A stretch of 64,000 nucleotides of DNA. Origin: Ignavibacteriota bacterium (GTDB taxonomy: Bacteria > Bacteroidota > Ignavibacteria > Ignavibacteriales > Melioribacteraceae). The notes beneath the pieces are model-generated. The model saw only the letters and a program-made list of their open reading frames with translations. It did no database searches and was not told where the DNA came from. Below are positions 1-64,000 of this stretch, piece after piece; position 1 is the stretch's first letter; every line of letters begins with the position of its first letter. The stretch spans positions 124,001 through 188,000 of the forward strand of contig JABFGH010000006.1 in assembly GCA_013112585.1 (NCBI GenBank), written 5' to 3'. A program made the position numbers and the translations under genes.

Positions 1-198
1 GCAATAGTAGCAATACTGCCGGCGTTTGTAAGCAGGTTTGGTGTTTCGCAAACATTTGCATCATTTTTTGGCGGTACAAGTTTGCTGATTATGGTTGGAG
101 TAGCACTTGATACTTTGCAGCAGATTGAATCTCATCTATTGATGAGGCATTACGATGGATTTATGAAATCCGGGAAAATGAAAGGAAGAAGATTTTAA
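1..198 (+). CDS. secY: Preprotein translocase subunit SecY (3' end only)
   Basis: Only the last 65 codons lie in the window. SecY is the membrane channel of the Sec translocon, used by the many signal-peptide proteins encoded further along. The visible part shows the final transmembrane segment ([16 protein letters not shown]) followed by the family's conserved cytoplasmic tail, [17 protein letters not shown], and a basic end. It reads straight from base 1 to TAA. infA begins 28 bases later, so the adk and map genes that usually sit between secY and infA are absent from this position. Identity is certain from the tail motif and from the ribosomal-protein context. Confidence 0.95.
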
Positions 199-226
199 TA
201 ATTTAATTAATAAGATTTACTGAGAT

Positions 227-445
227 ATGGCTAAACAAGGACCAATAAAAGTTGACGGAGTAGTAACCGAAACATTACCAAATGCAAATTTCAAAGTGCA
301 GTTGGATAACGGGCATAATATACTTGCTCATATATCCGGCAAAATGAGAATGCATTTTATTAAAATTTTGGTCGGTGACAAAGTGGCAATAGAATTATCG
401 CCATATGATCTCAACAAAGGTAGAATTACCTACAGATACAAATAG
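227..445 (+). CDS. infA: Translation initiation factor IF-1
   Basis: A 72-residue protein, the normal length for IF-1, made of a single S1-type OB fold. IF-1 binds the A site of the 30S subunit during initiation. Diagnostic stretches are [20 protein letters not shown] and [21 protein letters not shown], ending in GRITYRYK. It lies between secY and rpmJ in the spc/alpha-type operon. The ATG is the only sensible start; no strong Shine-Dalgarno sequence precedes it. Confidence 0.97.
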
Positions 446-458
446 CGGAGATATTAAA

Positions 459-572
459 ATGAAGGTTCGTGCTTCAGTTAAAAAGATTTGTGATAATTGT
501 AAAATAATTAAAAGAAAAGGCGTTGTAAGAGTTATCTGTAAAAATCCAAAACACAAACAACGTCAAGGTTAA
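459..572 (+). CDS. rpmJ: 50S ribosomal protein L36
   Basis: A 37-codon gene found by reading the gap between infA and rpsM. The product begins [15 protein letters not shown] and ends NPKHKQRQG. It carries the zinc-ribbon set of ligands (Cys11, Cys14, Cys27, His32), so it is the zinc-binding form of L36. It starts 13 bases after the infA stop, with a GGAG-like ribosome site at 447-450, and ends 24 bases before rpsM. Its size, motif and place between infA and rpsM make the call secure. Confidence 0.96.
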
Positions 573-596
573 ACGTAAAATTAGGAGGCTAATAGC

Positions 597-977
597 TTGG
601 CTCGTATAGCTGGAATCGATTTACCAAAACAGAAAAAAGCTTATATCGGATTAACATACATCTACGGCATAGGTCAAACCTCTGCTAAATTAATTTTGGA
701 AAAATCCGGAATTGATCCGAATAAGAAAGTTCAAGAATTAACTGAAGAAGAAGTTGCAAAAATAAGATCAGTTATGACCTCTGATTTTAAAGTTGAAGGT
801 TCATTGCGAAGTGAAGTGCAGCAGAACATTAAAAGGTTAATGGACATTGGATGTTATCGTGGATTAAGACATAGACGAGGATTGCCGGTTAGGGGACAAA
901 GAACCCGAACAAATTCCAGAACCCGAAAAGGTAAAAAACGTACGGTTGCTGGAAAGAAAAAAGCACCCGGCAAGTAA
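597..977 (+). CDS. rpsM: 30S ribosomal protein S13
   Basis: A 126-residue S13, in the head of the small subunit, where it contacts the P-site tRNA and 50S bridge elements. It opens [20 protein letters not shown] and carries the conserved [21 protein letters not shown] segment near residues 91-109, followed by a basic tail. The start is TTG, supported by a strong AGGAGG at 583-588 eight bases upstream. The next gene, rpsK, follows after 29 bases. Confidence 0.97.
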
Positions 978-1006
978 TAAGTAGTTAATTTAACAGGAGT
1001 ATAACT

Positions 1007-1393
1007 TTGGCTAAAACAGCAAGAAAAACAAAAAAGAAAGTACATGTTGATTCGGTTGGTGTTGCCCATATAAAAGCATCTTTTAACAATGTAATTGTTA
1101 CAATTACAGATGTTTACGGCAATACAATATCTTGGTCATCTGCCGGTAAAAACGGTTTTAAAGGATCGAGAAAAAATACACCTTATGCTTCTCAAGTATC
1201 GGCAGAAGCTGCTGCTAAAGAAGCTTATGGTTTGGGATTGCGACGTGTAGAAGTATTTGTAAAAGGACCCGGTTCAGGTAGAGAAGCTGCAATTAGAGCT
1301 TTAAATACCGCAGGTTTATCAATTACTTCAATCAAAGACATTACCCCAATTCCGCATAATGGATGCAGACCACCGAAACGTAGAAGAGTTTAA
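1007..1393 (+). CDS. rpsK: 30S ribosomal protein S11
   Basis: A 128-residue S11, a platform protein of the 30S subunit. After a basic N-terminus the family signature runs through [15 protein letters not shown] (about 21-35), then [11 protein letters not shown] and the invariant C-terminal end [15 protein letters not shown]. The start is TTG, like rpsM, with an AGGAG at 995-999. The order rpsM-rpsK-rpsD-rpoA-rplQ is the usual alpha operon. Confidence 0.97.
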
Positions 1394-1409
1394 TAGGAGA
1401 AAATGATAG

Positions 1410-2036
1410 ATGGCTAGATATATTGGACCAAATTGTAAACTGTGCAGAAGGGAAAAACAGAAGTTGTTTCTAAAAGGCAGCAAGTGTCATTCAGATAAAT
1501 GCCCTATAGAATCAAAAAACTATCCTCCCGGTGAGCATGGTCTAAGCAGAAGAGTTAAGTTTTCTGAATATGGTTTGCAGCTTAGAGAAAAACAAAAAGT
1601 GAAAAGAATGTATGGATTGCTCGAAGCTCAATTCCATTCTTACTATGTTAAAGCGAACAGACAAAAAGGTGTTCCCGGTGAAAACTTAATTAAAATTCTT
1701 GAAAGAAGATTAGACAATACCGTGTTTAGATTAGGTTTTGCTTCATCAAGAAAAGAAGCACGTCAATTGCTTCTTCACAGGCACTTTTTAGTAAATGGTA
1801 AAATTGTAAATATACCTTCCTACTTACTAAAACCCGGTGACGTTATTAGTGTGAGAGACAAAAGTAAAAAATTAGATGTAGTTCATAATTCATTGAGAAA
1901 AACTAAAGATAATCTTTATAGCTGGCTGCAAGTTGATAAGGCATTACTTTCGGGTACGTTTTTACAAATACCGGAAAGGGATGAAGTACCGCTTACAGCT
2001 AATGAACAATTAATTGTTGAATTATATTCTAAGTAA
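1410..2036 (+). CDS. rpsD: 30S ribosomal protein S4
   Basis: A 208-residue S4, a primary 16S rRNA-binding protein that nucleates 30S assembly and in many bacteria represses its own operon. The N-terminus has a zinc-type cysteine cluster (CKLC near 9-12 and CHSDKC near 26-31), so this is the Cys-containing S4 form. The S4 RNA-binding domain follows ([23 protein letters not shown] at about 96-118). ATG start 16 bases after rpsK, with an AGGAG at 1395-1399. Confidence 0.97.
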
Positions 2037-2066
2037 TTATAAAAAATTAAAAGTAGAGGATTCTGG

Positions 2067-3062
2067 ATGAGCTATCCTTTTATCAAAATGCCGGAAGGCG
2101 TCGTTTTAGATGAGTCATCAGCAACAGATACGTACGGGAAATTTACTGTACAGCCGTTAGAGAGAGGATTTGGTGTAACCCTTGGTAATTCTTTCAGACG
2201 AGTTTTACTTTCATCACTTACCGGTGCAGCTATTACTGCAATTAAGGTAGATGGAATTCTACATGAGTTTACTACCATTCCCGGTGTTGTTGAAGATGCA
2301 ACTGAGATTATTCTTAATCTCAAAAAAATAAGAATGAAAATTATTAATAACAAAACTAATAAGGCTGAAGTTAACTTATCAGGCGCTGCCAATTTTACTG
2401 CAGCAGATTTGCAGAAAGTTTGCCCCGATATTGAAATACTAAATCCTGATGTTCACATTGCAACTTTAAATGATGATGCAAAACTTACTATTGAATTTCG
2501 ATTTGGTTTTGGTAAAGGATATGTACCTGCAAGCGAACAGAAAATTGTTGATCAAACAATCGGTATAATTCCAATCGATTCAATTTTTACTCCTATTATT
2601 AATGTTAACTATGAAGTAGAAAATGTTAGAATTGGAGAAAGTAACGATTTTGAAAAACTTACATTAGAAGTTACAACCGATGGATCGCTTACTCCTGAAG
2701 AAGCTTTATCCAGCTCCGGTAAAATTATGAAAGATCATGTTAATCTTTTCATAAACTTTGATGTTGAACCGGAAGTTGAAAAAGTTGAAAGTGAAAAAGA
2801 TGCTGAAACTGAAAGAATAAGAAATATTCTTATTACTAATGTTGATGATCTTGAACTCAGTGTAAGATCGCACAATTGCTTAAAAGCCGCTAACATTAAA
2901 ACTTTGGGCGATTTAGTTAGAAAAGATGAAAGCGAAATGCTGCGATTCCGTAATTTCGGTAGAAAATCTTTGGCTGAATTATTAGAGATTGTTGAAAATT
3001 ACGGATTGGATTTCGGCATGGACGTTGACAAATACGTGAATGAGAAACCTGAAAATAACTAA
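2067..3062 (+). CDS. rpoA: DNA-directed RNA polymerase subunit alpha
   Basis: A 331-residue alpha subunit that dimerises to scaffold RNA polymerase and contacts promoter DNA and activators. The N-terminal domain (about 1-235) includes ERGFGVTLGNSFRRVLLSS. An acidic linker (about 236-250) leads to the C-terminal domain, with the helix-hairpin-helix segment SVRSHNCLKAANIKTLGDLV and FGRKSLAELLEIV. RBS AGAGGA at 2054-2059. Thirty bases separate it from rpsD and 21 from rplQ, so it is part of one transcription unit. Confidence 0.97.
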   Translation: MSYPFIKMPEGVVLDESSATDTYGKFTVQPLERGFGVTLGNSFRRVLLSSLTGAAITAIKVDGILHEFTTIPGVVEDATEIILNLKKIRMKIINNKTNKAEVNLSGAANFTAADLQKVCPDIEILNPDVHIATLNDDAKLTIEFRFGFGKGYVPASEQKIVDQTIGIIPIDSIFTPIINVNYEVENVRIGESNDFEKLTLEVTTDGSLTPEEALSSSGKIMKDHVNLFINFDVEPEVEKVESEKDAETERIRNILITNVDDLELSVRSHNCLKAANIKTLGDLVRKDESEMLRFRNFGRKSLAELLEIVENYGLDFGMDVDKYVNEKPENN

Positions 3063-3083
3063 TCTATTGACTAAGGAATTATA

Positions 3084-3815
3084 ATGAGACACAGATTAAA
3101 AGGACGAAAATTAGGTAGAACAAGAAGTCATAGAATTTCAACCCTAAGATCTTTAGCTACTGCTTTAATTAAACATAAAAAAATAACTACTACCTTAGCT
3201 AAAGCTAAAGAGGCTAAAAGATTTATTGAACCGCTTATTACTAAAGCAAAAGATAATTCTATTCATTCAAAAAGATTGGTTTCTAAACATATTAAAGATA
3301 GAGAAGCTGTAACAGAACTTTTTACAGAAATAGCCGAAAAAGTAGGTGACAGACCGGGCGGTTACACCAGAGTTGTAAAACTTGGAACTCGCTTAGGTGA
3401 TGCTGCCGAAATGGCAATTCTTGAACTTGTTGATTTTAATGAGCTTGCTCAAAAGAAAAAAAAGAAATCTGAACCTGCTGAAGATAAAGCGAAAGCAGTA
3501 GATGAAAAAGCTGAAGCAGCGGCTCCTCCTGCAGAAATTGAAGAAGCCGAAGTTGTTGAAGAAACAGATGTTAAAGAAGAAGCTAAAGAAGCTGTAGATG
3601 TTAAAGAAGAAGCAAAAGATAAAGAAGCTGTAGATGTTAAGGAAAAAACAGAAGTTAAAGAAGAAGCTAAAGAAGCTGTAGATGATAAGAAAGAAACAAA
3701 AAAGGCATCTGAAGAAGTAAAGACTGCAGAAAAAAAAGAAGAAAAAGCTGAAGAAGCAAAACCAAAAGAAACAGCTAAAGACGTAAAGAAATCAGAGAAA
3801 AAAGAAGATAAATAA
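3084..3815 (+). CDS. rplQ: 50S ribosomal protein L17 with long Lys/Glu/Ala-rich C-terminal tail
   Basis: Residues 1 to about 125 are a normal L17 ([17 protein letters not shown] at the start, then [25 protein letters not shown]), a large-subunit protein near the exit tunnel. The protein then continues to 243 residues, about twice the family's usual length. The extra part is a low-complexity, highly charged tail of K, E, A, V and D. It contains repeated [10 protein letters not shown] units, encoded by a 31-bp sequence that occurs identically at 3570-3600 and 3654-3684. The frame is open throughout and a terminator follows 20 bases later, so the extension is real rather than a fusion. Its role is not known; it is probably disordered or coiled. 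Confidence 0.95.
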
Positions 3816-3835
3816 TTCTGTTCTATTTTTTTAAT

Positions 3836-3871
3836 AAGAGTAATCGATATATCCGATTACTCTTTTTTTTT
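3836..3871 (+). terminator. Intrinsic terminator of the ribosomal-protein operon
   Basis: A perfect 11-bp stem, AAGAGTAATCG at 3836-3846 with CGATTACTCTT at 3854-3864 and a 7-base loop, runs into an unbroken T tract at 3863-3871. It begins 20 bases after the rplQ stop and just before engB, so it should end transcription of the ribosomal genes. Confidence 0.9.
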
Positions 3872-3878
3872 AAATGCG

Positions 3879-4457
3879 ATGAATATTCAATTTCTTAAAT
3901 CAGTGTTTCATCTTAAAGATTTGCCGAGTGATGATAAACCCGAAATTATCCTTTGCGGTCGTTCTAATGTTGGTAAATCTTCATTTATTAATACTGTTTT
4001 TAATAGAAAAAATATTGCTAAAACAAGTTCATCACCCGGTAAAACGCGTTCCTTAAATTTTTATTTGTTAGATGAAAAATATTACTTGGTTGATTTACCC
4101 GGTTTCGGTTATGCCAAGGTTTCAAAAAAGGAAAGAGATGCATGGCAAAAATTAGTTGACGGATACATTCAAACCGATAGAAATTTTGTACACGCATTTC
4201 ACTTTATCGACAGCAGACATAAACCTACAAATCTTGATTTACTGCTGCATGATTACATTGTTGAATTTGAAATTCCGTTCACTATTATCTTAAGTAAAAT
4301 AGATAAACTTAATCAATCGGAAACAGCAAAAGCGGAAAAAATATTAAGGGAAACTTTTCCCGATGTTTCAGCTGCAAATTCATTCATAAAGTTTTCTTCA
4401 ACAAAAGGAATTGGTAATAAAATAGTTCAAAAAAAAATTGAAAAGATTCTTAATTGA
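3879..4457 (+). CDS. engB: Ribosome biogenesis GTP-binding protein EngB (YihA/YsxC)
   Basis: A 192-residue small GTPase of the TrmE-Era-EngA-EngB-like family, required for 50S assembly. G1 is GRSNVGKSS at residues 27-35, G2 lies in KTSSSPGKTRSLNFY, G3 is DLPGFG and G4 is SKID, a common EngB version of TKxD. Length is typical. The ATG is 8 bases after the terminator T tract, so the gene needs its own promoter or read-through; no obvious promoter was seen. Confidence 0.95.
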   Translation: MNIQFLKSVFHLKDLPSDDKPEIILCGRSNVGKSSFINTVFNRKNIAKTSSSPGKTRSLNFYLLDEKYYLVDLPGFGYAKVSKKERDAWQKLVDGYIQTDRNFVHAFHFIDSRHKPTNLDLLLHDYIVEFEIPFTIILSKIDKLNQSETAKAEKILRETFPDVSAANSFIKFSSTKGIGNKIVQKKIEKILN

Positions 4458-4539
4458 TGCAAATTAATTTATGTTTTAGTATTATTTGGTTTGGACTTTC
4501 TAATAAAAAATATTTTTTATTCATACCGGTTAATGTGTA

Positions 4540-6420
4540 ATGGGATTTAGTTTAAAAAATAGAAAAAGATTATTAATTTTTATTATAGTCCCAATTCTTG
4601 CATTTATTCCAGTCTTTACCGACCTGTTTATTTTAAAATTAATAGCGGCAATTTTATTAGTAGCTTACGTAGGTGTAATAATATTTTTACGTGATTCCGT
4701 AAAATCAGCGCCGTTTGATGATGAAGAAGATATTAAGATTAAGGATGATAAAGATTATTCCGAGGAGAGATTAGATAAGGAATTTGATACTGATGCCGGT
4801 GAAGGTTTTGAAATTGTATCCGGGAGTAAATCTATCGAAGTTCTAACTGCCGATAATATTGGCTCGGCACCGAGCGAGCGTAATAAAAACTTATTTAAAC
4901 CGCCTGACCTTAAAGCTAATTTTGAAAAAATTGCTACGGAAAAATTACCTTCAGATTTAGGGCATGATGCTCAATTTGGATTTGTTCTGGAAAAAATTCT
5001 TAGCGTTGTTAAAGAGGCTTATCTCGGTCACTCGGCAATATTTTTCTGGTACAGTAAAAAAAATAATCGATTAACATTGGATAAATTTGTTTCGAACACA
5101 ACCGAAATTACTAAACAGAAATTTGAAATTGAAGATGATATTTTAAGTAAGATAGTAATAAATGAAGAACCTGAACTGTTAACGGAAATATCGCCCACAG
5201 CTGAAGCAGACGTGATACGCTATTACGATAAACCGCAGGGTATAAAAAGTTTTATTGGCGTACCCCTTTATTATAATGAGAAGCTTTCCGGTATTCTAAC
5301 TCTCGATTCGCGCGAGCCGGATGCTTATGGAATTGAAACAATTTATTCGCTTGGTAAAATTATTCGAGTCATTTCTGTAATAATTTCAATGTTCGAAGAT
5401 AAGTATGCCGAAAGTCTATCCGACCAGCGGTTAAAGGGATTGCTAAGTGTACTTAATACCGATAAAAAATTTGAAACTGAAGATGAACTTCAAAACTCCT
5501 TAGTAAACTCGGTAAGAAATTTACTTCCGTGGGATGCTTTTACATTTGTCTATTTTAATCCGCAGGAGCAGCTATTTAAAACATCACGAATAGTAAATAA
5601 AACATCCTTAAAATATGTAGGCGAACATTTAGAAGTTGAGCTGAATAATACACTGGTAGGCAAAGCAATACTTAGCGGACTGCCTGTAAAAATTGATGAC
5701 ACTTCAGAATCAGATTATGTGCGATATTCAAAATCTGAAGATGTAAGTTTTGAAGGATCATTTTTTGCCGTTCCCCTTGTTTTTGATAAACAGAACTACG
5801 GCGTGCTTTGCATGGAAAGTCTCAAAAAAAATGTTTACTCAAACGAAGATGTAAATTTTATAAAGCAGGCAATAAAAATATTTTCATTTATTGTTTATGC
5901 TTATTCATCACAAAGTATTTTACGCAATCTTTTATCGGTAGATGTAGAAACAAAAACGCTTAATAAAAATACATTTGTTGAAAGAGTGAGTGTTGATTTA
6001 GTAAAAGCCAAAGGACTTAAAGTACCCGGTGCATTAGCCCTTATAAAAATTGATGAGTTTTTAGAACAGGATTCACTTTTTGAAGGTGACCTTTTCCCTA
6101 AAGTTTTAGAATCGATTGTTAAAATTATAAGGGAAGAAATTACTCCGCTTGGTTTACTCGGCAGGTTAGACAATAAAGTTTTTGCAGTTTACTTTTTTAA
6201 TGCCACCACAAAAGATGTTTATCTTTGGGCAGAAAAATTAAGAATAAAAATTGCACGTAATCCAATTGCAGTTTTATCAAAGCAAACAACTTTTACCGTT
6301 TCAATAGGTGTTGCATCTGCAAATGATAAAACAAATTTTGAAGAAGTATATCACAATGCTGAACTTGCTCTTGAAAAAGCTATTGAAACCGGCGGCAATT
6401 CAGTTAAAAATATAAACTAG
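4540..6420 (+). CDS. Membrane-anchored double-GAF protein with degenerate GGDEF domain
   Basis: A 626-residue protein. Two hydrophobic helices at about 9-50 anchor it. A charged linker leads to two GAF-like domains, about 143-285 and 294-455 (each with the fold's SFIGVPLYYNEKLSGILTLDS or FFAVPLVFDKQNYGVLCMES type strand), and then a GGDEF-like domain, about 463-626, with the closing SIGVAS motif. The GGDEF signature itself reads DNKVF at residues 544-548 (GRLDNKVFAV), so diguanylate cyclase activity is unlikely. It may act as a sensor or binding platform. deoB follows after 6 bases, suggesting co-transcription. The domain assignment is from pattern only. Confidence 0.75.
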   Translation: MGFSLKNRKRLLIFIIVPILAFIPVFTDLFILKLIAAILLVAYVGVIIFLRDSVKSAPFDDEEDIKIKDDKDYSEERLDKEFDTDAGEGFEIVSGSKSIEVLTADNIGSAPSERNKNLFKPPDLKANFEKIATEKLPSDLGHDAQFGFVLEKILSVVKEAYLGHSAIFFWYSKKNNRLTLDKFVSNTTEITKQKFEIEDDILSKIVINEEPELLTEISPTAEADVIRYYDKPQGIKSFIGVPLYYNEKLSGILTLDSREPDAYGIETIYSLGKIIRVISVIISMFEDKYAESLSDQRLKGLLSVLNTDKKFETEDELQNSLVNSVRNLLPWDAFTFVYFNPQEQLFKTSRIVNKTSLKYVGEHLEVELNNTLVGKAILSGLPVKIDDTSESDYVRYSKSEDVSFEGSFFAVPLVFDKQNYGVLCMESLKKNVYSNEDVNFIKQAIKIFSFIVYAYSSQSILRNLLSVDVETKTLNKNTFVERVSVDLVKAKGLKVPGALALIKIDEFLEQDSLFEGDLFPKVLESIVKIIREEITPLGLLGRLDNKVFAVYFFNATTKDVYLWAEKLRIKIARNPIAVLSKQTTFTVSIGVASANDKTNFEEVYHNAELALEKAIETGGNSVKNIN

Positions 6421-6426
6421 GTTAAC

Positions 6427-7590
6427 TTGAACAATTTTAACATTATAGTGTTAGATGGTGTTGGTATTGGCGAACTGCCCGATGCATCAAATTATGGTGA
6501 TGAAGGGAGTAATACTCTCGTAAACATAGCAAATAAAATAAATGGTTTGGAATTACCGAATTTAGAAAAAATGGGATTGGGTAATATTACTGAAATTAAT
6601 GGAGTAAATAAAACAAGCAGTCCGATTGCTTCATACGGTAAAATGGCTGAACTTTCTAAAGGTAAGGATTCTACAAGCGGGCATTGGGAAATTGGCGGTA
6701 TAAATGTTCAATTCGACTTTTCATATTTTCCCGATGGATTTACCGATGAAATAATTAAAGCCTTTATAGATAAGACCGGCGTTAAGGGAGTGCTCGGAAA
6801 TAAAGCTGCATCCGGAACTGAAATTATTAAAGAACTTGGAAATGAGCATGTTGAAACCGGATATCCAATAGTTTATACCAGTGTCGATTCCGTATTTCAA
6901 ATTGCTGCGCATGAAGAAGTAATACCTCTCGATCAGCTTTATGAGATTTGCAGAATTACACGTGAAGAAATTTTAACTGATGAAATTCCTATGGGAAGAG
7001 TTATTGCACGACCATTTATTGGAGAAAACGGAAATTACACCCGTACAACAAATCGTAAAGACTATTCGCTTGATCCGGTATCTGATACGATTTTGGATGT
7101 ACTTAGTAAAAATGGAATTAAAACAATTGCTGTAGGAAAAGTTAGCGACCTTTTTAATTATAGAGGAATTAAAACTTCTGTAGAATCAAAATCGAATGAA
7201 GAAGGAATTGAAAAAATAATTGAATGCAATAAAGTAAACAGCCGCAGCTTAATTTTTACTAATCTAGTTGACTTTGATGTGAATTACGGGCATCGGAACG
7301 ATCCTGAAGGATTTGCCGAAGCTTTAAAATACTTTGATAAAAACCTTCCAAGAATTTTACAGCAGTTAGATGAAACAGATGCGCTTATAATTACAGCAGA
7401 TCATGGTAATGACCCAACGATAATTAGTACAGATCACAGCAGGGAATATGTACCTCTACTGTTTTATCAAAAAAATAAAGAAGGTAAAAATTTAGGTACC
7501 AGAAAAACTTTTTCAGATGTAGCGCAGACTGCGGCTCATTATTTTAAAGTAAATAATGCCCTGGAAGGCATAAGTTTTTACGAAAATTAA
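6427..7590 (+). CDS. deoB: Phosphopentomutase
   Basis: A 387-residue metalloenzyme of the alkaline-phosphatase superfamily that interconverts ribose or deoxyribose 1-phosphate and 5-phosphate in nucleoside salvage. The N-terminus NIIVLDGVGIGELPDA carries the first metal aspartate. GKDSTSGHWEIGG is the phosphoryl-acceptor region, VDFDVNYGHRNDPEGFAEAL and TADHGNDPT are the metal-site motifs, and DHSREYVPLL closes the site. The start is TTG, 6 bases after the GAF protein. Length and all motifs match DeoB. Confidence 0.95.
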   Translation: MNNFNIIVLDGVGIGELPDASNYGDEGSNTLVNIANKINGLELPNLEKMGLGNITEINGVNKTSSPIASYGKMAELSKGKDSTSGHWEIGGINVQFDFSYFPDGFTDEIIKAFIDKTGVKGVLGNKAASGTEIIKELGNEHVETGYPIVYTSVDSVFQIAAHEEVIPLDQLYEICRITREEILTDEIPMGRVIARPFIGENGNYTRTTNRKDYSLDPVSDTILDVLSKNGIKTIAVGKVSDLFNYRGIKTSVESKSNEEGIEKIIECNKVNSRSLIFTNLVDFDVNYGHRNDPEGFAEALKYFDKNLPRILQQLDETDALIITADHGNDPTIISTDHSREYVPLLFYQKNKEGKNLGTRKTFSDVAQTAAHYFKVNNALEGISFYEN

Positions 7591-7743
7591 AGATTGGAAT
7601 TAAATAGTAACGAAATTTGTTTTTAAAGCGTCTAACATTTTGTAAAGAAAAAGAAACTAACAGTGTTTTGCTACATCTAACATAATAATTGTATATTAAA
7701 ATATTCAGCACTGATAATAAAACAGAATTTACGAGGAACGAAA

Positions 7744-8046
7744 TTGAATTTAGGAAAAGTAATCGGTACAGTCTGGTCAACCCGCAAGGATGAAAATCTT
7801 GTAGGAGCAAAATTCCTAATTGTAAAAGAACTTGATTTAGAATATAAGCCGAAAAATAATTTTGTTGTTGCGGTAGATTCCGTTGGAGCCGGAGTTGGTG
7901 AAATTGTATTATTTGCTCAAGGAAGTTCGGCAAGGCAAACTGCCTTTACAAAAAATAAACCGGTTGATGCTGTTATTATGGCAATTGTTGATAAACTTGA
8001 TGTTAGTGTTAAAGATAAAATAAAAGAGCTTGAGGAAGATAAATGA
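7744..8046 (+). CDS. EutN/CcmL-family microcompartment vertex protein (first of two)
   Basis: A 100-residue protein of the EutN/CcmL family, which forms the pentameric caps of bacterial microcompartment shells. Hallmarks are GKVIGTVWSTRKDENLVGAKF at the start, VAVDSVGAGVGEIVLFAQGSSAR in the middle and PVDAVIMAIVD near the end. The start is TTG with a GAGGAA ribosome site at 7733-7738. Its stop overlaps the start of a second family member. No hexameric BMC shell gene or signature cargo enzyme is in the window, so this is a stand-alone vertex pair. deoB upstream is a possible metabolic link, but that is inference. Confidence 0.85.
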   Translation: MNLGKVIGTVWSTRKDENLVGAKFLIVKELDLEYKPKNNFVVAVDSVGAGVGEIVLFAQGSSARQTAFTKNKPVDAVIMAIVDKLDVSVKDKIKELEEDK

Positions 8047-8315
8047 TTTTGGGTGAAGTTATTGGAACTATATGGGCAACCCGAAAGTATGAAACATTAA
8101 AAGGCTGCAAATTACAATTTGTGCAGCCGTTAAATTCTGAAATGAAAAAAATAGGTGAGCCGATAATTGCGGTTGACACAATTGGCGCCGGACCCGGTGA
8201 ATTGATATTTTATATAACAGCAAGTGAAGCTGTTATTCCGTTAGATGTTGATATGGCGCCAGTTGATGCTTCAATAGTTGGAATTGTTGACTCAGTAAAT
8301 TCGGTAATTAATTAG
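8043..8315 (+). CDS. EutN/CcmL-family microcompartment vertex protein (second of two)
   Basis: A 90-residue paralogue of the preceding gene, with [41 protein letters not shown] and [13 protein letters not shown]. It lacks the charged C-terminal helix of its neighbour. Its ATG overlaps the upstream stop by 4 bases (ATGA), so the two are translationally coupled and probably made in fixed proportion, possibly as a mixed oligomer. The rpoD ribosome site overlaps its stop codon, so rpoD is likely co-transcribed. Confidence 0.85.
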
Positions 8316-8320
8316 GAGGA
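8314..8320 (+). promoter_or_regulatory. Ribosome binding site fixing the TTG start of rpoD
   Basis: AGGAGGA overlaps the TAG stop of the second EutN/CcmL gene and lies 6 bases before the TTG at 8327, supporting that unusual start and coupling the two genes. Confidence 0.75.
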
Positions 8321-8326
8321 ATCGAA

Positions 8327-9181
8327 TTGAAAATAACAAAGCAATATACTAATCGCGAAAGTCAATCACTTGATAAGTATTTACAAGAGATAGGAAAAGT
8401 TGATCTTTTAACACCCGATGAAGAGATTGATTTGGCGATTAAGATCAAAAAAGGAGACCAGCTTGCATTAGAGCGTTTGGTTAAAGCTAACTTACGATTT
8501 GTTGTAAGCGTTGCTAAACAATATCAAAATCAAGGCTTGTCTCTTGGCGATTTAATTAACGAAGGAAATCTTGGTCTCATTAAAGCTGCAAAACGGTTCG
8601 ATGAAACTCGCGGATTTAAGTTTATTTCCTATGCAGTTTGGTGGATTCGTCAATCCATACTTCAAGCGCTGGCAGAACAGTCTAGAATAGTTAGATTACC
8701 CTTAAATAGGGTGGGAGCGCTCAACAAAATAGGAAAAGCTTACAGCAACCTTGAACAAGAATTTGAAAGAGAACCAAGTGCCAACGAGCTTGCAAAAGAG
8801 CTCGAAATGGATATCAGTGAAGTTTCCGATACATTAAAAATTTCAGGTCGTCATGTATCAATGGATGCACCATTCGCCCAAGGCGAGGATAATAGATTAT
8901 TAGATGTGCTTTCCAATGACTCTCAGCCGACACCGGATTTTACATTGATGTCAGAATCGTTAAAAAATGAAATTGAACGCGCCCTTTCTACATTAACCGA
9001 AAGGGAAGCCGAAGTAATCAAACTTTACTTCGGATTAAATAAAGAACATTCTTTAACTCTTGAAGAAATAGGTGAAAAATTTAACCTTACAAGAGAACGT
9101 GTACGCCAAATTAAAGAAAAGGCAATAAGAAGATTACGCCACGCATCCCGAAGTAAAAACTTAAGGGCTTATCTTGGCTGA
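8327..9181 (+). CDS. rpoD: Primary RNA polymerase sigma factor (RpoD/SigA type)
   Basis: A 284-residue sigma-70 factor of the short Bacteroidota kind without region 1.1. Region 1.2 is [20 protein letters not shown] and region 2 includes [30 protein letters not shown] with the -10 recognition helix around [22 protein letters not shown]. Region 3 follows, then region 4 with the -35 helix-turn-helix [20 protein letters not shown]. The combination of a full region 1.2, a complete region 4 and typical length marks it as the housekeeping factor. TTG start with a strong RBS; 11 bases after the EutN/CcmL gene. Confidence 0.93.
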
Positions 9182-9193
9182 TCATATATTCTA

Positions 9194-9910
9194 ATGTTAA
9201 GTAGAATAAATAAAAATCTTTTTAGTTGGGGAATCGCCGCTATCATTTTGATAGCCGGTTGTTCCCCCTCTTCATATACAGAAAGATATAACAAACCAAG
9301 AGTTAAAGAAGAAAAACAGAGAGATAACTCAACTCGATTCACCTCAAAAGACGATAAAGAAAAAGCCGCCGAAGCAGAAACTAAAACTGTAACAAATTAC
9401 AATAATGTACCCCCCGTTTACAATTCAGAGTTTGATGAACCCCCTGTTGAAGAATACCCGGTTGATACCAAAGAATTTATTTCAAACTACAATAAACTAA
9501 AAGGACTTGGAGTATCACTCACCCCAAGAGAAAAAGTACTTTTTGAAATTGTTAAATATCTTGAAACCCCTTACCAGTATGGCGGCGAAACTCTAACGGG
9601 AATAGACTGCTCATCATTCACTCAGCAAGTTTTTAAAAACTCGCTCAATCATAATTTACCAAGAACAGCAAGCGAACAATTTTTAATAGGCAGTAATATT
9701 TTTAGCGAAGCACAATTAAAGTTCGGTGACCTAATATTTTTTGACACACAAAAAATAAAATACCCCGGTCATGTTGGAATTTATTTAGGTGATAATCTAT
9801 TTGCGCATTCCAGCAGCTCGCAGGGAGTAACTGTGTCATCACTTCAAAGTTCCTACTACACAGACCGATATGTTGGTGCGAAAAGATTGCAGAATATTTT
9901 TGGGGATTAA
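9194..9910 (+). CDS. NlpC/P60-family cell-wall peptidase lipoprotein
   Basis: A 238-residue exported protein. A signal peptide ends in lipobox IAGC (Cys24), so the protein is probably lipid-anchored. A polar linker precedes an NlpC/P60 domain at about 112-230, with the catalytic set DCSSFTQQVF (Cys), GHVGIYLG (His) and a third polar residue around FAHSSS. Such enzymes cleave peptide stems of peptidoglycan, commonly between D-Glu and the diamino acid. It sits 12 bases after rpoD. There is no obvious ribosome site before the ATG. Confidence 0.88.
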   Translation: MLSRINKNLFSWGIAAIILIAGCSPSSYTERYNKPRVKEEKQRDNSTRFTSKDDKEKAAEAETKTVTNYNNVPPVYNSEFDEPPVEEYPVDTKEFISNYNKLKGLGVSLTPREKVLFEIVKYLETPYQYGGETLTGIDCSSFTQQVFKNSLNHNLPRTASEQFLIGSNIFSEAQLKFGDLIFFDTQKIKYPGHVGIYLGDNLFAHSSSSQGVTVSSLQSSYYTDRYVGAKRLQNIFGD

Positions 9911-9961
9911 CAAAATTTTGATTTGTTGATGGTTTCGGCTATCAGAAACAGTGTCCTATTT

Positions 9962-10261
9962 TTATTCCAATATTCGATTTTTCAAATCCATTCTCTCATG
10001 CAGAATTCTAGTAATCTCAACATAATTTTCATTAATAGTTCGGTAGAAAATAATATGTCGATTTGCTTTTATGCCAAACAATTTTGGAGTTATTCCCTTA
10101 AAGTTTTTACCTAATTTCGGATTGTTTGCAATATCTTGAAACTTTGAAATAAGCATTTCATAAAAATCGTCTGCTTGTTGTTCCGACCATACATTATAAG
10201 TATAATTCCAAATTTTTTCCAAATCCTCAACTGCTTTGTTCGTCAGTTCAAACTTAGTCAT
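9962..10261 (-). CDS. parE: ParE/RelE-family toxin
   Basis: A 99-residue toxin of the ParE/RelE superfamily, beginning MTKFELTNKAVEDLEKIWNYT with the usual helical hairpin, then NPKLGKNF, FGIKANRHIIFYRTINENYVEITRILHERMD. ParE proteins poison DNA gyrase, whereas RelE homologues cut mRNA; the HERMD ending and the ParD-type partner favour ParE. It overlaps the antitoxin gene by 8 bases and is read in the same direction, which couples translation. Confidence 0.9.
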   Translation of the reverse strand: MTKFELTNKAVEDLEKIWNYTYNVWSEQQADDFYEMLISKFQDIANNPKLGKNFKGITPKLFGIKANRHIIFYRTINENYVEITRILHERMDLKNRILE

Positions 10262-10505
10262 TCGACTGTTTTTTTTCTTTTATAGATCCAAGGTGTTTTT
10301 TGGGGTCAAAGTCGTGTGCAATTCCGCTATCAATTCCTACCTGCATAGCATTTCTTAAGATGACAAGTGTATTCTCCTCTTCCTCTAAAAGCCGTAATCC
10401 AGCTCGTATAACTTCGCTAACATTCTTATATCGTCCTTCATCTATTCGGCTCTGAACGAATTGATCAAAATAATTTCCGAGTGATACTGATGTGTTTTTA
10501 CTCAT
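10254..10505 (-). CDS. parD: ParD-family antitoxin
   Basis: An 83-residue type II antitoxin. The N-terminal ribbon-helix-helix (NTSVSLGNYFDQFVQSRIDEGRYKNVSEVIRAGLRLLEEEE) is the ParD DNA-binding and dimerisation part. The acidic, flexible C-terminus should wrap the toxin. It is the first gene of the pair, with an AGGGA ribosome site upstream. A palindrome inside its promoter suggests autorepression. Confidence 0.9.
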   Translation of the reverse strand: MSKNTSVSLGNYFDQFVQSRIDEGRYKNVSEVIRAGLRLLEEEENTLVILRNAMQVGIDSGIAHDFDPKKHLGSIKEKKQSND

Positions 10506-10523
10506 TTTATTCCCTTTTTTAAA

Positions 10524-10551
10524 AATATACCAAAAATTGGTAAAATGTCAA
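10524..10551 (-). promoter_or_regulatory. Sigma-70-like promoter of parDE
   Basis: On the minus strand TTGACA (10546-10551) and TATATT (10524-10529) are separated by 16 bases, about 20 bases before the parD start codon. It resembles a sigma-70 promoter closely, which is unusual in this group and may reflect horizontal acquisition. Confidence 0.6.
10528..10542. promoter_or_regulatory. Candidate ParD operator palindrome
   Basis: TACCAA-AAA-TTGGTA is a perfect 6-bp inverted repeat lying in the spacer and -10 edge of the parDE promoter, where a bound ribbon-helix-helix antitoxin would block RNA polymerase. Position and symmetry are seen; binding is inferred. Confidence 0.6.
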
Positions 10552-10632
10552 AATCATCAAATTAATAACAATGCCGATTTAATTAATGTATCTTTTTATT
10601 AAAAGTTTTTCATACAAAGTAAAAATAGAATA

Positions 10633-11214
10633 ATGAATGCTAAATTATTATGTATCCTTGTATCTGCCTCACTTGCTCTAACCGCCTGTTCTCAATCACA
10701 TTCAAAAGCTGTTTTCAAAACTGATTTAGGAAATATAGTAATAGAAATTTATGAGGAAGCCGCTCCAATTACCGCCGCCAATTTTTTACGCTATATAGAT
10801 GAAGGCAGATTTGAAGGCGCTTATTTTTACCGTGTTGTAAGGATGGATAACCAACCGAAAAAGGAAATTAAAATTGAAGTTATACAAGGCGGACTATACA
10901 AAGATGAACACCCGCAATCCTTGCCCCCAATTAAACATGAAACCACAATCGAGACCGGAATACCGCATGAAGATGGAGTGATCTCAATGGCGAGGGCAGA
11001 GCCGGGAACCGCAAGCTCGGAATTTTTTATATGCATAGGCGATCAGCCGGAACTGGATTTTGGCGGAATGCGAAACCCTGACGGTCAAGGCTTTGCAGCA
11101 TTTGGTAAGGTGATTGAAGGGATGGATGTTGTTAGGAAAATTCAAAGTTTAAAAGATGATGGGCAGATGCTGAAGGAGATAGTAATGATTAAATCGATTT
11201 CAAGGTTAAGGTGA
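10633..11214 (+). CDS. Cyclophilin-type peptidyl-prolyl cis-trans isomerase, lipoprotein
   Basis: A 193-residue exported cyclophilin. The signal peptide ends in lipobox LTAC (Cys19), and the remainder is the cyclophilin fold (AVFKTDLGNIVIEIYEEAAPITAANFLRYIDEGRFEGAYFYRVV). ISMARAEPGTASSEFFICIGDQPELD is the active-site stretch and FAAFGKVIEGMDVVRKI follows. It catalyses proline isomerisation during folding in the periplasm or at the membrane. Monocistronic, in its own small block between the parDE pair and a T9SS protein. Confidence 0.92.
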   Translation: MNAKLLCILVSASLALTACSQSHSKAVFKTDLGNIVIEIYEEAAPITAANFLRYIDEGRFEGAYFYRVVRMDNQPKKEIKIEVIQGGLYKDEHPQSLPPIKHETTIETGIPHEDGVISMARAEPGTASSEFFICIGDQPELDFGGMRNPDGQGFAAFGKVIEGMDVVRKIQSLKDDGQMLKEIVMIKSISRLR

Positions 11215-11303
11215 TTTTAAAATTCATGTGATTGATAATTGGATGATTTTATATTATATTCAATTAGTTTACTAAAAAGTATAAATTATTTTCTGAGGGA
11301 TTT

Positions 11304-13439
11304 ATGAAAGGGAAATTTTTACTTTTATTTTTTATTCTAACCTCAAGTTTAAACTTTTCTCAAGTTCTTTATTGGCAGGATATCGGCGACTTTCTAAATG
11401 TACGGGATATTGAAATCATAGATGAAAATTTAATATTTTTATCCCAGAGCGGAAATGGGGTGACACACGAACAGGGCATTTTCCGTTCCTTTGATCTTGG
11501 AGTTAACTGGGATACATTAAAATATCTACATTATCCATTTAATCCAGCGGAATTAGCATTTGATAAAGAAAATAGAATACTTTATTACTTTGAATCTCAT
11601 TCTCCATTTATGTATAAATCATTAGATTCTGGAGAAACATGGACAGAAATACAAACCGATGTCTGGAAAGTTAAATACTCAGTCATTGCTGATTCGGGCA
11701 AGGTTATAATCGGCTCGGAGGATGGTTTTTTTGGTTTGTCTTTAGATCACGGTAATTCTTGGACTCATTTTAGTTTACCTGAAGGCAGTATTCTTGATAT
11801 GGAAATTAATTCTGAAAATCACCTGTACGTTGTTGCGGACAATAAAGTTAAAAAGACTACTAACTATGGAACAGATTGGATTGAAGTATATGATAGTTCG
11901 GGTGCAAGAGATATTGCGATTGATAAAAATGATGATTTATATATAATCTCGGGCTCCGATATACTCGCCTCTTTTGATCAAGGTTTGACTTGGGCAAATT
12001 TAAATTTTCCTGAATACTTCCCTAATATTATTGAGATAGATCCGCAACTGAATGTTTATGTGGGGGATAATTGGTATGACGGCTTATTTAAAAAAGAAAT
12101 TGGAAACGATTGGGAGTATATCGGTTTGGATCGAGTTCGTTTACTGGAAATTTATGATTCAAGTAAAATATTTGCGGTATCAATAGACAGCGAGGCAAGA
12201 GAAAAACTGTTTTTATATGACTCTGAAGCTATTCCTTATGTTAGTAAAACATATATACCGCTTAAGGTTGGGAATAAGTGGGAGAGGTTTTACAGATCGT
12301 ATGCCGGGATGGACCCAATATACAATTACAGCATCAGCATTTCAGCGGTGTATGCAGACACGACAATTGGTGAAAAAAAGTATTACAAGGTGAGTGGGCT
12401 TTCAAATATATGGGTAAGGTATGATGATAGTCTACACATTTTGTATCGCCATTATAGTCCGCATGATTTTGTGTTTATTGATTTTAATAAATTACCTGGT
12501 GAAACTTATTATAGTTATAGATCACCAACGGATAGTTCATTGTATGAAGTAATAGCTAGTACTGAAAACCTATTTGGTCAATCGGTAAATTGTAAAGGTT
12601 TTAAAGTAAGTGAATGGCCCTCTGTTCAGACATATTTATTTGCAGAAAACTTTGGCTTTTATAAAAGTACCTATTCCGGTTTTGATTTTGGAAATTCCAA
12701 TTCTTTAAAAACAATTCAGGCAATACTCATTAATGAAGTAAATGATACAACTTACTATCCGCATAATTATTATCCGGAATTTTCAATTGAACCAATAAAC
12801 ATGGTAATTAACTCAGAGTTTAATTTAGATTTTCAAGTGGATCATGAATACACAAAATTTTTTCATCACGTCTTTTTCCCAGATGGTGGCATAAATTATA
12901 TTGGTAAAGTGTTGATGGATTTTTTCTACCAAAAGGGAAGTAATATTACGGATCTAGATTCAGTTTTTGCTTTTAATACTCCATTAACCACAGACTACTC
13001 AATTCAAATGGATTTAGACTCAACCCTTCTAAACTCCGGTTATGAACTGAAGTACAGATTAACAGCAACAGAAATTGGAATTCTGCCGAAATCCACAACT
13101 GTTCCCGATACCGGCTGGTATACATGTATTTACGATAATACAGTATCTGTTGAGGATGAAACTAATAATCTTCCGCATCAATTTTCACTTGCTCAAAACT
13201 ATCCTAATCCGTTTAATCCAACAACAACAATCAGTTATGAGATTGCAGAAGAGTCCTTAGTAAACATTACCGTTTTTGATGTACTTGGTAGAAAAGTCGC
13301 AGCGTTGGTAAATGAAAATAAATCTGCAGGAAATTATGGAATTGAATTTAATGCTGAAAGGTTTAATTCAGGAATCTATTTCTACCAGATAAATGCAGGT
13401 AGTTTTAGAGAAGTAAAAAAGATGTTGTTTCTGAAATAA
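11304..13439 (+). CDS. Secreted T9SS cargo protein with BNR/sortilin-like repeats
   Basis: A 711-residue exported protein whose function is not recognised. A signal peptide covers about 1-20. Residues 25-330 show repeated beta-propeller strands of the BNR/VPS10 kind, with GVNWDTLKYLHY, SGETWTEIQTD, GNSWTHFSLP and GLTWANLNFP, each around a conserved Trp after Ser or Gly. The middle part is beta-rich without a clear family. The C-terminal 80 residues are a type IX sorting domain (SLAQNYPNPFNPTTTISYEI ... KKMLFLK), which directs export across the outer membrane and usually attachment to the surface. RBS GAGGGA. Monocistronic. Confidence 0.8.
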   Translation: MKGKFLLLFFILTSSLNFSQVLYWQDIGDFLNVRDIEIIDENLIFLSQSGNGVTHEQGIFRSFDLGVNWDTLKYLHYPFNPAELAFDKENRILYYFESHSPFMYKSLDSGETWTEIQTDVWKVKYSVIADSGKVIIGSEDGFFGLSLDHGNSWTHFSLPEGSILDMEINSENHLYVVADNKVKKTTNYGTDWIEVYDSSGARDIAIDKNDDLYIISGSDILASFDQGLTWANLNFPEYFPNIIEIDPQLNVYVGDNWYDGLFKKEIGNDWEYIGLDRVRLLEIYDSSKIFAVSIDSEAREKLFLYDSEAIPYVSKTYIPLKVGNKWERFYRSYAGMDPIYNYSISISAVYADTTIGEKKYYKVSGLSNIWVRYDDSLHILYRHYSPHDFVFIDFNKLPGETYYSYRSPTDSSLYEVIASTENLFGQSVNCKGFKVSEWPSVQTYLFAENFGFYKSTYSGFDFGNSNSLKTIQAILINEVNDTTYYPHNYYPEFSIEPINMVINSEFNLDFQVDHEYTKFFHHVFFPDGGINYIGKVLMDFFYQKGSNITDLDSVFAFNTPLTTDYSIQMDLDSTLLNSGYELKYRLTATEIGILPKSTTVPDTGWYTCIYDNTVSVEDETNNLPHQFSLAQNYPNPFNPTTTISYEIAEESLVNITVFDVLGRKVAALVNENKSAGNYGIEFNAERFNSGIYFYQINAGSFREVKKMLFLK

Positions 13440-13536
13440 AATTAATTCACATCTAATATTATTACCAATTCATTTGAAACTAACCCCTATTTAATTTAAT
13501 TTTAATTATATAGAATTAAACAAAAGGAGCTACAAT

Positions 13537-14928
13537 ATGAAATTTAGAATTGAAAGCGATACCATGGGAGAAATTGAAGTACCGGCGGATAAGTATTACG
13601 GTGCGCAGACAGCAAGATCATTAATGAATTTTAAGATTGGCGGAGAAAGATTTCCGCGTGAAATGATTAGAGCATTAGGAATATTGAAGAAAGCAGCGGC
13701 ATTAACTAACAAGGAACTCGGAACACTGCCGGCTGAAAAGGCTGATTTGATTTTTCAAGCTGCGGATGAAGTTATTGAAGGCAAACTTGATGAACATTTT
13801 CCCTTAGTGGTTTGGCAGACCGGAAGCGGTACGCAAACTAACATGAACTCAAATGAAGTAATTGCAAACCGTGCAATTGAAATTGCTGGAGGTGAACTTG
13901 GAAGCAAAAAACCTATTCATCCGAATGATGATGTGAACAAAGCTCAATCTTCAAATGATACTTTCCCAACTGCAATGCATATCTCGGCAGTTGAAGAAAT
14001 TCATAGAAGATTAATTCCGATGGTTACAAAATTGCGTGATGCACTTAAAGTAAAACAAGATGAATTCAAAGACATAATTAAAATTGGAAGAACTCATTTG
14101 ATGGATGCAGTTCCTTTAACATTGGGACAAGAATTTTCCGCATACGTTCAGCAATTGACTTATGGACTTGAAAGAATTAATGGATGTTTGCCAAGATTAT
14201 ATGAATTGGCTCTGGGCGGAACCGCTGTAGGTACAGGCTTAAACACGCATCCCGATTTTGCGGTTAAGTCGGCAGCGGCAATAGCTGAAATTACAGGCAA
14301 GCCCTTTGTAACAGCACCAAATAAATTTGAAGCACTCGCCGCACATGATGCAATTGTTGAAGCAAGCGGAGTAATGAAAACTTTAGCAGCATCATTGATG
14401 AAAATTTCAAATGATATTCGCCTGCTCGGTTCCGGTCCGAGATGTGGAATAGGGGAGATCGCACTCCCGGCAAACGAGCCCGGCAGTTCAATAATGCCCG
14501 GCAAAGTTAATCCAACCCAGCCCGAAGCAATGACAATGGTTTGCACGCAAGTAATGGGCAATGATGTTGCAGTTAATATCGGCGGCGCAACCGGTCACTT
14601 CGACTTAAATGTTTTCAAACCTGTTATGATCTACAATCTGCTGCAGTCAATAAGATTAATTTCCGATTCATGCGAAAGCTTCACAGATAATTGCGTTGTT
14701 GGAATTGAGGCGAACAAAGAGAATATTGAAAATCACTTAACCAATTCCTTAATGCTTGTAACGGCGCTCAATCCTTCAATCGGTTATGACAATGCTGCAA
14801 AGGTCGCAAAGAAAGCATTCAATGATAATTCAACATTAAAAGAAGCTGCGGTGGAATTGGGATTGTTAACTGCAGATGAGTTTGATAAAGCAGTACGTCC
14901 TGAAAATATGGTTGGACCTAAAAAATAA
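13537..14928 (+). CDS. fumC: Fumarate hydratase, class II
   Basis: A 463-residue class II fumarase that adds water to fumarate to give malate in the TCA cycle. It begins [25 protein letters not shown]. Substrate and active-site regions are [58 protein letters not shown] and the signature loop [13 protein letters not shown] at about residues 318-330. Length is exactly typical. The RBS AAAGGAG is at 13524-13530. A repeat element starts 30 bases after its stop. Confidence 0.97.
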
Positions 14929-14958
14929 TTATTAGTTAGAATCAAATATCTAATTTTT

Positions 14959-15377
14959 GAGGCTGTCACAAAAGTCGCTGTTCGGTCATTGCGATCCCGA
15001 TGTTCTTTATCGGGAGAAGCAATCTTTAAAATTTAACCCGAATTATGCAAAAGAGATAATAGCACGGTGCTTCAGCGCCGTGAATCCTGCCCGTCCGGCA
15101 GGCGGGATTGAACAAATATAAATATTGGGTTTTAACCCAAACGGTTTTGGGCCTGCCCACCGGCAAGGCGGGCTAAAGCCCCTTACATAATTTTAAAATC
15201 AATCACCGTCATACCCGCCTGCCGGACGGGCAGGAATGACGGTGCAATTAAAAAGACAATTTTTATTTAGACTTTATTAATTATTTCTAATGCATAACTC
15301 GGGTTTAATTTAGACTGAGATCACTTCTCCCGACAAGTCGGGAGAAGTGATGACAAAATAACTTTTGTGACAGCTTC
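14959..15377. mobile_element. 419-bp element with 17-bp terminal inverted repeats, no transposase
   Basis: GAGGCTGTCACAAAAGT at 14959-14975 is matched by ACTTTTGTGACAGCTTC at 15361-15377 in inverted orientation (16 of 17). Runs of five T flank both ends and could be a target duplication, though they are low complexity. Inside are a hairpin near 14998-15014 (CCCGAT with ATCGGG), a perfect 14-bp stem with a 2-base centre at 15321-15350 (TCACTTCTCCCGAC), and a second nested element. There is no coding capacity, so this is an insertion-sequence relic or MITE-like element. It fills most of the gap between fumC and the next gene. Confidence 0.65.
15035..15305 (+). repeat. Palindrome-rich repeat element, copy 1 (nested)
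   Basis: A 271-bp element bounded by AACCCGAATTATGCA (15035-15049) and TGCATAACTCGGGTT (15291-15305), an inverted pair matching at 14 of 15. It contains a string of GC-rich hairpins unlike the surrounding A+T-rich DNA: CACGGTGC with GCGCCGTG, CCTGCC with GGCAGG, and a long CACCGTCAT...ATGACGGTG stem. An inverted second copy lies at 20191-20482. It has no open reading frame of note, and is probably a non-autonomous mobile element or REP-like sequence. Confidence 0.8.
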
Positions 15378-15403
15378 TTTTTATTTACTAAAGAAAAAAC
15401 TCT

Positions 15404-16069
15404 ATGGAAAACTTTGACGGTATCTTTTCTCTTTTTATTGCATGTGTAGAAATAGTTTTAATAATAAATTTATTGATCTTTTCTGAAAAAAATTTTGTTA
15501 ACAAGATTTTCATATTAACAATTTTTGTTTTGTTTCTCTATCAGTTTTGGGAGTTCTTAATTTGTTTTGCAGGATTAGACAATAGCATATTTATCTATGC
15601 TGCTATTACTACAATAACATTTCTTCCGCCGTTAGTATTATTTTCAGTTTTGAATTTATATGAGTTTAAGAGTAAGGCAAATCTGCTGATATTTATTCCA
15701 GCCTTATTTTTCACGGGATACTATTTTATTTATATGAATCAATTAGAGGCAACTAAGTGTGCGGTTATGTATGCGGCTTACTACTATCCCCTTGGAGATT
15801 TATACGGGGTGTTTTATTATTTACCTGTTTTAATTTCGATTATTATTATCATAAAAAAAATAAGATCTCCACTCGATAAAACTAAAAAAGAACAATCAGT
15901 TATTTTGCTAACGGGATTTCTATTAACATTTGTTCCTTCAACAATATTGTATTTTGTTTATCCTAATTACACAGAAATTGTGGAAAGTGTACTTTGTAAA
16001 TTTGCTTTTATACTCGCCCTAACATTTTTCTATTTTGTATTGAAGAATAAAACCTCAATCCCAAAATAA
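15404..16069 (+). CDS. Multi-pass membrane protein of unknown function
   Basis: A 221-residue, very hydrophobic protein with about seven predicted membrane helices (for example VEIVLIINLLIF, FILTIFVLFLYQF, ANLLIFIPALFFTGYYFIY, VLISIIIII). No signal peptide, catalytic motif or soluble domain is visible. The arrangement recalls the seven-helix sensor module found at the N-terminus of some histidine kinases, but no kinase domain follows. Its start lies only 26 bases after the end of the 419-bp repeat element, so its promoter must lie in or next to that element. Alone on its strand. Confidence 0.6.
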   Translation: MENFDGIFSLFIACVEIVLIINLLIFSEKNFVNKIFILTIFVLFLYQFWEFLICFAGLDNSIFIYAAITTITFLPPLVLFSVLNLYEFKSKANLLIFIPALFFTGYYFIYMNQLEATKCAVMYAAYYYPLGDLYGVFYYLPVLISIIIIIKKIRSPLDKTKKEQSVILLTGFLLTFVPSTILYFVYPNYTEIVESVLCKFAFILALTFFYFVLKNKTSIPK

Positions 16070-16171
16070 TTCTCTGGTTGCATGTAAATCGAAATTTATT
16101 TTGAGACTGAGGCATTTAGAAATTATTCTTACAAATAACTTTGCAGAATTAATCTTACAAAAAACGAAAAA

Positions 16172-18961
16172 TTATTTTAGTAAAATCATTTTACGGGTTT
16201 CGATAAAACTACCTGCGTTTAATTCATAAAAATAAACACCGCTGGCTAATTTTATTCCAAAATTATTTTCTGCGTTCCATTCAAGGCTATGGCTTCCCGA
16301 ACTTAAGTTTCTGTTGACTAATGTTTTTACCAGTTCGCCGGTAGAATTGAAAACATTTAATTTTACATTTTCGTTTTTAGGAAGTGTAAAATTTATTGAT
16401 GTAGTGGGATTGAATGGATTCGGATAGTTCTGTTCCAAAACATAATTGCCTGCAGTAATTGAATTATCATCAACATCGGTTACACCGGTAGTTCCTTTAA
16501 ACACTCCGCGTCCGTGAGTTCCCGCCACAACAACTCCATCAGACTTTCTTGAAGCCAAAGATTGAACAATAACATTTCCAATAGTATTTGCGCCTTCTTG
16601 TGTCCAATTAGTATTTGCACCGTTCAAACCGGTTGTTGAGAATAAACCAATACTTGTTGCAACGAAATATGTTTTACCATCGTTACTTGGCAGAATTGCT
16701 GCATCACGTAATGATGGACCGGGGTTTTGAGCAGTGCCTGTTAAATTCCCTTCAACTGCAGTATAGGTTTGACCACCGTCTGAAGAATGATATAATCCAA
16801 CAATATTATAATTTGAAAGAACTGCTAAAATTTCATCTGCATCATCGGGATTTACAGCAAGGTTAAATATATACGAATTTGCAGGTGCGCCCGGGATTGA
16901 AACCTCTACTGCCCCGGATGTTGCGGTTGTTGAATTTGCCAATCTATAAATTTTCGGTGCACCGGCACCGCTTGCAGCATAATAAAGTATATTAGCCGGA
17001 TTTTTTGATGCTTCAAGCGCAGTAATTATATAACCTGCGGGTACTGCTAAATTATCCAATTTTGTCCATCCGATATTTGTACCGGGCTGAAGAAATTCTG
17101 GAATAGTACTTAGTGCATTATTTCTCCATAAATCAGCCCCAGCCGGATAGTACATTACGTCATGGTTATTTGGGTCTAAGGTGAAAGGATGAATAAATAA
17201 TTGATTAGATGCACCTAATGGTTTTACTTGAGTCCATCCATTGTTGAATGATGGATTGCCCTGACCATCATATCGCAATCTGTTTACTGTCCCATTTTGT
17301 GAAGAAGTGTAAGCAAAATTTGTAGCGAAATATGCAAATGCTCCATCGCCGGAACTTACATCTTCTGATGCGGAGGTAGAAGTTCCGTTAAAAGTAAAAG
17401 AGGGACTTCCATTATCCTGTGTTCCACCCATTATTCTATTATCATTGGCTATATCGGCGATAGCAATCATATAAAACTGTGTAACATTATAGCTGTTGTT
17501 CTTTTTTTGCCATGGAAAATTTTGAGCATAATTTGTATTGGTAATATCGGAAGTATAGCTAAGCCCGCCATCATGACCCCACCACATCTTATTGGGATCC
17601 GATGGATCAAATGCATTCGAATGAACATCAGGATGAAAATTGGGATAGAAAAAACTAAATGGTCCATAACCGCCAATCCATGCCTTAGCACTATCAGTTG
17701 GTTGAGTTGCAAATCCATCTGTTGAACGGAAAAGACTGGTCCCCGCTATTAGTACAAAATTTTCGTCATCAGGTTTTACAGCTATTGACATATCATAAGA
17801 CCCTTGCGTAAATATTCTTCCTCCGCCATTTCTAAATGCAGGCAGATTATTAGATCTATCAACGGATGTACCTGCGCCAATATTTATTTTGTAAAATTTT
17901 ATTATTTCTTCATTCTGTGAAATATTTTGACCTGTATAATTTAAAACATATGCAACGTCATTATTTGATGGAGCTATTGCAACTACACTCCGTGCAGGAA
18001 ATTGCGGGTAACCTGCTGGTGTAATGTTTGTCCAGCTTGCACCATGATCAACTGATTTATAAATTCCCGGAGGATTTGCTGCTGTAACAAATTGGTTATC
18101 TGATATGACTGCCACCAAAGTTCCATTTGCGCCAACTGAAATATCACTATAATCATGTTCGGCTATTTGTCCCAATACTGATTGAAATGATGCTCCACCA
18201 TCTGTAGACCTATAAATACCATGCCCATTAGTTCCAATAAATACATTTCCATTAATTGGACTAACAATTATTTTTTCTACATAATCATAAATACTCTCCC
18301 AAGATGTAGGATCGGTACTCATAGTGCTTGGTAGAATAGACCATGTTTCCCCGTTGTCAGTTGATTTATATATGCCATCTCCACCAAACATTGCTGTAAA
18401 ATTAGCGCTTCCGGACCCTTGTCTTTCCCCGCTTGTGTAATACCAATTATTTGTAAAACCAGGTCTTGGATCTTGTGCAATAGAAGTAACACTGAGAACT
18501 GTAGTTAATGTGCTCTTCATTGTCCACGAAGCACTGTTATCGGTCGATTTCCAAATACCCCCGGCAACGCCTCCAACGATCACGTTGTTAGAATTGGATA
18601 CATCAACTCCAATGGCTCTTGTTCTTCCGCCAACATCATTTGGACCAGCCTCTTTCCAGTTTAAGGCAGATGAATTTGATTTATTTATTGATGAATTACC
18701 CTTACTTAACAGCCTCGCAAATTCTAGTTCTCGCGCTCTAATATTTTCCGGCATTTTGTTAGTTGCCGGATCTTTAAGTAGATTAAAGAAATATTCTCCT
18801 CTTGCCTTCTTCATTTCAATGGATGCTTTAGGCGACGAAGATGATCGGATTTTATTCCATTGAGTATCAACATCTTCCGATCCAAAATATAGTAGTGATG
18901 ATGTTAAAACTAAAGCTGCTAAAAAGAACATCGGTATAAATGATTTATATTTGATTTTCAT
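16172..18961 (-). CDS. Large secreted T9SS protein with BNR/VPS10-type propeller repeats
   Basis: A 929-residue exported protein. After an N-terminal hydrophobic signal segment and a short helical region, residues of about 100-830 form one or two beta-propellers. Many copies of the BNR/Asp-box pattern are visible (STDNSASWTMKS, STDNGETWSILP, STDGGASFQSVL, SVDHGASWTNI, SSDGGQTYTAVEG). The architecture resembles sortilin/VPS10 or exo-sialidase-like propellers. The end is a T9SS sorting domain (LEQNYPNPFNPTTSINFTLP ... RKMILLK). The ligand or substrate is unknown. It follows the small lipoprotein gene at 18982-19389 after 20 bases, so the two form a likely operon. Confidence 0.82.
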   Translation of the reverse strand: MKIKYKSFIPMFFLAALVLTSSLLYFGSEDVDTQWNKIRSSSSPKASIEMKKARGEYFFNLLKDPATNKMPENIRARELEFARLLSKGNSSINKSNSSALNWKEAGPNDVGGRTRAIGVDVSNSNNVIVGGVAGGIWKSTDNSASWTMKSTLTTVLSVTSIAQDPRPGFTNNWYYTSGERQGSGSANFTAMFGGDGIYKSTDNGETWSILPSTMSTDPTSWESIYDYVEKIIVSPINGNVFIGTNGHGIYRSTDGGASFQSVLGQIAEHDYSDISVGANGTLVAVISDNQFVTAANPPGIYKSVDHGASWTNITPAGYPQFPARSVVAIAPSNNDVAYVLNYTGQNISQNEEIIKFYKINIGAGTSVDRSNNLPAFRNGGGRIFTQGSYDMSIAVKPDDENFVLIAGTSLFRSTDGFATQPTDSAKAWIGGYGPFSFFYPNFHPDVHSNAFDPSDPNKMWWGHDGGLSYTSDITNTNYAQNFPWQKKNNSYNVTQFYMIAIADIANDNRIMGGTQDNGSPSFTFNGTSTSASEDVSSGDGAFAYFATNFAYTSSQNGTVNRLRYDGQGNPSFNNGWTQVKPLGASNQLFIHPFTLDPNNHDVMYYPAGADLWRNNALSTIPEFLQPGTNIGWTKLDNLAVPAGYIITALEASKNPANILYYAASGAGAPKIYRLANSTTATSGAVEVSIPGAPANSYIFNLAVNPDDADEILAVLSNYNIVGLYHSSDGGQTYTAVEGNLTGTAQNPGPSLRDAAILPSNDGKTYFVATSIGLFSTTGLNGANTNWTQEGANTIGNVIVQSLASRKSDGVVVAGTHGRGVFKGTTGVTDVDDNSITAGNYVLEQNYPNPFNPTTSINFTLPKNENVKLNVFNSTGELVKTLVNRNLSSGSHSLEWNAENNFGIKLASGVYFYELNAGSFIETRKMILLK

Positions 18962-18981
18962 ATTACATTTCCCCTAAATAT

Positions 18982-19389
18982 TTATTTATTAAATGCTACG
19001 AAAAACCAGCTGCCTGTTTCTCCATAACCTTGTTTGTAAGAAATTCTAATTGAAACTTTTTCTCCCTCCTCTATTTTTGAAAGATCGCCTTCAGATAAAG
19101 TTTTAGAAAATAATATATTTATGTCAGTATCTGTGGGCAGTACCGGTGCAGAAGGACCATATCCTTTTACTTCAATAATTTCTGCTGAAACCTTATAATT
19201 TTTCCCTTCATCACTCAGATCCTTTATAGACACAATTACATCAGCATTGCCGAGTGGAATCGCGTTTTTTGTGTTGGGTCTCGTTTTGGTTTCATCCTTA
19301 TATCCATTATCTGGGGATGATTTACATGACATAATTAGTAAGCAGGAAAGTAAAATTAAATTTATTGATAGGAGTTTCTTTACAATCAT
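18982..19389 (-). CDS. Small lipoprotein of unknown function
   Basis: A 135-residue protein with a signal peptide and lipobox LIMSC (Cys22). The mature part is beta-rich (NADVIVSIKDLSDEGKNYKVSAEIIEVKGYG) and ends in a GYGETGSWFFVAFNK stretch. No family is recognised. It lies directly upstream of the 929-residue propeller protein on the same strand and may assist or anchor it; that is inferred from position only. Confidence 0.65.
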   Translation of the reverse strand: MIVKKLLSINLILLSCLLIMSCKSSPDNGYKDETKTRPNTKNAIPLGNADVIVSIKDLSDEGKNYKVSAEIIEVKGYGPSAPVLPTDTDINILFSKTLSEGDLSKIEEGEKVSIRISYKQGYGETGSWFFVAFNK

Positions 19390-19708
19390 ATGTTTTCTCT
19401 TTTTTATTAATGATTTTGATTTTTACACTGCATTACAGTATTGGTTTTAAGTTGTTTTAAATTATTTTACTTCGATTAAGTTTTACCTAAAGTGTAAATG
19501 TCCTTTGGATTTAAAAAATCTTTTTTACAAAATCTTATAATGTAACAGCGTCCAGTTTATTTTAGGGTTGCATAAGGTGAAAATGATAAAAAGGAAAAAT
19601 GGAAATGAGGAACCGAATTGATAATAAGATAGACTATCTTATTATATTTATCAAGAAGAAAATAAATGTTTTAATAATTAACTATTGAAAATAAAGTTCT
19701 GGAAACAA
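19390..19708. other. Intergenic stretch with a 25-bp palindrome
   Basis: No gene is seen in these 319 bases. The notable feature is a perfect 12-bp inverted repeat, ATAATAAGATAG (19621-19632) with CTATCTTATTAT (19634-19645), around a single central A. The part next to 19390 should hold the promoter of the lipoprotein gene, but no convincing -10/-35 pair was found. Confidence 0.5.
19621..19645. repeat. 25-bp perfect palindrome
   Basis: Two 12-base arms and one central base. The stem is almost all A-T and the loop would be too short for a good terminator, so a protein-binding site is at least as likely as an RNA hairpin. It lies 64 bases downstream of the DinB-like gene. Confidence 0.5.
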
Positions 19709-20176
19709 TTAATCCTTTAGTGTTTTTCTCATTAGCATTAACTGACCCAAATGGTAAGAATTATGACTGGCAAGAACTAAAACTTCTCTAAAAATTGTAT
19801 ATTGCGGTGCGTGAGGAATCTCAGCAAACAAATTAATTTTATCATTTTTAACAAATTTTTCCACTCTATCTAAACCGGCAAAAAATTCTTTAACGGTTTT
19901 GTCCCACATTTCTGCGTTCGCATTGTTATTTTCATCCCAAAACCCAATTGGCCAATCGGGGGATTTATAATTTTTATTCTCAATAAAATTTATAATATCC
20001 AGTTGGGCTCGCCTTAAATGATCCACTAATTGAAATGGGGTATGTTCAAAATGCGGCAGTTTCGCATTAATAAACTCAATCGGGAAATTGGTTATTGCCC
20101 GCTTTATTGGTATATGTGCATTGCCGCCTCTTAATGCAAAAAGTAATTGCTTTCTGATAACTGACTTTTGATTCAT
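19709..20176 (-). CDS. DinB-superfamily protein
   Basis: A 155-residue four-helix-bundle protein of the DinB/YfiT-like superfamily. The usual metal-ligand histidines are seen in FEHTPFQLVDHLRRAQLDII (about residues 44-63) and the C-terminal SHNSYHLGQLMLMRK. Relatives include thiol-dependent S-transferases and proteins of unknown role, so no specific reaction is assigned. The start codon lies 14 bases from the inner end of the second repeat element, meaning the element has displaced or supplied its promoter. Confidence 0.75.
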   Translation of the reverse strand: MNQKSVIRKQLLFALRGGNAHIPIKRAITNFPIEFINAKLPHFEHTPFQLVDHLRRAQLDIINFIENKNYKSPDWPIGFWDENNNANAEMWDKTVKEFFAGLDRVEKFVKNDKINLFAEIPHAPQYTIFREVLVLASHNSYHLGQLMLMRKTLKD

Positions 20177-20190
20177 AGAACTATCGATTT

Positions 20191-20482
20191 ATCCCGAATT
20201 ATGCATTAGAAATAATTAATAAAGTCTAAATAAAAATTGTCTTTTTAATTGCACCGTCATTCCTGCCCGTCCGGCAGGCGGGTATGACGGTGATTGATTT
20301 TAAAATTATGTAAGGGGCTTTAGCCCGCCTCTCCTGGTGGGCAGGCATAAAACCGTTTGGGTTATCCCAAGGATTCCTTTGGAAAAACCCAATATTTATG
20401 TTTGTTCAATCCCGCCTGCCGGACGGGCAGGATTCACGGCGCTGAAGCACCGTGCTATTATCTCTTTTGCATAATTCGGGTT
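20191..20482 (-). repeat. Palindrome-rich repeat element, copy 2 (inverted)
   Basis: A 292-bp inverted copy of the element at 15035-15305. Ends are ATCCCGAATTATGCA (20191-20205) and TGCATAATTCGGGTT (20468-20482). The same hairpins appear in reverse order, with a longer central loop (GGGTTATCCC and further bases) explaining the extra length. It occupies most of the 371-base gap between the DinB-like gene and the T9SS gene at 20548. No outer 17-bp repeats flank this copy. Confidence 0.8.
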
Positions 20483-20547
20483 TATTTTAGAAAAATTCTC
20501 GCCCCTAAAATAAAAAATATGCTGCTTATAGTTAGTATCAGTTGCCG

Positions 20548-22302
20548 TTATTTCATTAAAAGCATCTTCTTACTTTCTCCAAATTCGCTCGCTTGTAAAT
20601 TGTAAAAGTAAATCCCGGATGACAAATTTGATGCATCAAATTCAATGAAATGTTTACCGCTATTTTTTTCCTCGTTTATTAATGTTATTACCTCTTTACC
20701 CAGAACATCGTAAATTTTTAATGTAACAAAAGAAGACTGCGGTAAAGAAAAATTTATAGTAGTACTCGGATTAAATGGATTTGGGTAATTTTGGCTTAAA
20801 GAAAACTCTGTAGGTTTTAATTCTACGTTATTAACAGATACAGGTACAGGAAAACTTTCATCATAAAATGTTTGGGCTAGTTCACTATATTTTTTTAATG
20901 AGTCAATTGCCATAAATCTATCCACATCAATTTGAGCCCCGGCAGCAATTTGAGCAATAACTACAACTTGTGTATCTCCGGGTGTCATATTAAATGGACC
21001 GCTAGCAATCCCAATTCTGCGATCACTAGCTTGATGTACATCGCCATCCACCCATCCATCCCCCGTAGCCGGGTTTCCGGATAATGGAAATGTTGTTGGA
21101 ACACCAGTATGTGGATCAATATATGGTTCACCGGTGCCGCCAACTCTGCCGGTCATAAAATTGTAAAACTGAGTTGAACCTTCACTGGCACCCATTGTCG
21201 GGTCTGTGATAAGTGAATCACCTCGAATGAAAAAGTAAAATGCACTCATTGGTAAATTTATGTATCCCGGTCCAACTCTTTTATCTTCTATAATACCGAA
21301 ATCGGAGGCATCATCAATTCCATTTCTATTTTTATCTTCTCCATTGTTACCGGCAGCAATGGGACCTCTTATTAAATCAAATCCAACAGCCGGGGTAGGG
21401 AGCGGCAGGTAATTAGAATCAATATCAGTTGCGTTATAACAATATCCTAAACTTAGCAATGAATCACATCCTGCATAGTCATTTCCCGACTCACCGATAT
21501 CCGGGTCTGACCACATAGTAACATACATGCTGTCAAAATTTGAAATACTTTTATTTATAATTACATGTTTTCTAAAAAATAAATTATCTAAAAATCCTTG
21601 GTCTTTATACGCCCAAATTGTAGCCTGGAATTCTATTCCCAAAGGATTTGCTCCGTATAAAAACGTTGTAATACCTGGATCAAGATCATTGGCAACATAC
21701 CAGATAGTTTGGGCTGTGCCTTTTACACCGGGTAAATCAATTGTGGGATCATAAATACCATTATCATCAATATCATCAAACGGTGCTCCATCAACTGCCG
21801 GCCATTCATTCCAATCCCTTTCGTATAGGTCCCTAACTTCTTGCTCAGTTTTGCCCTCGTCATCTGCTTCCCAAGTTAGGTCAACAATTGGACCCCCTTG
21901 GTAAACATCAGATCGAACTCTATAAATTCTGTTTTTTGCTAGTTCCGGATTTTCCGGCGTTCCATCAGGTTTAATTTTACCTGGCTGAAGAGCATGGCGA
22001 TACGCAGAACCTCCAACTCGTACTTGCGGATCATTATCTATAAAAGCTCCCCAGAGAAAACCTGATTGAAATACGGCAGTTTTACTGCTCTCTTTTGGAA
22101 ATATAAACCCACTATTACCATCTGACTTAAGATCGGAATCTCCATTATTTACAAATTGCGTAGAAATATTGTTAATATTCAAGTAAGCCCTTGAAGGCGT
22201 ACCGTTCACATTTTTATTAATTTCCTCTTCTTTTGATTCAGCAACTAGGATCAAAAGTGAAAAGAAATAAATCAAAGCTGCTAATAAGATTTTCATTTTC
22301 AA
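20548..22302 (-). CDS. T9SS cargo protein, short paralogue of the next gene
   Basis: A 584-residue exported protein with a signal peptide of about 20 residues. Its N-terminal 480 residues align by eye with the neighbour at 22350-25883: both carry TPSRAYLNINN or SPSRAYMSINN, DPQVRVGGSAYRHALQPGKI, EQEVRDLYERDWNEWPA, TIWYVANDLDP and MWSDPDIGES. It then jumps to the sorting domain (SLSQNYPNPFNPSTTINFSL ... KKMLLMK), lacking the fibronectin-like and later parts of the longer paralogue. The two genes are 47 bases apart on the same strand and look like a tandem duplication with loss. The biochemical role is unknown. Confidence 0.8.
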   Translation of the reverse strand: MKMKILLAALIYFFSLLILVAESKEEEINKNVNGTPSRAYLNINNISTQFVNNGDSDLKSDGNSGFIFPKESSKTAVFQSGFLWGAFIDNDPQVRVGGSAYRHALQPGKIKPDGTPENPELAKNRIYRVRSDVYQGGPIVDLTWEADDEGKTEQEVRDLYERDWNEWPAVDGAPFDDIDDNGIYDPTIDLPGVKGTAQTIWYVANDLDPGITTFLYGANPLGIEFQATIWAYKDQGFLDNLFFRKHVIINKSISNFDSMYVTMWSDPDIGESGNDYAGCDSLLSLGYCYNATDIDSNYLPLPTPAVGFDLIRGPIAAGNNGEDKNRNGIDDASDFGIIEDKRVGPGYINLPMSAFYFFIRGDSLITDPTMGASEGSTQFYNFMTGRVGGTGEPYIDPHTGVPTTFPLSGNPATGDGWVDGDVHQASDRRIGIASGPFNMTPGDTQVVVIAQIAAGAQIDVDRFMAIDSLKKYSELAQTFYDESFPVPVSVNNVELKPTEFSLSQNYPNPFNPSTTINFSLPQSSFVTLKIYDVLGKEVITLINEEKNSGKHFIEFDASNLSSGIYFYNLQASEFGESKKMLLMK

Positions 22303-22349
22303 AAATTTCTCCGATGATTATTTTTTACATATTGAATAATTAATGAATA

Positions 22350-25300
22350 CTATTTTAAAAGTATCATCTTTTTTACTTCAACAAAATCAGCCTTATGTTT
22401 TTGATTATAAACTTCCATTTTGTAAAAATATACTCCGCTTGCATACTTTGATGCATCAAAATTTAATGTATGTGCACCTGCATTTAGATAATTATTTATC
22501 AGCACTGCAACCCTTTGTCCTAAAATATTGAACACACTTAATTTTACTTTTCCATTTTGCGGTATTGTAAAGTTTATGGTGGTATTTGGGTTAAATGGAT
22601 TAGGATAATTTTGAGATAAATTAAAATCTGTAATCTCTACTTTTTCATTAACTGCAACCAAAGGAGACGGTGTAGTGAAAGTGAATTGATCATTTCCTCT
22701 TATTGGTGCTAGGTATTTAATAGTGATTGTATCATTTAATTGCCAATTAGACATGTACCAAACATGATTCCATGTGTAGTAATCACCGGAAACAATTGGG
22801 TCAGCTACCTCCTCTATATAGGGAGTATTTAAAACTTCAGCATACATTCTATCATCGTCATTCCAAACTTTAAACGGCTCAGAAGAGTTAATGTCATTCA
22901 AACGATCATAAATTTGATAATTAATTTGAATGCCGTCATCAATATTCCAAACTTCAAATGGTACTCTAACTAAAAATGGTTCATTTGATCCTGGAATTGG
23001 ATTGAGCGGGTGATCTGCGATATTATATAGCCGGGCGCCGTAAAGGGTTGCGATCGAACCGGTTCCTTCTTTAGTTTTAATAACCAACTTACCGTTAACA
23101 TTTACGGTATCTAATTGACCGTTCCAGATTATATTGTAATCCTTTTCTAATTGCTCAGAATTTAGAGTACCATATCCATTCACAAGATTTGATGTTGCAT
23201 TCTCAAATCCAAAATCTGTATAATCACTAATATGCCAATTAGAATTTCTAAATGGGCGTTCCTCGTCATCATTAAAATGTTCACCATTAAGTAAAACTTT
23301 TCCCATTGTTATAGGAGGATCGTAGTCTGCATCCACAGAAATTTTAAAACCATCCACAACCGGGTCGCCGACATACTCTCCGGTATATAGATCATATCCC
23401 ATTATAACTGTCTGATCTTCTAAAACAATATTATTTGAACCGTTTCTGAGATTCCAATGATTTTCAATTTTTATTTCTAATCCAATTTCTGCTACAATAG
23501 ATTGACCGCTTACATGTAACGGATTACCTTCCCAGCCATCATCAAATATAGTCCAGTCAATTGATATTGGCGGTTGAAATGCAGCCACTAAAATTTTCCA
23601 ATCTTCATCTCCGTGAAAAACACCGTTTTGTGTATACTGATTATTTACTAATCCAAAATTTACAGATTGACCGGCAATTTCAGGATAAACAGTTCCGCCT
23701 AACGCTTGAAAGTTTGGTGCTTCTAAAATTGTTACTCCATCCGGAAACACTATTGTGATGCCGTCAGCCCATGCTCCATTTGGAGAAGTATTATTAAAAT
23801 GACATGAGATTTCTATTACGCCGGATGACGTTCCGTAAACTGCTGCTATATCAATAGTTGAACCTGTCATATCATCTTGACCAGAAATTTTACCTAAAGG
23901 AACAGGAACCCATATTCCATCCTCATTACGAATATACTTTTGTTTATTAAAAAATACTTCATAACTATCGCCTGTTAATTTTGTTGGATCATCAACAGTA
24001 ACGTAAACTATTCCGTCTCCTGTGCCGGATGAGTGAGTTATATCTAAAGGATCACCGTAAACAACTGTTGCTGAAGAATCAGTAACTGTAGCTTCAATAA
24101 ATTTTATAATTGACTCGCTTGTGCTTGGTGCGGAACCCGAATTTGAGTTGTAAGCATAAGCAGTAACGGCAAAGTAATATGGCTTACCTACAATAAGATT
24201 TGGTGTGCCGTCAACTAAATCTTCAGTAATTAGAAAATCATTTTCAATTCCTGAATCAGAGCCGTAATGTTCGATGCCCTGTTCAAGATAACCAGTAACC
24301 GAGTTCATCACAGGACCGGGAATTTGTGTTATGCCATCAACTTTATCAAATGTAGCAAGCCTAATAGCATTGCTCTTTAATTCCATATCAGATGTTAACT
24401 GATAAATATTATAACCCTGAAATTCATAACCATCCTGCAAGAAGCTTTCAGCAGAATTATCCCACTGCAAAAGTATACTTCTGTTATCATTTGTTGCGGT
24501 AATAACCGGTACCGGAGGTTCCGGCACTCCGGCGACTTCTTCAATATTATTATACCACTGTGTAGTTAAGCCTGAATAGTAACGAAGAAGACGGACAACA
24601 TTTAGGTTGTCAATTCCCGCTGCTGCAATTTCAGAAACTACAACCTCTTGTGTATCACCAACTGCCATTTGAAAGGGACCTGAGGCAATACCCATTCGTC
24701 TGTCACCGGAAGGGAAAAGTTGTCCATCATACCAACCCTCCTCCGTTAGTGGATCACCGGCAAGTGCAAATGTTGTGCTTGTGTTTGTGTGAGGGTCAGT
24801 AAATAGTTCGCCCGTTAAGCCAATTCTTCCCTGCATAAAATTATAAAATTGTGTTGCTCCTTGAGCATCGCCCATAGTTGGGTCTAATACCGATGCATCA
24901 CCACGTGCACCAAAATAATAAAATGCGGTCATTTCCAAATCATTAGGAGTTTCAAGAAAATTAAATCCAACACCGCCCGGTGTAAAACCGTAAATGGGAT
25001 CATTAACGGAACTGTTGTATGCATACCCTAAATTAAGAAGTGTATCACATCCTGTAAAATCATCAGCCGGTTCTCCAATGTCAGGGTCTGACCACAATGA
25101 GATATACATATCATCAAATGATGTGCTTGATTTATTTATCATTTTATATTTTCTAAAAATAACATTATCAAGAAATCCTGAATGTTTATAAGCCCAAATC
25201 GTTACTTGAAGTTCAATACCAATTGGATTAGTTCCATATATAAAATATGTAATATTTGGATCGAGATCATTAGCAACATACCAAATTGTTTGATCTGCGT

Positions 25301-25883
25301 CAGGAACTCCGGGAATATCAATTGTTCTATTATATTCACCGTTAGAGTTTACATCAGTATAAGGAGCACCGTCCTGGGCAGGCCATTCATTCCAATCTTT
25401 TTCATATTGCAGCCTAACCTCTTGTTCGGTTTTTCCTTCTTCTTCGGCTTCCTTTGTTAAGTCAACGTATGGACCACCCGTGTAAACATCAGGTCTAACT
25501 CTGTAGATTCTATTCTTAGGTAAATTCGGATCTTCCGGATATCCATTAGGTAAAATTTTGCCGGGCTGAAGCGCATTGCGGTAAGTAGAGCCGCCAACTC
25601 TAACCTGCGGATCGTTTTCAATTTGGGTGCCCCAGATTAAACCAGACGTAAATACTACAGCCTTTCCGCTGCCCTTGGGATAAATACAGCCGCTTGTACC
25701 ATCCGGCTTACGATCGGATTCCCCATTATTTACAAATTGGGTAGCCACATTATTGATGCTCATGTAAGCTCTGGATGGTGAACCAAGAACTTTACTATTT
25801 TTTTTAGTTACTTCACCTTCCGCAGATAATGATGCAGCTAAAATTAATATTAGTGAAATAATGGGTGTTATTAATTTTTTCAT
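22350..25883 (-). CDS. Large T9SS surface protein with fibronectin-like region
   Basis: An 1177-residue exported protein, first gene of a tandem pair. A signal peptide (ends near LSAEG) precedes the domain shared with the short paralogue (about 30-460). Next comes a fibronectin-III-like part (PPVPVITATNDNRSILLQWDNSAES ... GYNIYQLTSDME ... KPYYFAVTAYAYN, about 465-590), then a beta-rich region of unknown family. The C-terminal T9SS sorting domain is NLSQNYPNPFNPNTTINFTI ... VKKMILLK. A related N-terminal domain occurs in the partner of the TonB receptor at 36120. The function is not recognised; a surface-exposed binding or structural role is plausible. Confidence 0.8.
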   Translation of the reverse strand: MKKLITPIISLILILAASLSAEGEVTKKNSKVLGSPSRAYMSINNVATQFVNNGESDRKPDGTSGCIYPKGSGKAVVFTSGLIWGTQIENDPQVRVGGSTYRNALQPGKILPNGYPEDPNLPKNRIYRVRPDVYTGGPYVDLTKEAEEEGKTEQEVRLQYEKDWNEWPAQDGAPYTDVNSNGEYNRTIDIPGVPDADQTIWYVANDLDPNITYFIYGTNPIGIELQVTIWAYKHSGFLDNVIFRKYKMINKSSTSFDDMYISLWSDPDIGEPADDFTGCDTLLNLGYAYNSSVNDPIYGFTPGGVGFNFLETPNDLEMTAFYYFGARGDASVLDPTMGDAQGATQFYNFMQGRIGLTGELFTDPHTNTSTTFALAGDPLTEEGWYDGQLFPSGDRRMGIASGPFQMAVGDTQEVVVSEIAAAGIDNLNVVRLLRYYSGLTTQWYNNIEEVAGVPEPPVPVITATNDNRSILLQWDNSAESFLQDGYEFQGYNIYQLTSDMELKSNAIRLATFDKVDGITQIPGPVMNSVTGYLEQGIEHYGSDSGIENDFLITEDLVDGTPNLIVGKPYYFAVTAYAYNSNSGSAPSTSESIIKFIEATVTDSSATVVYGDPLDITHSSGTGDGIVYVTVDDPTKLTGDSYEVFFNKQKYIRNEDGIWVPVPLGKISGQDDMTGSTIDIAAVYGTSSGVIEISCHFNNTSPNGAWADGITIVFPDGVTILEAPNFQALGGTVYPEIAGQSVNFGLVNNQYTQNGVFHGDEDWKILVAAFQPPISIDWTIFDDGWEGNPLHVSGQSIVAEIGLEIKIENHWNLRNGSNNIVLEDQTVIMGYDLYTGEYVGDPVVDGFKISVDADYDPPITMGKVLLNGEHFNDDEERPFRNSNWHISDYTDFGFENATSNLVNGYGTLNSEQLEKDYNIIWNGQLDTVNVNGKLVIKTKEGTGSIATLYGARLYNIADHPLNPIPGSNEPFLVRVPFEVWNIDDGIQINYQIYDRLNDINSSEPFKVWNDDDRMYAEVLNTPYIEEVADPIVSGDYYTWNHVWYMSNWQLNDTITIKYLAPIRGNDQFTFTTPSPLVAVNEKVEITDFNLSQNYPNPFNPNTTINFTIPQNGKVKLSVFNILGQRVAVLINNYLNAGAHTLNFDASKYASGVYFYKMEVYNQKHKADFVEVKKMILLK

Positions 25884-26306
25884 AGTTCCCTCGATTGACC
25901 TGAAAATTATTATAAATTTTTTTCCGATTAAACTCTAAGTCCCATTACTGAGATTTAATCTTTTACATATATATTTATTTATCTGTTTTAATAACTTGCC
26001 AATATTTACCCGAAATGCTCAATTAATTAGTCCGGATTAATTTAAGTTCTTGAGTCAATTATTTGAGTAGTAAAAATTAAATAAGTAGGATGTCAGTGTC
26101 AATAAAAATCAATTCAGACGAAATATCTTAAACGCAATTGCATTAATTTGAATAGTGAAATGATTACAGTATTTTCTACAGGTATAAAAAATATCAAATT
26201 CACAATTTGTGGGTCGTCTAAAAAATATACTTTAATTTAGTTGTTGCAGTTACTTTTTTTTATTTTGTAATCTTAAAATTAATTTATTAAAAATTATAAA
26301 TAACGA
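25884..26306. other. Divergent intergenic region, no gene seen
   Basis: These 423 very A+T-rich bases separate two divergent genes and must contain both promoters. I could not pick out a convincing promoter, operator or RNA structure; a short inverted repeat CAAATT-CAC-AATTTG near 26197 is unremarkable in such sequence. Confidence 0.4.
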
Positions 26307-26636
26307 ATGCTCGAAATAATTTTAAATATATACTTAGTTATTGAAAACGGCTTTGTTACAGCCTTCAAAGTAAAATCTTATGAAATGGAGGATGGTGACG
26401 ACAACAAGATTTTGTTTTTAAAGAGCCGCGTTATTGAAGACTATCCAAGTGCATATCATTTTGATGCCCCCAAAAATAAACACGATGAATTTATGAAATA
26501 CAGCAAGTTCGCAAAGCTTGAAAAACAAGGAATGCATTTTGAATTATTCGAAGAGATATTTTCGAGCTTTAAGGTTGCAGAAAATCCGCTGATCTGTGTA
26601 ACGCCGGTAGTTGATGGAAAAATTTTAACAAATTAA
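26307..26636 (+). CDS. Conserved-looking small protein of unknown function
   Basis: A 109-residue protein with no signal peptide or recognised domain. Mixed composition with aromatic and charged residues (DYPSAYHFDAPKNKHDEFMKYSKFAKLEKQGMHFELFEEIFSSF) suggests a folded soluble protein. It lies 22 bases before the tkt start codon and probably shares its transcript. The assigned ATG has no clear ribosome site, and an internal Met at about residue 27 is an alternative. Coding status is supported by the operon-like spacing and ordinary codon use. Confidence 0.55.
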   Translation: MLEIILNIYLVIENGFVTAFKVKSYEMEDGDDNKILFLKSRVIEDYPSAYHFDAPKNKHDEFMKYSKFAKLEKQGMHFELFEEIFSSFKVAENPLICVTPVVDGKILTN

Positions 26637-26658
26637 AAAATTAAGGAAGTTTATTAAG

Positions 26659-28677
26659 ATGAGTAAAGACAACATCGATATTCAAGAAAAATGTATTAAC
26701 ACAATTAGATTTTTATCAGTAGATGCGATTCAAAAAGCAAACTCCGGTCATCCGGGAATTACAATGGGGTGTGCCCCAATTGCTCATTTGCTCTATTCGA
26801 AAATAATGAAGCACAATCCGAAAAACCCAAAATGGATTAATCGCGATAGATTTATTCTTTCGGCAGGGCATGGAAGCATGCTGCTATACTCGGCGCTGCA
26901 TTTGTCTGGTTACGATGTAACAATGGATGACATAAAAAACTTTAGACAGTGGGGAAGCAAAACTCCCGGTCACCCTGAAGTGGGATTGACTGACGGTGTT
27001 GAAACTACCACCGGTCCGCTCGGACAAGGATTTGCAAATGCAATTGGAATGGCTGTTGCACAAGAGTTTATTGCTGAAAAGTTTAACAAACTGGATATGA
27101 AAGTTATTGATCACAACATTTATACAATAGTTAGCGATGGCGATATGATGGAAGGCATTTCACATGAAGCGGCTTCGTTTGCGGGTCATCATAAACTTGG
27201 CAGTTTGGTTTTCTTTTATGATAATAATAAAATTACTATCGATGGATCAACCGATATAACTTTTACCGATGATACACAAAAAAGATTTGAATCATACGGC
27301 TGGCATGTTCAGCATGTGAAGGATGTAAACGATCTAGACAAACTTGAAGATGCAGTTAAGAATGCGAAAAGTGAAAAATCCAAACCATCATTAATTATAA
27401 CTGATACTCATATCGGTTTCGGAAGCCCTAATAAGCAAGATACACCGGGCGTTCACGGTTCTCCGTTAGGTGAGGAAGAGATAAGACTCACAAAGAAAAA
27501 CTTAAACTGGGATGAAGAAAAAACTTTTTATGTGCCCGATGAAGTAAAACAATATTTTTCTGAAGCTGCGGCGGAGGGGAAACGAGCTGAGGAAAATTGG
27601 AATAATCTTTTTGAAAATTACTCAATTAAGTACCGTGAAGATGCGGAACAATTAACAAAAATTTTCAATGCTGAATTTGATGATACCTGGAAAGAAAACC
27701 TTCCCGTATTTGAAACATCATCGTCGGGTATTGCAACCAGAGCTGTTTCCGGCAAAGCAATAAATGCTATCGCTGAAAATTTACCAACACTCATTGGCGG
27801 TTCCGCTGATCTTGATGCATCGAACAATACAGCAATAAAAAGCTCGGTTGATTTTGCGCACGGCAGTTACGAAGGAAGAAAAATAAATTTTGGAATTCGT
27901 GAACATGCAATGGGCAGCATACTTAATGGTATGGCATTGTACGGCGGAGTGATTCCTTACGGCGGAACATTTTTAATCTTTTCAGATTATATGCGTCCCG
28001 CAATTAGGCTCGCCGCATTATGTGAATTGCAGACGATTTATGTTTTTACACACGACAGCATTGGTCTGGGTGAAGACGGACCAACTCACCAGCCGATTGA
28101 GCAGCTTGCAGCATTGCGGGCAATTCCAAACTTAACTGTAATTCGCCCCGCTGATGCAAATGAAACTGTTGCCGCTTGGAAGTATGCTGTTGAAAATAAG
28201 AAAGGTCCAACCGCATTAGCTTTAACCAGACAGAAACTTCCAATATTTGACAGGACTAAGTATGCGTCTGCTGATGGTTTAGCTAAAGGCGCTTACACAA
28301 TTAAGGAAACTGATGGCGACCCGGATTTTATTTTAATAGCAACCGGTTCCGAAGTTTATTTAGCAATTGAAGCAGCAAAAAAGCTGGAAGGAGAAGGAAT
28401 TAAAACCGGAGTTGTGAGTTTCCCGAGCTGGGAGATTTTTGAAGAGCAGAATGAGGATTATAAAGAGAAAGTACTTCCTAGTAATTGTAAAGCCAGGATG
28501 TCTGTTGAAGCGGGTGTTAAACAAGGCTGGGAAAAATATATTGGTGAAAAAGGGAAGTCGATAAGCATTGAAACTTTCGGGGCATCCGCACCATACGAAG
28601 TCCTGTTTGAAAAATATGGATTGACGGTTGAGAATATTATTGAGAAAGCAAAAGAAGTTTTGAAGAATAGTAACTAA
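26659..28677 (+). CDS. tkt: Transketolase
   Basis: A 672-residue thiamine-diphosphate enzyme moving two-carbon ketol units between sugars in the pentose phosphate and Calvin-type pathways. The N-terminal ThDP domain has NSGHPGITMGCAPIAHLLY and SDGDMMEGISHEAASFAGHHKLGSLVFFYDNN. The HGSPLG stretch is present. The pyrimidine domain carries FGIREHAMGSILNGMALYGG with the catalytic Glu, and HDSIGLGEDGPTHQPIEQL. The C-terminal domain includes VSFPSWEIFEEQ. Length is normal. RBS AAGGAAG at 26642-26648. Confidence 0.97.
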   Translation: MSKDNIDIQEKCINTIRFLSVDAIQKANSGHPGITMGCAPIAHLLYSKIMKHNPKNPKWINRDRFILSAGHGSMLLYSALHLSGYDVTMDDIKNFRQWGSKTPGHPEVGLTDGVETTTGPLGQGFANAIGMAVAQEFIAEKFNKLDMKVIDHNIYTIVSDGDMMEGISHEAASFAGHHKLGSLVFFYDNNKITIDGSTDITFTDDTQKRFESYGWHVQHVKDVNDLDKLEDAVKNAKSEKSKPSLIITDTHIGFGSPNKQDTPGVHGSPLGEEEIRLTKKNLNWDEEKTFYVPDEVKQYFSEAAAEGKRAEENWNNLFENYSIKYREDAEQLTKIFNAEFDDTWKENLPVFETSSSGIATRAVSGKAINAIAENLPTLIGGSADLDASNNTAIKSSVDFAHGSYEGRKINFGIREHAMGSILNGMALYGGVIPYGGTFLIFSDYMRPAIRLAALCELQTIYVFTHDSIGLGEDGPTHQPIEQLAALRAIPNLTVIRPADANETVAAWKYAVENKKGPTALALTRQKLPIFDRTKYASADGLAKGAYTIKETDGDPDFILIATGSEVYLAIEAAKKLEGEGIKTGVVSFPSWEIFEEQNEDYKEKVLPSNCKARMSVEAGVKQGWEKYIGEKGKSISIETFGASAPYEVLFEKYGLTVENIIEKAKEVLKNSN

Positions 28678-28717
28678 AATTCTCATGGACGCGATACAAC
28701 TTGACTTAGTATTTGAT

Positions 28718-28743
28718 TAACCCACAGATTAATCTGTGGGTTA
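28718..28743. repeat. 26-bp perfect palindrome between convergent genes
   Basis: TAACCCACAGATT directly abuts its inverse AATCTGTGGGTTA. Folded as RNA it gives a stem of about 11 bp with a TTAA loop. It lies between tkt and the convergent yqaA-like gene, a good place for a bidirectional terminator, but no T tract follows on the tkt side. A DNA repeat is the alternative. Confidence 0.5.
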
Positions 28744-28811
28744 TGTACGAACACCCAAGTATATAAGGGTTTTAACCGTTTAACCTTTTTTAAAGTAAAT
28801 GCATAAAAACT

Positions 28812-29426
28812 CTAGAACAAATATTTAATAGCAACAAACCCGCCTACAAGCAGCACAGTAAAGGCTATCGCTAACCAGTTAAAATATTTATCAATAAACA
28901 ATTTTATTTGCGGACCAAATTTCCAAATTAAAAATGCCACTAAAAAAAATCTGGCTGAACGGCTTATTATTGAAGCAATAATAAACATGGGCAAACTAAT
29001 TTTAAACGCTCCGCTGGAAACAGTAAAAACTTTATAAGGTATTGGTGTAAAGCCTGCGGTAAATATAATCCAGAAATCCCATTCCTCGTAAAGACCTTGC
29101 ACCTTGTAAAATATTCCTTCAGTAAAACCGGGTACATTATTGAAAAAGAAAGTAGCAAAAGAAGAAAACTGATCAGGACCGCTCCACCAAACAAAATAAC
29201 CGATTGCATAACCGAGTAAAGCCCCGGCAACCGAACCGATTGAACAATTAAGTGCGAATTTAAAAGCCTTAACTTGTGAACCCAGCACAAGCGCAATTAA
29301 AAGAGCATCAGGCGGGATTGGGAAAAATGATGCTTCGGCAAAAGCCAATATGAACAATGCCATTGGACCATAAGGTGTGTCAGCCCAATGTAAAACCCAA
29401 TCATAAATTTTTCTAACCCAAGTCAT
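28812..29426 (-). CDS. YqaA/DedA-type (VTT domain) membrane protein
   Basis: A protein of about 204 residues from the preferred ATG, with four to five membrane segments and the VTT/DedA fold (FILAFAEASFFPIPPDALLIALVLG, GSVAGALLGYAIGYFVWW, EEWDFWIIFTAGFTPIPYKVFTVSSGAF). Members of the broader superfamily transport or scramble lipids such as undecaprenyl phosphate; the YqaA branch is less well defined. The open frame extends 14 codons further to 29468, but the internal Met (MTWVRKIYDW) has a GGA ribosome-like site and a typical start, so it was chosen. Confidence 0.82.
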   Translation of the reverse strand: MTWVRKIYDWVLHWADTPYGPMALFILAFAEASFFPIPPDALLIALVLGSQVKAFKFALNCSIGSVAGALLGYAIGYFVWWSGPDQFSSFATFFFNNVPGFTEGIFYKVQGLYEEWDFWIIFTAGFTPIPYKVFTVSSGAFKISLPMFIIASIISRSARFFLVAFLIWKFGPQIKLFIDKYFNWLAIAFTVLLVGGFVAIKYLF

Positions 29427-29558
29427 AAATATCCAATAGTTTTTAAAATAATTCACAATTATAAACAAAATATTTTTGTTTGAAGAATAAAAAATTTGAT
29501 AGCCTAATCATTTTGTTTTAAGTTTCAAATGATGAAAATAACAGATGAGTAAATAATT

Positions 29559-30680
29559 ATGACTATACAAAAATCGGAAAGGCTTTTATCATTAGATGTG
29601 TTTAGAGGAATTACAATTGCCGGAATGATCTTAGTAAATAATCCCGGTTCGTGGAGTACAATTTATCCGCCGTTAAAACATGCTGCCTGGCACGGATGCA
29701 CACCGACTGATTTAATTTTCCCATTTTTTCTTTTTATCGTCGGCGTCGCAATAACTTACTCTCTTACAAAACGAAAAGAGAGAGGGGATGATAAGAAAAA
29801 GTTAATTCTAAATATTGTAAGAAGGGGAGCCGTATTATTTTTATTGGGTTTGTTCATGGCGGCATTTCCATTTTTCAAATTTGATACATTAAGAATTCCA
29901 GGCGTTCTGCAGCGTATTGGCGTTGTTTATATTTTTGCATCTGTAATATTTTTATACGCGGATAAAAAAACGATCATTTATATTTTATCCGGGCTGCTAA
30001 TATTTTATTGGGCGGTAATGTCATTCATTCCCGTTCCGGGAGTTGGGTATGCGAATCTTGAACCGACAACAAATTTGTCCGCGTGGTTAGATAACTTACT
30101 ATTAAGCGGGCACTTATGGTCAAGCACAAAAGTATGGGACCCCGAAGGCATACTCAGTACCATACCTGCAATAGGTTCTACATTACTTGGAATTATTGCA
30201 GGCTATTGGCTCCGAAGTAAAAACGATCAAGTTGGAAAAACATTAAAATTATTTTTATGGGGCAACGCCCTAATGCTTTTAGGATATATTTGGGACGGCT
30301 TCTTTCCTATCAACAAAAGTTTATGGACAAGTTCCTACGTGCTTTACACCGGGGGATTAGCAATGATCTTTCTCGCATTCTGTTATTGGATTATTGATGT
30401 GAAAGGAATTAAATGGTGGATTAAACCATTTCAAGTTTATGGCATGAATGCAATTACAGTTTTCTTTTTATCTGGACTAATGGCAAAAGGATTATACTTA
30501 ATTAAAGTAACCAGCGCTGCCGGTGAGCAAGTATCTCTGAAAACATATTTATATACTAATCTATTTCTTTCGTGGCTGCCGCCGCTTAATGCTTCTTTGC
30601 TTTGGGCAGTAACATATATTGTATTTTGGCTTGGACTAATGTGGATACTTTATTCAAAAAAAATATTTATTAAAGTTTAA
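29559..30680 (+). CDS. HGSNAT/DUF5009-like membrane acyltransferase
   Basis: A 373-residue protein with about ten membrane helices. It matches the family of heparan-alpha-glucosaminide N-acetyltransferase and DUF5009 proteins. The opening ERLLSLDVFRGITIAGMILVNNPGSWSTIY and the motif HAAWHGCTPTDLIFPFFLFIVGVAI are diagnostic, the latter containing the presumed catalytic His region. Bacterial members are thought to acetylate sugars or glycans across the membrane; the substrate here is unknown. It stands alone between a divergent gene and the acyl-CoA synthetase. Confidence 0.85.
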   Translation: MTIQKSERLLSLDVFRGITIAGMILVNNPGSWSTIYPPLKHAAWHGCTPTDLIFPFFLFIVGVAITYSLTKRKERGDDKKKLILNIVRRGAVLFLLGLFMAAFPFFKFDTLRIPGVLQRIGVVYIFASVIFLYADKKTIIYILSGLLIFYWAVMSFIPVPGVGYANLEPTTNLSAWLDNLLLSGHLWSSTKVWDPEGILSTIPAIGSTLLGIIAGYWLRSKNDQVGKTLKLFLWGNALMLLGYIWDGFFPINKSLWTSSYVLYTGGLAMIFLAFCYWIIDVKGIKWWIKPFQVYGMNAITVFFLSGLMAKGLYLIKVTSAAGEQVSLKTYLYTNLFLSWLPPLNASLLWAVTYIVFWLGLMWILYSKKIFIKV

Positions 30681-30762
30681 TAACAAATAATAAAAATATA
30701 TAAATTTGATTTTATTTGAATTCAAACTTAACTTCCTTAGTTAATAATTCAACGGAGATAAA

Positions 30763-32583
30763 ATGGCTATACTCAGTAACTTCAAAACTATACCTGATCT
30801 TTTTCATTTTCTAACCCAAGAATTTAGCAAGGGAGATAAGAAGACGGTATTAAAGCATAAAGTTGACGGTAAATACATTGATATAAATTATGATCAACTC
30901 TATGAGGAAACAGAACATCTTGCATTGGGTTTAGCTTCCCTTGGCGTAAAGCATCATGATCGCATTGCAATTATTTCTGAAAATAGACCTGAATGGGTTT
31001 ATTCTGATATGGCAATTTTAGGTTTGGGCTGCGTTGATGTCCCTTTGTATCCTATTCTCACTTCCGATACAATTGAATTTACTTTGAACGATTCCGAGTC
31101 CGTTGGTATAATTGTATCAACACAATTTCAATTAAATAAAGTTTTAAAGGTTAGGGAAAAATGCCGCAAGTTAAAATTCATTATTGTAATGAATGATATT
31201 AGCGGCAACGACCGCAGCGATGTATTTACTCTGAAGCAAATTCAAGAAAAAGGAAAAGAATACGGTAAGGAAAATCCCAAAATATTTAAAAATAGTTTAA
31301 GTATATCAAACAAAGATGATCTCTGCACAATTATTTATACATCGGGCACAACCGGTCAGCCAAAAGGGGTAATGCTTACACACGATAACATTTTATCTAA
31401 CGTAAGAGATGCACTTGATATTTATGATATAGGTCCTTCCGATGTCTTTTTATCGTTCCTCCCGCTCTGCCATATCTTTGAAAGGATGGCAGGTTACTAT
31501 ACAGCCCTTGCTGCAGGTTCCACAATTGCCTATGCCGAAAGTGTGGAAAAAGTTGCAACAAATTTAGGCGAAATAAAACCAACATTAATGACCGCCGTAC
31601 CAAGACTTTTTGAAAGAATGTACAGTAAGATCAAACGCAATGTTGAATCGCAGCCGGAGAAAAAACAGAAAATTTTTAACTGGGCAATAGAGGTAGGAAA
31701 AAATTATGCCGTTGCAAAGAAGAGTGAAGAAGGAGTGCCAATCTCGTTAAGCGTAAAGCAGAAACTTGCCGATAAATTAGTATTTGGAAAGTTAAGAGAA
31801 AGAACCGGCGGAAGACTTAGATTTTTTATTTCCGGAGGGGCTGCGCTTGCAAGAGAGTTGGGATTATTTTTTGAGGCTGCCGGTATTCTGGTAATTGAAG
31901 GATATGGTTTAACTGAATCATCACCGGTTATTGCCGCAAACCGACCGAATGATTACAAGTTTGGATCAGTAGGAAAGGCATTCCCAAGTGTGGAAATTAA
32001 AATTGCAAAGGATGGCGAGATTCTTGCCTACGGACCAACCATTATGCAAGGTTATTATAATAATAAAAAAGAGACTGATGCTGTATTAAAAGACGGCTGG
32101 CTTCATACCGGTGATATTGGCGTTTTTGATGCCGAAGGTTTTTTAATTATCACTGATAGGAAAAAGCACCTGTTCAAAACTTCGGGCGGAAAATATGTTG
32201 CACCAACTCCTATTGAAAATTTGTTTCTTGCCAGCAAATATATCGATCAGTTTGTTTTAATTGGTGATAGAAGAATGTTTATCTCTGCCCTTATTGTGCC
32301 CGATTTTGAAGCACTTAAAGAATATGCAGATGCGCATAGAATTGCATATACCGATCCTATGGAATTGACAAACACAAAACAAATTTATGATTTACTTGAA
32401 AAAGATTTAGCTCAATTTCAAAAGCAGCTTGCAAACTATGAACGGGTTAGAAAATTTACAATTCTTGAAAAACCATTTTCAATCGAAAGTGGTGAAATGA
32501 CCCCTTCACTAAAACTTAAACGCAAGGTGATTGAGGAACGATATAAAGATTTGATTGATGATATGTATGAGGGATTAGAATAG
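30763..32583 (+). CDS. Long-chain acyl-CoA synthetase (AMP-forming)
   Basis: A 606-residue ANL-superfamily enzyme that activates fatty acids to acyl-CoA via acyl-AMP. The AMP-binding loop is TIIYTSGTTGQPKGVMLTH (about 190-208). The adenine and catalytic motifs are EGYGLTESSPVIAANRP and GWLHTGDIGVFDAEGFLIITDRKKHLFKTSGGKYVAPTPIE. Its length and the absence of a large insert fit the FadD15/LACS-type bacterial enzymes. RBS GGAG at 30754-30757. It may feed fatty acids released from phospholipids into metabolism, which fits the locus downstream, but that link is inference. Confidence 0.93.
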   Translation: MAILSNFKTIPDLFHFLTQEFSKGDKKTVLKHKVDGKYIDINYDQLYEETEHLALGLASLGVKHHDRIAIISENRPEWVYSDMAILGLGCVDVPLYPILTSDTIEFTLNDSESVGIIVSTQFQLNKVLKVREKCRKLKFIIVMNDISGNDRSDVFTLKQIQEKGKEYGKENPKIFKNSLSISNKDDLCTIIYTSGTTGQPKGVMLTHDNILSNVRDALDIYDIGPSDVFLSFLPLCHIFERMAGYYTALAAGSTIAYAESVEKVATNLGEIKPTLMTAVPRLFERMYSKIKRNVESQPEKKQKIFNWAIEVGKNYAVAKKSEEGVPISLSVKQKLADKLVFGKLRERTGGRLRFFISGGAALARELGLFFEAAGILVIEGYGLTESSPVIAANRPNDYKFGSVGKAFPSVEIKIAKDGEILAYGPTIMQGYYNNKKETDAVLKDGWLHTGDIGVFDAEGFLIITDRKKHLFKTSGGKYVAPTPIENLFLASKYIDQFVLIGDRRMFISALIVPDFEALKEYADAHRIAYTDPMELTNTKQIYDLLEKDLAQFQKQLANYERVRKFTILEKPFSIESGEMTPSLKLKRKVIEERYKDLIDDMYEGLE

Positions 32584-32597
32584 ATTCAAAGTCTGCC

Positions 32598-32746
32598 TAT
32601 CCCAAAGAGATGCCTTGGTGCCGGAGGTAGGATTTGAAGATTACAAGATTGAAAGATTGAAAGATTACAAGATTACAAGATTACAAGATTGAAAGATTCA
32701 AAGTATCCCAATCCCAAAGGGGTGCCTTGGCGGCGGAGGTAGGATT
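32598..32746. repeat. 37-bp direct duplication flanking the tandem repeats
   Basis: 32598-32634 and 32710-32746 are 37-base near copies. Both contain ATCCCAAAG, then GTGCCTTGG or ATGCCTTGG, and end GGCGGAGGTAGGATT or GCCGGAGGTAGGATT. They bracket the 8-bp array, so the whole block looks like a decayed repeat cassette. Confidence 0.7.
32631..32702. repeat. Nine 8-bp tandem repeats (GATTRMAA type)
   Basis: Nine contiguous octamers fill 72 bases: GATTTGAA, GATTACAA, GATTGAAA twice, GATTACAA three times, GATTGAAA and GATTCAAA. They lie just after the acyl-CoA synthetase stop codon in non-coding DNA. Such arrays change length by slippage. Confidence 0.85.
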
Positions 32747-32911
32747 GAAAGATTATTGTATTGTTAAAGCTTGTCATTTTTAAATTTTCGATTAACACTT
32801 GCCTGCCGGTATGCAGGATTAACGATTATATTCCGGGGTTTTTCCTTAAAATTAGAATATTGTTTAAACCAGAATTAAGAAATCGAATGAATTGTACAAT
32901 GCTTTAGCTCC

Positions 32912-33085
32912 GTGAAAATTAACTTAAAAGACCTGATAGAAAAGAAGCATATAAACAACGGCATTGCAAAAATGAAAACAGCCGAATTAATAACTCGGCA
33001 TTTATGCCGGAGAGTAATATCACCAAGAGTTTCGGCTTTAGCCAAAAAAAAATTGCAGTACTGCTTAAACCGAAATAGCTTGTAG
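32912..33085 (+). CDS. Doubtful 57-codon ORF, possibly a gene remnant
   Basis: GTG-started frame giving a basic, helix-prone peptide (KINLKDLIEKKHINN then MKTAELITRHLCRRVISPRV). No family is recognised and no ribosome site is visible. It may be a small protein, the remnant of a larger gene, or chance; the amino-acid pattern looks more protein-like than random, which is the only support. Confidence 0.2.
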   Translation: MKINLKDLIEKKHINNGIAKMKTAELITRHLCRRVISPRVSALAKKKLQYCLNRNSL

Positions 33086-33278
33086 GACTAAGGTCTTAAT
33101 CTGTCTCTCAATATTTTCATCGGCATACCTGCTGCCATACTATTAAAATTAAAAAAGAACAATTTAGACTTTTGAATAAGCAATAAAAAAAGCTCCTATT
33201 ACAGCCTACCTTTATTCTTTAGAAATAAAACCTAATATCTTTTAACAAAAAAATATTTTAACACTTTCTCGATTTTTA

Positions 33279-33307
33279 TTGACATTTATTTTAATTACAG
33301 ATACTTT
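33279..33307 (+). promoter_or_regulatory. Promoter of the TonB receptor-glpD-gntR operon
   Basis: TTGACA (33279-33284) and TACTTT (33302-33307) are 17 bases apart, the ideal sigma-70 spacing, about 85 bases before the receptor start codon. The operator palindrome begins one base after the -10 box. Confidence 0.65.
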
Positions 33308-33308
33308 C

Positions 33309-33332
33309 GTATAGTTGTCTATACAACTATAC
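33309..33332. promoter_or_regulatory. Operator palindrome, likely site for the HutC-type GntR regulator
   Basis: GTATAGTTGT-CTAT-ACAACTATAC is a perfect 10-bp inverted repeat. Its core, read on the opposite strand as AGTTGTATAGACAACT, resembles the GTATAGAC-centred sites known for HutC-subfamily regulators such as NagR/YvoA. It covers the expected transcription start, so binding would block initiation. The operon it heads encodes such a regulator at 42037-42810. Confidence 0.75.
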
Positions 33333-33393
33333 ATTTAGATGTTCAGATTTTTATCACAATTCATTTTTTTTAGAACTTTTATTTGGAGAATGG

Positions 33394-36105
33394 ATGATTA
33401 AAAATAGTACGATTCTACTGCTTTTTCTCCTAATTTCTACAATTCAAATCAATGCCGGAGTAACCGGAAAATTAAAGGGAACAATTAAAGACGCCGAAAC
33501 AGGCGAAGTACTTATTGGTGCAAATGTTATGCTCGAAGGCACAACAATGGGTGCCGCATCCGATGAAAACGGTGAATATTTTATTCTCAACATTCCACCG
33601 GGCAAGTATAATATTATTGTTTCTTACATCAGTTATCAAAAGCAAAAAATAACCGGTGTTGAAATATTAACCGACAGAACAACTGAACAGAATATCTTAT
33701 TGAGCAGCGAAACAATAACAACCGAAGAAGTTGTTATTTCCGGCAAGCGAGAAGCAATTGAAACTGATAGAACCAATACTGCCGCATACATTTCATCCGA
33801 ACAAATAAGTAATCTTCCGGTGCAGGATGTTACTGACATAATACAATTGCAATCGGGAGTTGTTAAGGGAGCCAATGGCGCACTTCATATAAGGGGCGGC
33901 AGAAGCGGTGAAATTAATTACATGATTGACGGCGTTTCGGTTACCGATCAGTATAGAGGCGGAAGTTCAATTGGGCTCGAAAATAATTGGGTTCAGGAAC
34001 TGCAGGTTATAAGCGGTACTTTCAATGCCGAATATGGTCAAGCTCAATCCGGTGTTATAAATATTGTAACCAAGGAAGGGAGTAAAAAATTCAGCGGCAG
34101 CGCTTCTGTTGCCGTAGGCGATTATGTAAGTTCTAGGAATGATGTATTTATGAACATCGATAAAATTAACTTAAATGAAATTGATGCATCATTAAACTTA
34201 AACGGACCCGTACCTTTTATTCCTAACACATCTTACTATACCTCATTTAGGTACAATGATAAAGAAGGCTGGCTTTATGGACAGAGGAGAACTCGAATTG
34301 AAGATACCGTTCCCATTCAAGCATATATAAGTGAAGCTGAAAGAAATCAAACCGATAGAGAAAAATTAGCAGGCATAAAAGTACCCGACTCTCTGCAAAC
34401 TGGCGACAATGCTTATGTGCCTTTAAATTTCAATGAAAAATATTCTCTCTATGGAAAATTTTCGAATAAGCTGACTACCGATATTAGTGTTCGTTATTCA
34501 ATCTTTTACAATTACCGAAATTACAAATCATACAGCGATTACAGAAGATATGCACCCGATGGAGTTAAGCCGATAACAAATAAGAATTATAACCACATCG
34601 TAAATTTGAATCATGTATTGTCGGCTAGTACTTTTTACACATTAAACTTTTCGCTTTACAGCCAAAATATTGAATCCAAACTTTTTGATGATATGCTTGA
34701 TCCCCAATACCAGGGCACACCTCATGCTAATCAAGGCTTTGCTTTCGGCGGAACAACTAATTCAAGAAGCGATATTACAAACTCGGCAATGACAGTTAAA
34801 ATCGATTTGACAAGCCAGGTTAATAATGCTAATCAAATTAAAGTAGGTGCATCATTTAAAAAGCATAAGCTGGATTATTTTACAATGTCAACAATTTCGG
34901 ATGGACCGGTTTATCAAGATCCTAATCTTAGAATTCCTGCTGCCAATACTGACAACTATAACGAATATATTAATGAACCTTACGAAGCAGTTTTTTATGC
35001 TCAAGATAAAATTGAACTTGATGAACTTATTGTTAATGTTGGCGCTAGGTTAGATTATTGGAATCCAAACGCTAAAATTCCTTCAAACCCAAGAGCAATA
35101 ACTGACCCTAATGACGGGATAAGGCTTAGTACGGAATTTGAAAATGCCGATGACAGATTTAATATCAGTCCACGCTTTGGTCTCGCTTACCCGCTTTCGG
35201 CAAATGGTGTTGTTCATGTTTCTTACGGACACTTTTTTCAACTGCCGAGATTTAATGCAATATTTTCAAACTCTGAATTTGAAGTAAGTTTGGGCGGACT
35301 TAATACTATAATGGGTAACGCAGATTTAAAACCCGAACAAACTGTTAATTATGAATTAGGTCTTCAGCAGGTAATATCGGATTTAATTAGTGTTGACTTT
35401 ACGATGTACTACAAAGACATCAAAAATTTATTGAGTCAGGAAATTATTAATACCTCCGATAAAAAAGTTTATGCACGTTATATCAATAGAGATTACGGCA
35501 ATGTAAAAGGATTTACAGTAGCCGTAAAAACTTTAAACCAAGCAAGTTTCTTTGCTGCACTGGATTATACATATCAAGTAGGTAAAGGTAATGCCTCGGA
35601 TCCCAACTCGGTTTTTACAAACTTTCAATCAAACCCGCCAAAGGAAAGTGAGAAGCAGGTAATACCATTAGATTGGGATCAAGCACATACACTTAATGCA
35701 TCTTTATATGTCGGCAATAATGTTGAGTGGTCACTTGGTTTGATCGGAAGATATTCAACCGGACAGCCATACACGCCTTCAAACCCAAGCAGCGAACTGA
35801 CCGAACAGTTTGAAAATAGTGAGCGCAAACCTGATCTATTTAATATCGACTTAAATTTTTATAAAAACTTTAACCTTTCCGGTTTTAAAATACAGTTATT
35901 CTGTAAAGTGTTTAACTTATTAGACGGCTTGAATGCAAGGTATGTGTACTCAAGCACAGGTAATCCGGAGGCTCCTTATCGCTCATCAGTCTCCAACGAA
36001 ATTGTAAAACTTAATCCTAATTTTACAAAAGCTGAAATAGATAACAGACCGGATTTTTACCAAGAACCAAGAAGAGTTCTATTAGGAGTAAAGCTAGATT
36101 TTTAA
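33394..36105 (+). CDS. TonB-dependent outer-membrane receptor
   Basis: A 903-residue receptor with, in order, a signal peptide (about 1-21), a carboxypeptidase-regulatory-like beta-sandwich (TGKLKGTIKDAETGEVLIGANV ... IPPGKYNIIVSYISY, about 25-100), the plug domain (LPVQDVTDIIQLQSG, LHIRGGRSGEINYMIDGVSV) and a C-terminal beta-barrel ending in LLGVKLDF, with the terminal Phe typical of outer-membrane proteins. It should import a ligand too large for porins, using TonB energy. It heads the operon behind the GntR-type operator. The co-encoded glpD suggests a glycerophosphate-containing ligand, by inference. Confidence 0.9.
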   Translation: MIKNSTILLLFLLISTIQINAGVTGKLKGTIKDAETGEVLIGANVMLEGTTMGAASDENGEYFILNIPPGKYNIIVSYISYQKQKITGVEILTDRTTEQNILLSSETITTEEVVISGKREAIETDRTNTAAYISSEQISNLPVQDVTDIIQLQSGVVKGANGALHIRGGRSGEINYMIDGVSVTDQYRGGSSIGLENNWVQELQVISGTFNAEYGQAQSGVINIVTKEGSKKFSGSASVAVGDYVSSRNDVFMNIDKINLNEIDASLNLNGPVPFIPNTSYYTSFRYNDKEGWLYGQRRTRIEDTVPIQAYISEAERNQTDREKLAGIKVPDSLQTGDNAYVPLNFNEKYSLYGKFSNKLTTDISVRYSIFYNYRNYKSYSDYRRYAPDGVKPITNKNYNHIVNLNHVLSASTFYTLNFSLYSQNIESKLFDDMLDPQYQGTPHANQGFAFGGTTNSRSDITNSAMTVKIDLTSQVNNANQIKVGASFKKHKLDYFTMSTISDGPVYQDPNLRIPAANTDNYNEYINEPYEAVFYAQDKIELDELIVNVGARLDYWNPNAKIPSNPRAITDPNDGIRLSTEFENADDRFNISPRFGLAYPLSANGVVHVSYGHFFQLPRFNAIFSNSEFEVSLGGLNTIMGNADLKPEQTVNYELGLQQVISDLISVDFTMYYKDIKNLLSQEIINTSDKKVYARYINRDYGNVKGFTVAVKTLNQASFFAALDYTYQVGKGNASDPNSVFTNFQSNPPKESEKQVIPLDWDQAHTLNASLYVGNNVEWSLGLIGRYSTGQPYTPSNPSSELTEQFENSERKPDLFNIDLNFYKNFNLSGFKIQLFCKVFNLLDGLNARYVYSSTGNPEAPYRSSVSNEIVKLNPNFTKAEIDNRPDFYQEPRRVLLGVKLDF

Positions 36106-36119
36106 ATAAGGGAAATTTT

Positions 36120-39100
36120 ATGATTAAGAAATTATTCACACTTTTAATTTTATCAGCTATTCTATTGCCTATAACAAACTTTGGGCAAAAGGATACAAAC
36201 CCGAATAGCGATTTTAAAAAGATTTTAGGCGCCGCCGATAGAAGAACAGGAATTCATGACGGCAACCTTGTCTATACCCGTTTCTCGAACTTCGGCAATC
36301 TCGGCAGCCGTTACGAACCTCCTAAAATGGAATGGCCGAAAGGTTCGGGCACATGGTATGGTTATGAATTTATAATGATTGCCGGTGCTGAAGTTACAGA
36401 TGCTAACGGAAACACAATTCATATCATGTCGGAAAATTACACTAATCCCGGTTCGTTTGATATATCACCCGATGGAACTCATACTTACGGCTGGGAACCT
36501 TTGCCCGGATATTTTAACTATGGACCGGAAAATACAAATGAATTTCCTGCAATGAGCCATTTACCTGAAACTTGGCCGGGTACTTGGATTCATGATTATC
36601 CCGGTACGCAAGGCAGCAGGGATGGATTGTGGAATGGTGAATTCGGCGCTTACACAAGAGCCGACCAGGAAAGCTACTATGTGATGGATGATAGAAATAA
36701 TGATGAGTTTGAATATTACCCGTATGTAGGCAGTGCCGTTGATTCTGCCGGTTATCCGAACGGAAGAAGAGGACTTGGATTAGAAGTTAAAGTCCGCGGC
36801 TATCAATGGGTGCAGGTTGAAGCTGAAGATATTTTAATTACACGGTACGATATTCAAAATGTTAGTGATAAAGATTTAAGTAAAGTTGTATTTGGGATGT
36901 ATGTTGACCCCGCCGTTGGCGGAGAAGGTGATTCGCAGGATGACGATGCTTATTTTGAACATATTGATGATATTACTTACTGCTGGGATCTTGATGGTAT
37001 TGATAATAAAGGAAGACCCGGTGTTGGGTATTTCGGATTTGCATTTCTCGAAAGCCCCGGTGATCCTTTAAATGGAATTGACGACGACGATGACGGACTT
37101 ATTGATGAAGTTCAATCAAACGATGCGGGTAGTTATATTTTTGGTCCCGTAGGAATATTTGGTGAGGATAAGTGGCACTGGAGCGGAGATGAAGACGGCG
37201 ACTGGCGAAGCTACGAAGACATTAACGAAAATGGTGTTTGGGATCCAAACGAACCAATTTTTGATGACGTGGGTTCTGATGGAATTGGTCCCAACGATCA
37301 AGATTATACAGGACCTGATTTTGACGGAACAGAAGCTAACGGTATGCCCGACCAAGGCGAACCTAATTTTGGATTCACAGATAATGATGAATCAGACCAG
37401 ATTGGATTAACAAGTTTTGTATTAAGACCCGCAGGCAACATTAGTGCGGATGAAACAACATGGAACGAAATGATACCCGGTTACTTCGGCGGTGTTCTGC
37501 CGGGAAACTTAGCTTTTATTTACGGGTCAGGGTATTTTTCACTCCCGCAAAATGAAACTAGAAAATTTGCAGTCGCCTGTCTATTCGGTAATGATTTTGA
37601 TGACATCATCAGAAACAAGCGAACCATGCAGCGGATTTACGATGCCGACTACAACTTCACAAAGCCGCCGCTTCTTCCAACGGTAAAAGCAACCCCGCAG
37701 GATAAAAGAGTAATATTAACATGGGATGCCAGGGCAGAACAATCAATTGATCCAATCTATAAAAAAGATTTTGAAGGGTACTTAATTTATCGTTCAACTG
37801 ATCCTTCGTTTAACAGCATCAAACTTATTTCTGATTCGTACGGCAACCCTATATTTTGGGAACCGATTGCACAGTTCGATTACGTAAATGGTCTAAGCGG
37901 ACCTCACCCGGTACCAATTGGCGAAACCGGCGCTAACTTTAATATGGGTACCGATAACGGATTAGTTTACAGCTACATTGATAACAATGTTGAAAACGGC
38001 AGAACTTATTATTATGCAGTTGTTTCATACGACAAAGGTTATGATACTGATTTTTATTCCAGAGGTTTAACAACGCAGGAAAACCTTGCGCCGGCAGCAC
38101 CAAGTGAATGCAGCAAAATTATTCAAACTAATCTTGTTGGCGATGTTATATCGGTAGGCAGAAACTGTGCTGTTGTTGTTCCAAATGCTCCTTCTGCCGG
38201 ATACACAGACCCGCATTTAAAGGAAGGTGTAATTCATTCCGGCGGTGTTGCAACGGGCAGCGTAAGTGTTGATGCCCTTGTTGCCGACGAAATTTTGAAT
38301 GATCATGTTTATCAAGTAGTGTTTACCGATACTACATTTGCACGGGCTACAAAGAGCATTACAATTAAAGACGCAACTGAAAACCGAATAGTTTACCACA
38401 GCGATGTTTATGATCCAACCTATTTGGAAAGTATAATTATAGAAGGTTTAAAATTTCAATTAGAGAATGATACCGTTGCTGTTGTTGACCAGGGATGGAA
38501 TGTCGGCGGCGGCGGACTTACTGCCTCAATCGGTTTACTTGAATCACCTAAGCAGGTTAAACTACCGGAGGATTTTGAGATTAGAGTTGGTGAAGCCGGA
38601 ATTGATACTTCATTTGCACCGTTAGCTTTTCAGAGAAGCCCCGTTAATTTTGAAGTCTGGAGCACTACTACAAATCAACAATATGAGTTTCTATTTGATG
38701 AAACTATTTATAAAGACAGCATCTTAAACACAGGTGATGAAATTGTAATTGCCCTTGATGCAAGAGGCTTTCAGTATAAAACCGCAATGAGATTAAATTT
38801 TGATCACGGCGGAGATTCAACAAAAATTACTCCCGCTGTTGGTGATGTTTTTCAATTTAAGGTGAGTAAGCCTTTTAACGCCGATGATATTTATGAGTTT
38901 GTTACAATAGGTGCTGAGATTGATAAGGAAAAAGCAAAAAATAATTTAGATGATATTTATGTAGTGCCCGATCCTTATGTATCAAACGCTTCATGGGAAA
39001 AACCGCTTTTCTATTCGGCAGGGAGAGGTGAAAGAAGAATTGATTTTGTAAACCTCCCGACAAAATGCACAATACGTATTTACACAATGAGCGGCGTGCT

Positions 39101-39260
39101 GGTTAAAACAATTGAACGCAATGCCGCCGAAGAAAATGGTGCGGAATCATGGGATCTAACAACCGAAGATGGTTTAACGGTTGCATTCGGCATGTATATT
39201 TTTCATGTAGATGGATTTGAGCTTGGTGAAAAAATTGGAAAGTTCGCATTAATAAAATAA
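36120..39260 (+). CDS. Large exported partner of the TonB receptor, T9SS-like C-terminus
   Basis: A 1046-residue exported protein starting 14 bases after the receptor gene. An N-terminal domain (about 30-290) resembles that of the T9SS proteins at 20548 and 22350, including the DILITRYDIQNVSDKDLS ... YVDPAVGG block. Acidic calcium-binding-like stretches follow (DDDDDGLIDE near 322, DINENGVWDPNEP near 365, dockerin or EF-hand style). A fibronectin-like segment starts near 520 (LPTVKATPQDKRVILTWDA). The end (MYIFHVDGFELGEKIGKFALIK) is a sorting-domain-like tail without the NPFNP motif. It is probably a surface-exposed ligand-handling protein working with the receptor, in the position a SusD would take, though it is not a SusD homologue by eye. 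Confidence 0.7.
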   Translation: MIKKLFTLLILSAILLPITNFGQKDTNPNSDFKKILGAADRRTGIHDGNLVYTRFSNFGNLGSRYEPPKMEWPKGSGTWYGYEFIMIAGAEVTDANGNTIHIMSENYTNPGSFDISPDGTHTYGWEPLPGYFNYGPENTNEFPAMSHLPETWPGTWIHDYPGTQGSRDGLWNGEFGAYTRADQESYYVMDDRNNDEFEYYPYVGSAVDSAGYPNGRRGLGLEVKVRGYQWVQVEAEDILITRYDIQNVSDKDLSKVVFGMYVDPAVGGEGDSQDDDAYFEHIDDITYCWDLDGIDNKGRPGVGYFGFAFLESPGDPLNGIDDDDDGLIDEVQSNDAGSYIFGPVGIFGEDKWHWSGDEDGDWRSYEDINENGVWDPNEPIFDDVGSDGIGPNDQDYTGPDFDGTEANGMPDQGEPNFGFTDNDESDQIGLTSFVLRPAGNISADETTWNEMIPGYFGGVLPGNLAFIYGSGYFSLPQNETRKFAVACLFGNDFDDIIRNKRTMQRIYDADYNFTKPPLLPTVKATPQDKRVILTWDARAEQSIDPIYKKDFEGYLIYRSTDPSFNSIKLISDSYGNPIFWEPIAQFDYVNGLSGPHPVPIGETGANFNMGTDNGLVYSYIDNNVENGRTYYYAVVSYDKGYDTDFYSRGLTTQENLAPAAPSECSKIIQTNLVGDVISVGRNCAVVVPNAPSAGYTDPHLKEGVIHSGGVATGSVSVDALVADEILNDHVYQVVFTDTTFARATKSITIKDATENRIVYHSDVYDPTYLESIIIEGLKFQLENDTVAVVDQGWNVGGGGLTASIGLLESPKQVKLPEDFEIRVGEAGIDTSFAPLAFQRSPVNFEVWSTTTNQQYEFLFDETIYKDSILNTGDEIVIALDARGFQYKTAMRLNFDHGGDSTKITPAVGDVFQFKVSKPFNADDIYEFVTIGAEIDKEKAKNNLDDIYVVPDPYVSNASWEKPLFYSAGRGERRIDFVNLPTKCTIRIYTMSGVLVKTIERNAAEENGAESWDLTTEDGLTVAFGMYIFHVDGFELGEKIGKFALIK

Positions 39261-39284
39261 TAGTTTAGAACTCAGGAGTTTTTA

Positions 39285-40346
39285 ATGTTAAAATATCTAC
39301 TGCAATTTACCGCAATTATAATTTTGATAAGTGCCGGATCAGTTTTTGCACAAGCAGGCGAGGAAGATTTTGCCGACCTCAACTACTCAAGTGATGTAAC
39401 AAAAACCGGAACATCTGCTGCCAGCTTTTTAGAAATTGGCGTTGGTGCAAAAGCTAAAGGATTAGGCGGCGCATTCACTGCTTTAGCTTCGGATGTTTCA
39501 GCACTTTACTGGAACCCCGGCGGATTAGTTAATACTGAAAATGTCTCGTTCTCAATAAATCATTCCGAATGGCTGGCTGATACTAAATCACAATTTTTTG
39601 GTTTAGTCTTCCCATTCTCCGATAGGGTTGCACTCGGGTTCAGTTTCAACACACTTAATTATGGTGATATGCGGCCCGTGAGAACTATAGCACAGCCCGA
39701 AGGCACAGGCGAGTTTTATGATGCTCTCGATTTAGCTGTCGGGGCAACATTCGCTATGCGGGTAACAGATAGATTTTCGTTCGGCATAACAGGTAAATAT
39801 ATTTCGCAAAAAATTTGGCACGAAACAGCAAGCGCTCTGGCTCTTGATGTCGGCGTACTTTACAAAACTCAATTAGAAGGATTTAATATCGGTACAAGTA
39901 TTTCAAATTTCGGTTCCGATATGAAAATGGAAGGACGCGATTTGGTAAGAGCTTATGATGCAGATGATAAAAATTATTCAAACGATAAATTAAATGTGCT
40001 GCTTAAGACAGATGAATTTCCGCTGCCATTAATTTTCCGTTTCGGACTTTCGTATGAGTTTGAATTTATTGAAGACAATGGTTTTACTGTTGCCGCTGAT
40101 TTAGTTCATCCAAGCAATAATAATATTTATGCTAATACCGGCATTGAATATAATTTTCAAAATCTATTAAAGCTGCGTGCCGGCTATGAAACATTGTTCC
40201 ATGATAATAGCGAACAGGGTTTAACCCTTGGTGTTGGTATTGATAATCCCTTTGCAAATACATTAGATTTTTCACTCGATTATGCTTATGTGGATTGGGG
40301 ACGGCTTGGATACATTCAGCAGTTTTCAATCGATTTAGGTTTTTAA
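39285..40346 (+). CDS. PorV/PorQ-family outer-membrane protein
   Basis: A 353-residue beta-barrel protein with a signal peptide ending SVFAQ. The diagnostic start of the mature part is GTSAASFLEIGVGAKAKGLGGAFTALASDVSALYWNPGGL, as in PorV/PorQ proteins. PorV is the outer-membrane shuttle that carries T9SS cargo to the attachment complex. The copy here sits between the surface partner protein and glpD, so it may serve the operon's own cargo. It ends with a C-terminal Phe (IQQFSIDLGF). Confidence 0.87.
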   Translation: MLKYLLQFTAIIILISAGSVFAQAGEEDFADLNYSSDVTKTGTSAASFLEIGVGAKAKGLGGAFTALASDVSALYWNPGGLVNTENVSFSINHSEWLADTKSQFFGLVFPFSDRVALGFSFNTLNYGDMRPVRTIAQPEGTGEFYDALDLAVGATFAMRVTDRFSFGITGKYISQKIWHETASALALDVGVLYKTQLEGFNIGTSISNFGSDMKMEGRDLVRAYDADDKNYSNDKLNVLLKTDEFPLPLIFRFGLSYEFEFIEDNGFTVAADLVHPSNNNIYANTGIEYNFQNLLKLRAGYETLFHDNSEQGLTLGVGIDNPFANTLDFSLDYAYVDWGRLGYIQQFSIDLGF

Positions 40347-40367
40347 CAGGAAAATTCAGGAAAGAAA

Positions 40368-42050
40368 ATGAGTAAAGATTTAGACAAAAATTTAAAACCT
40401 TTATATGATATTTTAATAATCGGCGGCGGTATTAATGGCGCCGGTATTGCCTTAGATGCAGCAATGAGAGGATATTCTGTTTTATTGGTGGAAAAAAATG
40501 ATTTCGGTGGAAGTACAACAAGTAATTCAACAAAATTAATTCACGGCGGGCTGCGTTATTTAGAATATATGGAGTTCCCGTTAGTACGTGAATCACTTAG
40601 GGAAAGAGAACACATTCTTCAGAATGCACCACATCTGATTAAACCGATTAAAATAAATTTTCCCTTCTATGGACATAGTAAAAGAGGTCCTTACATTTTA
40701 AAACTCGGAATGATTCTCTATGATTTACTTTCATACGATAAGAGCATGCCTAATCATTCATTCATGTTTAATTTCAATAAGAAAAAACTGCATGACTTTA
40801 TACCGACATTAAGGAAAAAAGGTTTGAGAGGCATTGCAAGTTATTTTGATTGTCAGGCTTTATACCCCGAAAGATTGAATTTGGAAATAATACTTTCAGC
40901 TAATTGCGAAGGTGCCGATACAATGAATCACTTTGCTTTTAATTCAATGAAATGGGATGGAGAAAGATATACTGTTAATTTAACTGATACTATTAATGAT
41001 CAGCAATATTCAGTTGGGGCAAAATTTGTTGTAAATGCAACCGGACCCTTTGTTGATAACATTAATAAAGCTATCGATACAAATATTCCAAGACTGATGG
41101 GCGGAACCAAGGGAAGCCATATACTAATTGACAAATTTGAAAATGGACCGGAAGATGGATTATACATTGAGGCAATTCAAGACGGAAGACCCTTTTTTAT
41201 TTTACCCTGGGATGAATATTATTTAGTAGGTACAACCGATATTTTTTACAACGGCGATCTCGACAATATAGTTGCAACAGAAGATGAAGTAGAATATTTG
41301 CTTCATGAACTTAACTATTTTACCGATTCAAAGGAGTTCACCAGGGATGATGTGGTTTATACATATTCCGGAATAAGACCGCTGCCGTATGAACCGGATA
41401 AATCCGAAAGCCAGGTAACAAGAAACCATATAATTTATGACCATGAGAAAAAGGAAAACATTAAGAATTATATTTCAATTGTTGGCGGCAAGTTAACTAC
41501 ATATAGAAATCTTGCTGAAGATACAATTGATGCAATTGAAAAGAAGTTAGGCAGAAAGCATAAATGTTTAACAAAAGAATACAAATTGTTCGGTGCAAAA
41601 GGAATTGCAGATATCGATAGTTTTAAGGAAGAAAACATTGAATACTATACAAATAAATATCAGATAGAAGAAAGTATTGTTAACTACTTAATAGATTTTT
41701 ACGGTGTCAAGTTTATTGAAGTTCTTAAATACATTGATTTAAATTCAAAACTGAAAGAACGAATTGATCCTGAACGAAATGATATTAAAGCGCAAATATA
41801 TTATGCTGTAGAAGTTGAAAAAGCAAAAACACTTGAAGATATAATTATAAGAAGAACATCACTCGGAACACATGGTACATTGGGGTACGACACTGTTGAA
41901 GAAATTGCGGAAATAGCCGCACCTCTTTTAAGCATGAATGAAAATGAAAAACTGAAAGCTATTGAAAATTATAAAGAGAAAATTAAAAATCATTATAAAC
42001 TCAATGAAAAATTCATAGAAAAGAGAGCAGAAAAATATGTTGCCCATTGA
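40368..42050 (+). CDS. glpD: Aerobic glycerol-3-phosphate dehydrogenase
   Basis: A 560-residue FAD enzyme that oxidises glycerol-3-phosphate to dihydroxyacetone phosphate at the inner membrane and passes electrons to quinone. The FAD Rossmann motif is DILIIGGGINGAGIALDAAMRG (about 15-36), followed by the glpD signature FGGSTTSNSTKLIHGGLRYLE. Further family motifs are FFILPWDEYYLVGTTD and YSGIRPLP with SIVGGKLTTYR. The C-terminal helical domain is complete. Its last 14 bases overlap the gntR start, so regulator and enzyme are translationally coupled. Confidence 0.95.
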   Translation: MSKDLDKNLKPLYDILIIGGGINGAGIALDAAMRGYSVLLVEKNDFGGSTTSNSTKLIHGGLRYLEYMEFPLVRESLREREHILQNAPHLIKPIKINFPFYGHSKRGPYILKLGMILYDLLSYDKSMPNHSFMFNFNKKKLHDFIPTLRKKGLRGIASYFDCQALYPERLNLEIILSANCEGADTMNHFAFNSMKWDGERYTVNLTDTINDQQYSVGAKFVVNATGPFVDNINKAIDTNIPRLMGGTKGSHILIDKFENGPEDGLYIEAIQDGRPFFILPWDEYYLVGTTDIFYNGDLDNIVATEDEVEYLLHELNYFTDSKEFTRDDVVYTYSGIRPLPYEPDKSESQVTRNHIIYDHEKKENIKNYISIVGGKLTTYRNLAEDTIDAIEKKLGRKHKCLTKEYKLFGAKGIADIDSFKEENIEYYTNKYQIEESIVNYLIDFYGVKFIEVLKYIDLNSKLKERIDPERNDIKAQIYYAVEVEKAKTLEDIIIRRTSLGTHGTLGYDTVEEIAEIAAPLLSMNENEKLKAIENYKEKIKNHYKLNEKFIEKRAEKYVAH

Positions 42051-42810
42051 AAATAGAGCACCTCGTTATTATCAAATATTTCAGGATATCTATAATAAAA
42101 TTGATGAAGGTGATTTTAAAAATGGTGATCAGCTCCCAAGTGAAGCTGAGCTATGCAAAGCATATAATGTAAGCAGAGGAACATTACGCGAAGGATTAAA
42201 ACTACTATTTCAATACGGATTATTAGTCCGAGAACAAGGGCGCGGCACTTTTGTTACAGTTCATAAAATAGGGCAGGATGTTAATCAGTTAATGGGCTTT
42301 ACAAGTTTGATGCAGAGCCACAACAAAAAAGCTTCGGGCAAAATTTTAGAAACACATACCAAATTACCCAACCCGATTGTAAAACAATTGATGCAGCTTG
42401 ATGATAATGAAGAAGTAGTAAGAATTATCCGGCTGCGCTACGGTGATGATAAACCACTAATAATTGAAAGATCATACTTTACGGAAAGACTGTTTAAACC
42501 GCTGCAGGAATATGATCTTGAAAAAGAATCTATTTATGAATTGTTGTATAAACATACCAACCAAAGGCTGGGTAAAGCGAAACAGTCTATAGAAGCAGCC
42601 GTGGCAACACCAACAGAAGCAGAACTTTTTAATATTAATGTCGGGGCGCCCCTTTTGCTTATGACGAGATTAATTATGCTTAGAGACGGAACCCCGTTTG
42701 AATATTCTAAAGACATATACAGAGCAGATAAACTAAAATTTACAATAGAAACAAAACCATACGAGGAAAGTTCAAACAATATTTTGCTTGAGCTTGTTAA
42801 TTTTCAATAG
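42037..42810 (+). CDS. GntR-family regulator of the HutC subfamily
   Basis: A 257-residue repressor-type protein. The N-terminal winged helix-turn-helix is RYYQIFQDIYNKIDEGDFKNGDQLPSEAELCKAYNVSRGTLREGL (about 9-55). The C-terminal UTRA effector domain (about 90-240) is marked by IRLRYGDDKPLIIERSYF and MTRLIMLRDGTPFEYSKDIYRADKLKF. UTRA domains bind small metabolites, often phosphorylated ones. The ATG lies within the end of glpD. The likely target is the palindrome at 33309-33332 in the operon promoter, giving autoregulation. The effector may be glycerol-3-phosphate or a precursor; this is inferred from neighbours. Confidence 0.92.
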   Translation: MLPIENRAPRYYQIFQDIYNKIDEGDFKNGDQLPSEAELCKAYNVSRGTLREGLKLLFQYGLLVREQGRGTFVTVHKIGQDVNQLMGFTSLMQSHNKKASGKILETHTKLPNPIVKQLMQLDDNEEVVRIIRLRYGDDKPLIIERSYFTERLFKPLQEYDLEKESIYELLYKHTNQRLGKAKQSIEAAVATPTEAELFNINVGAPLLLMTRLIMLRDGTPFEYSKDIYRADKLKFTIETKPYEESSNNILLELVNFQ

Positions 42811-42850
42811 GTGAATTAGAAAATAAATTTATCACAAAATAGGAGTTGGA

Positions 42851-45406
42851 ATGAAAAATAATTACAAGACAACTAATTGGACAATTTTAATCATAGCTTT
42901 GTTTATGATAAGTTCAAATTTAGTAAACGCACAATGGGGCAAAGCCTTACATTATAAGTGGTGGGAACATGATAGAGTAATTGTTCCTCAAGCAGCAGAT
43001 TACTGGCCGTTTGTAGTTAATGAAGGTACAGTGGAAATGTGGTTTAAACCCGATTCAGTTTTAAAAGCTGATACACATGACCCTGACTACACGTATTTAT
43101 TTTCGAAAAATATTTCTGGTAATAATGAAGGAGACATGGGAATATCGTGGGGTAGAGGAAAAGGAGAATTACAGAATTTTATTCAAGATGGAACAGCAAC
43201 AACAAGCGTTTATCCCACGTACTCAGTTTGGGAACCTCGCTGGTATCACTTAGCATTTCAGTGGAATGTGAACGACAGCATGAGAGTATTCATCGACGGT
43301 GTTCAGCATGATGCAGTTGCTCCATGCCCGCCCGTACATGGCGGCACTCAAGCAATCGTAATTGGTTCTGGTGCAGTGAATTTATTAGATACCCGCTATG
43401 AAACATTCCGCGGACAAATTGATGAAGTAAGAATTTCTGCAGTAGCCCGGTATACCGAAAACTTTTCGCCCCCTACTGCTCCATATCAAAATGATCAATT
43501 TACTTTAGCACTATGGCATTTTGATGACGGTGCCGGGCTAGTTGCAACAGATGCAACCGGAAATGGTTTTGATGGTATTTTAGGTGATACAACTAATATT
43601 GGAAGCAACGCACCAGACTGGGTTACTGTTGAAAGAGATATGCTTATTGTTGTTAATGAATTTCTGGCAGACCCTGAAGCATCCGTTGAATTTGGTGATG
43701 CTAATGGTGACGGCGTTAGAGATGCACAAGAGGACGAGTATGTTGAATTATTAAATGTAAGCGGAAGAGATATCGATTTAACCGGCTGGAGCTTAGGCGA
43801 TGACGAAAGAGTCGATTTTCAATTTCCTGACGGTTACATAATTAAGCCTTACGAATTTGTTTCTATATTCGGCGGCGGTAATGTTTCCAATGTTCCCGGT
43901 TATAATGCTGATCCCTTATTGACTAGAGTTTTCGCAACGGGTGACAGTGTTGGAAACGGTTTAGCAAATGGCGGCGATTATATTGTAATGCTATCGCCCG
44001 ATGGAAGTCATGACATGTATTTAGCTTACGGCAGCAAGTTTGGAGCCGGAGCACCAACAGCTGCTTTCCTAAGCGGAATTACATGGAGCTTTGAAGTTGA
44101 AACAGCTTCAATCGCCAATAACAATAATTCATTAACTATGAATCCTGACGGCGTAATGTCCGGAGACGATTATTACTTTGAGATTTTATCAGTCACTGAC
44201 AGTGCCCGTTATCATTCTGCAAACAGAACTGTTGACGGCAATGAAACGATTTCGTTTGAACTTAATGTTATTGTTGAAGGTCAAGGTACTGTTGAACAAG
44301 ATACAACGATGGTAACCTATCCATTAGGTACACAAGTAAACTTAACTGCAACACCTGCTGATGCCTGGGTTTTAGATGGATGGTATGTAGATGGTGAAAA
44401 AAGTTCCGGCAATCCTTATGCTGTATTGATGAATAACAATGTTGATTTAACAGTAAAATTTGTAGAGCAATTTCAAGTTGCACCAAAACTTATCTTTAAC
44501 GAAATACTACCTGACGTTGCTAATGACCCGGTAAATGGTGATGCTAATGGTGACGGTTATAGAGATAGCAGCGAAGATGAGTTTGTTGAATTAGTTAATA
44601 TTTCAAGGCAGCCATTTGATTTAACAGGATTTAAACTCGGCGATGATGAAGACCTTAGCTTCACATTCCCGGATGGTTATATGGTACAGCCGGGTAACTT
44701 TGTTGTAGTCTTCGGCGGCGGTGATGTTTCCAATGTTCCCGGTTACAACCCCGACCCATTGCAGACCAAGGTATTTATTTCTGATAGTGTAGGTGTAGGA
44801 AACGGATTAGCTAACGGCGGTGATTTTGTATTATTGATTTCTCCTGATGGTGCATACGATATGTATATGTCGTACGAAGGAAAATATAATATTGCAGGTC
44901 CTACATCTTCGGTTGTTGACGGAATAGATTTTGAACTACGTATTGAAACAGATGTAGCAGCCAGTGATCCTTCAATTACTCGAAATCCTGACGGTGATAT
45001 TTCTGTTGGAAATCCGTTCATCCAGATCACAACCGTTACCGATTCTATTTACTGGACGCCGGGACAAACAATCGATGGAAATAATATGATTGTTGTTGGA
45101 GTTGATGAAATTGAAACAGGTATTCCATCTAACTTTGAATTGTTTGATAATTATCCGAATCCATTTAACCCATCTACTATTATTAAAGCGGCTCTTCCTG
45201 CTGCACAGCATGTTAGTCTAAAAGTATATAATATTAATGGTGAGTTAGTAACTACATTAGTTAATGGAACATTGAATGCAGGTTACCACCGGTTTGAATG
45301 GAATGGAACAAATAGTGCAGGACAAAGAGTATCTTCAGGAATTTATTTTTATCAAATTAGCGCCGGTGAATTATACCAGGTTAAAAAGATGATGCTCATT
45401 AAATAG
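42851..45406 (+). CDS. T9SS surface protein with LamG, two lamin-tail domains and InlB-type repeat
   Basis: An 851-residue exported protein. After the signal peptide (ends VNAQ) comes a concanavalin/LamG-like domain at about 35-245 (EGTVEMWFKPDS, RWYHLAFQWNVNDSMRVFIDG, RGQIDEVRISAVARY). A first lamin-tail domain lies at about 265-415, an InlB B-repeat-like domain at about 467-538 (GTVEQDTTMVTYPLGTQVNL, WYVDGEKSSGN), a second lamin-tail domain at about 544-690, and a T9SS sorting domain closes it (FDNYPNPFNPSTIIKAALP ... KKMMLIK). Each lamin-tail unit carries a GDANGDG calcium-type loop. It is the last gene before the hairpin at 45414 and is probably a glycan- or lipid-surface-binding protein; the ligand is unknown. 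Confidence 0.85.
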   Translation: MKNNYKTTNWTILIIALFMISSNLVNAQWGKALHYKWWEHDRVIVPQAADYWPFVVNEGTVEMWFKPDSVLKADTHDPDYTYLFSKNISGNNEGDMGISWGRGKGELQNFIQDGTATTSVYPTYSVWEPRWYHLAFQWNVNDSMRVFIDGVQHDAVAPCPPVHGGTQAIVIGSGAVNLLDTRYETFRGQIDEVRISAVARYTENFSPPTAPYQNDQFTLALWHFDDGAGLVATDATGNGFDGILGDTTNIGSNAPDWVTVERDMLIVVNEFLADPEASVEFGDANGDGVRDAQEDEYVELLNVSGRDIDLTGWSLGDDERVDFQFPDGYIIKPYEFVSIFGGGNVSNVPGYNADPLLTRVFATGDSVGNGLANGGDYIVMLSPDGSHDMYLAYGSKFGAGAPTAAFLSGITWSFEVETASIANNNNSLTMNPDGVMSGDDYYFEILSVTDSARYHSANRTVDGNETISFELNVIVEGQGTVEQDTTMVTYPLGTQVNLTATPADAWVLDGWYVDGEKSSGNPYAVLMNNNVDLTVKFVEQFQVAPKLIFNEILPDVANDPVNGDANGDGYRDSSEDEFVELVNISRQPFDLTGFKLGDDEDLSFTFPDGYMVQPGNFVVVFGGGDVSNVPGYNPDPLQTKVFISDSVGVGNGLANGGDFVLLISPDGAYDMYMSYEGKYNIAGPTSSVVDGIDFELRIETDVAASDPSITRNPDGDISVGNPFIQITTVTDSIYWTPGQTIDGNNMIVVGVDEIETGIPSNFELFDNYPNPFNPSTIIKAALPAAQHVSLKVYNINGELVTTLVNGTLNAGYHRFEWNGTNSAGQRVSSGIYFYQISAGELYQVKKMMLIK

Positions 45407-45413
45407 TAATTTA

Positions 45414-45446
45414 AGCCGGCAGGTATTTAACCTGCCGGCTATTTTT
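45414..45446 (+). terminator. Internal intrinsic terminator-like hairpin
   Basis: AGCCGGCAGGT (45414-45424) and ACCTGCCGGCT (45430-45440) form a perfect GC-rich 11-bp stem with a 5-base loop, followed by ATTTTTAT. It comes 8 bases after a stop codon and only 17 bases before the next start codon, leaving almost no room for a separate promoter, so it may reduce rather than end transcription of the downstream genes. Confidence 0.85.
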
Positions 45447-45462
45447 ATATCCGGAAATAAAG

Positions 45463-47460
45463 ATGAACTATATGACTAAGTATTTTAATATTTCCTTTAT
45501 TGGAATTTTTCTGTTTTTATCAGGCATTACGTTGGGTCAGGCAAATACTGTACTGTTCCGCTTCAATGCCAATCATGATTTTTCACAAAGTGTTTCATCC
45601 ACGGTAGAAGCTTTTAACCTAACATTTTCAGATGAAGTTGATCCGATTGAGCTTCCGGCAAGGGGAATGAACGGCTGGGGATACTACGCCCCAATCAGAA
45701 CAATTTTTTCGGGTTCAGGTTCATACATGAGAAGCACCGAAAAAGTTAGGGTAACATTTGCCGGCGATCATAATTTATCAGGCGAAGTTTGGCTAAACCC
45801 CGAGGCAGCAGAGATGTCATTATTTTCATGGAATGATCCCGCATTATCACATGGTATTGATCTTTACCTTGATGGCGGAAATGTAATCCTGGAAAGACGT
45901 TTCTTCGATACCACACTTGCAGCGGTTTCCAATTCGGTGTTATCCCTAAATGAATGGCATTATATTAATTGGACTCTATCGGTCTCAAATCAGAATGTGA
46001 ATATATCAATTTATATTGACGGTGATCTTGATGCTGAAGGTATATATACATTGTCATCTCCCGTTGGTTTTGCAATTATAAACACCGAAGTACAAATCGG
46101 AAAATCTGAATTCAATACCGGTCTCCCTTATCTAAAGGGAAAACTTTCGGCGGTAAATTTTAAGAGCTACATACCGCAGGAGGAATACTTAAGTACTCAC
46201 ATTCCTTTTGACGGCTCTGAGTATTCGGGAATACCGGCATACCATAACTATAACATCGGTACTTCAGGAATCGAAGCTGATCAGCGGATAACGGAAAATT
46301 CAACTCCGATTATGGAAAGTGTAATTGTTCCTTATATGGACGATGATTTTATTCCGCAAGGTCTTACAAATTCAGAAGAGGATGATGATAATACTTATTC
46401 AAACCCGATGGTTTACAGTTCGTTATATAATAAAACCATTTCGGGTCAAACCAGGCTTAAAAGATCAATAGTTGTGGAGATGGACCCGAATAATAATTAC
46501 AAAATTAGAAGATGCTTCCAACTGGCAGGTGAGCTTAAAAATAGTCATGTAGGGGGAATAGCATTTTTTAACAATCGAGTTTATGTAGCTTCAAGTTATA
46601 AAATTGAGGCATATACGATTCCCGAATTTGATACAACAAATGGTTATGAAAAGTATGTAAACCTTAATGCACAAAGTAATATGCTGTTTAATGTTGCGTC
46701 TCAAGCATCCTTTGTTACTTATTTTAGAGATACTATTTGGGTAGGAGATTACAGAACTTCTACCGATGCTTTCTTGTTCGGATACCCGTTAAATGAAGAT
46801 GGAAGCGTTGATGTGGCATCTACCCCGAAAAAATATTTTATGCCGCTTAAAACACAAGGTGTTGCGTGGACAACTGTAAGCGGTACAGATTATTTAATGA
46901 TAAGTACCAGCGGCGGAGACGGTAAAAGTTATATTTACCGGGTGCCGAGATCAAATCTTAGTTCAAACCAATATCCTGTAGAAGATAGAACGTTAGCATT
47001 CCCCGCAGGCGGAGAAGACTTATCGTTTGATAAAGATCAGAATCTTTACGCACAGTCTGAATCGGGCGCTAAACATTTTCAAAAACGAAGTTCGCCTTGG
47101 TCAACATTCTATCCCTTCTTGTTCAAAATAAGTTACGATACTATGTTTGATGATCTGACTTCAGTTGAAGAGCACGATAGTCAAAGCAGTATTGAGCAGA
47201 ACAAAATTAAAATAAGCTCGTATCCTAATCCTGCAAACGGACAGATACAAATTCAATTAAATGTAAACAGTAATTCGGAATCGGAATTACGAATTGTTGA
47301 TGTGCTGGGACGAACGGTAAAAAAGTGGCTTCCAATTCAGCCGGGAAAACGTTCAATGAAATTTTTATGGAGTGATTCAAACGCTGCATCGGGAATATAT
47401 TTTCTGCAGCTAATTTCAAATGGAAAGATTCATTCCCATAAAATGATATTAATGAAATAA
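45463..47460 (+). CDS. T9SS surface protein with LamG-like and propeller-like domains
   Basis: A 665-residue exported protein. A signal peptide (about 1-27, ends LGQA) leads to a LamG/concanavalin-like domain at about 30-240 (SGEVWLNPEAAEMSLFSW, EWHYINWTLSVSNQNVNISIYIDGD). A beta-propeller-like region, about 280-555, follows (GGIAFFNNRVYVASSYKIEAY, DTIWVGDYRTSTDAFLFGYPL, WTTVSGTDYLMISTSGGDG). The T9SS sorting domain has a shortened motif (ISSYPNPANGQIQIQLNV ... HKMILMK). It is the first gene of the downstream block that includes the phosphodiesterase and glpT. The substrate is unknown. Confidence 0.8.
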   Translation: MNYMTKYFNISFIGIFLFLSGITLGQANTVLFRFNANHDFSQSVSSTVEAFNLTFSDEVDPIELPARGMNGWGYYAPIRTIFSGSGSYMRSTEKVRVTFAGDHNLSGEVWLNPEAAEMSLFSWNDPALSHGIDLYLDGGNVILERRFFDTTLAAVSNSVLSLNEWHYINWTLSVSNQNVNISIYIDGDLDAEGIYTLSSPVGFAIINTEVQIGKSEFNTGLPYLKGKLSAVNFKSYIPQEEYLSTHIPFDGSEYSGIPAYHNYNIGTSGIEADQRITENSTPIMESVIVPYMDDDFIPQGLTNSEEDDDNTYSNPMVYSSLYNKTISGQTRLKRSIVVEMDPNNNYKIRRCFQLAGELKNSHVGGIAFFNNRVYVASSYKIEAYTIPEFDTTNGYEKYVNLNAQSNMLFNVASQASFVTYFRDTIWVGDYRTSTDAFLFGYPLNEDGSVDVASTPKKYFMPLKTQGVAWTTVSGTDYLMISTSGGDGKSYIYRVPRSNLSSNQYPVEDRTLAFPAGGEDLSFDKDQNLYAQSESGAKHFQKRSSPWSTFYPFLFKISYDTMFDDLTSVEEHDSQSSIEQNKIKISSYPNPANGQIQIQLNVNSNSESELRIVDVLGRTVKKWLPIQPGKRSMKFLWSDSNAASGIYFLQLISNGKIHSHKMILMK

Positions 47461-47480
47461 GTGAGTAAAACTTGTATTAA

Positions 47481-49031
47481 ATGAACAAAACAAATTTCAC
47501 ATATTTAGCATCTCCCATTTTCATAATCATAATGTTTATATCAGGTTGTTCGTTTGATAATAAAAATTCTGTATTAAAGATTGATGATTTTAGCTTATCA
47601 GAAAATGCTTTCAACCTTAGTTTTAATACTGCTCCGGCAATATTAAAGTTTGGTGATACTCCTAAACTTGCCTACTTAAATGCGATCAAAAACGAATACC
47701 TGGTTACTAACTATTTAACACGGCAGGGATTCGGGAAAGATTCATCTCTAAGTAAAACTCTTCGATTGTTAAAGCAGGAATTAATTGTTGAAAAAATGTT
47801 TAATGAAGATGTTGATTCGAAAATTGAAATAAGTGATGAAGAGATACGTAAGGAAGTTTTAAAGGGGAATAAGCAGGTAAAGGTTAAATACATTTTTACT
47901 GATGATTTAAATGAAGCAGAAAGTATAAAGAATAGCATCGGCAGAGAGAAAAGTTTTAAAGATTTTCAGGAAGAAAAACTAATTAGTATTGGTTTAACTT
48001 CTGAAGCAGGAGAAACAGATTTTATAAATTACGGTGAAGTTGATCCCGAAATAAACGAAGTGATCTTTTCTATTAAACCCGGAAATGTTTCCGACATAAT
48101 TAAAACTGATGCCGGATATTTTTTATTAAAAGTTGCAGATATTAGAAAATCACTTCTATCTGAATCTGATATTACCAGGCTGACACCTACTTACAAAAAG
48201 ATACTGCTGAATAAACGAATGAATTCCGAAGCGAGAGTTTATTTAAAAAATTTTATGGATCCGTTCAACATTGTTGTTAACGGTAAAGTGTTTCAGGAAT
48301 TAGTTAATTCACTATATCCTGTATATAAAAAAAATAGAAATACCAATGCAGTCAATTTACAATCGAATCAAGAATTTCTGAAATATGAAGATTACAAAGA
48401 TGACTTTGATGAGGAGTTGCTCGCAAATCCGTTAGTTAATTTTGAAGGGGGAATTATTACGGCAGCGGAAATGCTGTACCACTTTTCATATTACCCGGTC
48501 AGTTTTTCAACAACTTCAATAAATGATTTTGCCGATGAACTTAAAAAGAAAATTGGTTTACGATTGCGTGATATATTTTTAGAACGAGAAGGTATTAAAC
48601 GCGGTTATGATAAAGTCGAAATAATTAATGAAGAATTAGAATTATGGAAAAATCAAATTGTTACTTATAGATATTTACAAAAATTATCCGATGAAATAAT
48701 TGTTGATACAACCGAATTGAAAAAGATTTATGAAGATAAATTCAGCACATCTCTGCCGTTCAATAATGTTAAAGATAAATTAACAAGCAGCTACAAGGAC
48801 TACTTGATTTATAGAAAACTCATTTCGATAGTTGAAAACGAATTATCGAATCATAAAATTGAAATCAACCCCAAGCTACTAATAAAAGAAAATAAACATC
48901 CGGTTAGCAAGTTAAATGGTGCGGATGTTTTTACATATAAGATGGGACTGCCATACTCAAGGCTGGCTTTTGCAGTACCGAATAGAATTTGGGCTGCGGA
49001 AAATGTTTGGCAGTTGAATATGAAAAATTAA
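47481..49031 (+). CDS. Parvulin-like (PpiC/SurA-type) lipoprotein
   Basis: A 516-residue exported protein with lipobox ISGC (Cys23). Residues 30-130 form a SurA-N-like helical region and 130-220 a PpiC-like domain (VKVKYIFTDDLNEAESIKNSI, FINYGEVDPEINEVIFSIKPGNVSDIIKTDAGYFLLKVADI). A second helical chaperone-like half follows without another clear PpiC domain. It probably helps fold or escort the exported proteins of this operon. It starts 20 bases after the preceding gene and 18 bases before the phosphodiesterase gene. Confidence 0.78.
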   Translation: MNKTNFTYLASPIFIIIMFISGCSFDNKNSVLKIDDFSLSENAFNLSFNTAPAILKFGDTPKLAYLNAIKNEYLVTNYLTRQGFGKDSSLSKTLRLLKQELIVEKMFNEDVDSKIEISDEEIRKEVLKGNKQVKVKYIFTDDLNEAESIKNSIGREKSFKDFQEEKLISIGLTSEAGETDFINYGEVDPEINEVIFSIKPGNVSDIIKTDAGYFLLKVADIRKSLLSESDITRLTPTYKKILLNKRMNSEARVYLKNFMDPFNIVVNGKVFQELVNSLYPVYKKNRNTNAVNLQSNQEFLKYEDYKDDFDEELLANPLVNFEGGIITAAEMLYHFSYYPVSFSTTSINDFADELKKKIGLRLRDIFLEREGIKRGYDKVEIINEELELWKNQIVTYRYLQKLSDEIIVDTTELKKIYEDKFSTSLPFNNVKDKLTSSYKDYLIYRKLISIVENELSNHKIEINPKLLIKENKHPVSKLNGADVFTYKMGLPYSRLAFAVPNRIWAAENVWQLNMKN

Positions 49032-49049
49032 ATTATTAATGAGGAAAAA

Positions 49050-49829
49050 ATGAAACAGCTATTACTTCTGATAACAATTTTACTAACACTATTTGCGTGC
49101 GAAATGAAAAAGGAAACTATTATAGTCGCTCACCGCGGTGCCTCCGGTCATGCACCTGAAAATACTTTAGCTGCAATGAAAACAGCTATGGAAATGAATG
49201 CTGAATTCAGCGAACTGGATGTACAGGAAACAAAAGATGGTGAAATAATTCTTCTGCATGATAAAACACTAAAGCGAACTGGAAAACAAAATTTAAATAT
49301 TTGGGAACTTAACTATGACGAGTTGAAAGATATTGAAGTAGGAGGGTGGTACGCGGAGGAATTTAAAGGTGAACCTATTCCTACTCTTGCTGAGGTTATT
49401 GAATTAGTTAGGGGCAAAATGAAATTGAATATTGAGCTTAAAACTAACAAGCATGAAAAAATGTTAGCCGAGCGGGCACTGCAGGTAGTTCTTGATCATA
49501 ACTTTTTAGATCAAGTTGTGTTTACCTCATTCAAGTTCGATGAAATAAGAAAGCTTCGCAAGATAAATAAAGAAGCTAAGGTTGGTTATATTTTTTCAAA
49601 AATGCCCAAGGATATTGATGTGTTTGCCGAAGATGTTGATATGCTAAGTGTAGGTAAAAAATTAGTGGATGAAGAGTTTATGAATAAAGTACGTGCAGCA
49701 GGCAAAGAAGTTGCAGTTTGGACTGTTAACAAACCTAAAGAAATGAAAAGATTGATTAACCTTGGCGTTGATGCAATCATTACAAACTACCCTGATGTGC
49801 TGCGTGAAGTTCTTGACGGTAAACAATAA
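49050..49829 (+). CDS. glpQ: Glycerophosphodiester phosphodiesterase, lipoprotein
   Basis: A 259-residue TIM-barrel enzyme that cuts glycerophosphodiesters, such as glycerophosphocholine or glycerophosphoethanolamine, into glycerol-3-phosphate and the head-group alcohol. The signal peptide ends in lipobox LFAC (Cys17), so it is anchored at a membrane facing the periplasm. The catalytic motif is IIVAHRGASGHAPENTLAAM (about 25-44), followed by ELDVQETKDGEIILLHDKTL and the C-terminal VWTVNKPKEMKRLINLGVDAIITNYPD. It sits in the same unit as glpT, which would import its product. Confidence 0.95.
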   Translation: MKQLLLLITILLTLFACEMKKETIIVAHRGASGHAPENTLAAMKTAMEMNAEFSELDVQETKDGEIILLHDKTLKRTGKQNLNIWELNYDELKDIEVGGWYAEEFKGEPIPTLAEVIELVRGKMKLNIELKTNKHEKMLAERALQVVLDHNFLDQVVFTSFKFDEIRKLRKINKEAKVGYIFSKMPKDIDVFAEDVDMLSVGKKLVDEEFMNKVRAAGKEVAVWTVNKPKEMKRLINLGVDAIITNYPDVLREVLDGKQ

Positions 49830-49835
49830 TCTGAA

Positions 49836-50474
49836 ATGAAGAAAATAATTTCGATATTAATATTTTTATTAAGCACACAAGTATTTGCTCAGCATACTCC
49901 TTATTGGAATCACAAAGTGAGTATGTACAAGTTGATGCCTAATACAGAAGGTGAAATAATATTTTTAGGCGACAGCATTACCGATAGATGTGAATGGTTT
50001 GAATTGTTTTCAAATCCATTAGTAAAAAACCGGGGATTAAGCGGTGATAGAACATCCGGCGTGCTTGATAGAATTTCTGAGGTAACAGAATCGAATCCGG
50101 ATAAGATATTTATTATGATTGGCGTGAACGATTTGCGACATGATGTTAGTATTGAAGATATTCTGAAAAACTATCAAAGCATTTTAGAAAAGATTAAATC
50201 AGATTCTCCGCAGACAAAAATTTATATTCAAAGTGTACTGCCCGTAAATGAATTGATAGGTAAGCCGAAAACCACAAGCGAAGAAATAATAAAACTGAAT
50301 ATTAAAATTGAAAATCTTGCAGGCGAATATAGAATTCCATTCGTAAATGTATTTGCAAGTCTGGCTGATGAAGATAGTCGCTTAGATGAAAAATATTCAG
50401 AAGATGGATTGCATATAAATGGTGATGGGTATTCGGTTTGGAAATCTATAATTGAAAAATACGTAAATAATTAA
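49836..50474 (+). CDS. SGNH/GDSL-family esterase, exported
   Basis: A 212-residue protein with a signal peptide (ends VFAQH) and the four SGNH blocks: FLGDSITDRCEWF (catalytic Ser), RGLSGDRTSGV (Gly), MIGVNDLRHD (Asn) and EDGLHINGDGY (Asp and His). Families with this layout include acetylhydrolases of the platelet-activating-factor type and lysophospholipases. Six bases after the phosphodiesterase stop, it could deacylate lysophospholipids or remove acetyl groups before or after diester cleavage. The exact substrate is inferred from the neighbourhood only. Confidence 0.88.
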   Translation: MKKIISILIFLLSTQVFAQHTPYWNHKVSMYKLMPNTEGEIIFLGDSITDRCEWFELFSNPLVKNRGLSGDRTSGVLDRISEVTESNPDKIFIMIGVNDLRHDVSIEDILKNYQSILEKIKSDSPQTKIYIQSVLPVNELIGKPKTTSEEIIKLNIKIENLAGEYRIPFVNVFASLADEDSRLDEKYSEDGLHINGDGYSVWKSIIEKYVNN

Positions 50475-50486
50475 TATGAGATTTAA

Positions 50487-51341
50487 TTGAAAAAATTATT
50501 ACTGCCTCTTCTACTTTTTCTTTTAGTCGAAACGGCTCTGCCGCAGCAGGTTTTTAATTCATTAGAATTAATTAAAACTATTGAAGTTGAAGGCAGGCAA
50601 GGCGTTGCGGTAGATAGTAATTATTATTACGTAAGCGGAAGCAAAGCAATTTTCAAATATTCAAAAGAGGGCAAACTGCTGTTGACTAATGATAATCCGT
50701 TCTCAAGCCTCACGAAGGAAGCAAATCACCTTGGCGATATTGATTATTATAACGGGAAATTATATGCAGGTGCTGAATATTTTTACGACGGCAGTGCTTC
50801 CAATATTCAAATAGTTATTTATGATGCGGAGACCCTGGAGTTCGATAGTTTTTTTAGTTGGGAGCCTGAATCGGGACAGCAGGAAGTATGTGCAATTACA
50901 GTTGATCCTAAAAATAATTTAGTGTGGATGGCTGATTGGATTGATGGTTCTTACTTATATAAATATGATTTGACGAACGGCACTTACATAGGCAAACTTC
51001 ACATCTATCCCGTACCCGAAAAACAGCAGGGAATCAAAGTTTACAAAAATCAAATACTAATTACCGCTGATGATGGTGATGCCGAGTATGAGGAGTCAGA
51101 TCATCTTTACGCTGTTTCAATTCTGGAAAGTGAAAGCTCATCTAAAGTATCACTTATAAAAACTTTTAATGATGTAAAGCGGCAGGGAGAAATTGAAGGA
51201 TTAACAATTGACGGAATTGAAAATACTTTGATCGTTCATTTTAACCGCGGGATGAGAGTTGTAAATGGAATGCCGATCGGCTTTTATCCGGGTTATGAAA
51301 AAGAAATTCACGAATTATATATTTATAAAATAGTTGACTAA
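50487..51341 (+). CDS. Exported beta-propeller-like protein of unknown function
   Basis: A 284-residue protein with a signal peptide (LLPLLLFLLVETALPQQ) and repeated short beta strands of a propeller kind (KAIFKYSKEGKLLLTND, NNLVWMADWIDGSYLYKYDLTNGTYIGKLHI, EGLTIDGIENTLIVHFNRGMRVVN). No catalytic motif was recognised. The start is TTG; no strong ribosome site is visible. It lies between the SGNH esterase and the HAD phosphatase with gaps of 12 and 8 bases, so it is surely part of the unit. It could be a binding protein or a lactonase/phytase-like enzyme; no specific activity is assigned. Confidence 0.7.
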   Translation: MKKLLLPLLLFLLVETALPQQVFNSLELIKTIEVEGRQGVAVDSNYYYVSGSKAIFKYSKEGKLLLTNDNPFSSLTKEANHLGDIDYYNGKLYAGAEYFYDGSASNIQIVIYDAETLEFDSFFSWEPESGQQEVCAITVDPKNNLVWMADWIDGSYLYKYDLTNGTYIGKLHIYPVPEKQQGIKVYKNQILITADDGDAEYEESDHLYAVSILESESSSKVSLIKTFNDVKRQGEIEGLTIDGIENTLIVHFNRGMRVVNGMPIGFYPGYEKEIHELYIYKIVD

Positions 51342-51349
51342 GGAGAGTT

Positions 51350-52270
51350 ATGTTGAAAACTAATCTATTAAAATCATTGCTGTTGTATTTATTCATTCTT
51401 GCAGGATTAACTGCTTGCTGTAATGAAAACACTCAACCCGCAGAGTTTAAGCCAATAGCCGGATTCAGCGATGAAGTAAACACACAGTTGAGTGCATTTC
51501 TCAATGATACAAAAAACGAAACCGGTAGAAAAATTGCTGTGTTCGATGGTGATGGTACTGTACTTGGACAAACACCCCATTACTTAGCCGATGAAGCAAT
51601 GTACCAGTATGCTCTTGAGCATCCTGAAAAAAATAAAAAGATTTTCAACGAGATGATTAAACAGTCAAATGTTTCAATACCGTATGTGCAGAATAGAGTT
51701 AAATATATTGCAGGTGAATCACTCCAATTTTATAGAGACTTGGGAGAAAAATATTTTAAGAAATATTACTCCAATAAAATTTACGAACCAATGAGAGAAA
51801 TGATCAATCAGCTTAAAGCAAACGGTTTTGAAATTTGGATAATAACAGCATCACCGGAAGGAATGTATCAGCAATTTTTAAGTAAAGAACTGCAAATTCC
51901 AATTACAAATATTGTTGGAATAAAATCTACAATCCGTAATGGAATTATTACAGATGAAATAGTGAAACCAATTCCGCAGGACCATGGCAAAAAAGAAGCT
52001 ATTGAAACATTTGTGCAGGATGTACCATTATTAGTAGCGGGCAATAGCAGGGGCGATAAGGAGATGATTGAGCACAGCAGCATGTTAAAAATGATTGTTA
52101 ATCCTGATGAACACATAGCTCCGGACCAAACAGAAAGTATTGCCGACTATGCGAAAAGGAATAACTGGCTGATTGTAAAAATTAATGATGTACCTGCTGA
52201 AGACTTTCCATCAGTAACTTCAAAAAAGTTTGGAATAAGATTGAACAAAACTCATAAAGTTGAAAAATAA
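51350..52270 (+). CDS. HAD-superfamily phosphatase, lipoprotein
   Basis: A 306-residue HAD hydrolase with lipobox LTAC (Cys23), so it works outside the cytoplasm. Motif I is AVFDGDGTVLG (nucleophile Asp near residue 66), motif II the WIITASPEG stretch, motif III the Lys in KKEAIE, and motif IV AGNSRGDKEMI. The cap and size resemble phosphoserine- and phosphocholine-phosphatase-type HAD enzymes. In this operon it may dephosphorylate head-group phosphates, such as phosphocholine or phosphoethanolamine, or glycerol phosphate. Substrate unproven. Confidence 0.87.
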   Translation: MLKTNLLKSLLLYLFILAGLTACCNENTQPAEFKPIAGFSDEVNTQLSAFLNDTKNETGRKIAVFDGDGTVLGQTPHYLADEAMYQYALEHPEKNKKIFNEMIKQSNVSIPYVQNRVKYIAGESLQFYRDLGEKYFKKYYSNKIYEPMREMINQLKANGFEIWIITASPEGMYQQFLSKELQIPITNIVGIKSTIRNGIITDEIVKPIPQDHGKKEAIETFVQDVPLLVAGNSRGDKEMIEHSSMLKMIVNPDEHIAPDQTESIADYAKRNNWLIVKINDVPAEDFPSVTSKKFGIRLNKTHKVEK

Positions 52271-52292
52271 ATTTTTATTCGAGGAGTAACTT

Positions 52293-53645
52293 ATGTTTTC
52301 AAAATTTATTAATTGGTTTAAGCCTGATCCGCCGATTGAAAGAGTGCCGAAAGAAAAGGTAAAAAAGCTGTATAAAATTAATCGCTGGCGGGTACTTGAA
52401 TCAACTTTTATGGGTTACGCGATATTCTATCTTGTTAGAAACAACTTATCTACAGTTGCCAAAGATATAGAGGGTGCACTGGGCTACGATTATAACATGA
52501 TAGGAAATATATTAGCTTTTTCGGCTATTGCCTATGGCATTGGTAAATTTTTAAATGGGGCTTTATCTGATAGAAGCAACCCAAGAAAATTTATGGCATT
52601 CGGGCTATTACTTACAGCTCTAATAAATTTTGCATTCGGGGGTGTGCAAAATTATTACCTTCATTTATTTTTATGGACACTCAACGGGTTTGTTCAAGGA
52701 ATGGGCTGGCCTCCGTGCGGTCGTTCAATCGGGCATTGGTTCAGCATTAAAGAGCGCGGTTCGGTGTTTGCAATTTGGAATATTTCTCATAACATCGGCG
52801 GCGGTATTGCTGGTATAATTGCAGCTTATGCAACAATTCATTTTGGCGGCTGGCATGCAGCGTTTTATGTGCCGGGTGCAATTGCTTTAATTGGTTCAAT
52901 ATATTTGTTTTTAAGATTAAGAGATACGCCGCAGTCAATTGGTCTTCCGCCGATTGAAGAGTTTTCAGATACTTATTCTGAAAATGAAGAGAATCGTGAG
53001 AATAGAGAAAAAGAATTAACAACAAGAGAATTATTTGTTGACAATATCCTTAAGAATAAATATCTCTGGCTTTTTGCGATTGCTAATTTATTCGTTTACA
53101 TCGTTAGATACAGTATGCTCGATTGGGGACCAACATACCTGCGCGAAGTAAAAGAATCAACACTGCAGGGAGGCGGAATTGCCGTTCTCGTATTGGAGTT
53201 TGGCGGTATCCCATCTACATTGTTAATGGGCTGGCTTTCCGATAAAGTCGGCGGAAGAAGAGGAATGGTGAGCCTGCTCTGCATGATTCCTATTCTATTT
53301 GCCTTCCTCGGTATTTACTTAAATCCTGCCGGATATATTTGGATAGATTTTACATTGCTTGCGGTAGTGGGATTTTTTATTTATCCTCCTGTTATGCTGC
53401 TCGGCGTTGCCGGTTTGGATCTGACTTCTAAAAAAGCAGTCGGCACCGCAGCCGGTTTTATTGGATTGTTCGGATATATCGGAAGAACAATACAGGCAAA
53501 AGGTTTCGGCTGGATGGCAGATTACTTCGGCGAAATATACGGTAAGCAGACAAGCTGGGATATAATTATAATGTCGATATTAGCAAGTACATTAATTGCA
53601 ATTATTCTTCTTGCATTCACCTGGAAAATAAAACCTAAAGCTTAA
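52293..53645 (+). CDS. glpT: Glycerol-3-phosphate/phosphate antiporter
   Basis: A 450-residue, 12-helix major-facilitator protein of the organophosphate:phosphate antiporter family. It is very close by eye to GlpT: GYAIFYLVRNNLSTVAK contains the first substrate Arg, followed by SDRSNPRKFMAFGL, NGFVQGMGWPPCGRSIGHW, RDTPQSIGLPPIEEF, NLFVYIVRYSMLDWGPTYLREVKE (second Arg region) and GWLSDKVGGRRG. It imports glycerol-3-phosphate in exchange for phosphate, feeding GlpD. RBS GAGGAG at 52280-52285. The next gene follows after 2 bases. Confidence 0.95.
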   Translation: MFSKFINWFKPDPPIERVPKEKVKKLYKINRWRVLESTFMGYAIFYLVRNNLSTVAKDIEGALGYDYNMIGNILAFSAIAYGIGKFLNGALSDRSNPRKFMAFGLLLTALINFAFGGVQNYYLHLFLWTLNGFVQGMGWPPCGRSIGHWFSIKERGSVFAIWNISHNIGGGIAGIIAAYATIHFGGWHAAFYVPGAIALIGSIYLFLRLRDTPQSIGLPPIEEFSDTYSENEENRENREKELTTRELFVDNILKNKYLWLFAIANLFVYIVRYSMLDWGPTYLREVKESTLQGGGIAVLVLEFGGIPSTLLMGWLSDKVGGRRGMVSLLCMIPILFAFLGIYLNPAGYIWIDFTLLAVVGFFIYPPVMLLGVAGLDLTSKKAVGTAAGFIGLFGYIGRTIQAKGFGWMADYFGEIYGKQTSWDIIIMSILASTLIAIILLAFTWKIKPKA

Positions 53646-53647
53646 CT

Positions 53648-55660
53648 ATGAGAAAATACTTTTTGACAAATATTGTTTTGCCGGTTGTTTGGTTACTTTG
53701 CTTAATTGTAAATATTAGTGCGCAGGATAGCACATTAATTTTTGAAGAAGATTTTGATAACGATGTTTTATCTGAATGGCAAATAATTGATGATGTTAAT
53801 GATAACTCCAACTGGTTTTTAGATGAAAGCCATCTCGTGCAGGATTCAAATATTGGTCAGGGAAGCAGCCAATTAGGTACTAACATTATTAAAAAAGATT
53901 TACTGCTGGATAACTTTACTCTAAGAACTAAAATGTATTCTACCGATGATGATTATATAGGAATTGTATTTCGTTATGTGGATTCAGATAATTATTATCG
54001 CTTTATTTTATCGAGCCAAAGGAAAAGAATATATCTGCAGAAAAGGGTTAACGGGGTTACTTCATTATTGGATTCGTTTACTGATGAAGAGTGGCACTAT
54101 GTTGGTTTTACTACAACAATTACTGCTGACAATAATAATTTAAAAGTTTACTTAAATGATGAGCTTTACTTAGAAGCGCAGGACAATAGTATTACCGGCG
54201 GTTCAATAGGTTTTATGAGCTGTTATAACAACGGCAACTTTTTTGATTGGATTAAAATTTACAGCAGTTTTCAAATACCGGAGCCCGATTATAATGCGGC
54301 TTCTTACCGGCTTCCTTACATTCAAAACTTAACCGATTCGTCAGTTGTAATACTTTGGGGCACTAACACTGCTTCAAACAGCATTGTGCACATCGGCTTA
54401 GATACAAACTCTTATCAAATTATAGAAGAAAGCGGAGCAAATTTTAATCACCAGATTGATATTGAAAACCTGGAACCTTATACCAAATATTATTACCGGG
54501 TCTATTCGGATGCAACTGCAAGTGATTGGAAATATTTTAGAACTCCGAAATTGAATCCTGATGAATTTACCTTTTTAGTTTATGGCGATACCCAAAATAA
54601 TTTTCTGCGGCACAGAGAAATTGCAGGCAATTTTGCTGATCACGAATTTGATTTTATTGCACATTGCGGCGATGCAGTTCAAAGAGGAATACGCAACGAT
54701 TGGAATGTAGAATTTTTTGATCCGCTCAATGACTACCTTTCTGAAAAACCAATTTATGTAGCCATAGGAAACCATCAATTAAATTCTCAAAATTTTTATG
54801 ATTATTTTGAAACACCGAATGAGGAACATGAAAATTATTATTCGTTCACATACGGAAATTCATTTTTTATATTTTTTGATAATAGAAGTGCAGCATATCC
54901 TGATGTTACATATTATCCGAGTATAAAAGAAGGTTCACCGCAATATACTTGGCTCGAAAACCAATTAAGCTCTACACAGGCTGAAGAGGCTGAGTGGATT
55001 TTCGCTTTTAGTCATGTTCCCAGCTACCATAATTTTTCATTAAATGTTTATCCCGATAACACACAATACTTAGTTCCTCTCTTTGAACAGTATGGAGTTG
55101 ACTTCAGCTTCTCAGGTCATTTACACGGTTACGAAAGGGGAATAAGAAATAACGTAAATTACGTAACCGCTGCCGGCGGCGGGGGTATTGGTCCGGTTAA
55201 AGATGACGGATTTTCTGATCCGCCTAATCCGCTTACTAATTATCCATTTAGAAGAATATATAATTTCTGTAAAGTTGAAGTTAAAAACTCCAAAGTCAGT
55301 TTTTCAGCTTATGATATTTTTGGAGATAAAATTGATAGTAAAATTATCGACTCAACAGCTACCGGCATTAAGGAAAGCTTGAACAATATTAAAAATAATT
55401 TGAAAGATTCGTTCGGTGCATATCCAAATCCATACAATAGCGAAGTCATTTTCGAATACGAGCTTACTGCGCCCTCGAATGTATCAATAAAATTATTTAA
55501 TGTGTTAGGTCAGCAAATTGATAAATTGGTTAATTCATATCATAAAAAAGGTAAGCATAAAGTAGTTTTAAATACAGTGGGTAAATCCAGCGGAGTTTTT
55601 TTTGCACAATTAGTAACACAAAATTTTAATAAAACTATAAAAATTATTCAGAGCAAATGA
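53648..55660 (+). CDS. T9SS purple-acid-type metallophosphoesterase
   Basis: A 670-residue exported protein. After the signal peptide (ends ISAQ) comes a LamG-like sandwich, about 25-205 (FEEDFDNDVLSEWQIIDD ... YNNGNFFDWIKIYS), then a purple-acid-phosphatase-type fibronectin domain (PYIQNLTDSSVVILWGT). The metallophosphoesterase domain, about 305-560, has metal motifs VYGDTQ, HCGDAVQRG, GNHQ, FSHVPSYH and SGHLHGYER. The third motif reads GNHQ where GNHE or GNHD is usual. A T9SS-like tail closes it (FGAYPNPYNSEVIFEYEL ... IKIIQSK). It could release phosphate from extracellular organophosphates. It is the last gene of the glpT unit. Confidence 0.88.
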   Translation: MRKYFLTNIVLPVVWLLCLIVNISAQDSTLIFEEDFDNDVLSEWQIIDDVNDNSNWFLDESHLVQDSNIGQGSSQLGTNIIKKDLLLDNFTLRTKMYSTDDDYIGIVFRYVDSDNYYRFILSSQRKRIYLQKRVNGVTSLLDSFTDEEWHYVGFTTTITADNNNLKVYLNDELYLEAQDNSITGGSIGFMSCYNNGNFFDWIKIYSSFQIPEPDYNAASYRLPYIQNLTDSSVVILWGTNTASNSIVHIGLDTNSYQIIEESGANFNHQIDIENLEPYTKYYYRVYSDATASDWKYFRTPKLNPDEFTFLVYGDTQNNFLRHREIAGNFADHEFDFIAHCGDAVQRGIRNDWNVEFFDPLNDYLSEKPIYVAIGNHQLNSQNFYDYFETPNEEHENYYSFTYGNSFFIFFDNRSAAYPDVTYYPSIKEGSPQYTWLENQLSSTQAEEAEWIFAFSHVPSYHNFSLNVYPDNTQYLVPLFEQYGVDFSFSGHLHGYERGIRNNVNYVTAAGGGGIGPVKDDGFSDPPNPLTNYPFRRIYNFCKVEVKNSKVSFSAYDIFGDKIDSKIIDSTATGIKESLNNIKNNLKDSFGAYPNPYNSEVIFEYELTAPSNVSIKLFNVLGQQIDKLVNSYHKKGKHKVVLNTVGKSSGVFFAQLVTQNFNKTIKIIQSK

Positions 55661-55788
55661 TTTTGGTTTTAAATAATCTTTTTCATAAAGAATATTAAGT
55701 TTAACATTAAAAAAGTAAGTAAATTAGAACAGTACTATCATGAACAATTATCAGCACTAATTATATTATCAATAAACTCGGAGGCAGT

Positions 55789-57843
55789 GTGAGAAAAGTA
55801 TTATTACAATTAATTATTTTATTTTTTGTTTCATTAACAGTTGCTAATGGGCAGGTGTTTATTACAGAATTAGCAGACCCGGATAACAATACAGATGGAC
55901 GCTTCATCGAATTGTATAATGCCGGAGCAACAGATGTTAACTTTGCCGAAGATTCAAGCTGGCGTATCGACAAGTACACAAATGCTGCAGCTACCGCCAG
56001 TAAATCACTTAACCTAACAGGAATAATTCCCGCAGGCGGTTTTTATATTATTGCAACCGGACCGGCGGATGGTGACTTCTTTACACTCTATGGTGTTAAT
56101 GCAGATCAATTTGACGGTGAAGCTAATCATGTGGCAGGAAGTAACGGAGATGACAACTTAGAGCTTTACAATGGAGTAGGGACATTGATAGACCAATTCG
56201 GTGTACCCGGTGAAGACGGTACAGGAACAAATCATGAATTTGAAGACGGCAGAGCAGAAAGAGTTGCAACTGTGACTACCGGAAATCCGGTATGGGATTT
56301 TGCAGAATGGAATATCGACAGTGATGCACCTACCGGTAATGGTCCTCAGTTTGCTCCTGCTGATTTTGATCCCGGTGCATGGATAGGAGATCCAAGCGTT
56401 GTTATTGATCCCGAACCTACTAATCACGTTTTAAGTTTTGCAGCAGTAGGTGTAGGATTTGATCAGGTTGATTTAAGCTGGACAGAAAATGACGGAGCAC
56501 AAGCACCGGAAGGTTATTTAATTAAATCAAGTACAGTCAGCTATGCAGCTATCATAGATCCCGTTGATGGTACGCATGAATTCACAGATTCTGATATGTC
56601 TGATAGTGTTGGAGTTGTTAATATCGCACACGGTTTTGATGTTTACAACTGGACCGGACCAACAGGTTTAGCAGGCGGAACAACTTACTACTACAAAATT
56701 TATCCATTTACTAATTTCGGCAGCAATATCGATTACAAAACCGACGGAACAATACCCCAGGCTGATGCAACAACAGGCACTCCTCCCGTTCTGCCGAATA
56801 TAGTAATTAATGAATTCTTAGCCGATCCCGATCCGGTTTTAGGCGATGCTAATGGTGATGGTACTGTAAATACTTCGGAAGATGAATTTGTAGAGTTTGT
56901 AAATATAGACGGAGCCAGCGTTGATATTGGCGGTTATACAATAGAAGATGGTTTCGGAATTCGTCATACCTTCCCAATTGGAACAATCATTCCTGATAGC
57001 GGAGCAGTCGTTGTATTTGGCGGCGGAACCCCAACCGGAATTGCCGGTGCTGTTTTTGTCGCTGATGACGGATTGTTAGGATTAAATAACTCCGGCGACA
57101 TTATAATACTAAAGGATGGTTCAGGAAACACAATAGCTACTTACAGTTATGGTTCCGAAGGGGGAGATAATCAGTCCTTAGCCCGCGAACCCGATTTGAC
57201 CGGAGGATTTGTAAAACATACAACAATAGCAAGCAATCCGGTTCCTCAATCACCGGGAGCTTTTAATACAACAGGAGATGAAATACCTGTTGAGCTAACC
57301 TCATTTACAGCCAATGTAGTTGAAGGAAAAATAAGATTAGTATGGACAACAGCAACGGAATTAAATAACTACGGATTTAATGTAGAAAGAAAAATTGCCG
57401 ATAGCGATTGGATGAACATCGGATTTGTTGAAGGTGCCGGAAACAGTACTAACCGTGTTGATTATTCATTCATTGACAAGGAATTAATTTCTGTACGAGT
57501 TCAATATAGATTACAGCAAGTTGATTTTGACGGCTCGTTTGAATATTCCAATGTAGTTGAAATGGATTTAGGATTACCAACTGAATTTGAACTCTCACAA
57601 AATTATCCGAATCCGTTTAACCCAACAACAGCAATTAATTTTAGTTTACCGGAAGCTGCTGTAGTTAAAATTTCTGTTTACAATGCAATCGGAGAACAAA
57701 TAGTAGAGTTACTGAATAATCAAGTTGAAGCAGGCTATCACACTGTAAACTTTGACGGCAGTAATTTAACAAGCGGTTTATACTTCTTTAGAATTGAAGC
57801 AGCAAACTTTACAAGTACTAAAAAGATGATGCTTTTAAAATAA
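55789..57843 (+). CDS. T9SS surface protein with two lamin-tail domains
   Basis: A 684-residue exported protein starting at GTG with a strong GGAGG at 55780-55784. Order: signal peptide (ends ANGQ), lamin-tail domain 1 (VFITELADPDNNTDGRFIELYN, about 22-180), fibronectin-like part (about 205-320), lamin-tail domain 2 (VINEFLADPDPVLGDANGDG, about 335-480), a short VELTSFTANVVEGKIRLVWTTATE module (about 497-600), then a T9SS sorting domain (ELSQNYPNPFNPTTAINFSLP ... KKMMLLK). Lamin-tail domain 2 matches those at 42851-45406, suggesting shared ancestry or a shared ligand. It is 128 bases beyond the phosphatase gene, so it may be separately expressed. Confidence 0.85.
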   Translation: MRKVLLQLIILFFVSLTVANGQVFITELADPDNNTDGRFIELYNAGATDVNFAEDSSWRIDKYTNAAATASKSLNLTGIIPAGGFYIIATGPADGDFFTLYGVNADQFDGEANHVAGSNGDDNLELYNGVGTLIDQFGVPGEDGTGTNHEFEDGRAERVATVTTGNPVWDFAEWNIDSDAPTGNGPQFAPADFDPGAWIGDPSVVIDPEPTNHVLSFAAVGVGFDQVDLSWTENDGAQAPEGYLIKSSTVSYAAIIDPVDGTHEFTDSDMSDSVGVVNIAHGFDVYNWTGPTGLAGGTTYYYKIYPFTNFGSNIDYKTDGTIPQADATTGTPPVLPNIVINEFLADPDPVLGDANGDGTVNTSEDEFVEFVNIDGASVDIGGYTIEDGFGIRHTFPIGTIIPDSGAVVVFGGGTPTGIAGAVFVADDGLLGLNNSGDIIILKDGSGNTIATYSYGSEGGDNQSLAREPDLTGGFVKHTTIASNPVPQSPGAFNTTGDEIPVELTSFTANVVEGKIRLVWTTATELNNYGFNVERKIADSDWMNIGFVEGAGNSTNRVDYSFIDKELISVRVQYRLQQVDFDGSFEYSNVVEMDLGLPTEFELSQNYPNPFNPTTAINFSLPEAAVVKISVYNAIGEQIVELLNNQVEAGYHTVNFDGSNLTSGLYFFRIEAANFTSTKKMMLLK

Positions 57844-57870
57844 TTCTCACAGCATGCTACATTTATTTGG

Positions 57871-57905
57871 AAAGTCCCGATTAAAAGTCGGGACTTTTTA
57901 TTTTT
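57871..57905 (+). terminator. Intrinsic terminator
   Basis: AAAGTCCCGA (57871-57880) and TCGGGACTTT (57888-57897) form a 10-bp stem with a 7-base loop, followed by a T-rich run. It lies 27 bases after the preceding stop codon and separates it from metG. Confidence 0.88.
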
Positions 57906-58027
57906 AAAATATAATTTTGCGCAGTTATTAAAGAATTAACGCTAATTTAATATCGGAATTCAGCCAGACACAGAAAAAAAATCCTTATATTTACAGTTTA
58001 TTATTTTAAAAATATGGAAGATTTATT

Positions 58028-60064
58028 TTGAGTAAAGAAAAAATACTTGTTACCTCTGCATTGCCTTACGCAAATGGAAATATTCATCTTGGGCATTTAA
58101 GCGGCGCTTATCTGCCGGCAGATATTTATGTTAGATATAAAAGATTGAAAGGTGACGATGTTCTTTATATTTGCGGCTCCGATGAACATGGTGTTCCTAT
58201 TACAATTTCGGCTGATAAAGAAAATGTAACTCCCCAAGAAATTATTGATCGATATCATAATCAAAATAAAAAGGCTTTTGAAAAATTTGGTATGAGTTTC
58301 GACATTTATTCGCGTACAAGTCTTCCAACTCATCATGAAACAGCTCAAAAGTTTTTTACAAGCTTTTATCAGCAAGGGCTTTTAGAAGAAAAGAAAACCA
58401 AGCAGTATTACGATATCAAAGCGAAAATGTTTTTACCTGACCGTTATGTTGAGGGAACTTGCCCGAAGTGCGGATTTGAAGAGGCGCGAAGTGATGAGTG
58501 TGAAAATTGCGGCTCATTATACGATGCTTCCGAATTAAAAAATCCTAAAAGTAAAATTACCGGAGATACTCCTGAACTGAAGGAGACATCTCATTGGTAC
58601 TTTCCTTTGGGTAAATATCAGGAAAGATTAGAAAAGTATATTGATGAAATGAATGAAACTTATAAGTGGAAAGAAAATGTTTTACAGTATTGCCGCGGCT
58701 GGTTTAAGGATGGCTTAAAAGATAGAGCAGTTACAAGAGATTTAGATTGGGGTGTTAAAGTTCCGCTGGCAGATGCCGAAGGTAAAGTTTTATATGTTTG
58801 GTTTGAGGCTGTACTTGGTTATATCTCTGCTACAAAAGAATATTCGGATTCGATTGGCAAAAAGGAATTATGGAAAGATTATTGGCAGAATTCAGATACA
58901 AAATATTTAGCATTTATAGGTAAGGATAATATTGTTTTTCATACGATAATTTTTCCCGCAATGTTAATGGCATGGAATGATGGAAATGCTGATAAATACA
59001 TTCTGCCTCAAAATGTTCCGGCTAACGAATTCCTAAATTTTGAGGGAAAGAAATTTTCAAAATCACGCGGGTGGGGAATTAACGCCGATGAATTTCTTGA
59101 ATTATTTCCTGCTGATTCGCTAAGGTATGCATTGGCTGCTAACCTGCCCGAAAATAAGGATACAGATTTCTACTGGAAGGAGTTTCAGGCTAAGAATAAT
59201 AGTGAGCTTGCGGATATACTCGGTAATTTTGTTAATCGTACATTTATTTTTGCATCTAAGCATTTTGATGGAAAAGTACCGCCGCTGAAAAATACTAAAC
59301 CAATTGATGATGAAATGCTTAAGCTCATTAAAAATCACCCGGCAAAAGTAGGTAAACTGCTTGAGCAATACAAAATTAGAGATGCAGTTTTTGAAATGAT
59401 GAACCTTGCCAGGGCAGGTAACAAATATTTTAATGATTCCGAACCCTGGGAAACGGTGAAGAATAATAAAGACGATTGCGGTACTACATTGAATGTTTGC
59501 TTGCAGACAATTTATGAACTTGCAATTATTTTAAGTCCCGTTATTCCTAACACTGCTGAAAAACTTTTAACCATGCTTAATGCTGAAGAGGTGGAATGGG
59601 ATAAATCAGGCTATGGAAATTTGAAAGCAGGTCATAACTTAAATAAATCTGAATTGCTTTTTACAAAAATTGAAGATGAAGTTATAGATGTTCAAATTAA
59701 CAAATTGCCGAAAGAAGAAGATGATAAAAAGAAAATTCACGAAATAACTTTTGAAGAGTTTACAAAAGTCGACTTAAAGACAGCAAAAATAATCTCTGCC
59801 GAAAGAATAGAGAAAAGTGATAAACTTCTTAAACTTCAGGTAAAGGTTGGTAAAAAGAAAAAACAAATTGTTGCCGGTTTAGCAAAAAGCTATAAACCCG
59901 CAGAACTAATTGATAAAAAAGTAATTGTTGTAGCAAACCTAAAACCTGCAAAACTTTTTGGAACAGAATCACAGGGTATGTTGTTAGCTGTTGAGAATGC
60001 TGAAGGTGAGTTAAATATTATTGAAGTACCGGATACGGTAAAAGAAGGAACGAAAGTAAAGTAA
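58028..60064 (+). CDS. metG: Methionyl-tRNA synthetase
   Basis: A 678-residue class I enzyme charging tRNA(Met). The HIGH motif is HLGHL in YANGNIHLGHLSGAYLP. The zinc knuckle is CPKCGFEEARSDECENC (about 146-162) and the KMSKS loop reads KFSKSRG. The anticodon-binding helical domain follows, and residues of about 575-678 add the C-terminal tRNA-binding OB-fold (EMAP/Trbp111-like), so it is the longer dimeric form. TTG start, read from the conserved SKEKILVTSALPYANG beginning. Confidence 0.96.
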   Translation: MSKEKILVTSALPYANGNIHLGHLSGAYLPADIYVRYKRLKGDDVLYICGSDEHGVPITISADKENVTPQEIIDRYHNQNKKAFEKFGMSFDIYSRTSLPTHHETAQKFFTSFYQQGLLEEKKTKQYYDIKAKMFLPDRYVEGTCPKCGFEEARSDECENCGSLYDASELKNPKSKITGDTPELKETSHWYFPLGKYQERLEKYIDEMNETYKWKENVLQYCRGWFKDGLKDRAVTRDLDWGVKVPLADAEGKVLYVWFEAVLGYISATKEYSDSIGKKELWKDYWQNSDTKYLAFIGKDNIVFHTIIFPAMLMAWNDGNADKYILPQNVPANEFLNFEGKKFSKSRGWGINADEFLELFPADSLRYALAANLPENKDTDFYWKEFQAKNNSELADILGNFVNRTFIFASKHFDGKVPPLKNTKPIDDEMLKLIKNHPAKVGKLLEQYKIRDAVFEMMNLARAGNKYFNDSEPWETVKNNKDDCGTTLNVCLQTIYELAIILSPVIPNTAEKLLTMLNAEEVEWDKSGYGNLKAGHNLNKSELLFTKIEDEVIDVQINKLPKEEDDKKKIHEITFEEFTKVDLKTAKIISAERIEKSDKLLKLQVKVGKKKKQIVAGLAKSYKPAELIDKKVIVVANLKPAKLFGTESQGMLLAVENAEGELNIIEVPDTVKEGTKVK

Positions 60065-60090
60065 AGAACGATGAAAAAATATTTGAAACG

Positions 60091-61047
60091 ATGAAAATTA
60101 AAGCTCCCCGAAATAAAACTATTGATCTATCGGACGAAGAAATTAAAAAATATAAATCTGAATTAATTTCTGTTAATAATCCTGTTAAAGTTGAAAACAT
60201 TATTAACAAAACAATACTGGGCGATTTATTTAATACGGCAGCTTATCTTCCTAAGAACATGATTGATTTACTAATACTTGATCCACCCTATAATCTCAAT
60301 AAAAAATTCAATTCAACAAAATTCAAAAGTAAAACTAAAGAAGACTATTCCGAGTGGCTGCAAAACATTGTTCAAAAATTAGTCCCTCTGCTTAAAGAGG
60401 ATTCATCAATATATATTTGCGGCGATTGGTTCACTTCTGCTTCAATATTTCCTGTAATAGGAAAATATTTTGAAATAAGGAATCGGATTACCTGGGAAAG
60501 AGAAAAGGGCAGAGGAGCAAAAATGAATTGGAAGAACAATTATGAAGATATTTGGTTTTGCACAATGGGCAGCAGTTACACATTTAATGTTGATGCTGTT
60601 AAAATTAAAAGGAAAGTTATAGCACCGTATAAATCTGAAAACGGTGAACCGAAAGATTGGAGTAATGATAAAGATGGTAAGTTTAGAATAACGCATCCAT
60701 CAAATATTTGGACAGACATTTCAATTCCATTCTGGTCAATGCCCGAAAATACAATCCATCCAACGCAGAAGCCGGAAAAGCTTATTGCAAAAATAATTTT
60801 AGCAAGTTCCAATGAAGGAGATTTAGTATTTGACCCTTTTCTCGGATCGGGCACTACTTCGGTAGCAGCAAAAAAATTAAATAGAAGTTATGTTGGAATT
60901 GAAATAGATGAATACTTTGCCTGCTTAAGCGAAAAACGATTAAAACTTGCAGAGCAAAATAAAAGTATTCAAGGATACAGCGAAGGAGTTTTTTGGGAAC
61001 GAAATACCTTCTCCGAAAGAAAAATATTGAAAGATAAACCGGATTAA
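60091..61047 (+). CDS. DNA methyltransferase, probably adenine-N6 type, orphan
   Basis: A 318-residue methylase. LILDPPYNLNKKF is catalytic motif IV (about 64-76), PTQKPEKLIAKIILAS is motif X-like, and DLVFDPFLGSGTTSVAAKKLNRSYVGIEID is the S-adenosylmethionine motif I. Motif IV precedes motif I, the beta-class order. DPPY is used by N6-adenine and some N4-cytosine enzymes, so the target base is not settled. There is no restriction nuclease gene next to it. It starts 26 bases after metG. Confidence 0.9.
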   Translation: MKIKAPRNKTIDLSDEEIKKYKSELISVNNPVKVENIINKTILGDLFNTAAYLPKNMIDLLILDPPYNLNKKFNSTKFKSKTKEDYSEWLQNIVQKLVPLLKEDSSIYICGDWFTSASIFPVIGKYFEIRNRITWEREKGRGAKMNWKNNYEDIWFCTMGSSYTFNVDAVKIKRKVIAPYKSENGEPKDWSNDKDGKFRITHPSNIWTDISIPFWSMPENTIHPTQKPEKLIAKIILASSNEGDLVFDPFLGSGTTSVAAKKLNRSYVGIEIDEYFACLSEKRLKLAEQNKSIQGYSEGVFWERNTFSERKILKDKPD

Positions 61048-61136
61048 ATTCACTATTATTTTAATCAGAAGAAATAAACCTTCCTTGATTTTAAGAAGGT
61101 CAATAATTAACATTTATGTTTGAATTTTTATTCACT

Positions 61137-61143
61137 TAGGAGG
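61137..61143 (+). promoter_or_regulatory. Ribosome binding site deciding the start of the SurA-like gene
   Basis: TAGGAGG lies 9 bases before the ATG at 61153. The frame is also open from a TTG at 61120, but only the ATG start has this site and gives a clean lipoprotein signal. Confidence 0.85.
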
Positions 61144-61152
61144 ATAATATTA

Positions 61153-63141
61153 ATGAAATACAGATTGAATGGAATTGCTTTTTTTATTGCTGTTTTAGTC
61201 TTCAGCGCATGTTCGCCAAAAAGTTCTGATGTTCTTGTTGCAGAGTTTGGTGATTTTGATATTACTTTAAAAGAGTTTGAAAAAGCTTATGCAAAAAATG
61301 TAGGCGGTATTGAAAAAGCTCAGGAAGATTCTATTACTGATTACCAGAAATTTTTAGATTTATATGTAAACTTTAAAATGAAATTGAGAGATGCCGAAGT
61401 ACGCAGTTATAAAAATGACCCGGCAATGCTTGCAGAACTTGATGATTATAAAACTAAAGTAGGAGTATCCTATTTTAAGGAAAAAGAATTAATAGAACCC
61501 GCAGTTAAAAACTTTTATGATTTAAGAAAATATGAATTGCGAGTTAGTCATATTATGATTAGACCCGATACCATTAGCAAACCTGAAGCGAAAAAGTTAG
61601 CAGAAGAAATTATAGCTAAAATTAATAAGGGTGAAAGTTTTGATGAACTTGCATCGCAATATTCGGATGATAAGTTTTCGAAAGATATTGGCGGCGATAT
61701 TTATTGGATTACCGCAGGACAAATTATACCAGCCTTTGAACGTGCAGCTTATGCGGCAGAAGTAGGACAAATTTACCCCGAACCTGTTGAAACCCGCTAC
61801 GGTTATCATATTGTAAAGGTTACCGATAAACAGGAAAGAAGAAATAAAATTCAGGCAAGTCACATTTTAATAAATTTTGTTGATGATGCAAATCAGCCTG
61901 ATACCGCAGCTGCGCTTGCGCTTGCAAAAGAAGTTAAAGCCAAAATTGATGCCGGCGAAAATTTTGCAGAGCTCGCTAAACAATACTCAGAGGATAAAGG
62001 CTCTGCTGAAAAGGGCGGCGACTTAGGTTTTTTTGAAAGAAGGATGATGGTTAAAGAGTTTGACGAGACTGCATTTAATTTAAAAGTTGGTGAAGTTTCT
62101 GATATAGTGGAAACAAGATTTGGTTTTCATATTATTAAATTAACTAATGAAGAACCTTATCCAAGCTATGAAGAGAGTAAATCTGATATAAAATCATTAT
62201 ATGAAAAAACTTATTTCAAAGATGATTATGCAGAACTTCTAAACGGAATAAAGGAAGAATTAAATTTTAAAATAAATGAAAACTTTATCGATTACACTTC
62301 CGGAAAATTTCACGCCTATATCTTCAAACCGGATTACAAAGAATCAGAATTTTACACTGACATAAAAGACTCGATAGTATTTACTATCAACGGAAAAGAC
62401 TTTAATGCAGACTCACTTTTAGCAAATACAATTAAATCGCCAAAGGTGAATAATAAAAAAATGTCCGAAACAGTTTTAAGAGATGCAATTGCAGATTACA
62501 GTGAAAAAATTGCACTTGAAGAAAAAGCATCTACGCTTGATAAATCCAATCCCGAATTTGCAGATTTAATGCAGGATTATAAGAACGGGATCTTCATTTT
62601 TAAACTTCAGGAAGAAGAAGTTTGGAATAAAATAAAAGTTGAAGATGACAAACTGAAAACTTTTTATGAAGAGACAAAAGAAAATTATGTTTGGCCTGAT
62701 AGAGTTGAATTTGCAGAGATCTATTCAAGGAACGACTCACTTATAAATGTATATCATCAAATGATTGTTGATGGTGAAGAATTTGACTCAGTTGCGGCAA
62801 AATATACTGAGCGGTTCGGATTAAAAGAAAAGCTGGGTAATCATGGTTTAGTTAACCGCGATAAAAATGAATTATCGGAACTAGCTTATGATCTTAAAAA
62901 CGAAGGTGATATTAGTGAACCTTTAAAGGTTACTAACGGCTGGGCTATATTAAAATTAGTTTCGCGTAAGCCTGCCGGAATCAAAACATTTGAAGAAGCC
63001 AGAGCAGAAGCTGCAAGTACATTTCAGGAGCATGAAAGTAAAAGACTTGAAGACGAATATGTGTCACGGTTGATCAAAAGGTATAAACCAAATCTTTATT
63101 ATGAGAATCTCGAAAAAGTTTATAAACCTGAAGTTGAATAA
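61153..63141 (+). CDS. SurA-like peptidyl-prolyl isomerase lipoprotein with two parvulin domains
   Basis: A 662-residue exported chaperone from the chosen ATG. Lipobox is FSAC near residue 20. A helical SurA-N-like part (about 25-125) is followed by two PpiC/parvulin domains in tandem, about 130-225 (LRVSHIMIRPDTIS ... GGDIYWITAGQIIPAFERAAY ... RYGYHIVKV) and 235-335 (IQASHILINFVDD ... KGGDLGFFERRMMVKEFDETAF ... RFGFHIIKL). A helical half follows with a third, degenerate parvulin-like unit near 530-625 (LGNHGLVNRDKNELSELAYDLKNEGDISEPL). It should escort outer-membrane proteins through the periplasm. It overlaps the next gene by 8 bases. Confidence 0.9.
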   Translation: MKYRLNGIAFFIAVLVFSACSPKSSDVLVAEFGDFDITLKEFEKAYAKNVGGIEKAQEDSITDYQKFLDLYVNFKMKLRDAEVRSYKNDPAMLAELDDYKTKVGVSYFKEKELIEPAVKNFYDLRKYELRVSHIMIRPDTISKPEAKKLAEEIIAKINKGESFDELASQYSDDKFSKDIGGDIYWITAGQIIPAFERAAYAAEVGQIYPEPVETRYGYHIVKVTDKQERRNKIQASHILINFVDDANQPDTAAALALAKEVKAKIDAGENFAELAKQYSEDKGSAEKGGDLGFFERRMMVKEFDETAFNLKVGEVSDIVETRFGFHIIKLTNEEPYPSYEESKSDIKSLYEKTYFKDDYAELLNGIKEELNFKINENFIDYTSGKFHAYIFKPDYKESEFYTDIKDSIVFTINGKDFNADSLLANTIKSPKVNNKKMSETVLRDAIADYSEKIALEEKASTLDKSNPEFADLMQDYKNGIFIFKLQEEEVWNKIKVEDDKLKTFYEETKENYVWPDRVEFAEIYSRNDSLINVYHQMIVDGEEFDSVAAKYTERFGLKEKLGNHGLVNRDKNELSELAYDLKNEGDISEPLKVTNGWAILKLVSRKPAGIKTFEEARAEAASTFQEHESKRLEDEYVSRLIKRYKPNLYYENLEKVYKPEVE

Positions 63142-63949
63142 AACAGCAGGAATTTTATTTCTGTTATTAGTTTTATTTAGCTGCACAAACGAAAGAGAGG
63201 AATTGAACGAACCAATTGCTGCAAAGGTCGGCAGTTCTTCTCTTTCAGTAAGTGAACTGGATAGTTTGCTTGGTTATTATAAAATTAATGAAGAACACCG
63301 GGAAGAATTTATTAGAAGATGGATTGAGCGCGAATTATTGTTTAAAGAAGCTATTGAAAAGGGAATAAAAAACAGCAAGGAATATCAGCTTACTGCCGAG
63401 GTATCGAACAAGGAACTTGCAGCAGCACTTTTCATAAAAGATTATTTTAATAAAAATAAATCAAATATTACGCAATCTGAATTAAGATCTTATTATAAGG
63501 CTAATCCTCTTCAATTTTCAATTAGTGAAAATGCCGTAGTTGTAAACTATGCAGGCTTTAATGATTTAAATGATGCTGTGGAATTTAGAAGTACACTTTT
63601 TAACAGTGGTTGGAATTATGGAACTGAGCAGCTTAAAAAGCTTGATAATATTACTGAGTATGCAGTTGATAAACTTTTTTTACGAAGTGAACTGCCGACA
63701 GCAAAAGTAGTTAGAGTTTTGGAAAATTTATTACCCGGCGAGATTAGTATTGTTTTTGAATCGGAACCAAACATTTTTGCCGTTGTTCAATTAGTCGATA
63801 AATTAAAAGCGAACAGCATACCAAAGTTTAATTATATTGAATCGGAAGTAAGGGAAAGATATTCAATGATGAAAAAGAAACTCGCCTATTCTGATTTTAT
63901 CAAAGAACTTTATTCAAAATATAACGTAGAAATTAATAGAGACAAATGA
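63134..63949 (+). CDS. SurA-N-like exported lipoprotein, parvulin domain degenerate
   Basis: About 271 residues from the chosen TTG start, which gives a clean signal peptide and lipobox (NKTAGILFLLLVLFSC). An upstream ATG at 63101 is also in frame but adds a charged extension before the signal. The body has a SurA-N-type start (AAKVGSSSLSVSELDSLLG), a long helical part and a weak parvulin-like remnant (VVVNYAGFNDLNDAVEFRSTLF, LLPGEISIVFESEPNIFAVVQLVDK). It overlaps the two-domain SurA-like gene by 8 bases and the next gene by one base, so the three are coupled. It is likely a chaperone partner rather than an active isomerase. Confidence 0.75.
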   Translation: MNKTAGILFLLLVLFSCTNEREELNEPIAAKVGSSSLSVSELDSLLGYYKINEEHREEFIRRWIERELLFKEAIEKGIKNSKEYQLTAEVSNKELAAALFIKDYFNKNKSNITQSELRSYYKANPLQFSISENAVVVNYAGFNDLNDAVEFRSTLFNSGWNYGTEQLKKLDNITEYAVDKLFLRSELPTAKVVRVLENLLPGEISIVFESEPNIFAVVQLVDKLKANSIPKFNYIESEVRERYSMMKKKLAYSDFIKELYSKYNVEINRDK

Positions 63950-64000
63950 TGAGAAAATACATTTTAGCATTTAGCTTTTTATTTTTGATAAACTTAAATG
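63949..64000 (+). CDS. Exported protein, 5' end only (third gene of the SurA-like cluster)
   Basis: Seventeen codons are visible: MRKYILAFSFLFLINLN, a typical signal peptide start. The ATG overlaps the upstream stop by one base (ATGA-type junction), so the gene is coupled to the preceding lipoprotein. Another SurA-type isomerase would fit the context but cannot be shown here. Confidence 0.6.
   Translation, partial: MRKYILAFSFLFLINLN

Follow-up and report, generated by a model that had tools for sequence, protein, structure and literature searches.

A palindromic operator predicted to place a glycerol-3-phosphate operon under its own GntR/HutC-type regulator in the Melioribacteraceae

A perfect 24-bp palindrome lies one base downstream of a predicted promoter in an Ignavibacteriota bacterium, which raises the questions of which protein recognizes this element and which signal that protein senses. 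Within the window, by which we mean the whole stretch of 64,000 nucleotides that was analysed, the palindrome precedes a six-gene operon whose fifth gene, at 42037-42810, encodes a GntR/HutC-type regulator. We estimate a probability of roughly 0.85 that the palindrome is the operator of this regulator, and that the protein represses the operon until glycerol-3-phosphate (G3P) relieves repression. The elements of the promoter region are as follows.

33279-33284, + strand: -35 element TTGACA (TTGACT at the equivalent position in the relative G053)
33285-33301: 17-nt spacer between TTGACA and TACTTT
33302-33307, + strand: -10 element TACTTT, matching TATAAT at three of six positions
33308: single base C between TACTTT and the palindrome
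33309-33332: predicted operator, 10-4-10 palindrome GTATAGTTGTCTATACAACTATAC, with arms GTATAGTTGT-CTAT-ACAACTATAC
33309-33310, + strand: outer GT box at -12/-11, mirroring the AC box and equal to the conserved outer AC on the minus strand
33315-33326: conserved operator core TTGTCTATACAA, reading TTGTATAGACAA on the minus strand
33331-33332, + strand: outer AC box, +11/+12 from the centre, a symmetric element
33385-33388, + strand: GGAG, ribosome-binding-like, with an ATG 5 nt further on

The letters and coordinates of the promoter and palindrome, as reported in an initial annotation of this DNA, are exact, and the two arms (33309-33318 and 33323-33332) are 100% complementary. The same annotation called the promoter near-ideal. 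This description suits the -35 hexamer, which matches the sigma-70 consensus at 6/6 positions, but it overstates the -10 hexamer (3/6). The spacing is 17, and the layout is preserved in G053. Because of the poor match to TATAAT, the output of a standard promoter scan did not include the TACTTT promoter. We also take TACTTTCG to resemble a Bacteroidota-type TAnnTTTG box. TTGACA is likewise found 5' of the operator sites of G220 and of glpK in G037, two further relatives described below. Transcription is predicted to start near 33314, with the palindrome covering about -6 to +18.

An element of this kind is rare in its surroundings. Perfect 10-4-10 palindromes occur three times in the window, compared with 0.2 expected from dinucleotide shuffles, and thus the earlier statement that only one such palindrome exists does not apply to 10-4-10 palindromes generally. 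It does apply to the operator type with a GT-N4-AC centre, which is represented solely by 33309-33332 (0.017 expected). The other two, at 15324 and 28719, have no such centre and look like terminator-type stems. A genome-wide search, as proposed in the initial annotation, recovered the 24-bp palindrome as a single copy in 4,942,932 bases, even when up to 3 mismatches were allowed, rather than as many unrelated copies. The 12-bp core TTGTMTAKACAA is present twice in the genome, and its second copy is inside the coding region of a protease gene. Two sites with one mismatch were also found, one of them coding and the other ~20 bp 5' of a carboxypeptidase-like gene with its GT core broken. All of these were rejected, as none has the appearance of an operator. 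A search of plasmid DNA with the promoter region as the query gave no match.

The genes downstream of the palindrome, and a cluster that follows them, point to the metabolism that the element might control.

33394-36105, + strand: gene 1, TonB-dependent receptor (TBDR; PF00593, PF07715, PF13715)
36120-39260, + strand: gene 2, large exported protein with a weakly matched FlgD-like C-terminus, conserved in synteny and 68% identical in G220
39285-40346, + strand: gene 3, PorV/PorQ-family outer-membrane protein (NF033709, above cut-off)
40368-42050, + strand: gene 4, GlpD, glycerol-3-phosphate dehydrogenase (NF008899, 369.5 bits, cut-off 360)
42037-42810, + strand: gene 5, GntR/HutC (UTRA) regulator, predicted operator binder (PF00392 and PF07702, above cut-offs)
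42851-45406, + strand: gene 6, T9SS-type exported protein with LamG and lamin-tail domains
45414-45440, + strand: strong intrinsic terminator with an 11-bp stem, closing the six-gene unit
49050-49829, + strand: GDPD, glycerophosphodiester phosphodiesterase (PF03009, E 5e-48), with a lipobox-like N-terminus (LFAC), in the downstream cluster
52293-53645, + strand: GlpT-like glycerol-3-phosphate transporter (best match TIGR00712, 436.5 bits, under the 632.55 cut-off)

Gaps of 14-40 nt separate the six genes, except that glpD and the regulator gene overlap by 14 bp. An SGNH hydrolase and an HAD phosphatase-like protein are also encoded past the terminator, together with GDPD and the GlpT-like carrier, and this location makes control of these genes by the operator uncertain. 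No glycerol kinase was found in the window genome (99.97% complete), where the sole FGGY_N match is below cut-off, nor in a search of the G220 genome. From this gene content and the absence of the kinase, we infer that the cluster serves the scavenging of phosphorylated glycerol, leading from phosphodiester to G3P and then to dihydroxyacetone phosphate. Despite lacking glycerol kinase, the window genome and G220 each encode GlpD and GDPD at these loci, and the window adds the GlpT-like carrier. In G053, glpK and glpF come after the GlpT gene (locus L097).

The initial annotation had placed a HutC-type regulator fifth in the operon, and both the position and the assignment hold. The protein carries an N-terminal GntR winged helix-turn-helix domain (PF00392, 66.8 bits, cut-off 27) and a C-terminal, chorismate-lyase-like UTRA effector domain (PF07702, 127 bits, cut-off 23.8). 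With the model for the HutC histidine utilisation repressor, TIGR02018, it scores 114.6 bits, below the 220 cut-off. The description of the palindrome core as HutC-style is also borne out, as GTCTATAC at 33317-33324 has a GT-MTAK-AC centre with 4 nt from GT to AC and fits the operator consensus of the HutC subfamily, GTMTAKAC (PMC4494728). A plasmid search with the regulator protein returned only members of less than 60% identity, with the top rows at 31-35%.

Relatives of the regulator were used to evaluate whether protein and palindrome occur together. Clear orthologs among 79 genomes of the family are limited to G053 (88% identical) and G037 (54%), and a single-protein scan of named genomes yielded one relative only. 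The exact 14-bp core is similarly confined to two of the 79 genomes, each of which has a regulator ortholog. The G053 site, GTATAGTTGTCTAGACAACTATAC, lies 5' of the receptor gene and is identical at 23 of 24 positions within flanks of 30-50% identity; its single base change makes the centre fully symmetric. Its layout, TTGACT-17-TAACAT-C-palindrome, is that of the window. The operator with its receptor gene and the regulator gene are on separate short contigs of this fragmented MAG, so that their linkage in G053 is presumed. An additional half-site-like GTATAGAC is located directly downstream of the G053 palindrome (L054, about 8426-8433).

More distant genomes retain the association. G220, from another family of the same order, has a largely syntenic operon whose proteins show about 38-68% identity, and its core TTGTATAGACAA is 37 nt 5' of the receptor ATG, behind TTGACA-16-TATATTTG. 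The gene order in G037 is regulator-glpK-glpD, with a core 5' of glpK and a weaker core 5' of the regulator gene. When 395 genomes from the phylum were searched, nine more orthologs came to light, from two other families, and all nine adjoin glpK and glpD. Eight of these genomes carry the exact core (a one-base variant in L093) 5' of glpK or glpD, and the ninth, L091, carries it with one mismatch. The total is 16 sites in 13 genomes, each with at most one core mismatch and just 5' of a glp gene, the regulator gene or the syntenic receptor gene.

Exact cores number 14 in 254 kb of ortholog loci, and 13 of them fall within expected upstream regions, the remaining one being inside a G220 coding region. 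An exact core is present in 13 of the 16 expected upstream regions, compared with none in 500 shuffles. When a matrix is built with the tested locus left out, the expected site comes out on top in all operator-bearing loci; the window site scores 24.1 bits and the next best there 13.7. Together, the 13 orthologs, the 16 sites and this ranking lend independent support to the pairing of promoter and operator with the operon's own regulator that had been proposed from the window alone.

Other palindromes were seen near these genes. Weaker operator-like sites, AATTGACTATACAAGT and ACTTGACTATACAATC, are located just 5' of the regulator gene in L085 (9268) and L086 (9551; strand with the regulator forward), which suggests separate autoregulation in those genomes. 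Several glpK/glpD promoters in L085-L089 have a LacI-type-looking palindrome (GGAAGCGGTTTCA, GAAAGCGCTTTTA) between TTGAC and the operator that is absent in the window, and this suggests a second regulator at those glycerol promoters. UTRA paralogs belonging to another clade are accompanied by a different GntR-like palindrome, TTGTTGGTACAA / TTGTACCAACAA (L047, 10821-10848; L069, 10885; L071, 10894), suggestive of a second HutC-type operator in the class; in these paralogs Asn replaces the Gly beside the recognition Arg. Long palindromes of the form GAAATGCACGG-N9-CCGTGCATTTC recur in L048 (10784-10814), L049 (18629-18660), L052 (63-96) and L053 (17665-17700), shortly 5' of TonB-dependent receptor genes in L048, L049 and L053.

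The protein side of the proposed contact can be compared with the NagR-DNA structure, in which Arg48 reads G-4, Arg38 reads G-5 and Gly69 touches G-7 (PMC4333415). For the residue alignment the NagR sequence was typed in, and it agrees with the chain of the solved structure. Equivalents of Arg48 and Gly69 are kept in all 13 orthologs, and Arg38 is replaced in all 13. The operators differ correspondingly, with G at -5 in 0/16 sites and T in 16/16. The Arg38 contact of the NagR/DasR type is accordingly absent, the window regulator having Ala at this position. Nag genes are also missing from the regulated operon, which encodes TBDR and GlpD, and the relatives have glpK/glpD. In a tree with ten UTRA paralogs and NagR, the 13 regulators group together as a single clade (support 99/100), although long branches limit resolution of the deeper order. 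The comparison strongly supports the pairing, and the regulator encoded at 42037-42810 is very likely to bind this site.

Conservation extends beyond the core. For counts of the outer boxes, sites were oriented by their ATAG centre, which puts the conserved copy of the window on its minus strand. A at +11 and C at +12 are invariant across the 16 sites, whereas the mirror positions are variable (G in 5/16, T in 11/16). This shared outer AC accounts for the length of the palindrome, and in the window and G053 the box is present on both sides to give GT-N6-GT-N4-AC-N6-AC. Sites of the GntR family have been reported to include weaker half-sites at 7-12 nt from the centre that might help to bind additional subunits (PMC4494728). 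By analogy, the outer box here may take a second dimer.

We propose that a regulator dimer would sit on the core TTGTCTATACAA with one winged helix per half-site. Positioned over the predicted start and just 3' of the -10 box, the bound dimer would block initiation for the six-gene operon, and the location of the regulator gene inside this operon would create negative autoregulation. The neighbouring GDPD would cleave phosphodiesters and the GlpT-like carrier would import G3P. Once bound in the UTRA phosphate pocket, G3P would part the DNA-binding domains as in NagR, and the operon would be derepressed.

G3P is probably the main effector. This proposal follows from the retention of the NagR phosphate residues and from the lack of glycerol kinase in the window genome. 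Specifically, the phosphate ligands Arg133, Arg135, Ser165 and Ile166, as defined for NagR (PMC4333415), are kept in 13/13 orthologs, position 90 being Thr or Ser and position 167 Tyr or Phe. The Arg-x-Arg of this pocket is retained in UTRA paralogs too, and hence it indicates a phosphorylated ligand and not G3P specifically. Lineages with and without glpK are both under the regulator, which makes G3P the phosphorylated metabolite that they share. An unlikely alternative is that the regulator binds the site and responds to another inducer, such as an intact glycerophosphodiester, dihydroxyacetone phosphate, glycerol or some other phosphate ester. UTRA domains accept varied ligands, and the GDPD, SGNH hydrolase and phosphatase-like genes beside the operon mark diesters as the external substrate. 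However, the nine additional orthologs have their operators at glpK/glpD, where glycerophosphodiesters are no obvious substrate, the conserved phosphate pocket argues against free glycerol, and the lack of glycerol kinase also weighs against an inducer other than G3P. The initial annotation had named both G3P and glycerophosphodiesters. The pocket, the missing kinase and the glpK/glpD loci favour G3P itself, and the diesters are the weak point of that suggestion.

It is very likely, judging from promoter geometry, that the regulator represses rather than activates. The operator is 3' of the -10 element and over the predicted start, and relatives in which a TTGAC box can be recognised have it at a similar distance from that box, an arrangement that fits steric repression. 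A few GntR-family members are activators, but this same arrangement makes activation from the palindrome quite improbable.

Instead of serving as a DNA site for a protein, the palindrome could in principle form a hairpin in the leader RNA that affects stability or attenuation, and the versions in the window (-9.8 kcal/mol) and in G053 (-10.0 kcal/mol) do fold as 10-bp stems. We nevertheless consider this reading to be ruled out for practical purposes, since the outer arms in G220 are non-complementary and fold at only -0.3 kcal/mol while core and synteny are conserved; in addition, the core can face either way with respect to the gene, and the overlap with the predicted start would leave part of the palindrome untranscribed. 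Ownership of the site by a different regulator, for example the only other UTRA protein of the genome (contig C7), which shares the Arg48-equivalent DNA contact, is just as implausible and was ruled out because that protein is encoded in a locus for a sugar/alditol ABC transporter, of which the 16 kb read contain no TTGT-N4-ACAA site, falls outside the 13-member glp clade (99/100 support), and is not tracked by the motif, which follows orthologs of the window regulator.

Repression of the operon by its own regulator, with relief by G3P, can be extended to a broader and more tentative proposal, one that is slightly less likely than not. A clade of GntR/HutC regulators in this phylum, distinct from named families, might sense G3P and read an extended operator (TTGTATAGACAA plus the outer AC, perhaps with a second dimer), and its regulon might have moved from glpK/glpD to phosphodiester scavenging by TonB receptors and T9SS-type proteins in lineages losing glycerol kinase. 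The regulon has apparently been rewired in this direction. If the proposal is true, then the window and G053 sites represent the fully symmetric, double-boxed form.

The element belongs to a class that is already known and is ordinary in kind. In the open-access literature, with most subscription journals outside the search, we found no description of a HutC-type regulator or regulon for glycerol or G3P, and no regulatory literature for Melioribacteraceae. The main published motif survey held only one HutC-subfamily factor from Bacteroidetes (PMC4494728). Our analysis offers a regulator-operator-regulon assignment for Melioribacteraceae, with a likely inducer, that reaches other families of the phylum.

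Enterobacterial GlpR, of the DeoR family, represses genes for G3P uptake and oxidation and has G3P as its inducer. The window regulator is proposed to work likewise through G3P-relieved repression, but DeoR and GntR/UTRA proteins are unrelated families and the operators differ. HutC is the namesake of the subfamily and has the same domains; however, there are no hut genes in the window operon, and the window regulator is not a HutC ortholog. Streptomyces DasR, which acts at dre sites and for which structures have been solved, also belongs to the HutC subfamily with the same domain order. DasR acts globally on amino-sugar and development genes, whereas the window regulator is local, with a single site. 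The closest solved structure is that of NagR (YvoA) from Bacillus subtilis (phmmer 3.4e-34 over residues 7-235), which resembles the window regulator in its GntR and UTRA domains, in the dre operator form GTnGTCTAGACnAC and in the conserved phosphate-binding residues. In contrast, NagR controls N-acetylglucosamine genes, and natural Bacillus dre sites are imperfect palindromes (PMC4333415), whereas the window site is perfect over 10-4-10. NagR also reads G-5 with Arg38, where the window regulator has Ala and both halves of its operator carry T at -5; this paired loss of Arg38 and change to T would allow the GntR recognition code to be tested cleanly.
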